From NCBI GenBank assembly GCA_009773005.1, contig WOUT01000023.1, positions 1 to 34,803 on the forward strand: a DNA stretch of 34,803 nucleotides, in the 5' to 3' direction. This document shows positions 1 to 34,803 of this stretch, one piece after another (position 1 is the first letter of the stretch; the number at the start of each line of letters is the position of its first letter). The notes under the pieces were generated by a model. That model ran no database searches. It saw only the letters and a list, made by a program, of their open reading frames with translations, and was not told where the DNA came from. The DNA comes from Chloroflexota bacterium. GTDB taxonomy: Bacteria; Chloroflexota; Anaerolineae; Anaerolineales; Anaerolineaceae. Made by a program: the position numbers and the translations under genes.

Positions 1-9
1 AAGGTTAAA

Positions 10-663
10 ATGGCAAAATATTACGTCCTCTTAGGACCTCCGGGCGCAGGCAAAGGTACACAAGCAAAGATCATTGCTGAAAAATATGGATTGATTCATG
101 TTTCTTCAGGTGATCTTTTTCGGGACAACCTGAAAAGGCAGACTGACCTGGGGAAACTGGCCCAAACCTTTATGAATAAAGGTGAGCTGGTACCTGATGA
201 TGTGACTATTGACATGATCCGTGAAAGACTCTCCAGACCAGACTGTAAAAATGGTGCATTACTGGATGGTTTCCCGCGCACTCCGGCACAAGCTGATGCC
301 TTAGCCACGATGTTAAAGGAATTCAAAGATGCTGTTGACCTTGTTCCTTACATCTCAGTCCCGGAGTCGGTTCTGATCGAAAGACTTTGTGGACGATGGA
401 CATGCCGCTCGAATGGTCATGTTTATCATGAAAAGTATAACCCACCGCAACTGTCAGGTGTTTGTGATCTCGACGGATCTGAACTTTACCAGAGAGATGA
501 TGACCGTTCTGAGACGGTTGAAAAACGCATCAAAGTTTATGTAGAACAAACCTCCCCATTGATTGAGTATTACCGCCGCAACAATTTAATCGCGGAAATT
601 GATGGTAAAAAGGCTATCGAAGATGTGACAGCAGAGTTGTTGGCAGCCTTGGAGGAAGCTTAA
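10..663 (+). CDS. adk: Adenylate kinase
   Basis: Cytoplasmic enzyme that converts ATP + AMP to 2 ADP. The 217-residue length fits the long-LID bacterial form. The P-loop GPPGAGKGT is at residues 9-17, the AMP-binding DGFPRT at 86-91, and the LID spans about 128-165. The LID keeps C132, C152 and D155 of the usual Cys-Cys-Cys-Asp zinc site of Gram-positive-type enzymes, but the second ligand position is N135 instead of Cys, so zinc binding may be weakened or lost. It sits just ahead of map, as in the usual secY-adk-map order; anything upstream lies outside the window. The gap to map is 4 nt, which suggests co-transcription. Confidence 0.97.
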   Translation: MAKYYVLLGPPGAGKGTQAKIIAEKYGLIHVSSGDLFRDNLKRQTDLGKLAQTFMNKGELVPDDVTIDMIRERLSRPDCKNGALLDGFPRTPAQADALATMLKEFKDAVDLVPYISVPESVLIERLCGRWTCRSNGHVYHEKYNPPQLSGVCDLDGSELYQRDDDRSETVEKRIKVYVEQTSPLIEYYRRNNLIAEIDGKKAIEDVTAELLAALEEA

Positions 664-667
664 CAAA

Positions 668-1480
668 ATGCCTTGGGATCGGCAGATCACGATAAAGTCT
701 CCGCAGGAACTCGAAATTATGAGAGAAGCGGGCAGGATCAATGCGGAAGCCCTTTCAGCAGCGCGCGCAATGATCCAACCAGGTGTGACCACTGCCGAAA
801 TAGATGCCGCAGCAGAAGAAGTGTTGCGTAAATATGGTTGTTTTAGCCCGTTCAAGGGTTATCCGGGACCTTATCCATATCCCGCCAGCACCAATGTCAG
901 TGTCAACCACGAATTAGTGCACGGGATCCCTGGAAAACGCAAGATCAAAGAAGGGGATATTGTCTCGGTCGATTGTGGAACGGTCTATGAAGGTTTTGTC
1001 GGCGATGCCGCATTCACAGTTTGCGTTGGCAAGGTTTCGCCAGTGGCACTACATCTGGTTGAAACCGTTGAACAGGCTTTGTATGCAGGGATCGAGAAAA
1101 TGGTTGCAGGAAATCATGTAAGTGATGTTTCATCAGCCATACAGAATTGTGCGGAGAGCCGAGGTTTTCACGTCACCCGCGAATACACCGGTCACGGTGT
1201 TGGGCGCGCCATGCATGAAGGACCTCAAGTTCCGAATTATGGCGTACCCGGACGCGGGCTTGTGCTCCGAGTAGGAATGACCATCGCGTTGGAACCCATG
1301 CTTTTGGTTGGAACACCTGCCACTCGAGTGTTACCGGACCAATGGACAGTTTCATCAGCAGATGGTTCACTGACTGCTCACTATGAACACACTGTGGCAG
1401 TCACTGAAAACGGACCTCTAATCCTTACTACGCTGGGAGACGGGTCGGATCCTAGACGGAATACAGAAGTACGGGTATAA
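668..1480 (+). CDS. map: Methionine aminopeptidase, type I
   Basis: Removes the N-terminal methionine from nascent proteins. All five metal ligands are present: D102 and D113 (VDCGT, GDAAFT), H176 (TGHGVG), E209 (ALEPM) and E240 (HYEHT). H85 is the likely catalytic histidine. This is the same set as in E. coli MAP, shifted by about five residues. At 270 residues it is slightly long, because of a C-terminal extension of about 15 residues after the last conserved strand. It follows adk by 4 nt and precedes rpmJ by 48 nt. There is no infA between map and rpmJ, although many bacteria have it there. Confidence 0.97.
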   Translation: MPWDRQITIKSPQELEIMREAGRINAEALSAARAMIQPGVTTAEIDAAAEEVLRKYGCFSPFKGYPGPYPYPASTNVSVNHELVHGIPGKRKIKEGDIVSVDCGTVYEGFVGDAAFTVCVGKVSPVALHLVETVEQALYAGIEKMVAGNHVSDVSSAIQNCAESRGFHVTREYTGHGVGRAMHEGPQVPNYGVPGRGLVLRVGMTIALEPMLLVGTPATRVLPDQWTVSSADGSLTAHYEHTVAVTENGPLILTTLGDGSDPRRNTEVRV

Positions 1481-1528
1481 TTATAACTTCGGATTAATTG
1501 CAGTACCTTTGGTCTAAGGAGCGGTATC

Positions 1529-1642
1529 ATGAAAGTTGCACCATCTATTAAAAAAAGATGCGCAAAATGCAAAATTGTAAAACGCAGTGGAACACTATTT
1601 GTGATCTGCGAAAACCCAAAGCATAAACAGCGACAGGGGTAA
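1529..1642 (+). CDS. rpmJ: 50S ribosomal protein L36
   Basis: A very small gene of 37 codons plus stop. The protein starts [20 protein letters not shown] and ends HKQRQG. Zinc ligands C11, C14, C27 and H32 give the standard CCCH ribbon of zinc-containing L36. The start ATG has a Shine-Dalgarno sequence (AAGGAG) 7 nt upstream. The gene lies between map and rpsM, its usual position, and its stop codon overlaps the ribosome binding site of rpsM. Confidence 0.97.
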
Positions 1643-1648
1643 GGACAT

Positions 1649-2038
1649 ATGGCGAGAATTGAAGGTGTTGATCTTCCGCGTAACAAGCGGGTCGAAGTAG
1701 GTTTGACTTATATTTTTGGAATTGGCCCAACCCGAGCAGACCAAATCCTGAAGTCCACGCAGGTAAGTCCGGATACCCGGATCAAAGACTTGACTGAAAC
1801 AGAAGTTGCGTCCTTGCGTGAATACATTACAAAGAATTATAAAGTTGAAGGCGATCTGCGCCGCGAAGTGCAGATGAATATCAAACGCCTTGTTGAAATT
1901 GGTTGCTATCGTGGCATGCGCCATCGCCGCAACCTTCCAGCTCGTGGACAACGAACTCGCACGAACGCTCGTGTTGCCAAAGGTCCCAAGAAGACTGTGG
2001 CAGGTCGCGGTCGCCGTCGTGGAGCTGCGAAGAAGTAA
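1649..2038 (+). CDS. rpsM: 30S ribosomal protein S13
   Basis: Head protein of the small subunit that contacts the P-site tRNA and forms bridges to the 50S subunit. The 129 residues begin [20 protein letters not shown]. The helix-turn segment [10 protein letters not shown] and the basic C-terminal motif [10 protein letters not shown] are hallmarks of the family. The tail is very basic ([11 protein letters not shown]). The gap to rpmJ is 6 nt. The following 108-nt gap before rpsK contains a possible RNA hairpin. Confidence 0.98.
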
Positions 2039-2054
2039 TCTGGTTTGCTTGATT

Positions 2055-2093
2055 GATTAGGTGGGGTACCTTCTCCCCCGCGGCAACCTGATC
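2055..2093 (+). promoter_or_regulatory. Possible RNA hairpin in the rpsM-rpsK gap
   Basis: GATTAGGT (2055-2062) pairs with ACCTGATC (2086-2093) with one G-U wobble. The adjacent GGGG (2063-2066) can pair with CCCC (2075-2078), leaving a 3' bulge. The gap is unusually long for this operon (108 nt), and no T-run follows the stem, so it does not look like an intrinsic terminator. A leader element or processing site ahead of rpsK-rpsD is possible but unproven. Confidence 0.4.
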
Positions 2094-2146
2094 TATTTGA
2101 GTATTCTGGATAATGGTTTATAAAAATATAAAAATAACGAGGAATT

Positions 2147-2551
2147 ATGGCTCAGAATGTACGCTCAACGCGTCGCGCAAGCACTTCCAAAAAGACAAAG
2201 CGCACCCTTTCCTCGGCACAGGTTCACATTTTTGCTTCATTCAACAATACAATTGTGACCGTGACCGATCAACAGGGGAATACGATTTGCTGGGGTAGCT
2301 CTGGTTCGGCAGGCTTTAAAGGCTCTCGTAAGAGCACACCCTTTGCAGCTCGCCTTGCAGCTGAACAGGCAATCAAGGCAGCTCAAAACATGGGTGTTCA
2401 GGAAGTGGACATGATCATCAAAGGTCCTGGTCCTGGTCGTGAATCTGCCATTCGTGCTGTCCAATCGTTGGGGTTGAAGGTTCGCTCCATCGCTGATATC
2501 ACACCGGTACCTCACAATGGTTGCCGACCTCCTAAAAAACGCCGCGTGTAA
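2147..2551 (+). CDS. rpsK: 30S ribosomal protein S11
   Basis: Platform protein of the small subunit near the mRNA exit. It has 134 residues. The motif [13 protein letters not shown] and the end [17 protein letters not shown] are diagnostic. A basic N-terminal stretch (residues 4-24) precedes the core. The ATG follows an AGGAATT ribosome binding site. It is 18 nt upstream of rpsD in the alpha operon order S13-S11-S4-RpoA-L17. Confidence 0.98.
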
Positions 2552-2569
2552 AACAGGAGAAGGAAAAAT

Positions 2570-3208
2570 ATGGCTAAATATATTGGACCGGTATGTAAAT
2601 TATGCCGGCGTGAAGGTGAAAAACTGTTTTTGAAGGGCACCCGTTGTTTCACTCCCAAATGTGGGTTTGAAAAACGTGGTTATGCCCCTGGTCAACACGG
2701 AAAAACCAAACAAGGTCGATCTGAACGTGAATCTGACTATGCCCGCCAGTTACGCGCCAAACAGCGCGCCCGTCGGGTTTATGGCGTTCTGGAACGTCAA
2801 TTCAGACGAACGTTTAGTGTCGCATTAAGAACTCGTGGTATGACTGGTCTGAATCTGCTTCAAACACTCGAGATGCGCATGGATAACGTTGTATTTCGAC
2901 TTGGCTTAGCTGAGAACCGAGCTCAGGCTCGTCAATTGGTTAATCATGGACATTTTGTCCTGAATGGCCGCAGAGCTGACATCCCGTCAATGCTTATCAA
3001 GCCAGGTGACACTCTGTCAGTTACTGAAGGAGCAAAGAAACTAACTTTCTTCAAAGAACTTCCCGATTATGCCGAAAAACGCCCTTGCGCAGTTTGGATG
3101 GATCGAGATGTTAAGAATCTTTCTGGTCGCGTATTACGTCTTCCTGAACGGGCTGAGATTGATGGCAGTCTGAATGAACAATTGATCGTTGAGTACTACT
3201 CACGTTAA
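2570..3208 (+). CDS. rpsD: 30S ribosomal protein S4
   Basis: Primary 16S rRNA-binding assembly protein; in other bacteria it also represses its own operon. The 212 residues include a four-cysteine zinc site at the N-terminus (C9, C12, C26, C31), so this is the zinc-containing form. The S4 RNA-binding domain starts at about residue 97 (MRMDNVVFRLG ... ARQLVNHGH). The C-terminus EQLIVEYYSR is typical. AGGAGAAGG precedes the ATG. Confidence 0.98.
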   Translation: MAKYIGPVCKLCRREGEKLFLKGTRCFTPKCGFEKRGYAPGQHGKTKQGRSERESDYARQLRAKQRARRVYGVLERQFRRTFSVALRTRGMTGLNLLQTLEMRMDNVVFRLGLAENRAQARQLVNHGHFVLNGRRADIPSMLIKPGDTLSVTEGAKKLTFFKELPDYAEKRPCAVWMDRDVKNLSGRVLRLPERAEIDGSLNEQLIVEYYSR

Positions 3209-3259
3209 TGTCCATTAACCCAGAAATAGGATACGTAATGGTATCGGAAAGGGGTAAAT

Positions 3260-4225
3260 GTGTGCGCTTTAATTAATATGGTTACACCGAAAGTCGAGCG
3301 AGAAGCAGAAGCACGAAACTACGGAAAATTTGTGATCAGTCCTCTTGAAAGAGGATTTGGTGATACCCTTGGCAATGCGCTAAGGAGAGTCTTGCTATCC
3401 TCATTAGATGGCGCGGCAATCTCATCAATACGAATCTCTGATGTGATGCATGAGTTTAGTGATATTCCTGGTGTTCGCGAAGACGTTATCCAGGTTACCC
3501 TGCAAGTAAAACAGGTCCGCATGATCCTTCATGAGGGCGATTCTGCCCATCTCCACCTGGATGTACGTGGAGCAGGTGAAGTGACCGCTGCTGATATTCA
3601 AGCTCCTGCCGAGGTAGAGATCGTCAACCCTGACCTTTACTTGTTCACTGTTGATGACGCCAAGACTCGTTTGGATATTGATTTTATAGTTGATCGAGGC
3701 CGAGGTTATTCACCTGCGGGTGATCGAAGCGGCAAACTGCCTCTTGGTGAACTTCCAGTTGATGCAATCTACAGCCCAGTAAAACGTGTGAATTTTACTG
3801 TTGGTTCTGCCCGTGTTGGCCAAAGTACCAATTACGACCGTCTCGTTCTTGAGATTTGGACCGATGGTACTGTTTCTCCTGAAAAAACCCTTGGAAATGC
3901 ATCCAAGATTGTGATCGATCACCTGCGCTATATTTCAGGGATCAGTGAAGAAACTTTAATTTTAGGAGCTGAAAAAGAGGCTTCTGGCAGCCACCTCACC
4001 AGTGAAGCCGCTGAAACTCCAATCGAAAACCTTGATCTCTCCGTGAGAGTATTTAACTCCCTGAAGAGAACCGGGATCACGAATGTGGGTGACGTGCTTG
4101 AACTGCTCGAAAAAGGTGAAGAAGCTGTGATGTCCATTCGTAATTTTGGCGAGAAGAGTCTTGATGAACTTCGCGATAAAATGCGTGAAAAAGGCTTCTT
4201 GCAAGACGATAAAGATGTGGAGTGA
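3260..4225 (+). CDS. rpoA: DNA-directed RNA polymerase subunit alpha
   Basis: Scaffold subunit of RNA polymerase. It dimerises through its N-terminal domain, and its C-terminal domain contacts UP elements and activators. The protein has 321 residues. The N-terminal domain includes LERGFGDTLGNALRRVLLSS; the C-terminal helix-hairpin-helix domain is at about 250-321 (NSLKRTGITNVGDVLELLEKG). The GTG start at 3260 is preferred because GAAAGGGG (3247-3254) lies 5 nt upstream. An in-frame ATG at 3278 has no ribosome binding site at a proper distance. The overlapping ATG at 3258 is out of frame. Confidence 0.97.
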   Translation: MCALINMVTPKVEREAEARNYGKFVISPLERGFGDTLGNALRRVLLSSLDGAAISSIRISDVMHEFSDIPGVREDVIQVTLQVKQVRMILHEGDSAHLHLDVRGAGEVTAADIQAPAEVEIVNPDLYLFTVDDAKTRLDIDFIVDRGRGYSPAGDRSGKLPLGELPVDAIYSPVKRVNFTVGSARVGQSTNYDRLVLEIWTDGTVSPEKTLGNASKIVIDHLRYISGISEETLILGAEKEASGSHLTSEAAETPIENLDLSVRVFNSLKRTGITNVGDVLELLEKGEEAVMSIRNFGEKSLDELRDKMREKGFLQDDKDVE

Positions 4226-4231
4226 GTTATT

Positions 4232-4609
4232 ATGCGCCATAAGATAGCAGGTTATAGATTAGGCCGAACAAAAGACCAACGCACCGGTTTGCGCCGTACA
4301 ATGGTCAAACAATTGTTCACCCATGAGCGAATTCAGACCACCCGTGCGAAGGCAATGTTCATCCGTGGTGAGGCTGAGAAATTAATCACCTTGGCTCGCA
4401 GAAGTGGAAAAGGGACCGATGTCGATAAAATGAATGCCAGACGTATGGCAGCAGCCCGCATCGGAGACGCAACTCTGGTCAAGAAACTCTTTGATGAGAT
4501 TGCACCTCGTTTTGAAAATCGTAATGGTGGTTATACTCGTATTCTCAAATTAGGACCCCGTCTCGGAGATTCTTCCGAAATGGTCTTAATTGAACTTGTA
4601 GAAGAATAG
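4232..4609 (+). CDS. rplQ: 50S ribosomal protein L17
   Basis: Large-subunit protein located near the exit tunnel. It has 125 residues. The start MRHKIAGYRLGRTKDQRTGL and the motif TTRAKAMFIRGEAEKLIT match the family. It follows rpoA by 6 nt and closes the classical alpha operon. An 18-nt hairpin separates it from truA. Confidence 0.98.
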   Translation: MRHKIAGYRLGRTKDQRTGLRRTMVKQLFTHERIQTTRAKAMFIRGEAEKLITLARRSGKGTDVDKMNARRMAAARIGDATLVKKLFDEIAPRFENRNGGYTRILKLGPRLGDSSEMVLIELVEE

Positions 4610-4610
4610 T

Positions 4611-4628
4611 CCGTCCACAACAGGACGG
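4611..4628 (+). promoter_or_regulatory. Small hairpin between rplQ and truA
   Basis: CCGTCC (4611-4616) and GGACGG (4623-4628) form a 6-bp stem with an ACAACA loop. The hairpin starts one base after the rplQ stop and ends six bases before the truA ATG. There is no T-run, so termination is unlikely. The only purine-rich site for truA (AGGA, 4631-4634) abuts the start codon, so the hairpin may influence truA translation or couple it to rplQ. Confidence 0.4.
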
Positions 4629-4634
4629 CTAGGA

Positions 4635-5393
4635 ATGGCACGTTACCAACTTATCCTTGCTTACGATGGCACTGATTTCTCTGGTTTTCAACGTCAGGGA
4701 GAAACCCGTACTGTTCAAAAAGTAGTAGAGACTGTGCTCACAGAGCTGGGCTGGAATGAGGAGACGATCCTTTTTGCAGGCCGCACTGACTCAGGCGTCC
4801 ACGCTTCTGGACAGGTAGTGGTTTTTTCGCTGGATTGGCAGCACGAAAACGAAACTCTCGTCAACGCGCTGAACGCCAAACTGCCCTCAGATGTATCTGT
4901 GCAAAGTATTTCAAGAGTTGAGGCTGAATTCCACCCCCGTTATGATGCTTCGAGTCGATGTTATGCTTACACTATTTACCATCTGCCATACAGGCAGCCG
5001 TTGCTTGAGAGGTTTGCCTGGAGGATTTGGCCTCCTTTGAACGGAGCGCTGCTCAGTCAAGCAGCAGATACGGTCTTGGGTTGGCACGATTTTTCGGCAT
5101 TTGGCAGAGCCATGAAACCGGGAAGTTCAACTGTGCGGGAGATTTTTGAAAGCCGGTGGACCTCCACTGATTTGGGTTGGCGTTATGAAATACGAGCCAA
5201 TGCATTTCTTTATCACATGGTTCGTCGTTTGGTTTTTTTACAGGTTCAATTTGCCAAAGGTAATTTGACAATAGGTAACCTTACAGACGGATTGATCGGA
5301 AATGCCACAATGAAACCTGGACTTGCCCCTTCAAATGGATTAGTCCTCACAAAAGTGCTTTACGAAGATAGAATGCAAGGATCGGTTGATTAA
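4635..5393 (+). CDS. truA: tRNA pseudouridine synthase A (tRNA positions 38-40)
   Basis: Isomerises uridine to pseudouridine in the anticodon stem-loop of tRNAs. It has 252 residues. The N-terminal motif AYDGTDFSGFQRQ is at 9-21, the catalytic aspartate is D52 in GRTDSGVHA, and the C-terminal FLYHMVRRLV motif is present. It lies between rplQ and rplM as in many Gram-positive genomes. The ribosome binding site is poorly spaced (AGGA touching the ATG), so translation may depend on coupling to rplQ. Confidence 0.96.
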   Translation: MARYQLILAYDGTDFSGFQRQGETRTVQKVVETVLTELGWNEETILFAGRTDSGVHASGQVVVFSLDWQHENETLVNALNAKLPSDVSVQSISRVEAEFHPRYDASSRCYAYTIYHLPYRQPLLERFAWRIWPPLNGALLSQAADTVLGWHDFSAFGRAMKPGSSTVREIFESRWTSTDLGWRYEIRANAFLYHMVRRLVFLQVQFAKGNLTIGNLTDGLIGNATMKPGLAPSNGLVLTKVLYEDRMQGSVD

Positions 5394-5441
5394 ACGAAAA
5401 TTAGAAATTTGGCTTGAAAAAAACAGGCTAACGGAGAGACT

Positions 5442-5870
5442 ATGCTGGACAAGACTTACGTCCTAAAAGGAAGACAAGAACCAGATTGGCTTTTGGTTGA
5501 TGCAACTGGTCAAGGAATTGGCCGTCTTGCAACCCAAATCGCCAATTATTTGCTTGGAAAACATAAACCAACATTCACCCCGGGTGTAGAGATGGGAGAT
5601 GTCGTTGTAGTGATCAATGCTTCAAATCTGTCGATTTCTCAAAAAAGACTGGATGAGAAAAATTACTACAAGCATTCAAATTATCCGGGCGGACTAAAGA
5701 CGGTAAATTTACGCGATCAGATGCGTGTTCATCCAGACCGAGTGATCACTGCCGCTGTGTGGGGTATGTTACCGCACAACCGCATGGGTCGGTCGATTTT
5801 TAAACGTTTGAAGGTTTATGCTGGCAGCGAACATCCTCATGCAGCGCAAAACCCGAAACCGGTAGTATAA
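5442..5870 (+). CDS. rplM: 50S ribosomal protein L13
   Basis: Early-assembly protein of the large subunit. It has 142 residues. Family motifs include DATGQGIGRLATQIA, the central YYKHSNYPGG and GMLPHNRMGR. ACGGAGAG precedes the ATG. It is paired with rpsI 15 nt downstream, a nearly universal bacterial pair. Confidence 0.98.
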   Translation: MLDKTYVLKGRQEPDWLLVDATGQGIGRLATQIANYLLGKHKPTFTPGVEMGDVVVVINASNLSISQKRLDEKNYYKHSNYPGGLKTVNLRDQMRVHPDRVITAAVWGMLPHNRMGRSIFKRLKVYAGSEHPHAAQNPKPVV

Positions 5871-5885
5871 AGGAGCAATAGGATT

Positions 5886-6281
5886 ATGACGGTTCAATAC
5901 TACGAAGGTGTTGGTCGCCGAAAAGAAAGTTCAGCTCGTGTGCGTATCATGAGCGGTTCTGGCAAATTTACGGTCAACGAAAAACCATTGGAACACTACT
6001 TCCCGCGAACAGGCGATATGGAAGCCATTCTTGGTCCGCTATCAGCAGTTTCGCAGGACCGCGCTACATTCGATATCACAGCTACCGTTTATGGTGGTGG
6101 TGTTACCGGACAAACTGATTCAGTACAACTTGGGCTTGCCCGCGCATTGGTCAAGTTGGATGTTGAGAACACTTCGCCATTACGTAAGGGTGGTTTCCTT
6201 ACTCGCGATCCTCGCATCAAGGAACGCAAGAAACCAGGTTTGAAACGAGCCCGCAAGGCACCCACTTACACCAAACGTTAA
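5886..6281 (+). CDS. rpsI: 30S ribosomal protein S9
   Basis: Head protein whose C-terminal tail reaches the P-site tRNA. It has 131 residues. The family motif GRRKESSARVR is at 10-20, and the protein ends APTYTKR, matching the conserved terminal Lys-Arg. It is the last gene of the ribosomal run. A small hairpin (CAGATC-TTC-GATCTG, 6290-6304) lies just after the stop, without a T-run. Confidence 0.98.
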   Translation: MTVQYYEGVGRRKESSARVRIMSGSGKFTVNEKPLEHYFPRTGDMEAILGPLSAVSQDRATFDITATVYGGGVTGQTDSVQLGLARALVKLDVENTSPLRKGGFLTRDPRIKERKKPGLKRARKAPTYTKR

Positions 6282-6312
6282 ACTTCATTCAGATCTTCGA
6301 TCTGATTTCAGC

Positions 6313-6399
6313 GAGATGCAATCGGTTACGGTTGGATCGAAAATGGTAGATTTGATGTTCTTCTATTTTCAATCTTTCACTCACACCAGATTGCATCTC
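6313..6399 (+). other. Long imperfect stem-loop between rpsI and mazG
   Basis: An exact 11-bp inverted repeat, GAGATGCAATC (6313-6323) and GATTGCATCTC (6389-6399), encloses 65 nt. Inside it, a GAAAAT...AGA segment (about 6339-6350) can pair with TCTATTTTC. The arrangement fits a folded RNA in the 143-nt gap. No T-run follows, so it is not an obvious terminator. It could be a processing or regulatory structure at the end of the ribosomal operon, or a small repeat element. Confidence 0.45.
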
Positions 6400-6424
6400 A
6401 ACGTTTTAACTGCTCCAATGAGGG

Positions 6425-7870
6425 ATGGCTATGGCTAAAATGAGAAACCTAATTATCTGCGGCGTCGGAGTTAAGGACCAAAGCATTATTGACAGTATTT
6501 CGAAAGCGGATCAAGTAATTGTTCGGGGAGGAATCGCTACTCGCTGGCTTGCCACAAATAACATTAACAATGTAAAGTTGTTCAAAGTTGATGCGGATAT
6601 TAATATTCCGTTAGAACAGGTGATCAACCAATGGATTGTGGAGCTAAAAGACGATTTGGGCGATGATGCAACCATCGCATATGTCTCACCTGTCACTCCG
6701 ATTCTAAGCGACCGAGTCGCGGCAGGATTGATCGACATTGTTGAAAAATCCTCCGTTCAAATTCACAGTGGAATTGACCTATCAATACATTTGATCCAAC
6801 AATCGCCATTAGTATTCTTGTCACCTGTTGTCACCATAGATGGGTTGTCATTGCGTGGTTTACATCATCCGCCTTTTTCGCCGGCAAACTCGGTAATGAT
6901 ATATTTTCCTGGCGATCTTGGGGAAAACGTTGGGGTATATAAATTATTAAAAGTTATTTATCCCGCCGAGCACGCTGTGTCAGTTCTATTTGAGATGGCA
7001 AATGGAAATACCGATTGGAATCAAGTCCCGCTTGAGAAACTTGTGGAGAGAAACACTCCGATAGCGGCTTTGTATATTCCACCTTTCTCGCTTGATAGTT
7101 CATTGGAGAATTTTCAAGAGGTTATCGCCCATCTCAGAGCGCCGAATGGATGCCCCTGGGATAAGAAACAAACGCATTCCTCCCTGCGCACTTATTTGCT
7201 GGAAGAAACTTATGAAGCCTTGGATGCTCTTGATAAAAACGACTTTGCCGGTTTGAGAGAAGAATTGGGGGATCTACTGCTTCAAATTTTGCTGCATGCT
7301 CAAATCGCTCAAGAAAGTCACGAGTTCACCTTGGGTGATGTATTATCAGGGATAAATCGGAAAATCGTGTATCGCCATCCCCACGTGTTTAAGGATTGGA
7401 TTGTGGATGATGAACAGGATGTGGTTCAGAATTGGGAGTCGTTGAAGGAGTTGGAACGATTAAAGAACGGAGATGAAGAGAAAAAGGGAATGCTGGATGG
7501 AGTCCCAATATCTTTCCCGGCATTAGCACAAGCCCAGGCAATTCAAGACAGGGCGGCGCGAGTCGGGTTCGATTGGCCTGAAATCACTCCGGTGATCAAC
7601 AAGGTTCTTGAAGAGTTGGAAGAAGTTAAAACAGCGATAAACGAAGCAGAGCGGGCAAAGGAACTTGGAGATCTGCTATTTGCGATCGTAAATTTGATTC
7701 GGTGGTATAAGGTTGATGCTGAATCTGCTTTGCGAAAGACCAATGTAAAATTCCGTAAACGTTTTGCTTACATTGAAGAAAACGCCCGAAAAACCGGAAA
7801 AGACCTACTTCAAATGTCGCTGGAAGAGATGGATAGCTTTTGGGAACAGGCAAAAGAGTATGACGATTAG
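6425..7870 (+). CDS. mazG: MazG-family nucleoside triphosphate pyrophosphohydrolase with N-terminal methylase-like domain
   Basis: Hydrolyses (d)NTPs to monophosphates and pyrophosphate. The 481 residues resemble the YabN architecture. An N-terminal tetrapyrrole-methylase-like domain (about 1-225) is followed by two MazG helical modules. Module one has GCPWD, the metal motif EETYE (260-264) and EELGDLL; module two has LEELEEV and KELGDLLFAIVNL. The methylase-like domain lacks the usual glycine-rich GxGPGD and GDP motifs (it has GVGVKD and SPVTP), so it is probably not an active methyltransferase. ATG codons at 6425 and 6431 are both possible starts; 6431 is better spaced from GAGGG. Confidence 0.9.
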   Translation: MAMAKMRNLIICGVGVKDQSIIDSISKADQVIVRGGIATRWLATNNINNVKLFKVDADINIPLEQVINQWIVELKDDLGDDATIAYVSPVTPILSDRVAAGLIDIVEKSSVQIHSGIDLSIHLIQQSPLVFLSPVVTIDGLSLRGLHHPPFSPANSVMIYFPGDLGENVGVYKLLKVIYPAEHAVSVLFEMANGNTDWNQVPLEKLVERNTPIAALYIPPFSLDSSLENFQEVIAHLRAPNGCPWDKKQTHSSLRTYLLEETYEALDALDKNDFAGLREELGDLLLQILLHAQIAQESHEFTLGDVLSGINRKIVYRHPHVFKDWIVDDEQDVVQNWESLKELERLKNGDEEKKGMLDGVPISFPALAQAQAIQDRAARVGFDWPEITPVINKVLEELEEVKTAINEAERAKELGDLLFAIVNLIRWYKVDAESALRKTNVKFRKRFAYIEENARKTGKDLLQMSLEEMDSFWEQAKEYDD

Positions 7871-7924
7871 TGTTTTCTTGAGACACAAACCCTATTCGAT
7901 TCTATTTTCACCGCGTGCGTCGAT

Positions 7925-7930
7925 TATAAT
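7925..7930 (+). promoter_or_regulatory. Probable -10 box upstream of ftcD
   Basis: A perfect TATAAT lies 32 nt upstream of the ftcD start, in the 91-nt gap after mazG. No good -35 box is seen at 16-18 nt (the region reads CTATTT), so this is a partial promoter match only. Confidence 0.35.
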
Positions 7931-7961
7931 TATTCCTAAATATAAACATTAAGGAAAAAAA

Positions 7962-9497
7962 ATGCCAAGACCATTGGTTGAGTGTATTCCAAATTTTTCA
8001 GATGCCCGCAGACCGGATGTCATTGATAAAATTGTCGATGCTATCCGGTCTGTCCCGGGAGTACATATGCTGGACCGGCATTCGGATCTTGACCACAACC
8101 GTACCGTGATCACAATTGTTGGAGATCCGGTTGCCGTGGAAGAAGCGGCGTTTCTCTCGATCAAAAAAGCGTCAGAATTGATCAATCTTGACGAGCACAC
8201 TGGTGCACATCCTCGCGTTGGTGCAACCGACGTAGTCCCTTTTGTACCGATCTCCGAGATCACAATGCCTGAATGTGTTGAAATGGCTCGCCGACTTGGT
8301 AAGCGGGTAGGAGTGGAACTCTCCATCCCGGTCTATCTTTATGAAGATGCTGCTACAAGGCCAGACCGGCAAAACCTGGAAAACATTCGCAAGGGGCAGT
8401 ATGAAGGACTTAAAACCGATATCCTCTCGAACCCAGACCGTAAACCTGATTTTGGTCCTGAAAAGTTAGGTTCAGCAGGCGCTACTGTGATTGGCGCCAG
8501 AGCTCCCCTGATCGCATTCAATGTGTATTTAACCACAACTGACATCACTATCGCCCAGAAAATCGCGAAGGCAATGCGTAATTCATCTGGTGGATTTCGG
8601 TATGTTAAGGCTATGGGTGTGGTAGTCGACGGCCGTGCTCAGGTTTCGATGAACTTGACCAATTTCAGACAAACACCCGTGGCGCGCATTGTTGAAGCAG
8701 TCAGACGTGAAGCTGAGCGCTACGGTGTAACAATTCAGCATAGCGAATTGGTCGGATTAATTCCGCAGGATGCTATGATTGACGCGGCGGTATGGTATAC
8801 ACAACTGGATGACTTTAAACATGACCAGCTCCTGGAAAACCGGCTTTTTGAGTTGATGCAGACAGCAGCAACAGATAAGAAAGGTCCGAGTTTTCTAGAT
8901 CAATTGGCAAGCGCTGATCCCACACCGGGGGGTGGGTCAGCTGCCGCGTATACAGGAGCCACTGCTGCAGCGTTGGTTGCAATGGTCGGCAGGGTCACTA
9001 GTGGTAAAAAGAAATATGCAGATGTTGAGCCACAAATGGCGCAGATGATACAGCAGGCTGAGAATCTAAGAGCCAGGCTCACCAAAACAGTTGATGAAGA
9101 TGCCCGTTCCTTTGAGGGGTTTATTCAGGCTACTCGCTTGCCAAAAGAAACTCCTGACCAGCAGACGGCGAGAACTGCGGCAATGGAATCTGCTACGAAA
9201 GAGGCTGCGCGCGTTCCACATCAGGCTGCCCAAATGTGTGTTGAAGTACTGGAACTTGCCATTACAGCAGCCACATTAGGAAACACCAATGCGATTTCAG
9301 ACGCTGTTTCCGCAGCCCAGTTGGCAATCGCAGCCTTAAAAAGCGCGTCTGTGAACGTCAGAATTAATGCAAAATCATTGAGTAACCCTGCAGAGTTGCA
9401 AAACCTGGTTGATGACACGCTCAAAATGGCGCAAAAAGCCAAAGTATTGGAAGAAAAAGTCCTACAAGCGCTCTCCGATCGAGCCGGCATCCAATAA
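7962..9497 (+). CDS. ftcD: Bifunctional glutamate formiminotransferase / formimino-THF cyclodeaminase
   Basis: Transfers the formimino group from formiminoglutamate to tetrahydrofolate, then deaminates it to 5,10-methenyl-THF, linking histidine breakdown to the C1-folate pool. It has 511 residues. The formiminotransferase part is about 1-300, with catalytic H83 in GAHPRVG. The cyclodeaminase part is about 310-505, starting [19 protein letters not shown]. The fused order is the same as in animal FTCD; many bacteria have two separate proteins. No hut genes are adjacent, so a histidine-catabolic role cannot be confirmed from context. AAGGAAAAAA precedes the ATG. Confidence 0.95.
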
Positions 9498-9529
9498 CGA
9501 ATCAGAATAATAAATTGAAGGAGATGAAC

Positions 9530-10084
9530 ATGGGGATCAAGTCAGACCGCTGGATAAGAAAAATGGCTAAAGAACACAATATGATCTCGCCTTTTGAAGA
9601 AAACCAGGTTCGGGATGGGGTTATCTCATATGGCGTCTCTTCCTATGGCTACGATATTCGGGTCGCGGATGAATTCAAAATTTTTACAAATGTTTACAGC
9701 GCAATTGTAGACCCCAAGAAATTCGACCCGCGTTCGATGGTCGACTTTCAGGGCGAGGTTTGCGTCATCCCGCCGAATTCGTTTGCTTTAGCCAGAACAG
9801 TTGAGTATTTTAAAATTCCCCGCAGTATTTTGACCATCTGTGTAGGGAAAAGCACCTATGCCCGCTGTGGAATTATCGTGAACGTTACCCCATTCGAACC
9901 CGAGTGGGAGGGTTTTGTCACACTGGAAATCTCCAATACCACTCCATTGCCTGCCAAGATCTATGCAAATGAGGGCATCTCACAGGTTTTATTCTTTGAA
10001 GGTGATGAAATTTGCGAAACTTCTTACGCTGATCGTAAGGGAAAATATCAAAATCAACAAACGATTTTACTGCCGCGATTATAG
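9530..10084 (+). CDS. dcd: dCTP deaminase
   Basis: Deaminates dCTP, giving dUTP for dTMP synthesis. With this start the protein has 184 residues, beginning [20 protein letters not shown]. The TTG at 9515 is in frame, but AAGGAG (9518-9523) lies downstream of it and is ideally spaced from the ATG at 9530, so 9530 is chosen. Motifs: SSYGYDIR, the active-site GKSTYARCG and the strand [10 protein letters not shown] with the catalytic glutamate. The form with [10 protein letters not shown] is shared by many Gram-positive and archaeal-type enzymes. Whether it is mono- or bifunctional (DCD-DUT) cannot be told from the sequence. Confidence 0.93.
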
Positions 10085-10140
10085 TTATCATGTATTCGAA
10101 AATAATTTTTAGTTAATATTTTACCTTCACTGGAGCAATA

Positions 10141-11421
10141 ATGAGGTTTCGTCAGTTTATCGTTATGGGAGTGTCAATTATAGGTTTATTTTTCCTAATG
10201 GGTTGTTCTGTCATTAAGGCATTTTCTCCAATACAAACGCCAACACAGACTTCGGAGCCAACGTCGACTCCGGCGCCAACGCTGACTCCCACGCTAACTC
10301 CCACACCCACAGAAATCCCTTTCTATATAGATGCTACAGTCTGGTCAGGGGATCTTAAAGTTCCGATCCTCATCTATCACCGTTTTGTCCCGGATTCAGT
10401 TGAGAAGTCTACGGCGACAAAAATGAGGTATACCGATTTCTCGAATCAGCTTCGAACGCTTTATAACAACGATTTTAGCCTGATCTCACTGAAAGATTGG
10501 ATTAATGGCACTTTCGTTTTGCCGGCAGGTAAAAAACCGCTGATCATCACTTTGGACGACCTATGGTTCGCTGATCAACTCTATCTTAATGAAGATGGAA
10601 CGCCCTCAACCTATTCAGGCATTGGCATTCTATGGGAGTTTTCAAAGGTTCACCCGGATTTTGGATTCTCGGCGTCGGTATTCTCCAACATGGGAGACAA
10701 GAAAACCGCAGATAAACATGTGGACGATTGGTTCTTCGTCAGTGAGGATGATTCCTGGATAAATAAACTGGCGCTAACGATTGCCTGGGCTATCGAAAAT
10801 GGGGTTGATCCCTACAACCATCTCTTCCTGCACCCGAAATTGGATTTGACCGCCAATACCGACATTATCTACCACATCAAAGAAAACGACCGTGTGATCC
10901 GCTATTACTTATCCCGCATTGGCAGGGAAGATCTCATTCCCCGGTTAGGGAACATTATAGCTTTACCCTACGGTATCTGGCCTGCAACGACGGCAGGCGT
11001 AAACATTATCAAGAACTACAAGGATCCTGAAGGAAAACCGGTTCAGGCGGTAATGGAAGCCTATAACCTCGATGCCGCACAACTTACCTCTTCAGTATTT
11101 ACACCGGGATTTGACCCATACCATATAGCCAGGATCACTGCCTCTGATTACATGATCAAATTCATCATTGAGCATAAGGCTGAAATCCCTTCATCAACAT
11201 CCTGCAAGCTCGGTCCATTGCAAGAGGAACAATCTTCCGACCTTGAAGTGATCCAGCGTTTGATCCAAAATTCTGTCACCAATCAGTCTTGCCCAGAGGG
11301 GGTTTACAACGTAAATGGCGCTGTGTTTGTTGCCAAAGAAGGAACTGTTGCGCTGTTCAAGGAAAAGGATGCTGTCGCGACTTCTGCAACTCCGACCCTG
11401 ACCCCCACGCTAAAACCATGA
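10141..11421 (+). CDS. Lipoprotein with NodB-like (polysaccharide deacetylase) domain
   Basis: Predicted surface lipoprotein of 426 residues. A hydrophobic leader ends in the lipobox FLMGC (acylated C22). A Thr/Pro-rich linker spans about 33-60. Then comes a NodB-like fold with VPILIYHRF (74-82), ITLDDLW (136-142) in place of the usual TFDDG, and HLFLHP (227-232). D139, D140, H227 and H231 could form the metal site of deacetylases, so activity on a polysaccharide is possible. A large insertion separates the motifs, and the C-terminus is again Thr/Pro-rich. The substrate is unknown. TGGAGC precedes the ATG. Confidence 0.75.
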   Translation: MRFRQFIVMGVSIIGLFFLMGCSVIKAFSPIQTPTQTSEPTSTPAPTLTPTLTPTPTEIPFYIDATVWSGDLKVPILIYHRFVPDSVEKSTATKMRYTDFSNQLRTLYNNDFSLISLKDWINGTFVLPAGKKPLIITLDDLWFADQLYLNEDGTPSTYSGIGILWEFSKVHPDFGFSASVFSNMGDKKTADKHVDDWFFVSEDDSWINKLALTIAWAIENGVDPYNHLFLHPKLDLTANTDIIYHIKENDRVIRYYLSRIGREDLIPRLGNIIALPYGIWPATTAGVNIIKNYKDPEGKPVQAVMEAYNLDAAQLTSSVFTPGFDPYHIARITASDYMIKFIIEHKAEIPSSTSCKLGPLQEEQSSDLEVIQRLIQNSVTNQSCPEGVYNVNGAVFVAKEGTVALFKEKDAVATSATPTLTPTLKP

Positions 11422-11480
11422 CCTTCACTCATCCAAAACACTGCCCAGTTTTTCGGTGGTGTTTCTTTTGATTTTCTTTG

Positions 11481-11486
11481 TATAAT
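11481..11486 (+). promoter_or_regulatory. Probable -10 box upstream of the kinase fusion gene
   Basis: A perfect TATAAT lies 31 nt upstream of the ATG at 11517, in a T-rich gap after the lipoprotein gene. No clear -35 box is found at the usual distance. Confidence 0.35.
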
Positions 11487-11516
11487 TCATGATATCAAAT
11501 CCTCTCTAAGGTGATT

Positions 11517-12857
11517 ATGAGCAAAATCCAATTTATAGTCAAACGGTCCGGTGCAGTTGTACCATTTAAACCCGACCGCATCACTAATGCTATCTATAGA
11601 GCTGCGGTTGAAGTTGGCGGCCGTGACCGGGAGCTGGCTCAGAATCTGGCGCAGCAAGTGGTTGCGTTACTCGAGCAAAACCCAGACCCTGACTATCAGC
11701 CGCACATTGAAGAAATTCAGGATTTGGTTGAAAAGGTACTGATTGAGAACGGGCATGCCAGAGTGGCGAAAGCCTATATTCTATATCGGAATGAGCGGAC
11801 GAACCACCGCAAACAGCAAAATGCTCAATCCTCACGGGCTTCCGAGAATATTCCATGGGCAAAGATCTGGCATGTGCTCGACTGGTCTGTTACTCATGGA
11901 TTGCATACTGTTGCCGGATTAAACAAACGCGTCGGAGCGGGAGAATTTTCACAAATCGTAACCGAATCAGAAGCCGCTTATACCGTGGATATCGAAAAAG
12001 CGGTTGAGAGTATCGTTAATCGCAAGGAACAATTAAGAATGGTGCTCATCACAGGTCCATCCTCTTCAGGTAAAACCACAACAACGATCAAAATTAGTGA
12101 AAAATTGAAAGCCCACGGAATAACACTCGCTACTCTGAACGTAGATAATTACTTCCTGAATCTGGAAATGCACCCGAAGGATGAGTTTGGGGATTATGAT
12201 TTTGAAACCCCGCATGCCCTTGACCTGCCCTTGATCAACCAGCAACTTGCCCAATTGTACGAAGGGAAAGAGATCCAGGTTCCTCGTTATGATTTCAAGT
12301 TCGGTCGTCGGACAAATGTTCTTGCACCGATGAAATTGCACAATGATGAATTGATCTTGATTGATTCATTGCACGGATTGTTCCCTGGATTGACCAAAGA
12401 CATCGCAGATGGAACGAAGTTCAAATTGTATCTTGAACCACTATTGCAAATGAAAGGCGAGGATGGCGAGTATATCCACTGGACGGATATTCGCCTGATG
12501 CGGCGGATGCTGCGAGATGCCACGCACCGGGCTTACGATCCGCGCCAAACTCTGGAGCACTGGCATTACGTTCGCGCGAGTGAAATGCGGCATATCATCC
12601 CGAATATCACGACAGCAGACATGCTCATCAATTCAGCCATGCCTTTCGAACTGCCGATCTATGCGCACAGGTTATTAAGCCAATTTGCGGAGTGGCAGGA
12701 CCGTTATAAACGCGACCCTTTAAAAGAAGATGCGTATTTCAGAGCCAATCGTATTGCTGCCCTTCTAAAATCCATTCAGTCGGTAGCAGACGACCGCTTT
12801 ATTCCGTCAGATTCGATGATCCGTGAATTCATTGGTGGTCCAACCACCAAGAATTGA
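11517..12857 (+). CDS. ATP-cone domain fused to uridine kinase/phosphoribulokinase-like P-loop kinase
   Basis: A 446-residue protein joining two usually separate modules. Residues about 3-96 resemble the ATP-cone of ribonucleotide reductases and NrdR (IVKRSGAVVPFKPDRITNAI ... YILYRNER), an allosteric nucleotide-binding domain. From about 170 a P-loop kinase of the uridine kinase/PRK family begins, with GPSSSGKTTTT (180-190), the Asp-containing NVDNYF, and ILIDSLHGL at the Walker B position. Phosphorylation of a nucleoside or sugar phosphate controlled by ATP or dATP is inferred; the substrate is unknown. ATG 11517 is preferred to the GTG at 11511 because AAGG (11508-11511) then serves as ribosome binding site. 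Confidence 0.8.
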   Translation: MSKIQFIVKRSGAVVPFKPDRITNAIYRAAVEVGGRDRELAQNLAQQVVALLEQNPDPDYQPHIEEIQDLVEKVLIENGHARVAKAYILYRNERTNHRKQQNAQSSRASENIPWAKIWHVLDWSVTHGLHTVAGLNKRVGAGEFSQIVTESEAAYTVDIEKAVESIVNRKEQLRMVLITGPSSSGKTTTTIKISEKLKAHGITLATLNVDNYFLNLEMHPKDEFGDYDFETPHALDLPLINQQLAQLYEGKEIQVPRYDFKFGRRTNVLAPMKLHNDELILIDSLHGLFPGLTKDIADGTKFKLYLEPLLQMKGEDGEYIHWTDIRLMRRMLRDATHRAYDPRQTLEHWHYVRASEMRHIIPNITTADMLINSAMPFELPIYAHRLLSQFAEWQDRYKRDPLKEDAYFRANRIAALLKSIQSVADDRFIPSDSMIREFIGGPTTKN

Positions 12858-12867
12858 AGGATGCCTC

Positions 12868-13983
12868 GTGTCAGGAAAAAAAAGGAAAATCACCTTTCGC
12901 AATCCCTTTAAAGACCGTTCGCCAATCCAGCGCCGGCGGGCAGGTGAATATATCTTGATCACCCTGCTAAGTTTTGCCTTTTCAGTATCCGGTACGCGGT
13001 TATTTCTCGAAATCACCGGTTACCCTCAACTTGGAGGAGGTAACCTTCATATAGCTCATGTTTTGTGGGGTGGCTTATTCTTGTTCATCGCGGCTTTACT
13101 GCCAGTGGTCTACGTAAATGAATGGGCATTGTCGCTTTCCGCTCTGATCTCGGGGCTGGGGGTAGGGTTGTTCATTGATGAAGTGGGTAAGTTCATCACC
13201 CGGAATAATGATTATTTTTATCCCACAGCCGCCCCAATCATTTATGTATTTTTCCTGTTGACTGCACTCTTGTTTTCACAAATACGTGTTGAACGCCGAA
13301 AAACGACCCGGTCATTGTTGTATGAGGTACTGGAAAGATTTACAGAAGTCCTTGACCACGACCTGTCCTCTTATGAACGTGAAGAACTAATCCAAAAACT
13401 AGCGGAGATTGAAGACCGCAAAGATAGCCAGGAACTGATTGAATTGGCAAAAGATTTGAAAACCTATTTAACTTCACAACAGAAAAAGAATACCAGTACA
13501 GAGCCAAATTTCTTGGATAAACTCCGCATTTTATTTGCACGCCTGGAACGAAAATGGTTGACAAAACAACAAACAAAGCGCCTCCTGATTTTAGGGTTAT
13601 TCATATGGGGAGTATGGGCGCTGGTTTCACCGATAGTTTATTTTACTTTGACTAAAAACCCGGAACAGATGCAGGTTTTTCTCGATCAACTGATGACCGA
13701 TAATCTGGTTAGAAATGCAAGTGGTTTGAACTGGTTTGAAGCCAGGGTTTTACTGGAGGGTGGGATGGGGGCGTTTTCGATCCTGGCGGGCATTTTGATG
13801 CTGATTAAAGCTGAAAAACCAGCTGTGTTGATCGGGGTGATCAGTCTTTTGGTGACGCTAACCGTGGTAAATCTGTTGATTTTTTATTTTGACCAGTTTT
13901 CTACCATCATCATGGCGTCGGTTCAATTTGTATTACTGGTTTTACTTTTGCGTTATCAACGGCGATTCTTGAAAATAAAATAG
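12868..13983 (+). CDS. Multi-pass membrane protein of unknown function
   Basis: A 371-residue protein I do not recognise. After a basic N-terminus come about four membrane segments (roughly 28-47, 62-83, 87-107, 120-138). A charged, probably cytoplasmic helical region (about 140-240, many Glu/Lys) follows, then about four more segments to the C-terminus, which ends RYQRRFLKIK. The GTG at 12868 is preferred: GAAGGA (12856-12861) lies 6 nt upstream, and longer in-frame starts overlap the kinase gene. It follows the kinase by 10 nt, so the two are probably co-transcribed. It ends at a bidirectional terminator. Confidence 0.75.
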   Translation: MSGKKRKITFRNPFKDRSPIQRRRAGEYILITLLSFAFSVSGTRLFLEITGYPQLGGGNLHIAHVLWGGLFLFIAALLPVVYVNEWALSLSALISGLGVGLFIDEVGKFITRNNDYFYPTAAPIIYVFFLLTALLFSQIRVERRKTTRSLLYEVLERFTEVLDHDLSSYEREELIQKLAEIEDRKDSQELIELAKDLKTYLTSQQKKNTSTEPNFLDKLRILFARLERKWLTKQQTKRLLILGLFIWGVWALVSPIVYFTLTKNPEQMQVFLDQLMTDNLVRNASGLNWFEARVLLEGGMGAFSILAGILMLIKAEKPAVLIGVISLLVTLTVVNLLIFYFDQFSTIIMASVQFVLLVLLLRYQRRFLKIK

Positions 13984-14007
13984 AAAAGGCTGTTTTCACA
14001 GCCTTTT
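13984..14007. terminator. Bidirectional intrinsic terminator between convergent genes
   Basis: AAAAGGCTG (13984-13992) pairs perfectly with CAGCCTTTT (13999-14007) around a 6-nt loop. The stem starts at the stop of the membrane protein gene and ends 10 nt before the stop of the minus-strand DUF5667 gene. Flanking A and T runs provide a U-tract in both directions. Confidence 0.85.
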
Positions 14008-14017
14008 CCGATGATTG

Positions 14018-14947
14018 TCAGGGTTTGCCTTGTCCTGATCCGCTTCCAGCCTTTGGTGTTGGAGATGGACCGTATCCTGATCCATTTTGGACCTGTTGTG
14101 TTGAGGTTCCGCCAGTCCCATTTCCATTTTCAGGTTGATTGCCTGAGTCTTGGGTCGGCGAATTTGATTCTCCACTTGGATTGTTTTCTTGCTGACCATT
14201 CATCTGCCCTGGTGTACTCTCACCCATTATAGGGGTATTATCCCATCCGTTTTGTGCTTCATTGTAAAAGCCGTTGAGATTTCCGATCCCGCTTTCAACC
14301 AATTGAATTCGTTCTTGTAAAAGTGTCCGAGTGCGAAGCAGGATTGGATCCTGTAGGTCATTTCCCATTAACTGTTCCTGGACTTGTAGTTTTTCGCGAA
14401 TCCGCAGCAACGCTTGTTCCAATTCTCCGCTACCCAATTTTGTAGCTTGTTCAATGGCTTGATTGATCTGCATTTGTAAATTGGCAAAGACAGCATCGGG
14501 AGGGATGAGCCCTGCTTCTTGCATTTGCATGATCTCATCAACTCGAACAGCAGCAAAATCTAGTGCAAGATTCATTTTAGCTTCTGCAGTCGATGCCAGA
14601 TCCGTTTGCAGTCCTTCTGTGACCAGTTTTACCGGATAAAGAACCTCGTTTGGCAAGGCATCCTGCGATGCATATACCGTGGCAGTTGAACCGCCAAAAA
14701 CTAAACCAAGAATTACCAAAAGTGTTGCAATCGTTCCCATCTTGAACTCCTTGAAAAATGAAATCTTCCAATTGCTATGACGCTGCAAGGAGTTTTTAGA
14801 TACGGTATTATTTGAAATCGATTTGGCTTCCTTTAAAAAATTTACCCTTCCATCTGCCGCTCTTTCAGGATTGCGCGCAGGGATTTGGGGCAGGTCTTTC
14901 AATCTTTGGTACAGGTTTGGGTCCAGGTCATTTTTTTGTACGGACAT
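14018..14947 (-). CDS. DUF5667-domain membrane protein, probable anti-sigma factor
   Basis: 309 residues: a cytoplasmic N-terminal segment (about 1-70), one membrane helix (about 71-92, starting MGTIATLLVILGLVFGG), then an extracytoplasmic DUF5667-like region starting SQDALPNEVLYPVKLVTEGL with Glu/Gln-rich helices. It ends in a Gly/Ser/Asn/Gln-rich low-complexity tail. The gene overlaps the end of the ECF sigma gene by 20 nt, the typical layout of a sigma/anti-sigma pair, so the N-terminus probably binds the sigma factor. No ZAS (HxxxCxxC) motif is seen. The ATG at 14947 is chosen because GGAG lies 7 nt upstream; the GTG at 14965 lacks this. Confidence 0.75.
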   Translation of the reverse strand: MSVQKNDLDPNLYQRLKDLPQIPARNPERAADGRVNFLKEAKSISNNTVSKNSLQRHSNWKISFFKEFKMGTIATLLVILGLVFGGSTATVYASQDALPNEVLYPVKLVTEGLQTDLASTAEAKMNLALDFAAVRVDEIMQMQEAGLIPPDAVFANLQMQINQAIEQATKLGSGELEQALLRIREKLQVQEQLMGNDLQDPILLRTRTLLQERIQLVESGIGNLNGFYNEAQNGWDNTPIMGESTPGQMNGQQENNPSGESNSPTQDSGNQPENGNGTGGTSTQQVQNGSGYGPSPTPKAGSGSGQGKP

Positions 14948-15488
14948 TTTCTTGCTCCAATTCACTAACTTTTAAACTCATGTTCACTGTTGCTCGATGA
15001 AGTAACGCTTTTACTGATCCGATGTTCTTGCCGATTATTGTTGCGATTTCGTAGTTTTCATAGCCTTCAAGGTACTTTAGAATAATGATTTCTCTTTGAT
15101 CTTTATTTAGTGTGGAAAGGGCTTTGTGTGTGAATTGAACACGAATATTTTGCTCCACTTGATTTTCTAGATCAACCGCATCGCTGCACAAATCATCTCT
15201 TAGCTCAACATTTGCAGGAACTTGACTGCGATACTGGTCTGTGATCCAATTATGCGCTATGCGAAACAAATAAGCTTGAAGATGTTCTTTTGGTCCCTTA
15301 TTATTTTTAAGGGCATTAAGAAACCTGAAAAATGTCTCCGCGACACAGTCTTCTGACAGGCTTTCATCACCCAGAAGCCTCATGGCGTAACGATATATTG
15401 CAGGACTATAGCGATCATAGATTTCGCCTAACGTAGCCTGGTTAAAGTTTTTTGCCTTTTGGATCAACAGGTTTTCAGTGTCAGGCAT
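14928..15488 (-). CDS. ECF-type RNA polymerase sigma factor
   Basis: 186 residues with the two-domain ECF layout. Region 2 is at about 20-88 (LGEIYDRYSPAIYRYAMRLL ... AYLFRIAHNWITDQYR). Region 4 is at about 120-172 (LSTLNKDQREIIILKYLEGY ... IGKNIGSVKALLHRAT), containing the -35-binding helix-turn-helix. Regions 1 and 3 are absent. It probably directs RNA polymerase to an envelope-stress or surface regulon under control of the overlapping DUF5667 gene. It is divergent from the phosphatase gene, with 82 nt between the start codons. A perfect TATAAT lies upstream on the minus strand. Confidence 0.93.
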   Translation of the reverse strand: MPDTENLLIQKAKNFNQATLGEIYDRYSPAIYRYAMRLLGDESLSEDCVAETFFRFLNALKNNKGPKEHLQAYLFRIAHNWITDQYRSQVPANVELRDDLCSDAVDLENQVEQNIRVQFTHKALSTLNKDQREIIILKYLEGYENYEIATIIGKNIGSVKALLHRATVNMSLKVSELEQENVRTKK

Positions 15489-15517
15489 CGCTTTAATTAT
15501 TATGACGGAGTTTCAAC

Positions 15518-15523
15518 ATTATA
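15518..15523 (-). promoter_or_regulatory. Probable -10 box of the sigma factor gene
   Basis: Minus-strand TATAAT lies 29 nt upstream of the sigma ATG. The -35 region is not convincing, which could mean autoregulation by an ECF-type -35 or simply a weak promoter. Confidence 0.4.
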
Positions 15524-15570
15524 GGTACGTTATTGTCTGATAAAATCATGGGTAAATTATAAAGGAAAAT

Positions 15571-16107
15571 ATGACCAACTCTTCGATTGCTTCATTACCA
15601 TTCCCTGAATCTTATTGTGTTGTTCCCGGTTTATTGATAGCAGGGGAGTACCCTGGCGCTTATGAGGAGCTGCAAACACGAAAGCGCCTACAAGCGTTGA
15701 TCAGATTCGGAATTGTAGTTTTTTATGACCTTACTCGTACTGAGGACTACATGGAAAAATATTCCGATATCCTCGCAGAAGAAGCAGCTGGGTATTTGAT
15801 AAACGTGACTTACAAGAATTTCCCTATTTTGGATCGCTCAATCACCACACCAGAGCAAATGACAATAATCCTTGACGAAATTGATGACAACATTACTGCG
15901 AAAAAACCGGTGTATGTACATTGCATCGCCGGTATTGGTCGAACGGGAACGGTGGTGGGCTGTTTTCTGGTGCGGCATGGATTAAGTGGGGATGAAGCGC
16001 TTAAAGAAATTAAACGGCTTCGTAAAGATGTTCCCAGCGGTTGGGCGCGCAGCCCTGAAGCGGATGAGCAGGTCAATTTCATTCAGAATTGGACGAGCGG
16101 TCAGTAG
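15571..16107 (+). CDS. Dual-specificity/tyrosine phosphatase-like protein
   Basis: Cys-based phosphatase of 178 residues. The signature HCIAGIGRTGT gives nucleophile C118 and phosphate-binding R124. D88 in ILDRS is a likely general acid, and SPEADEQ near the C-terminus resembles the SPET-Q element of related phosphatases. There is no signal peptide, so it is cytoplasmic. The substrate could be a phosphoprotein or another phosphate ester. It is divergent from the ECF sigma operon; AAAGGAAA precedes the ATG. No kinase gene is nearby. Confidence 0.88.
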   Translation: MTNSSIASLPFPESYCVVPGLLIAGEYPGAYEELQTRKRLQALIRFGIVVFYDLTRTEDYMEKYSDILAEEAAGYLINVTYKNFPILDRSITTPEQMTIILDEIDDNITAKKPVYVHCIAGIGRTGTVVGCFLVRHGLSGDEALKEIKRLRKDVPSGWARSPEADEQVNFIQNWTSGQ

Positions 16108-16220
16108 AGGTATCTCATTCAAAACGAATTTCTCTGAAACTTTTTGGGGCAAAATATTGATTCTTTGAATTGTTTAGTCGCCTCAAACACAAAGGCAGAA
16201 AAATCCTTTACACGGTTACA

Positions 16221-16249
16221 TTGACCAATACATGCGCTTAGGGTAAAAT
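16221..16249 (+). promoter_or_regulatory. Sigma-70 type promoter of rplI
   Basis: TTGACC (16221-16226), a 17-bp spacer and TAAAAT (16244-16249) form a strong housekeeping promoter in the 198-nt gap before rplI. Predicted transcription starts near 16256, giving a leader of about 50 nt. The same two boxes at the same spacing occur upstream of the tRNA-Glu gene. Confidence 0.8.
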
Positions 16250-16305
16250 CCTAAACCTACACGCGTTGTACCCTTCGCGTGAATCTATTTTAGAAGGGCT
16301 TGAAG

Positions 16306-17007
16306 ATGAAAGTTCTATTGATCAAAGATGTTTATAAGTTAGGACATGCCGGCGATGTAAAGAAAGTAGCCGACGGCTATGGACGCAATTTCCTGTTACC
16401 GCAGGGACTGGCAGTTTTAGCTACCGCTGGCGCATTAAAAACAGTAGAGAAGATCCAGGCAAAAGCTGCGATCACACGTGCGGCACAAAACCAGGAAATG
16501 AGTGGTTTGGCTGAACACTTGGAAGGCGTTGAATTGTCATTTGCAACCAAAGCTGGCGAAACCGGTAAATTGTATGGCTCCATCACCTCTCAAATGATCG
16601 TGGATGCATTAAATCAAAAGCTTGGCACTCAAATTGAGCGTCATCAGATAGAAGCTGAACCCATCCGCAATCTTGGTGAGCATGTTGCAACCGTTCGTTT
16701 GACTATCGACCTGAACCCGAAAATTAAGGTCGTTGTCACCCGAGAAGGCGAATCAAGCGCAAAAGAATCAGCGAAGCCAAAACCAAAAGTAGAAATAACT
16801 GTTGAACCTGCTGCTGAAGAACCTAAAGCAGAAGAACCCAAAGCAGAAGAACCCATTGAACCTGTTGCTGAAGAACCCAAGGCAGAAGAACCCAAGGCAG
16901 AAGAACCCATTGAACCTGTTGCTGAAGAACCCAAGGCAGAAGAACCCGTTGAATCTGCTGCTGAAGAGCCCAAAGCTGAAGTGACTGTTGAAGAAAAAGC
17001 TGAATAG
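16306..17007 (+). CDS. rplI: 50S ribosomal protein L9 with acidic repeat extension
   Basis: Large-subunit protein at the base of the L1 stalk, affecting frame maintenance. Residues 1 to about 147 are a complete L9 (MKVLLIKDVYKLGHAGDVKK, GYGRNFLLPQGLA). A tail of about 85 residues then follows, the last 67 built from Glu/Pro/Ala/Lys repeats: an 18-residue unit (EPVAEEPKAEEPKAEEPI) occurs twice in full and then in shortened forms. The tail is acidic and probably disordered. ATG 16306 is chosen over TTG 16300 because GAAGGG (16293-16298) is then 7 nt upstream. The usual partners rpsF, ssb and rpsR are not adjacent. Confidence 0.93.
   Translation: MKVLLIKDVYKLGHAGDVKKVADGYGRNFLLPQGLAVLATAGALKTVEKIQAKAAITRAAQNQEMSGLAEHLEGVELSFATKAGETGKLYGSITSQMIVDALNQKLGTQIERHQIEAEPIRNLGEHVATVRLTIDLNPKIKVVVTREGESSAKESAKPKPKVEITVEPAAEEPKAEEPKAEEPIEPVAEEPKAEEPKAEEPIEPVAEEPKAEEPVESAAEEPKAEVTVEEKAE
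16805..16965 (+). repeat. 54-bp in-gene tandem repeats in rplI
   Basis: Two full 54-bp units encode the 18-residue acidic repeat, followed by partial units. Each is built of shorter 15-bp units (Pro-Lys-Ala-Glu-Glu). The copies are nearly identical at DNA level, which suggests recent expansion by slippage or unequal recombination. Confidence 0.85.
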
Positions 17008-17034
17008 TCTGAAGTTCGAATTTCGGTAATAATT

Positions 17035-17072
17035 GACCGGCCAGATCAGCCTTGGGGGCTGGCTGACCGGTC
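17035..17072 (+). terminator. Stem-loop between rplI and the RodZ-like gene
   Basis: GACCGG (17035-17040) pairs with CCGGTC (17067-17072), and the inner CAG and CAGCC segments pair with CTG and GGCTG after small bulges. The following bases (TTCAATAAAAAG) are only weakly T-rich, so it may be an inefficient terminator or attenuator rather than a full stop. Confidence 0.5.
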
Positions 17073-17095
17073 TTCAATAAAAAGCGAAAATAACA

Positions 17096-18487
17096 ATGGC
17101 GAAATCGCTCGGTGAGATTCTGCGTAATAAACGAGAAGAAAAAAAATTATCCCTTGAGCAGGCTGCTGCTGGAACGAATATCCGCATCCAATTTCTTCAA
17201 GCAATTGAAGAAGGTAAAATTGGAGCCATTGCGTCTCAAGCGCAATTTCGCGGATTTACCCGGTTATATGCCTCATTCCTCGGAATCAATCCACTCGCCC
17301 TTTTTGAGCTTGAAACTTCGGAAGTTGAAATAGAGAAACCCGTTGTAGATTCACCTGCAATAACGCCAGAATCACCTGACAAAAAGAAGGTTGGACGATC
17401 AAATTCGTTTTTCAATAAAACGCTTCCAAAAGAAAGCCAATCAATCGAACCAGTTCGAAAATTGCCAAGGGAGGATACAAAAACAACTCCTGTTTCTAAC
17501 CTGATTTTTGAGGAAATTGGGGCAGAACTACAACGGCAACGAGAAGCGCTTAGCCTTTCGCGCGCTGATGTTGAACGGCAGATTAAAATCCGCGAACTTT
17601 ATATTTATGCTCTAGAAAACGGTCAGGTAAACGAACTGCCATCTACTGTTCAAGGTCGCGGAATGCTTAACAACTATGCCTCCTTTATGAGTCTTGATCC
17701 AGAGGTTTTGCAAATGCGATTTGCAGAAGGTTTGCAGCAGAGAAGACTTGAGATCGCTGCCGACGAGATAGCACAAAAATCCAGCAAAGTGATAAAAAAA
17801 TATAGTTCACCGATTACCGGCTGGCGCAGATATTTAACTCCCGATTTATTGCTCGGCGTCAGCGTATTTTCTGTTCTTTTTATCTTGGTGGTTTGGGGTG
17901 CCTGGCAAGTGATCGGAACGACTCGCCAGCAACAATTGCCAACAGCAGACTCGATTTCATCTATTTTAGTTGGCACAAATACGCTTTCTGTTCCGATACG
18001 TGAATCGACTCCCTTATTGGAAACGCCAGGAATTAAGGGTACAAAAGAGATCGTAAACACAGCGTCGGTGGATATATTGGCTACAATCAATTCGGTCAAT
18101 AGTGGTGGGTCGATCCAGGTGGTCGTGGTGGCTTATCAAAGGGCATTCTTGCGGATTGTCTCTGACGGAAAAGAAGTATTTGTTGGACGCATCGTGCCAG
18201 GTAATGTTTATACATATACAGGCTCGGCAAAAATTACTTTAACAACCGGTAACGCAGCAGCGATGCAGGTCTATTACAACCAGGAAGACCTTGGAATTCT
18301 GGGCGTTAATGGTCAGGTTGCCAACCTTGAATTTACATCCAAGGGAGTTGTCACGCCTACACCCCAGTTTACCGCTACCCCAACTGCGACGAAACCTGCG
18401 ACTTTAACCCCGCAGCCTACCAATACTTTGCGACCGACACCAACCGTGCCCACAATGACAGTCACGCCATATAAACCTAAACCATGA
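17096..18487 (+). CDS. rodZ: RodZ-like membrane protein with two N-terminal HTH domains
   Basis: 463 residues. Two RodZ-type helix-turn-helix domains occur in tandem: about 4-70 (LGEILRNKREEKKLSLEQAA) and about 138-205 (IGAELQRQREALSLSRADVE). They are followed by a basic stretch, one membrane helix (about 249-272), a DUF4115-like beta domain (about 320-415, FLRIVSDGKEVFVGRI) and a Thr/Pro-rich tail. RodZ links MreB filaments to the cell-wall elongation machinery through its HTH. A duplicated HTH is uncommon, so the cytoplasmic partner could differ. It ends with an ATGA overlap with rimO, so translation is coupled. Confidence 0.83.
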   Translation: MAKSLGEILRNKREEKKLSLEQAAAGTNIRIQFLQAIEEGKIGAIASQAQFRGFTRLYASFLGINPLALFELETSEVEIEKPVVDSPAITPESPDKKKVGRSNSFFNKTLPKESQSIEPVRKLPREDTKTTPVSNLIFEEIGAELQRQREALSLSRADVERQIKIRELYIYALENGQVNELPSTVQGRGMLNNYASFMSLDPEVLQMRFAEGLQQRRLEIAADEIAQKSSKVIKKYSSPITGWRRYLTPDLLLGVSVFSVLFILVVWGAWQVIGTTRQQQLPTADSISSILVGTNTLSVPIRESTPLLETPGIKGTKEIVNTASVDILATINSVNSGGSIQVVVVAYQRAFLRIVSDGKEVFVGRIVPGNVYTYTGSAKITLTTGNAAAMQVYYNQEDLGILGVNGQVANLEFTSKGVVTPTPQFTATPTATKPATLTPQPTNTLRPTPTVPTMTVTPYKPKP

Positions 18488-19812
18488 AAACGAATTCATT
18501 CTATTTGACCTCGCTTGGCTGTGCAAAAAACACAGTTGATTCTGACTCTATGGCAGTGCTGCTTGAGAGAGATGGTTATCAGGCGGTTGATCGGGCGTCA
18601 AACGCCAGTCTGCTGATTGTGAATACTTGCGGGTTTATTCATTCTGCCCGGCAGGAATCGATTGCAGTGTTGCGGGAACTTTCAAATAAAAAGAAACCCG
18701 GCCAGTTATTAATTGCGGCTGGATGTTTGACCGAACGCTACCGCGATTTGTTAATCGAGTCTGTTAACGGGATTGATGGATTTATTGGGACGCGCAGGTG
18801 GATGGATATTTTGGAACTGGTCAAGAGTCTCCATGCTGAGCCATCCAAACCGCGATACCATCTTCCTGAATCCCCAACGGTTGGAAAAGACGAAAAAAGT
18901 GTTGTGCGTGCCGCAGTGCAAGGAGCCAGCGCATACTTAAAAATTGCAGATGGTTGCCGCCGTCCGTGTGCTTTTTGCTCAATTCCATTGATCAAAGGTA
19001 CAAACGTGAGCCGACCGATGCAAGCCATTGTGGACGATGCTGAAATCCTGCAAGATGCCGGGGTCAAGGAATTGATCTTGATCGCGCAGGACACTACCGA
19101 CTATGGTTCAGACTTGGGGTTAAAAGACGGACTGGCGCAATTATTGGAAACAATGCTTCCCGAAATTCCTAATATTCCATGGGTGCGGATTCTCTATTCA
19201 TACCCAGGTTATGTCACGGAACGATTAATCGACGCCATGAGTTCATCGAAACAAATCCTGCATTATCTGGATATTCCTTTGCAGCACGCGCATCCAGACA
19301 CTTTGAAGAGGATGAAACGCCCTTCCAATATGGATTGGGTGTATCAGACAATACAAAAAATGCGCAAAGCAATGCCTGATCTCGCGATTCGCACTACTTT
19401 CATAGTGGGTTACCCAGGTGAGACAGACCAGGAATTTGAAACGTTACTGAATTTCATGCGTGAAATTAAATTCGATCATGTGGGAGCTTTCCCATTCTCA
19501 TTTGAAGTTGGTACCTCCAGCGAACCACTGGGTGATCCAATTCCTGAGACAATCAAACAAGACCGGTTGAAGCAGTTAATGCAATTGCAAGAAGGAATCT
19601 CACTCAGTCGAAATCAGGCATGGATTGGTAAGTCTCTAAGTGTTCTTATCGAAGGACAAGGAGACGGAATTTCGGTGGGTCGATCCTTTAGAGATGCACC
19701 CGAGATCGATGGATTAGTCATTGTAGAAAACGAAATTGAGGTCGGGAGTATTGTGCCAGTGAGGGTCAGCGGGGCACTGACGCATGACCTGACTGGAACG
19801 TTGATCCAATAA
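18484..19812 (+). CDS. rimO: Ribosomal protein S12 methylthiotransferase RimO
   Basis: Radical-SAM enzyme that adds a methylthio group to the conserved aspartate of ribosomal protein S12. It has 442 residues. The N-terminal MTTase domain carries C13, C49 and C81 for one 4Fe-4S cluster. The radical-SAM motif CRRPCAFC gives C158, C162 and C165 for the second. A TRAM-like domain is at the C-terminus (SVLIEGQGDGISVGRSFRDA). The start SFYLTSLGCAKNTVDSD separates RimO from MiaB. It overlaps the RodZ-like gene by 4 nt. Confidence 0.94.
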   Translation: MKTNSFYLTSLGCAKNTVDSDSMAVLLERDGYQAVDRASNASLLIVNTCGFIHSARQESIAVLRELSNKKKPGQLLIAAGCLTERYRDLLIESVNGIDGFIGTRRWMDILELVKSLHAEPSKPRYHLPESPTVGKDEKSVVRAAVQGASAYLKIADGCRRPCAFCSIPLIKGTNVSRPMQAIVDDAEILQDAGVKELILIAQDTTDYGSDLGLKDGLAQLLETMLPEIPNIPWVRILYSYPGYVTERLIDAMSSSKQILHYLDIPLQHAHPDTLKRMKRPSNMDWVYQTIQKMRKAMPDLAIRTTFIVGYPGETDQEFETLLNFMREIKFDHVGAFPFSFEVGTSSEPLGDPIPETIKQDRLKQLMQLQEGISLSRNQAWIGKSLSVLIEGQGDGISVGRSFRDAPEIDGLVIVENEIEVGSIVPVRVSGALTHDLTGTLIQ

Positions 19813-19838
19813 TAAAAACCGGGCTTTGCCAATTTTTT

Positions 19839-20978
19839 TTATTCGGGTGCGTTTGTTGGGATTGGCGTTGATATATCCGGTTCCATTGTTGGTGTTGGAG
19901 TGGCTGGCGGGTTTGCACACAACTCCCGGGCTTGAATTAGTTTTTCGACAAGTCCTTGATTGGAAAGAACTCCATTGGATGCCTCGTATTGGCTAACCGC
20001 ATCACACCAGGCATTAGTGGCTTGAAGGTAATCCCCATTGCCTTCCAAAGATTTGGCATAGCGTTGTTTCGCGGTTACTCCCGAGATGTCCATAAGGTTC
20101 GGCACCAACCCAACTAATTGCGAGAACCCGTTTGCCGCTTTTTGCCAATTAATCCCATACCAGGACGCTGCATTCAAATACATTTTTGCCCATGTTCTGT
20201 AAGATTCAGCATCAGTATCGATTGGAGCAAGTTGTTCAGCCATGGCAAAGTAATAAAGACCCACTTCCAAGTTTCCATTTTGAATTTTCGAAACCCCGTT
20301 ATAGCGAAGCGCGTAATAAAGCAAACCGTCTACTTTAATCGGCTCGTATTTTGGGTCAATATCGCGCAGAGAATTCACGGAAATTAAAAGTCCGTGCCAA
20401 TCACTGGCAGCAAGTTGGTCCTGAGCCTGTTTTAATAAAACACTTGTTGCGCGTGTATCTCTTGTGGCAACCGGGGTAATGGCGGGTTGAGCCGTCGAGT
20501 TCGTTACCGGTGCTGCGGCTTGATTCAATGCCAACGCTAGCATGACCTCTTTTAGTTTTTCATCAATGCCAGGGTATTTAGAATAGATAGTTAAAATATA
20601 CTTCAAACGTTGCAGAGACATATCCAACCGGCCGGCTTGCTGGTCTTGCAGCGCTAATTCAAATTGGGTTGTGGCTAACACAAGCCTTTTGTTAGTCTCT
20701 TCGGCTAAGCGAATTTTCAGCGCAGAGGAATATCCAATTGCTGAACCTGCCATTGCAATGAGCAGCATGATCAAAATACCAAGCCAAACCCATTTGCCCC
20801 GACGCGTTTTTTTACTCTTGCTTTCTTCAATGACCATTTCTTCAGATTCTATCGTGGGAGTCGTATCAGATTTCACAGGCGCTTTAAATATATTTTTATG
20901 AGCCTGAATTGGTTTGGTCTCTTCAGAGGATGAGTCAATTTTTGTTGGTTGAGTTGTTTCATAGTTCTTTTTAGGCAT
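19839..20978 (-). CDS. Single-pass membrane protein with helical (TPR-like) extracytoplasmic domain
   Basis: 379 residues, function unknown. A charged cytoplasmic N-terminus (1-60) is followed by one membrane helix (about 64-85). The large exported part has repeated helices resembling degenerate tetratricopeptides (FELALQDQQAGRLDMSLQRL, ALRYNGVSKIQNGNLEVGLY, AKSLEGNGDYLQATNAWCDA) and ends in a Thr/Pro tail. Such proteins are often scaffolds, but no partner is evident. A TATAAT box 7 nt upstream of the ATG and the lack of a Shine-Dalgarno sequence suggest a leaderless mRNA. It is convergent with rimO. Confidence 0.75.
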   Translation of the reverse strand: MPKKNYETTQPTKIDSSSEETKPIQAHKNIFKAPVKSDTTPTIESEEMVIEESKSKKTRRGKWVWLGILIMLLIAMAGSAIGYSSALKIRLAEETNKRLVLATTQFELALQDQQAGRLDMSLQRLKYILTIYSKYPGIDEKLKEVMLALALNQAAAPVTNSTAQPAITPVATRDTRATSVLLKQAQDQLAASDWHGLLISVNSLRDIDPKYEPIKVDGLLYYALRYNGVSKIQNGNLEVGLYYFAMAEQLAPIDTDAESYRTWAKMYLNAASWYGINWQKAANGFSQLVGLVPNLMDISGVTAKQRYAKSLEGNGDYLQATNAWCDAVSQYEASNGVLSNQGLVEKLIQARELCANPPATPTPTMEPDISTPIPTNAPE

Positions 20979-20985
20979 GGCGACA

Positions 20986-21012
20986 ATTATACCGTACTTG
21001 ATTGGGCTTCAA
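20986..21012 (-). promoter_or_regulatory. Promoter giving a probable leaderless transcript
   Basis: Minus strand: TTGAAG (21012-21007), a 15-bp spacer and TATAAT (20991-20986), with 7 nt to the ATG at 20978. The predicted start site coincides with the start codon. The spacer is shorter than optimal. Confidence 0.5.
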
Positions 21013-21030
21013 TATGAAAAACAGATCGGA

Positions 21031-22569
21031 TTATAACTTAAGGAGCAGTCTTAACTCTTGCCGGATCCATGGAAGCGCAGAAAAAAAGCCCAGCGCCATC
21101 GGAATTGTACTTGTGAGGATCGGATGAACTTCTGAATCGAGCAGTAAAGTCCCGCCCCAGGTGACAAGACTCGCGGTGAACGCAGCCAGGATGGATCTGA
21201 CCAAGGTTGATTCCAATTTGATTTTATGAATTACTTTTCGGTTGAGCAGTAAGAGCAACAATACCGCTTCAAGAGTGAACACAACGGAATCGGTCAGCGC
21301 AATTCCGGCGGCTCCGAGCGGTTTGTAGAGCAGAGCACCAGTCATAGCGTATAAAACCACATTGACCCCGGCAGTGATCAACGGGATGATCGCGTTTTGT
21401 CGGGCATAAAAAGAACGGGCGCCCACTTCTTTTAGAGAATGCCCCATTAGTCCGAGCAAGAACCCGGCAGTCACCCAACTTAACAACCGGGTTCCCTCGG
21501 CGCCGAAATCAAACGCCAACCCCAGCAGAGGTTTAAGTCCGATGGCTAAGACGGCAGCAATAGGCAATGTCAGCGCGGTTAACACTTTAACTGCTTTTTG
21601 GATGGTTTCAGAAAAGGCAGCTTTTTGATCATTTGAGAAATGTTCAGAGAGCGTAGGGAGCAGCGCAGTGCCAATAGCAGTGCCAATCAATGTTTCCGGC
21701 ACTTGCTGGATCATCCAGCCATAGGTCAGTGAGGTCACAGAACCTGCAGCGAGCCGCGAGGCGAGGTTGTCACGGATCAAAAAAATGAACTGAATAAAAA
21801 GCATGGTCAATAACCGGGGACCCATCAAGCGAATCACTCTGCGGACGTCCTCGTTCTTCAGGTCAATACGAGGGATCCAGCGGAAGTTGTATTTCATGAG
21901 TCCTGGAATCTGGATTGCCAGATGCAATAAGGCGCCAATGATCACTCCGTAGACCAACCCCTGCACCCCTAGACCAAAAGCGGGCAATGTGACCGGTCCA
22001 ATAACATAACCCTTATCCGGCGAAAGCATGGTCACACCAATGATCTGCCCAACGTTATAAAATAACGGCGCCATAGCAGGCAGTAGAAAATGCTGATTGG
22101 CTTGCAACCCAGCCATCACCAAACCGCTAACGGAAAAGATTAAAGTGGCAATAAGGTTCAGGCGCATCAGGCGAACCACGAGATCTTGTTGAACCATGTT
22201 GAATCCGGGCGCGATCCCGATCTCTGCCCCCACCATCACGGGGGCGAAGATCGCGACTAAAATAGCAAGACCGACAGTTACCAGAAAAGCCAGGTTGGCG
22301 ATGCGGCTAAACAGTTCCCATGCCGTTTTTTTTCCGGATCGGATGAGCACCTGGGATAGAACAGGGATGAATGCGATCGCGAGCGCCCCACCTGAGATCA
22401 AGGCAAAAAGTAGATCAGGTACATTGTTGGCAACATTGAAGGCATCCAATTCCCTTGATAAACCGAATTGGCGGGCGATCAAGATTTGCCTGATAAATGC
22501 CAGGATTTTATCCAGAAAGAAAAAAAAGGCAAGTAACAATGAGATTTTTGTGAGTCGCGAAAAATTCAT
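21031..22569 (-). CDS. murJ: Lipid II flippase MurJ (MviN family)
   Basis: 512 residues, the usual size, with about 14 membrane segments of the MOP superfamily. The start FSRLTKISLLLAFFFFLDKI and the segment ARQFGLSRELDAFNVANNVP are typical of MurJ; charged residues R31 and E39 lie in the first cavity helices. It moves the peptidoglycan precursor lipid II across the membrane. It is transcribed toward the TPR-like gene with a gap of 52 nt and is divergent from the RsmI-family gene. Confidence 0.9.
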   Translation of the reverse strand: MNFSRLTKISLLLAFFFFLDKILAFIRQILIARQFGLSRELDAFNVANNVPDLLFALISGGALAIAFIPVLSQVLIRSGKKTAWELFSRIANLAFLVTVGLAILVAIFAPVMVGAEIGIAPGFNMVQQDLVVRLMRLNLIATLIFSVSGLVMAGLQANQHFLLPAMAPLFYNVGQIIGVTMLSPDKGYVIGPVTLPAFGLGVQGLVYGVIIGALLHLAIQIPGLMKYNFRWIPRIDLKNEDVRRVIRLMGPRLLTMLFIQFIFLIRDNLASRLAAGSVTSLTYGWMIQQVPETLIGTAIGTALLPTLSEHFSNDQKAAFSETIQKAVKVLTALTLPIAAVLAIGLKPLLGLAFDFGAEGTRLLSWVTAGFLLGLMGHSLKEVGARSFYARQNAIIPLITAGVNVVLYAMTGALLYKPLGAAGIALTDSVVFTLEAVLLLLLLNRKVIHKIKLESTLVRSILAAFTASLVTWGGTLLLDSEVHPILTSTIPMALGFFSALPWIRQELRLLLKL

Positions 22570-22662
22570 AGGGCGGCCTTAAGATATACCCAAATTATTT
22601 TTGGTTAACTATAGCATACCTTTTCTTTGAATCCGCTTGTCCATATAGACGGGGGTATCAAG

Positions 22663-22668
22663 TACAAT
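22663..22668 (+). promoter_or_regulatory. Probable -10 box of the RsmI-family gene
   Basis: TACAAT lies 27 nt before the ATG. The best -35 match, TTGTCC (22637-22642), is 20 bp away, longer than ideal. The reverse strand of this -35 reads GGACAA, so the divergent murJ promoter may overlap it. Confidence 0.4.
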
Positions 22669-22695
22669 AAGGTGATCATACTGAAAGGAACGACC

Positions 22696-23370
22696 ATGGT
22701 TGCACCTGGAAAACTGTTTATTGTTGCGACACCCATTGGCAACGTTGAGGATATCACCCTGCGCGCGATTGAAGTATTAAAGATCGTGGATGCTGTAGTT
22801 TGTGAGGAATTCAAGCCGGGTAGTACTCTTCTGAAACGCCTCGGAATTGAAGGCAAGGAGATTGCCTTGCTCAATGAACACAACGAAGAGGAAGAAGCCG
22901 CGAACTTGTTAATTAGGCTGCTCAATGGTCAGAATCTCGCCCTGATCTCGGACTGTGGCACGCCGGTGTTTTCTGATCCGGGAGCTTATCTCATTCAACT
23001 CGCGGCTAGTTCCGGAGTGATAGTGACACCAGTACCAGGGGCGTCTTCTTTGATGGCTGCTCTTTCTGTACTGGATTTCAAGATGGGACGCTTTGTTTTT
23101 GCTGGTTTCTTACCGCGCGACCCTGAACAACGCCGGGGTGAATTAACCAGGTATCGATCCTTGCGCATCCCGGTTGTCCTCATGGATACACCTTACCGCC
23201 TGGGCGCTTTGCTGGATGATGTGATCAAGGTGTTCGGCAAAGCTCACTTTGTGACAGTCGCGTTTGATCTCACTCAGCCAACCGAGACGGTCTATCGCGG
23301 CGATGCTGCCGACGTGCGCAAACAGGTGGGTCCGCGCAAGGGTGAGTTTATTCTCATTGTAGGTAATTAA
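22696..23370 (+). CDS. rsmI: RsmI-family SAM-dependent methyltransferase (possibly 16S rRNA C1402 2'-O)
   Basis: 224 residues of the tetrapyrrole-methylase fold as used by RsmI: VATPIGNVEDITLRAIEVL (10-28), EHNEEEE (61-67), SDCGTPVFSDPG (85-96) and PVPGASS (112-118). It is clearly shorter than typical RsmI (about 280) because the C-terminal domain is missing, and the usual AEDTR motif is CEEFKPG. It is therefore a diverged RsmI relative and the exact rRNA target is uncertain. ATG 22696 is chosen because AAAGGA (22684-22689) precedes it; a longer in-frame extension has no ribosome binding site. Confidence 0.82.
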   Translation: MVAPGKLFIVATPIGNVEDITLRAIEVLKIVDAVVCEEFKPGSTLLKRLGIEGKEIALLNEHNEEEEAANLLIRLLNGQNLALISDCGTPVFSDPGAYLIQLAASSGVIVTPVPGASSLMAALSVLDFKMGRFVFAGFLPRDPEQRRGELTRYRSLRIPVVLMDTPYRLGALLDDVIKVFGKAHFVTVAFDLTQPTETVYRGDAADVRKQVGPRKGEFILIVGN

Positions 23371-23379
23371 AACAAAAAA

Positions 23380-23396
23380 CCGCCAGCTTCTGGCGG
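23380..23396 (-). terminator. Terminator hairpin 3' of rsmI, acting on minus-strand transcripts
   Basis: CCGCCAG (23380-23386) and CTGGCGG (23390-23396) form a 7-bp stem with a 3-nt loop. Read on the minus strand it is followed by six Ts, so it would stop transcription coming from the tRNA-Glu side. On the plus strand no T-run follows, so it serves rsmI only poorly. Confidence 0.7.
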
Positions 23397-23416
23397 GAGC
23401 TTGCCTATGCGGTAGC

Positions 23417-23510
23417 GCCTCCACGGAGATTCCCGAGCGCTAGCGAAGGTCCCCCGCAGAGGGGAGAACTCTGGATAACCCAAAAACCACCTTGCGGTGG
23501 TTTCGTGAGT
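23417..23510 (-). repeat. 94-bp tandem repeat, copy 1 (tRNA-Glu 3'-end copy plus terminator)
   Basis: Exactly 94 bp, differing from copy 2 at four positions (my count). Its first 16 bases on the plus strand (GCCTCCACGGAGATTC) equal the 3' end of the tRNA-Glu gene. It continues with a palindrome-rich segment (GAGCGCTAGCG) and ends in an AAACCACC/GGTGGTTT hairpin. Confidence 0.85.
23484..23503 (-). terminator. Intrinsic terminator in repeat copy 1
   Basis: An 8-bp stem, AAACCACC (23484-23491) with GGTGGTTT (23496-23503). On the minus strand the loop is GCAA and a T-run follows. Confidence 0.75.
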
Positions 23511-23604
23511 GCCTCCACGGAGATTCCCGAGCGCTAGCGAAGGTCCCCCGAAGAGGGGAGAGCTCTGGTTAACCAAAAAACCACCTTGCGGTGGTTTCGT
23601 GAGT
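23511..23604 (-). repeat. 94-bp tandem repeat, copy 2, adjoining tRNA-Glu
   Basis: Second copy, directly abutting copy 1. It begins again with the 16-bp tRNA 3' end and runs into the real tRNA 3' end at 23604/23605. Transcription of the tRNA (minus strand) therefore passes through copy 2 first, then copy 1. Confidence 0.85.
23578..23597 (-). terminator. Intrinsic terminator of tRNA-Glu (repeat copy 2)
   Basis: The same 8-bp stem as in copy 1, 7 nt downstream of the tRNA 3' end, with a GCAA loop and six Ts on the minus strand. This is the proper terminator of the tRNA transcript. Confidence 0.85.
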
Positions 23605-23676
23605 GCCTCCACGGAGATTCGAACTCCGGTTTTAGCCTTGAAAGGGCTGCGTCCTGGTCCCCTAGACGATGGAGGC
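23604..23676 (-). tRNA. tRNA-Glu (UUC anticodon)
   Basis: 73-nt cloverleaf on the minus strand. The acceptor GCCTCCA pairs with TGGAGGC, with discriminator A. The D-arm reads GTC...GAC, the anticodon loop CTTTCAA carries TTC, and the T-arm is CGGAG TTCGAAT CTCCG. The 3' CCA is not encoded. The D-arm start TCGTCTAG is typical of bacterial tRNA-Glu. One mismatch (C-A) is at the base of the anticodon stem. A perfect promoter lies upstream and a terminator downstream, so it is a monocistronic tRNA gene. Confidence 0.95.
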
Positions 23677-23689
23677 AATAACGAGCAAA

Positions 23690-23718
23690 ATTTTACCATC
23701 TGACTTAAGAACGGTCAA
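23690..23718 (-). promoter_or_regulatory. Promoter of tRNA-Glu
   Basis: Minus strand: TTGACC (23718-23713), a 17-bp spacer and TAAAAT (23695-23690). Predicted start near 23683, 7 nt before the mature tRNA 5' end. The boxes and spacing are identical to the rplI promoter. Confidence 0.85.
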
Positions 23719-23748
23719 GCATTTTGAAAAAATTCATAAAAACTCAAA

Positions 23749-24894
23749 CTAATCCAGTTGCCAAGGTTCAGTGTTGTGCCCCTTGTTTGCATTTAATGAC
23801 TTGTAGATCGGTTCAGCCAAATTGGGGAGCACGTCTGCAACTGCCGAGAGCAGTCCAAAACAACCTGAGAGCATCATGTCACCAAAGGGCACTGCGAAAA
23901 AGGGTCTAAATCTTGAATTTTTGACCATGTTTCTGCGAGGTCCAGTCACGATAATGTTGAAATCGCTGTGATCCATTGATAAAGATTCTTGCGTATAGAT
24001 CAAAGCTCCGTGTCCATGGTCGGAGTAAACGCGGTCATTGGTTAGTGTACCCTGGGCAAATTCATAAATGTACTCATCAAGGGCAATCGGGTCAAGTATG
24101 CCAGTATGATGTTCGAAGACCCCCTCTATCCCGGAAGGTCCAAGGCGAAATGCCAGAGTATGAAAATTGCCGATATTGGCGATCATCACTCTGTTATGGT
24201 CCCTGAAAGACGGGTCATAGGTCGCGCCGAGAATGGCAGCCGGGGCGGTATCCATCACGACCAGCGGGGTGCGCAGGTCTTTGGCAGAGTCTGCCACCGC
24301 CTGCAATCGGGTCATAATTTCGGGGATTTGATTGCTTAAATACGCAAAAGCGCTTAATCGATTCTCTGCCCGTATCCTTTGATCAAGATATTCAAAACGG
24401 AACTTCCGATCTGATATATCCGCTGGCGCATTGCCGTGGTCAAAGACCGCCACTGCCACCGCATCCAGGTCAGACAGACGAACGCCGAACAATGCAAATG
24501 CTTTTTCGATTTGTTGGAAGTCAAAGTCGTGCAGCTCGATTCGAACGACGTTATTATGTAACGAACCTGCTTCCTCCTCGCTGACGAGAATAACTCCCAT
24601 TTCTTTGATCATATTCAGGTCGTCATTGACAGTTCTGGCGGCATCGGGTGTGGCAAACGTTCTAAATCCACTAGCGATATGGCCGTTCACAGCCCAGCCG
24701 CAGGGGCCTCCACCCATAGTCACCCCTGTGAGTACGATATCCCTTTCTGCTTTGGTGGCAGCCAATATTTGCTGCCTGACCATCATGGTTGGGGATGGCA
24801 GGACGAGTTTGTACCCATTTTCAATATCCAGGCGGGAATCATATAAAAAGATATCTTGTGTGCCTGTTCCTACATCAATTGTCAGGATTTTCAT
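23749..24894 (-). CDS. DUF1786 family protein (actin/Hsp70-fold-like)
   Basis: 381 residues resembling DUF1786 proteins, sometimes labelled as related to pyruvate formate-lyase activation; the true function is unknown. It starts MKILTIDVGTGTQDIFLYDS, a phosphate-1-like loop as in ASKHA ATPases, with further glycine-rich segments (VTMGGGPCGW, MIANIGNFHT) and the late VPFGDMMLSGCFGL. It overlaps the PII-like gene upstream by 20 nt, so translation is probably coupled. A role connected to the antiporter and its PII-like regulator is suggested by position only. Confidence 0.72.
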   Translation of the reverse strand: MKILTIDVGTGTQDIFLYDSRLDIENGYKLVLPSPTMMVRQQILAATKAERDIVLTGVTMGGGPCGWAVNGHIASGFRTFATPDAARTVNDDLNMIKEMGVILVSEEEAGSLHNNVVRIELHDFDFQQIEKAFALFGVRLSDLDAVAVAVFDHGNAPADISDRKFRFEYLDQRIRAENRLSAFAYLSNQIPEIMTRLQAVADSAKDLRTPLVVMDTAPAAILGATYDPSFRDHNRVMIANIGNFHTLAFRLGPSGIEGVFEHHTGILDPIALDEYIYEFAQGTLTNDRVYSDHGHGALIYTQESLSMDHSDFNIIVTGPRRNMVKNSRFRPFFAVPFGDMMLSGCFGLLSAVADVLPNLAEPIYKSLNANKGHNTEPWQLD

Positions 24895-25252
24895 TGAACA
24901 TGGTTTTCCTGTCTAACCCAAAGGCGCGTGCAACAGGCAGGACGGTTAAGATGCCGGAGTTTGGAAGGTTAAGGTCACCGACAATTGATTGGGTGGCTTC
25001 GACGACCTTGTCAACCATTTCATTGTCATTGACAACTGTAAATAAAGTGCGGTTCAAACGTTCTTCCTGTTGGATCAAATCTTCGAGACTTGGGATGAGG
25101 GGCAGATCTTCGCGCAGCACATCCTGGGTTTGAAGTCGTTTCAAGCCAGTGCTTGGCAAAACCGTGATGCCACACACACCAGCCTTTTCCCAGACTTCCA
25201 ATACGTCTCGCAGCAAATCTGGATCGTGTAAAACGAACAAGATCAGATACAT
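24875..25252 (-). CDS. PII-like (GlnB-fold) regulatory protein
   Basis: 125 residues with a ferredoxin-like beta-alpha-beta pattern typical of the PII superfamily: LILFVLHDPDLLRDVLEVWE then GVCGITVLPSTG, and TLFTVVNDNEMVDKVVEATQ then SGILTVLPVARAFGL. The canonical PII tyrosine-loop signature is not seen, so this is a non-nitrogen PII-like protein. Its ATG shares one base with the antiporter stop (TAATG), with AAGGAG 8 nt upstream. PII-like proteins commonly bind nucleotides and gate a neighbouring transporter; control of the antiporter is therefore the leading inference. Confidence 0.72.
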   Translation of the reverse strand: MYLILFVLHDPDLLRDVLEVWEKAGVCGITVLPSTGLKRLQTQDVLREDLPLIPSLEDLIQQEERLNRTLFTVVNDNEMVDKVVEATQSIVGDLNLPNSGILTVLPVARAFGLDRKTMFNENPDN

Positions 25253-26490
25253 TATGCATTCTCCTTGCTTAGAATTGAGTCTGAAACAGGCGGTTGATCT
25301 GGCTTTTTGGGTTTCTCTGAGAAAGCCGCACGCAGAAGGGGGGGAGTGATTACCGTGGTGATCAGAATCATGGCGATGATCGACGAAAATAATTCTTTTG
25401 AAAGAAAACTTGAATCAAGTCCGATTTTTGCGATGATCAACCCGACTTCACCGCGGGATATCATCCCGATACCTATTTGCATGGATTCACGAAAGCTGAA
25501 TTTCGAGAGCAGGGCTCCGGAGCCGGAACCGATTACTTTGCCTGCCACGGCAATAATAGAAATTGCAAGTATGGTCCAGAGAGCGTTTAGATCAATAGAA
25601 TGCAAATCAACACTCAGTCCGATGCTAATGAAAAAGATCGGAACAAAAAAGGCATAAGAGATGGAATGAAGGTTGGTCTCGATCAGTGATTTTTCGGGTG
25701 TGCGAGCGAACATCAACCCGCTTATGAAGGCGCCTGTGATAGCCGCCATCCCGCCAACCAACTCGGCAGCCAGACCGTAGACTAAAAGGACGACGATAGC
25801 CAGGGTGGTTACCCCCTGGCTGATGGAAAGTTTATGAATGAAACGGACCAACTTCGGCAGCACCCATAACCCGATTGCAACTGAAAGTCCGAAGAAGAGC
25901 AGCATCTTTCCGAATATTAATAGAATACCGACTGTGCTGCTTCCGCCGGACAAAAATGCCACGAAAGAAGAAAGCAGCAGAATGACTAGCACATCATCAA
26001 AAATCGCCGCGCCCAGCAAGCCAAGCCCAACCCGGCTTCTGATGACCTTCAACTCAATCAACACCTGTGCCGAAATGGATACCGAGGTGGCGCCAAGCGT
26101 CAACCCAAGGAAAACGGAATGGTTGAAATCCAGTCCGGTCAGTTCGCCAAACAGGATACCTAAACCTACTGGAAGGACAACGCCAAATATGCCTGCCAGC
26201 GCAGCCACCCTGGTATTTTTGGTCAAATCTTTAAAATGTAATTCCAACCCTGCTAAAAACATCAAGAGGAGTACGCCGAGCTCCCCCATTTCAGCGATGA
26301 TCTCTGGTAGATGGGTATCGGTTACAAATGTCATGTGAGTTAGATTTAAAAGCGATGGGCCGAGCAGGACGCCCATTAGTAGTTCACCAAAAACCGAGGG
26401 CTGTCCGAAACGTGTGCTGAGATAACCCGCGAATTTTGCGGCGACCAAAATGATGGCGACCAGAGCTATGAGTTGAAGAAAATTTGACAT
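25252..26490 (-). CDS. Cation/proton antiporter, CPA2 family (Na+/H+ exchanger domain)
   Basis: 412 residues with about 12-13 membrane segments. Family features are FGQPSVFGELLMGVLLGPSL near the start, LLMFLAGLEL, the paired acidic residues AAIFDDVLVI in the transport core, and the late GMISRGEVGLIIAKIGL. It exchanges Na+ or K+ for H+ across the inner membrane. There is no RCK/TrkA-N domain at the C-terminus; the separate PII-like protein encoded next may take that regulatory role. The ATG at 26490 lies 120 nt from the divergent mutase gene. Confidence 0.9.
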   Translation of the reverse strand: MSNFLQLIALVAIILVAAKFAGYLSTRFGQPSVFGELLMGVLLGPSLLNLTHMTFVTDTHLPEIIAEMGELGVLLLMFLAGLELHFKDLTKNTRVAALAGIFGVVLPVGLGILFGELTGLDFNHSVFLGLTLGATSVSISAQVLIELKVIRSRVGLGLLGAAIFDDVLVILLLSSFVAFLSGGSSTVGILLIFGKMLLFFGLSVAIGLWVLPKLVRFIHKLSISQGVTTLAIVVLLVYGLAAELVGGMAAITGAFISGLMFARTPEKSLIETNLHSISYAFFVPIFFISIGLSVDLHSIDLNALWTILAISIIAVAGKVIGSGSGALLSKFSFRESMQIGIGMISRGEVGLIIAKIGLDSSFLSKELFSSIIAMILITTVITPPLLRAAFSEKPKKPDQPPVSDSILSKENA

Positions 26491-26568
26491 TGTCTCTCAA
26501 TTTCTTTGTAAAGATTGGATAAAGTTTACCATATTCTTTTTCAATCCATCTCGAAAATGACTTTCGTG

Positions 26569-26574
26569 TATACT
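26569..26574 (+). promoter_or_regulatory. Possible -10 box of the mutase operon
   Basis: TATACT lies 36 nt upstream of the mutase ATG in the divergent gap with the antiporter. No good -35 is present at 16-18 bp. On the minus strand the same gap has TTGAAA followed 17 bp later by TATCCA, a weak candidate for the antiporter. Confidence 0.3.
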
Positions 26575-26610
26575 TATTGATAGAATTTACACCTTCATCG
26601 GGAGGAAAAG

Positions 26611-28260
26611 ATGAGTCTGGAAAAAGAGAAAAAGCGTTGGGATGAAGAAGTAGCCAAGCCATCCGTTGAAAAATTCAAAGAACGCAAGCCCGAATTTTTA
26701 AGTCCTTCAGGGATTCCGATCCCCAGAGTTGCCACTCCCGGTGAATTTGATTACCTCGAACAGTTAGGGTTCCCCGGTGAATATCCGTTCACTCGCGGGG
26801 TGCAGCCCACCATGTACCGCAGCCGGTTATGGACGATGCGCCAATATGCCGGGTTCGCTTCCGCTGAAGAATCGAACCGCCGCTACCGCTATTTGCTGGA
26901 TCAGGGGCAGACAGGTCTTTCGGTTGCCTTTGACTTGCCTACCCAGATCGGTTACGACGCGGACGACCCCATGTCTTTGGGCGAAGTTGGCAAAGTGGGC
27001 GTTTCCATATCCTCAATGCGCGATATGGAAACTCTCTTTGACCAAATACCACTCGAGAAGGTTTCAACCAGCATGACCATCAACGCTCCAGCAGCCGTGT
27101 TGCTAGCTATGTATATCGCGGTGGGCAAACGTCACGGGGTGGATTCCAAACAGTTGCGCGGAACGATCCAGAACGATATCCTCAAGGAATATGTAGCGCG
27201 CGGAACCTACATCTTCCCGCCTAAACCATCCCTGCGCTTGATCACAGATATCTTCCAATTCTGTGAAAAGGAAGTGCCGAATTGGAACACCATCAGCATC
27301 TCCGGTTACCACATCCGCGAGGCCGGATCAACGGCGGTGCAGGAAGTTGCTTTTACGATCGCGGACGCCATTGCCTATGTGCAGGCAGCCATTGACTCCG
27401 GACAGGAAGTGGATCAATTCGCCTCGCAGCTCTCCTTCTTCTTCGCGGCGCATAATGACTTTCTGGAAGAGATCGCCAAATTCCGCGCCGCGCGCCGCAT
27501 TTGGGCGCAGATTATGCGCGACCGCTTCGGCGCCAAGGATCCGAAATCGTGGATGCTGCGCTTCCATACCCAGACCGGCGGTTCCACGCTCACCGCTCAG
27601 CAGCCCGAAAACAACGTGGTGCGCGTCGCCATTCAAGCCCTTGCTGCAATTTTAGGCGGTACGCAGTCATTGCACACCAACTCGATGGATGAAGCTCTTT
27701 GGCTGCCCACCGAGAAATCTGTGCGCACTGCGCTGCGCACCCAGCAAATCATTGCTCATGAATCCGGCGTGGCAGACACCGTCGACCCCATGGCTGGTTC
27801 CTTCGCCATCGAATACCTGACCGACGAGATCTGCAAACGCGCCTTGGAATATATCAAGCGTATTGATGACCTCGGCGGAGCGCTGGCAGCCATCGAAAAA
27901 GGGTACATGCAGAACGAGATCCAGGATTCGGCGTACCGCTTCCAGAAGGATGTGGAGAGTAAACAGCAAGTCGTAGTCGGCGTCAATTCCTTCCAGGCTG
28001 AAGATCAAAAGGATCTTGAACGAGTAAAGGTGAACCCAGCCATTGAGCAAAATCAGGTGGCAAAACTAGCCGAACTGCGCAAGAATCGCAATAATGTACG
28101 CGCCGCTGAACTGATGAATAATTTGGAAAAAGCCGCCAAAGGCACCGAAAACCTGATGCCCCTGCTGGTGACTTGCATGGAAAACGACCTGACTCTTGGT
28201 GAGGTGTGCGGCGTGCTGCGCAAAGTGTGGGGCGAATATCAGCCTCCCGTTTGGGGATAA
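26611..28260 (+). CDS. Methylmalonyl-CoA mutase, catalytic (alpha) subunit without B12 domain
   Basis: 549 residues containing only the TIM-barrel CoA-binding part. It interconverts methylmalonyl-CoA and succinyl-CoA, but the cobalamin-binding domain must come from another polypeptide. Y79 (TMRQYAGF), R197 (YVARGTY) and H234 (ISGYH) match Tyr89, Arg207 and His244 of the Propionibacterium enzyme at a constant offset of 10. These positions favour methylmalonyl-CoA over isobutyryl-CoA. The strong ribosome binding site GGGAGGAAAAG precedes the ATG. The epimerase gene follows by 18 nt; no small subunit or MeaB-like GTPase is in the window. Confidence 0.92.
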
Positions 28261-28278
28261 TTAAAAAGGAGATATGAA

Positions 28279-28686
28279 ATGGCAAAGATGAATAAAGTCA
28301 ATCATGTTGCGATTGTGGTGGCAGATATTGATGAAGCCCTCAAGTTCTGGCGCGATGGGCTTGGCATCCAACTGCACCACATCGAGGATGTGCCCAGCCA
28401 GAAAGCAAAAGTGGCCTTCCTGCCAGTTGGCGATACCGAAGTCGAGCTTGTGCAGCCCACCTCGGATGACACCGGCGCGGCAAAATTCCTGGCAGAAAAG
28501 GGCGGCGGGATGCACCATCTATGCTTTGAGGTTGATGATGTGGCTGGGACGCTGGTGGAACTCAAGACCAAGGGTGTGCGGCTGATCAACGAGGAGCCTC
28601 TTGTGCTGCCCGGGCGCAAGATGGCCTTTATTCACCCGAAGAGTACCGGCGGTGTGCTGGTGGAACTCTACGAGATCACGAAATAA
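28279..28686 (+). CDS. mce: Methylmalonyl-CoA epimerase
   Basis: Interconverts the (R) and (S) epimers of methylmalonyl-CoA so that the mutase can use them. 135 residues of the vicinal-oxygen-chelate fold, in two repeats: VNHVAIVVADIDEALKFWRD and MHHLCFEVDDVAGTLVELKT. Likely metal ligands are H9, one of H79/H80 and E129 (VLVELYE). AAGGAG lies 7 nt before the ATG. It forms an operon with the mutase and ends at a strong terminator. Together the two steps connect propionyl-CoA and succinyl-CoA. Confidence 0.93.
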   Translation: MAKMNKVNHVAIVVADIDEALKFWRDGLGIQLHHIEDVPSQKAKVAFLPVGDTEVELVQPTSDDTGAAKFLAEKGGGMHHLCFEVDDVAGTLVELKTKGVRLINEEPLVLPGRKMAFIHPKSTGGVLVELYEITK

Positions 28687-28689
28687 GCA

Positions 28690-28715
28690 AAAAGGCAGGG
28701 GCGACCCTGCCTTTT
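28690..28715. terminator. Strong bidirectional intrinsic terminator
   Basis: A perfect 11-bp stem, AAAAGGCAGGG (28690-28700) with CCCTGCCTTTT (28705-28715), closed by a GCGA tetraloop. The flanking A and T runs suit both the epimerase operon and the convergent MFS gene. Confidence 0.9.
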
Positions 28716-28730
28716 CAGTGACACAATTCG

Positions 28731-28748
28731 TGCGGAGGAGACTCCGCA
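28731..28748. other. Second hairpin next to the MFS stop codon
   Basis: TGCGGAG (28731-28737) and CTCCGCA (28742-28748) pair around a GAGA loop. No T-run follows in either direction, so it is more likely an RNA-stabilising 3' structure for the MFS transcript than a terminator. Confidence 0.5.
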
Positions 28749-28755
28749 TTATTGA

Positions 28756-30090
28756 TTAATTTACTGCGACCAGTTCTTGTTCTTCTTGCGCTGCCACGGC
28801 TGCGCCTTTTTCAATGTTGACCTTGGTCAGCAAGAAGATGCCAACGGCGAAGAAGATGATCAGAGAGACGATGCTCAAGCGGGAGTGTCCCATGATGGTG
28901 GAAACCACGCCAAAGAGCGCCGGGCCGAGGATGGATGAGAATTTTTCAAAGACGCTAAAGAAGCCGTAGAACTCGGCGGACTTGCTTTTAGGCATCATCT
29001 TGCCAATCAGCGAGCGGCTTAAAGCCTGGCTGCCGCCTTGAACGGTGGCGACCGCAGCGCCCAGCACCCAGAACTGCCATTCCTGGTAAAGGAAGTAACC
29101 CGCAATCGCGATGAGGGTGTAAATGGACAGGCTGAGATAGATCGATTTCTTGGTGCCCAGCTTTTTGGATAACCAGCCGAACAGGAACGCAAACGGCGCG
29201 GCCAGGAACTGGACCATCAGAAGTGTGCCAATGAGTGTGGTCTGAGAGAAGCCGAGCTCAGCCCCGTAAATTGTGGCCATCACGATGATCGTGCCGATGC
29301 CGTTGGAGTAGACCCAAAACGCTAGCAAACCCATTGAAAGCTCACGGTACTTGCGGATCTCTTTGAAAGTTTTATAGAGGCGGGTGAAACTGGCTTTAAG
29401 GGGAGAGAACCCGGCTTCACTGGCTTCAATACGCCGCTGGGGTTCTTTAACGCGCAGCAGCAAGGGCAGGGTGAAGACGAACCACCACACTGCAACGGTG
29501 ACAAATGAAAGGCGGGTCATCAGACCGGCATCCAGCGATGGGATCAACCCTGGCAGCACCATGATCATCACCAGGTTGATCGTCAGCAGTATTCCGCCGC
29601 CGATATAACCCATGGCATAACCGCGCGACGAGACCTGGTCCATTTCATCTGGGCGAGCTACGTGAGGCAGCAGGGCGTCATAATACACCAGGCTGCCCGC
29701 AAAACCGACATTGCCGAACACGAAGAAGATGGATGCTAGCAACCAGTCGCCGGATTGAATGAAATACAACAAGGCGGTGGCGGTGACGCCGATCAGCATG
29801 AAGATAGTCAGGAAGCGCTTTTTGGACCCTCTAAAATCCGCGACCGCGCCGAGGACCGGGCTGATAAGGGCGGCAATCAACGCTGCAATGGCGGTTGTGA
29901 ATGCCCAATGTGAAGTGCGAATATTGGGCTCCAGATTGACCGCTGCCACGGAGGCGTAATACACAGGCAGCACGGCTGCCATGATGGTGGTGGCGAAGGC
30001 TGAGTTGCCCCAGTCATACATCGTCCATGCGCGAATGGCTCTCTTGTGCTGCTTTTCAGCAGCGATGGTCATACTTTCGTTTGTCTCCAT
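28756..30090 (-). CDS. MFS transporter, UMF1 (Atg22-like) family
   Basis: 444 residues with about 12 membrane segments. The motif MYDWGNSAFATTIMAAVLPV near the N-terminus is the signature of the UMF1 family, related to the yeast vacuolar amino-acid effluxer Atg22. Loop motifs DFRGSKKRF and FGWLSKKLGTKKS are MFS-like, and there is a long central loop after helix six. The substrate is unknown; efflux of amino acids or other small solutes is possible. ldh lies 77 nt further along on the same strand, downstream of this gene's start. Confidence 0.88.
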   Translation of the reverse strand: METNESMTIAAEKQHKRAIRAWTMYDWGNSAFATTIMAAVLPVYYASVAAVNLEPNIRTSHWAFTTAIAALIAALISPVLGAVADFRGSKKRFLTIFMLIGVTATALLYFIQSGDWLLASIFFVFGNVGFAGSLVYYDALLPHVARPDEMDQVSSRGYAMGYIGGGILLTINLVMIMVLPGLIPSLDAGLMTRLSFVTVAVWWFVFTLPLLLRVKEPQRRIEASEAGFSPLKASFTRLYKTFKEIRKYRELSMGLLAFWVYSNGIGTIIVMATIYGAELGFSQTTLIGTLLMVQFLAAPFAFLFGWLSKKLGTKKSIYLSLSIYTLIAIAGYFLYQEWQFWVLGAAVATVQGGSQALSRSLIGKMMPKSKSAEFYGFFSVFEKFSSILGPALFGVVSTIMGHSRLSIVSLIIFFAVGIFLLTKVNIEKGAAVAAQEEQELVAVN

Positions 30091-30125
30091 ACTCCATCCT
30101 TTCTAAATGAATGAATCCTTAGAGT

Positions 30126-30131
30126 ATTATA
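30126..30131 (-). promoter_or_regulatory. -10 box of the MFS transporter gene
   Basis: Minus-strand TATAAT lies 35 nt upstream of the MFS ATG, in the 77-nt gap after ldh. The -35 region is weak. GAAAGGATGG serves as ribosome binding site. Confidence 0.5.
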
Positions 30132-30167
30132 CAGGTATGCGTGGGTTCGCGAGTTAATGTTTTGTTA

Positions 30168-31127
30168 TTAACCGAGACCTATCTGACGCAGGGTGGCGTG
30201 CAGCACCTCGGCGGACTGCTGGATGCCTCGTTGCTCCTTTTCGTTCAAGGTGAGGTGCATGGCCTGTTTGATGCCGTTGTGCCCGATGATGGTCGGCAGG
30301 CTCAAGTAAACATCATTGATGCCATAATAATCAGTGATCAGCGTGGAGACGCACAGCACGGTATCCTGCCCGCGCAGGATGGCTTCGACGATGCGCAGCA
30401 GACCGTTGCCGATGGCGTAATAGGTGGCGCCTTTGCGCTGGATGATTTCGTAGGCGGCATTGCGCGTGCTGAGGAAGATCTTCTCAAAAATATCCGGCTC
30501 GTAGTTCTTGCAGTTGGCGCGGCAGTACTCCTGCAAATCCATGCCGGCAATATTGGCCAGCGACCAGACGGGTACTTCGCTGTCGCCGTGTTCGCCGATG
30601 ATGTAGGCATGCACACTGCGTGAATCCACCCCGGCGTGCTGGCTTAACATGGAGCGGAAGCGCGCAGTATCCAGAATGGTGCCAGAGCCGATCACGCGCT
30701 GGTGCGGAAGACCACTGATTTTCCATGTGGCGTAAGCCAGCACGTCTACCGGGTTGGTGGCGATGAGAATGATGCCGCCCGGGTTGTATTTGACGATCTC
30801 GGGGATGATGTTTTTGAAGATCTCGTAATTACGGCTTACCAGGTCGAGGCGTGTTTCACCTGGTTTTTGTGAAGTGCCCGCGGTGACCACGGTGACTGCC
30901 GCTCCGGCAATATCTGCATAAGTGCCTGCCCAAATACGGGTGGAGGTGGCGAGGGGCACGGCGTGGTTGAGGTCCATGGCTTCGCCCTCGGCGCGGGTGT
31001 GGCTGCGGTCGATCAGCACGATCTCGCCCGCCAGTCCGCTTTGCAGCAGCGCGTAGGCGAACGTGGCGCCCACGTGGCCGGTGCCAACGATGGCGATGCG
31101 CGTAGGTTGATACGGTTCTTGATTCAT
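30168..31127 (-). CDS. ldh: L-lactate dehydrogenase
   Basis: Reduces pyruvate to L-lactate with NADH. It has 319 residues. The NAD-binding loop GTGHVG is at 15-20 with D40 binding the ribose. Q87 in SQKPGETRLDL marks lactate rather than malate specificity, where an Arg would be expected. R93, D153, R156 and H180 (GEHGDSEVPVW) complete the active site. ATG 31127 is chosen because GAGGAG lies 6 nt upstream; the ATG at 31145 lies upstream of that site. A -10 box (TATACT) lies just upstream, and the riboswitch-like array lies about 150 nt further upstream on the same strand. Confidence 0.93.
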   Translation of the reverse strand: MNQEPYQPTRIAIVGTGHVGATFAYALLQSGLAGEIVLIDRSHTRAEGEAMDLNHAVPLATSTRIWAGTYADIAGAAVTVVTAGTSQKPGETRLDLVSRNYEIFKNIIPEIVKYNPGGIILIATNPVDVLAYATWKISGLPHQRVIGSGTILDTARFRSMLSQHAGVDSRSVHAYIIGEHGDSEVPVWSLANIAGMDLQEYCRANCKNYEPDIFEKIFLSTRNAAYEIIQRKGATYYAIGNGLLRIVEAILRGQDTVLCVSTLITDYYGINDVYLSLPTIIGHNGIKQAMHLTLNEKEQRGIQQSAEVLHATLRQIGLG

Positions 31128-31155
31128 GTATAACTCCTCTTCCATTACAGGGTCA

Positions 31156-31161
31156 AGTATA
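31156..31161 (-). promoter_or_regulatory. Possible -10 box of ldh
   Basis: Minus-strand TATACT lies 28 nt upstream of the ldh ATG. TTGACG is present but too close (12 bp), so the -35 is unclear. If real, ldh can be transcribed independently of the upstream RNA array. Confidence 0.35.
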
Positions 31162-31288
31162 ACGGAATTGGACCGTCAAAGCGGTTTGATGCATAAGAGG
31201 TTGTTTAGTGACCAGAGAACAGTGAATTGAGAATTAACAAATCGCGGGAGCATATTGCTGCGTACCCTGATTGGGGGTTAAATAAGAA

Positions 31289-31323
31289 ACGCCCCTGCAT
31301 CATAATTTCTGATGCCGGGGCGT
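31289..31323 (-). terminator. Intrinsic terminator at the end of the riboswitch-like array
   Basis: Minus strand: ACGCCCC (31323-31317) pairs with GGGGCGT (31295-31289) and, after one mismatch, GCATCA pairs with TGATGC around a 7-nt loop, giving 13 bp in all. TTCTTATTT follows. It starts eight bases after the last aptamer module, so it could be the expression platform of that module or simply end the RNA. Confidence 0.88.
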
Positions 31324-31332
31324 AATCTTACT

Positions 31333-31412
31333 TTGGCAACCAGGCTGTCTTGGCTTTTCAGCTTTAGATCCTTGGTTTTGCGTCCCCGTCTTTCGAAGGG
31401 TTTGCCTTTCCT
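31333..31412 (-). promoter_or_regulatory. c-di-GMP-I (GEMM-I) riboswitch-like module 4
   Basis: The best-preserved module. Minus strand in order: GGCAAACCC, a hairpin with GAAA loop (CTTC GAAA GACG), GGGGACGCAAAACC, GGATCTAAAGCTGAAAAGCC, then AAGACAGCCTGGTTGCC. These match the GEMM-I landmarks GGCAAACC / GNRA hairpin / GGGACGCAAAGCC / CCUAA / AGCCGGGUUGCC. The base two positions before the C of GCAAACC is G, as in c-di-GMP rather than c-GAMP binders. The terminator follows immediately. Confidence 0.82.
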
Positions 31413-31415
31413 CAG

Positions 31416-31498
31416 GAGGAGTGATCCGATTGTCAAGAAGCAAAACTTTTGACTTTCTGGTTTTTGCGCCACTGATAGTGATCAGTTTTGCTTTTCTC
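31416..31498 (-). promoter_or_regulatory. c-di-GMP-I riboswitch-like module 3 (diverged)
   Basis: Shares AAGCAAAACTG, a 6-bp hairpin (ACTGAT/ATCAGT) and GGCGCAAAAACC with the other modules, but lacks the TCTAAAG block, and its 3' end (GACAATCGGATCACTCC) is altered. A competing 10-bp helix can form between AAGCAAAACT and AGTTTTGCTT inside it. It may be decayed or may have a different ligand. Confidence 0.55.
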
Positions 31499-31506
31499 GC
31501 CCTGAA

Positions 31507-31586
31507 GGTAGCTCGGTTATCTTAGCCTGTTTTCGGCTTTAGATCCTTTGGCTTTGCACCACTGATTTTCACCAGTTTCGCGTTTC
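31507..31586 (-). promoter_or_regulatory. c-di-GMP-I riboswitch-like module 2
   Basis: Minus strand: CGCGAAACTG, a hairpin with GAAA loop (ACTGGT GAAA ATCAGT), GGTGCAAAGCC, AAGGATCTAAAGCC, a small hairpin AGCC/GGCT, then AAGATAACCGAGCTACC. Core landmarks are kept; the 5' strand differs from the consensus GGCAAACC. Confidence 0.72.
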
Positions 31587-31589
31587 AAA

Positions 31590-31672
31590 GGCAGCCAGGC
31601 TATCATAGTCATTAGTTCCGACTTTAGACCCTATGGCTTTGCGTCACCGTCTTTCGAGGGTTTTACTCTTGT
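31590..31672 (-). promoter_or_regulatory. c-di-GMP-I riboswitch-like module 1 (promoter-proximal)
   Basis: Minus strand: AGAGTAAAACCC, a GAAA-capped hairpin, GGTGACGCAAAGCC, AGGGTCTAAAGTC, hairpin AGTC/GACT, then TATGATAGCCTGGCTGCC. The 3' half matches the GEMM-I consensus closely. The predicted transcript start (about 31670) coincides with its 5' edge. Confidence 0.78.
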
Positions 31673-31676
31673 CTAG

Positions 31677-31705
31677 ACAATAACATATTTTGAAACGAAT
31701 TTCAA
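31677..31705 (-). promoter_or_regulatory. Extended -10 promoter of the riboswitch-like array
   Basis: Minus strand: TTGAAA (31705-31700), a 17-bp spacer and TATTGT (31682-31677), preceded by TG one base upstream (TGTTATTGT). The predicted start at about 31670 is right at the first module, so the array would be transcribed with almost no leader. Confidence 0.65.
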
Positions 31706-31836
31706 TAGAACAAAAGCGGTTTAATTCGAAATTTTCCTTAAATTAATCTCGAGTGGATTAATTAATAACGGCGCATCTTAAGGGGTGAACGATCGCGAAC
31801 TATGCACCCGCTAGCAAAGCAAAAAGGGCGCCGCCC

Positions 31837-31866
31837 CTGACGATGGTGTGAACAAAATGGTATAAA
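31837..31866 (+). promoter_or_regulatory. Probable promoter of the Type IIG gene
   Basis: CTGACG (31837-31842), an 18-bp spacer and TATAAA (31861-31866), 37 nt upstream of the ATG. A GGGC/GCCC hairpin (31826-31836) next to the -35 would be followed by five Ts on the minus strand and could block transcription toward the array. The rest of 31706-31836 is A+T-rich and shows no gene. Confidence 0.45.
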
Positions 31867-31902
31867 ATAAACATACAAACAAACCGAAACCGGGGAGACA
31901 CA

Positions 31903-34803
31903 ATGCCAGCGCCTGAGACCATTCACCAGCTCGTCGCGAGGTTCGAAGAGAACCGCGCCGCCTACCGCTCCGGCAAGTATAACGAGGCGCAGTTACGGCA
32001 GGAGTTCCTCGATAAATTCTTTGAAGCCCTTGGTTGGGATATTTATAACAAGAACGGTTTTTCACCCGAATACCGCGACGTGGTGATCGAGGATTCGCTG
32101 CAGATCGAGGGGGCATCAAAAGCGCCGGACTACGCCTTCAAGATCGGCAAGGAACGCAAATTTTATGTGGAAGCCAAGAAACCCTCTGTTGACATTAAAG
32201 GGGATATTCACCCGGCCTACCAGCTGAGACGCTACGCCTGGAATGCGCACCTGCCCCTCAGCATCCTGACGGATTTTGAAGAACTGGCGGTCTACAACTG
32301 CAAGAACAAACCCAACCCGGGCGACAGCGCCGCCACCGGGCGGGATAAGTTCTACTGCTATACCGAGTACGTTGAAAAGTGGGACGAGATCGCGGGCATT
32401 TTCTCGCGTGACGCGGTGTGGAAGGGTTCCTTCGACCGCTTCGCGGAATCCTCCAAGGGCAAGAAGGGTACCACCGAGGTGGACGATGCGATCCTGGGGG
32501 ATATCGAAAGTTGGCGCAAGCTGCTGGCGTTGAATATCGCGCTGCGCAACCCGCAGGTGGCGGATGAGCGCCAGTTGAATTACGCCGTGCAGATGACCAT
32601 CGACCGCATCCTCTTTTTGCGCATCTGCGAGGACCGGGGCATCGAGCCGGAAGAACAATTCAAGAACATGACCAGCCGCCCCGGAATTTACGCCCGGATG
32701 GTGGAACTCTTCCGGCGGGCGGACATGAAGTACAACTCGGGGTTGTTCCACTTCAGCGAGGAAAAAGGCAACGATAGCGCGGCGGACACGTTCACGCCAG
32801 GGCTGAGCATTGATGACAAGGTGTTGAAAGAAATTATTGCGAGCATTTATTACCCGTGTCCGTACATCTTCAAGGAAATTCCGGTGGAGATATTGGGGCA
32901 GGTGTATGAGCAGTTCTTGGGCAAGGTCATCAGGTTGACTCCGGGGCACACCGCCAAGATTGACCTTAAACCGGAAGTGCGTAAAGCCGGCGGGGTGTAT
33001 TACACGCCGAAGTACATTGTGGAGTACATCGTGGCGAACACGGTTGGCAGGCTGCTGGAAGGCAAGACACCTGCGGAAGCGGCGGAACTGAAGATCGTTG
33101 ACCCAGCCTGCGGCAGCGGTTCGTTCCTGTTGGGGGCCTACCAGCATCTGTTGGACTGGCACGTGAAATGGTATACGGAGCATGACCCGGAGAAGTGGGC
33201 GAAGGGCAGGAGCCCGGCGCTGATGGCTGCCAACGGCGGAGGCTGGAAACTGACCACCGCCAGGATGAAAGAAATATTAGTAAACAACATCCACGGGGTG
33301 GATATTGACGCGCAGGCGGTGGAAGTGACCAAGCTCAGCCTGCTCTTGAAGGTGCTGGAAGAGGAAAGCGGGCAGTTGAGCCTGGGGCTGGAGCGAGTGC
33401 TGCCTGATCTGGGCAGGAACATCCATTGCGGCAACTCGCTCATCGGCGAGGATTACTTTGAGGGTCAATTAACGGTGGATGAAAAAGAGCGCGAGCGGGT
33501 CAACCCCTTTGAATGGAGCCGCGTCTTCCCGGATGTTTTTGCGAAAGGCGGGTTTGATGTTGTGATAGGGAATCCGCCGTATGTCAGGCAGGAAGCTTTG
33601 GGGAATGATAAGCAGTATTTCCAGAAACACTATCAGGTATATGCCGGAACTGCCGACTTGTACTCGTACTTTATTGAAAAGGGCGTTTCACTTCTTGCCC
33701 CCGGAGGACAATTCAGTTATATCGTAGCCAACAAGTGGATGAGAGCCAATTACGGCGAAGCCTTGCGTAAGTGGTTAAAAACAAAATGTATCGAGGAAAT
33801 CACCGATTTTGGAGACTTGCCAGTATTCGAAAATGCAACAACATACCCGTGCATTATTAAAATTTCAAACCATACTCCACATTTACAACCCCAAATTACC
33901 GTTATTAAAACATTAACTTTCACCAATTTACAGGATTATGTAAAGAACGAAGGGATTAAATTAGATCAATTAAAGTTTTCGGACAGTGGTTGGTCATTAG
34001 TGGATGAAAACATTCAAAAAATATTTGATAAATTGGCATTGCATGCAGAACCATTAGAAAAATATGTAAAAGGAAAAATATTTAGGGGAGTATTGACTGG
34101 TTTGAACGAAGCATTTGTAATTGACCAAACAACCCGTGACCGATTGATCTTGGAGGACCCAAAAAGCAACGAATTGATTAAACCATTCCTAATCGGTAAA
34201 GATATAAAAAGATACAAACCACCTGAAAGTGAAAGATACCTAATTCTTATTCCGAGGGGATGGACTAAAGAAAAGTCAAAAAACTCAACAAATGCCTGGC
34301 GATGGTTTCAACAAAACTATCTAGCAATTGCAAAACACTTAGAACCTTTTTCATTGGCTGCTGCAAAGCGATTTGACAAAGGTGATTACTGGTGGGAATT
34401 AAGATCATGTGGTTATTATGAGGAATTTAAGAAAACGAAAATTACTTGGGGAAATCTTGCAACAACACCAAAGTTTTATATTGATTATGATAGGTATTAT
34501 ATTAATGCCCCAAGTGTAATTATTGCTTCCTCTGATCTATATCTCTTAGGAATTTTGAATTCGAAGGTTTGTTATTATGTAATTTCTCACATTGCTGCAG
34601 GCAGACAAGGTGGTTTCTTTGAATATAAACCTGTTTATGTCTCAAAGGTTCCTATATATATAATCGATTTTTCCAAACCTGCTGAGGTCAAAATCCACGA
34701 CCGAATGGTCGCGTTAGTTGACCGCATGCTTGACTTATATAAACGCACACCATCAACACCACAAGAACAAGAACGACTGACGCGGGATATCGCGTCCACG
34801 GAT
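31903..34803 (+). CDS. Type IIG restriction-modification enzyme (Eco57I-like), 3' end beyond window
   Basis: An open frame of 967 codons runs from the ATG (GGGGAG 5 nt upstream) to the window edge without a stop, so the gene is incomplete. The N-terminal nuclease shows a PD-(D/E)xK site: P75-D76 and E90-A91-K92. The adenine methyltransferase has the SAM-binding motif VDPACGSGSF (D400-G406) and catalytic NPPY (557-560). Residues from about 620 to 930 form the target-recognition region (TaqI-like C-terminal specificity type), encoded in A+T-rich DNA. A single chain would both methylate and cut DNA. The nuclease motif argues against a PglX-type BREX methylase. No separate methylase or specificity gene is visible in the window. 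Confidence 0.88.
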   Translation, partial: MPAPETIHQLVARFEENRAAYRSGKYNEAQLRQEFLDKFFEALGWDIYNKNGFSPEYRDVVIEDSLQIEGASKAPDYAFKIGKERKFYVEAKKPSVDIKGDIHPAYQLRRYAWNAHLPLSILTDFEELAVYNCKNKPNPGDSAATGRDKFYCYTEYVEKWDEIAGIFSRDAVWKGSFDRFAESSKGKKGTTEVDDAILGDIESWRKLLALNIALRNPQVADERQLNYAVQMTIDRILFLRICEDRGIEPEEQFKNMTSRPGIYARMVELFRRADMKYNSGLFHFSEEKGNDSAADTFTPGLSIDDKVLKEIIASIYYPCPYIFKEIPVEILGQVYEQFLGKVIRLTPGHTAKIDLKPEVRKAGGVYYTPKYIVEYIVANTVGRLLEGKTPAEAAELKIVDPACGSGSFLLGAYQHLLDWHVKWYTEHDPEKWAKGRSPALMAANGGGWKLTTARMKEILVNNIHGVDIDAQAVEVTKLSLLLKVLEEESGQLSLGLERVLPDLGRNIHCGNSLIGEDYFEGQLTVDEKERERVNPFEWSRVFPDVFAKGGFDVVIGNPPYVRQEALGNDKQYFQKHYQVYAGTADLYSYFIEKGVSLLAPGGQFSYIVANKWMRANYGEALRKWLKTKCIEEITDFGDLPVFENATTYPCIIKISNHTPHLQPQITVIKTLTFTNLQDYVKNEGIKLDQLKFSDSGWSLVDENIQKIFDKLALHAEPLEKYVKGKIFRGVLTGLNEAFVIDQTTRDRLILEDPKSNELIKPFLIGKDIKRYKPPESERYLILIPRGWTKEKSKNSTNAWRWFQQNYLAIAKHLEPFSLAAAKRFDKGDYWWELRSCGYYEEFKKTKITWGNLATTPKFYIDYDRYYINAPSVIIASSDLYLLGILNSKVCYYVISHIAAGRQGGFFEYKPVYVSKVPIYIIDFSKPAEVKIHDRMVALVDRMLDLYKRTPSTPQEQERLTRDIASTD

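Follow-up and report, generated by a model that had tools for sequence, protein, structure and literature searches.

A PII-like protein encoded next to a NapA-like CPA2 antiporter in Chloroflexota: a candidate antiporter regulator, probably independent of DUF1786

PII proteins, the textbook nitrogen sensors, are trimers which act on many kinds of targets. The PII superfamily also includes the CdAMP_rec proteins (PF06153) such as PstA/DarA, which are receptors of c-di-AMP. In the GlnK-AmtB system, encoded by adjacent genes, the T-loop blocks the ammonium channel, and the complexes of PII proteins with carriers named in passages of the same review involve, besides ABC transporters, trimeric channels and carriers (PMC10710835). 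SbtB of cyanobacteria, likewise a PII-like protein, has a transporter of its own as partner, the bicarbonate transporter SbtA; structures of SbtB with AMP, ATP and c-di-AMP have been described (PMC10117731). An antiporter with a neighbouring P-II protein is also found with UmpAB (DUF1538), described as a Na+(Li+,K+)/H+ antiporter in a paper whose main text does not contain the terms PII or P-II (PMC5484666). Weak P-II matches of our phylum scan adjoin DUF1538 genes (confirmed by Pfam in L179, L262 and L263), but these P-II proteins are more distant than the protein described here.

The locus lies in a 34,803-nucleotide stretch of Chloroflexota DNA, called the window in the following, and comprises genes for a CPA2 antiporter, a PII-like protein and a DUF1786 protein, with a methylmalonyl-CoA mutase gene running divergently from them (Table 1). 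The overlaps reported by the first-pass annotation can be read directly: base 25252 belongs both to the stop codon of the antiporter gene and to the start codon of the PII-like gene (TAATG), and the end of the PII-like gene overlaps the DUF1786 start by 20 nt (24875-24894). The AAGGAG sequence precedes the ATG of the PII-like gene by 8 nt. The three overlapping genes are thus real.

Table 1. Positions of the operon genes, of sequence elements within them and of the divergent neighbour gene in the window.
Feature	Position	Strand	Length	Remark
Methylmalonyl-CoA mutase large chain	26611-28260	+		PF01642, E 2.8e-226 (Pfam)
Antiporter gene, NapA-like CPA2	25252-26490	-	412 aa	
Asp165-Asp166 pair (FDDV) of antiporter	25993-25998	-		
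Shine-Dalgarno-like AAGGAG for PII-like gene	25261-25266	-		Within antiporter gene; read from sequence
PII-like gene	24875-25252	-	125 aa	Proposed antiporter regulator
Segment at T-loop position of PII-like protein	25061-25147	-		Residues 36-64; pLDDT < 50
DUF1786 gene	23749-24894	-	381 aa	Overlaps PII-like gene; probably outside transport unit

In Pfam the antiporter matched Na_H_Exchanger (PF00999, E 1e-63, residues 16-385) and no second domain, RCK included, at E <= 1, so the absence of RCK noted earlier holds. Yet it is not special, because the nearest solved chain, 4bwz, a Na+/H+ antiporter of 394 residues (E 5e-44) which we take to be NapA, matches residues 12-388 of the window antiporter and lacks RCK as well. 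A possible difference from NapA is the PII-like partner encoded alongside the window antiporter. The position of the Asp pair, which marks electrogenic Na+/H+ members of CPA2 such as NapA, was DD in 65 and ED in 2 of 67 distinct tblastn homologs. With the Na_H_Exchanger domain and the Asp pair the protein shows the features of a NapA-like CPA2 antiporter, and exchange activity is predicted.

The family membership of the PII-like protein was less evident. P-II was its sole Pfam match at E <= 1, with a score below the cut-off (E 0.001, 19.8 bits vs. 25), and NCBIfam returned nothing at E <= 1 either for this protein or for the DUF1786 protein. When the sequences of solved structures were searched with the protein alone, the best match was unrelated (E 1.5), and the best match of the family profile was to a PII protein (E 0.032). 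The AF2 model has a core of pLDDT > 90 and a beta-alpha-beta-beta-alpha-beta topology. PII entries topped both the Foldseek and the VIA list: all 50 rows among the matches listed by Foldseek against the PDB were PII or PII-like entries, and VIA aligned the model to PII with Z 12.5 (98 aligned, 3.8 Å). Similar values were obtained for SbtB (6mmq, Z 11.7, 80 aligned, 2.3 Å) and PstA/DarA (4rwx, Z 11.2, 81 aligned, 2.5 Å). The model and the two structure searches agree with the GlnB-like fold suggested by the first-pass annotation; the predicted fold is PII/GlnB-like, i.e. ferredoxin-like with a flexible T-loop.

It is instructive to see where the protein departs from the known PII families. It differs from canonical PII (GlnB/GlnK) by the low P-II score and the missing B-loop ATP motif TGxxGDGKI; the ATP motif (GDGK; searched as G[DE]GK or TGxxGxG) was present in none of 94 PII-like sequences. 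In contrast to SbtB, the C-terminal CxxxxC motif (R-loop) occurred in 0/94 and the neighbouring gene encodes a Na_H_Exchanger (PF00999) protein, not SbtA. In contrast to PstA/CdAMP_rec, there was no PF06153 match at E <= 1, and the GGFL part of the c-di-AMP motif (GGF[LM]) was found in 0/94. With all three motifs absent, the ligand is not readable from the sequence. In the genome of the window, one match to diadenylate cyclase (E 1.5e-41) and three to CdAMP_rec were found, and the whole-genome scan gave no canonical P-II at E <= 0.001. Like GlnK-AmtB, the locus has adjacent genes, a PII fold and, as we propose, a T-loop block; unlike AmtB, the exchanger is presumably a dimer, as CPA2 antiporters are.

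An ortholog of the antiporter was present in 35 of 61 genomes (limit 1e-60), and in 34 of the 35 the PII-like gene adjoins it, which puts the adjacency above chance. A more distant antiporter outside this count (L272 in G308; 36% identical, E 3.8e-55) had neither kind of regulator downstream in the three forward frames read. Seen from the other side, Chloroflexota had 97 PII-like copies, of which 90 directly adjoined a carrier gene called by tblastn matches: 57 a CPA2 gene, 27 that of a Na/Ca exchanger (CaCA), 4 CitMHS (these being PII-CBS fusions), and 2 lay between CitMHS and a Na/Ca exchanger. Carriers were checked by Pfam for the CPA2 of the window, L220, L270, two CaCA, six CitMHS and three DUF1538 genes. 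The 7 copies with none of the three carriers directly adjoining were two orphans, two CBS fusions, a tandem copy, a contig-edge copy and one beside DUF1538. It must be noted that the count of 97 omits the first copy of L060 as well as L185, which coincide in place with L006 and L070, seven loci from the DUF1786 scan, L270, matches shorter than 60 model columns (L034, which is G015, L260 and two stretches in L179) and the weak or partial places L261-L267 (G338, G395, G309, G380, G312, G302, G329).

The usual order is CPA2 followed by PII-like. Two cases show the opposite order: one Bacillota record, from Subdoligranulum, and L178, a divergent Chloroflexota copy on a long branch (2.73 changes per column) with one stop within its match. 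Only 40 of 400 genomes of the phylum sample had a match. These genome scans covered Chloroflexota, with one record from outside the phylum; plasmid searches gave a single Bacillota record besides two Alkalihalophilus matches limited to the CBS part, and two scans of viral contigs gave no relatives. The coupling of PII-like and CPA2 genes is thus found in many Chloroflexota genomes and one Bacillota record, and our literature search found no description of such an antiporter/regulator system in print. As sequence data, the carrier neighbourhoods show linkage, not contact. The unit kept by evolution is the antiporter with the PII-like protein, without DUF1786.

The PII-like proteins have partners in three carrier families, CPA2, CaCA and CitMHS. 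In the tree the CaCA-type proteins form one branch (support 100/100), and so do the CBS fusions (100/95), for which Pfam found CBS domains in 6/6 fusions and CitMHS in 6/6 loci. The T-loop segment of the window protein bears the CPA2-type motif [E/D]DxPL.PS, and the pattern [EDG]DxP[LIFV][IMFVL], derived from the very sequences in which it was counted, occurred in 51 of 55 CPA2-type vs. 0 of 27 CaCA-type sequences. Among pairs with a core identity of 0.35-0.45 the loop identity was 0.32-0.36 within the CPA2 type, 0.25-0.29 within the CaCA type and 0.15 between the types. For the loop comparison and the tree we merged identical sequences, dropped the second PII-like copy of L060 under the labelling rule and counted the second copy of L059 as CaCA-type, even with the other copy in between. 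Judged from these sequences, the loop at the T-loop position is partner-specific.

The sole antiporter ortholog without a PII-like neighbour (1/35) has CdAMP_rec genes instead. In G060 and G169 two such genes (PF06153, E 1.6e-19 to 9.5e-22) follow the same antiporter (57% identity) at the place where the PII-like gene is expected, and G047, G104 and G349, which share their genus code, have the PII-like gene. As a control we took the class's 30 best CdAMP_rec loci; none had one of these carriers in its flanks of about 1.5 kb. The sequences point to a non-orthologous replacement of the PII-like gene by CdAMP_rec genes.

Two other readings of these data have to be weighed. The PII-like protein could govern how the exchanger is expressed or assembled, or signal to other targets, with adjacency serving dosage and no binding involved. 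The variety of PII targets would allow this, as would the two orphans and two CBS fusions without a directly adjoining carrier, but the loop sequence follows the type of partner, the pair is kept through the reversal of gene order and another protein of the PII superfamily substitutes at the same antiporter; we consider this reading unlikely. It is also conceivable, but still more doubtful in our judgement, that the protein binds a metal or another ion and senses ion load rather than a nucleotide. CutA-type relatives of the PII fold do bind metal or other ions, the partners are ion carriers and the motifs of three known PII families are all missing (0/94); on the other hand, the c-di-AMP receptors that replace the PII-like gene at the same antiporter point to nucleotides, and so does the fusion to CBS domains, which usually bind adenosine ligands.

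In our view the PII-like protein is fairly probably a cytosolic regulator dedicated to the antiporter, which it would bind by its T-loop under the control of a ligand, DUF1786 being separate. Support comes from the reciprocal pairing, the adjacency despite order reversal, the partner switches, the replacement, the fold, the loop and the diadenylate cyclase and CdAMP_rec matches in the genome of the window; pairing, fold, partner-specific loop and partner switches were seen by computation. The protein would regulate the NapA-like antiporter encoded directly before it and, by analogy with GlnK-AmtB and SbtB-SbtA, would most likely be a trimer whose intersubunit clefts take up an adenine nucleotide or c-di-AMP. 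The partner-specific T-loop of the protein would dock on the antiporter from the cytosolic side and block or release it depending on the ligand, thus taking the role of the RCK domain in other CPA2 proteins. The analogy suggests that the protein probably switches the antiporter on or off on a nucleotide signal, an adenine (di)nucleotide; from the same analogy we infer ligand, stoichiometry, direct binding and direction of control. Starting from CPA2 antiporters, the family has extended to Na/Ca exchangers (CaCA) and, in the form of a PII-CBS-CBS fusion, to carriers of the CitMHS type. We suggest more tentatively, with doubt slightly outweighing belief, that this unnamed family is a general plug-in regulator of ion exchangers from three or more unrelated families (CPA2, CaCA, CitMHS), some of them dimeric, with an exchangeable T-loop, and swappable with PstA. 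If that were true, control of ion homeostasis by PII proteins sensing adenine (di)nucleotides would be a rule reaching beyond trimeric transporters. A PII-like family tied to exchangers of the Na+/H+ and Na/Ca types would bring ion and pH homeostasis within the reach of PII signalling and would give RCK-less CPA2 antiporters their missing regulator; it would also raise the structural question of a trimeric sensor controlling a dimeric exchanger. The replacement by c-di-AMP receptors makes a specific ligand test immediately possible.

The third gene of the operon, on which the literature search found nothing in print, encodes a clear DUF1786 protein (PF08735, E 7e-79, 265 bits vs. a cut-off of 25). 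The ASKHA-like character ascribed to it earlier was borne out by the AF2 model (pLDDT 93.3) and its structural matches, FtsA (Z 14.3, 225 aligned, 3.4 Å) and diol dehydratase reactivase (Z 13.3, 231 aligned, 3.7 Å) among them, and residues D7 and G9-T12 of the N-terminal phosphate motif are invariant in 68 sequences. The modelled fold is ASKHA/actin-like, and ATP hydrolysis is predicted only. The first-pass annotation also placed DUF1786 in a three-part transport system, as ATP-dependent partner of the antiporter and the PII-like protein. Tight packing is in favour of this, the spacing being -17 to +44 nt at all 12 loci where DUF1786 follows the PII-like gene (L002, L007, L010, L014, L021, L076, L084, L089, L092, L095, L114, L134). 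The presence of DUF1786 is, however, independent of the pair (Fisher p = 0.41; of 61 genomes 13 have both, 7 DUF1786 only, 21 the pair only and 20 neither), and of the 13 genomes that have both, 8 carry them at separate places and 5 side by side. In G015 DUF1786 is intact and the antiporter and PII-like genes have shrunk to a 61-codon remnant. Among the best 80 of 477 DUF1786 loci the pair was found at 6, plus one cut at a contig edge, and 73 had no PII-like neighbour, 3 of these 73 having too little upstream sequence for a judgement. In one gene-calling step 3 of 80 loci were lost. The recurrent neighbourhood anticipated earlier was therefore confirmed for PII-like and CPA2 genes, but not for DUF1786, which follows the pair in only 5 of 34 pair-bearing genomes. 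We regard the three-part system as very improbable; DUF1786 as a transport partner was rejected for its independent occurrence and its more frequent mutase neighbour, and it is probably a passenger of the operon outside the transport unit.

DUF1786 would thus be a separate gene that overlaps the operon here and stands more often beside methylmalonyl-CoA mutase. The mutase was the direct divergent neighbour at 18 of the best 80 of 477 loci, and at 6 more it was divergent with the antiporter pair in between; these 80 relatives are apparently all from Chloroflexota by their record titles, so the neighbourhoods apply to that phylum only. The frequent divergent pairing and the match to diol dehydratase reactivase suggested that DUF1786 might be an ATPase reactivating methylmalonyl-CoA mutase, a B12 enzyme. 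We considered this idea and did not adopt it: genomes such as G004, G005, G008, G010, G011 and G018 have the mutase beside the pair and no DUF1786 match, neither mutase nor pair adjoins 52 of the same 80 loci, and FtsA and pantothenate kinase match the DUF1786 model as highly as the reactivase.

The antiporter gene and the PII-like gene form the conserved unit of this operon. The survey covered the window's genome together with 60 relatives, 61 in all: the antiporter was found at E <= 1e-60 in 35 of them, as a single copy in each, and the PII-like protein had matches in 43. The first-pass annotation had proposed that the PII-like protein may provide nucleotide sensing in a regulated cation transport system, and the neighbourhood survey agrees with a link to the antiporter: the PII-like gene directly adjoins 34 of the 35 antiporter orthologs, including those of G046, G052, G056 and G059. 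The presence of one gene is tied almost perfectly to that of the other (Fisher p = 2e-16 over the 61 genomes, uncorrected for relatedness). A Subdoligranulum record (Bacillota) has the PII-like gene first and then a Na_H_Exchanger gene (E 7.5e-32), so that the link extends beyond a single phylum and a single order of the genes.

Features of the operon and its surroundings, and loci of the CBS fusions
Feature	Position or locus	Strand	Remark
CPA2 antiporter (412 aa)	26490-25252	-	Pfam Na_H_Exchanger, E 1e-63
PII-like protein (125 aa)	25252-24875	-	Pfam P-II weak, E 0.001, 19.8 bits
DUF1786 protein (381 aa)	24894-23749	-	Pfam, E 7e-79
Methylmalonyl-CoA mutase	26611-28260	+	upstream, divergent from operon
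tRNA-Glu	23603-23676	-	downstream of operon
16S rRNA 2'-O-methyltransferase	22627-23370	+	downstream of operon
PII-CBS-CBS fusions	L055, L056, L072, L175		directly before CitMHS carrier gene

The overlaps described earlier are exact in the sequence, both the base shared by the antiporter stop and the PII-like start (TAATG) and the 20 nt common to the PII-like end and the DUF1786 start, and a Pfam search of the antiporter likewise gives no RCK domain. Its nearest solved chain is the Na+/H+ antiporter 4bwz (E 5e-44, residues 12-388), which we take to be NapA, followed by KefC (E 1.4e-17). The Asp pair of NapA goes with electrogenic Na+/H+ exchange; 65 of the 67 distinct antiporter homologs retain it, which predicts the same activity here, the cation itself being putative. 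Beside the tRNA-Glu gene, at 23414-23601, lies a tandem pair of 94-nt copies, 95% identical to each other, which start like the 3' end of that gene; each copy has a terminator-like hairpin, of a sort no commoner in the region than in shuffles.

The small protein scores below the Pfam P-II cut-off of 25 bits and has no NCBIfam match at E <= 1. The GlnB-like fold suggested for it is what modelling predicts: the AlphaFold2 model from 8 sequences (mean pLDDT 75.3, pTM 0.65) has a confident beta-alpha-beta-beta-alpha-beta core with a low-confidence loop (36-64) at the T-loop position of PII proteins, and each of the 50 Foldseek matches listed was to a PII or PII-like entry, the best at E 1.7e-5. 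VIA-align gave Z 12.5 for cyanobacterial PII (98 aligned, 3.8 A), 11.7 for SbtB and 11.2 for both PstA and PotN, so the fold does not tell to which PII subfamily the protein belongs. None of 94 PII-like sequences has the PII ATP motif, a CxxxxC motif or the GGFL motif of PstA.

PII-like paralogs in the same genomes adjoin other carriers; in the window's own genome a second PII-like gene overlaps a Na/Ca exchanger (CaCA) gene (PF01699; L053). From the relatives and a 400-genome phylum sample (40 with matches) we classed 97 copies (E <= 1e-5, match length 60 model columns or more), and a carrier directly adjoins 90 of them. The neighbour is a CPA2 antiporter in 57 (PII-like gene after it in 56, before it in one) and a CaCA exchanger, directly preceded by the PII-like gene, in 27, the CaCA and most CPA2 labels being based on tblastn. 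In four copies PII is fused to CBS domains directly before a carrier of a third family, CitMHS, and in two the PII-like gene lies between CitMHS and CaCA genes; Pfam confirmed the CBS domains in 6/6 fusions and CitMHS at 6/6 loci. Of the other seven, two are orphans, one is a tandem copy, one lies at a contig edge, one is beside a DUF1538 gene, and two are CBS fusions with no directly adjacent carrier; for one of these fusions (L057) a CitMHS match lies at a distance of 691 nt. A Na+(Li+,K+)/H+ antiporter has been shown to consist of DUF1538 proteins (PMC5484666). More distant P-II proteins adjoin Pfam-confirmed DUF1538 (UmpAB-type) genes at L179, L262 and L263, and on visual inspection L261, L264 and L265 resemble them. 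At L063 (G020:C135, 1452-4554, minus strand) a separate CBS-domain protein, a CitMHS carrier, a PII-like protein and a CaCA exchanger stand in a row, the CBS part being alone where elsewhere it is fused to PII. Tandem duplication affects the PII-like/CaCA gene pair at L159 (G406) and the PII-like gene alone at L059 (G022).

In a tree of 94 copies, unrooted, based on 118 columns and with bootstrap unsettled, so that its finer order is unsure, the CaCA-type proteins form one branch (support 100/100, also holding the two orphans and the two CitMHS-PII-CaCA copies) and the CBS fusions another (100/95), and CPA2-type proteins are scattered through the rest. Most simply read, each new partner class was acquired in a single switch out of a CPA2 background. 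At sequence level the loop is partner-specific: in pairs whose cores have an identity of 0.35-0.45, the loops are 0.32-0.36 identical within the CPA2-type and 0.25-0.29 within the CaCA-type (47 pairs), but 0.15 between them, gaps being scored as mismatches so that length differences add to the result. Of two patterns derived from these same sequences, [EDG]DxP occurs in 51/55 CPA2-type and 0/27 CaCA-type proteins, and P-x-[RP]-[YF] in 19/27 CaCA-type and 0/55 CPA2-type; the Bacillota protein has neither.

G060 (L220) holds the only one of the 35 antiporter orthologs that lacks the PII-like gene beside it; after this antiporter come two genes of CdAMP_rec (PF06153, E 1.4e-19 and 1.6e-21), the c-di-AMP receptors of the PII superfamily. 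The arrangement recurs in G169, of the same genus code, where a 57% identical antiporter precedes two CdAMP_rec genes (E 9.5e-22 and 1.6e-19); three further genomes of that code (G047, G104 and G349) have the PII-like gene. All four receptors retain GGFL or GGFM. As a control, the ~1.5-kb flanks of 30 CdAMP_rec loci, the best-scoring of the class rather than a random set, contained no CPA2, CaCA or CitMHS carrier; CdAMP_rec is common (204/298 genomes of the class). A diadenylate cyclase match and three CdAMP_rec matches occur in the window's genome; in this genome, rated 97.5% complete, we found no canonical P-II at E <= 0.001, whereas one is present in 13 of 14 control genomes.

By computation the small protein has a PII fold and is paired with the antiporter; most likely, it would bind a nucleotide and gate the antiporter from the cytosol through its loop. 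An adenine nucleotide or c-di-AMP is suggested as ligand by the replacement by CdAMP_rec, by the fusion to CBS domains and by the PII superfamily itself, and direct binding and inhibition of the antiporter may be supposed on the model of GlnK-AmtB and SbtB-SbtA. If the pairing is functional, the rule tying PII to trimeric transporters falls. A literature search reaching few subscription papers found none that describes PII-like partners for CPA2, CaCA or CitMHS carriers, which weakly suggests that such partners are new; pairs of a PII protein and a transporter are already known as a kind.

DUF1786 had been proposed as a further partner in the transport system, a role that the data do not favour. 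Its presence is unrelated to that of the pair (p = 0.41, 61 genomes), the two are kept apart in 8 of the 13 genomes having both, and in G015 an intact DUF1786 gene lies beside an in-frame 61-codon remnant (L034:2468-2653, G015:C14) that joins antiporter residues 1-37 to the PII-like C-terminus, possibly a deletion scar or a metagenome assembly artefact. Thus DUF1786, although in the same operon, probably has a different function, outside that of the pair. The ASKHA-like character ascribed to it is borne out by its confident AlphaFold2 model (pLDDT 93.3), whose closely spaced structural matches are FtsA (Z 14.3), pantothenate kinase (14.0) and diol dehydratase reactivase (13.3). Of the loci of the best 80 of 477 relatives, 18 have methylmalonyl-CoA mutase directly beside DUF1786 in divergent orientation, 6 have the mutase with the antiporter pair in between, and 52 have neither; one locus is cut at a contig edge and three have too little upstream sequence. 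Other genes beside DUF1786, named by sequence reading at the 77 loci called among these 80 (L073-L152), are a VIT/ferritin-like ORF (14 loci), glycine-cleavage genes (14 and 10) and a glutamine amidotransferase class II gene (17).
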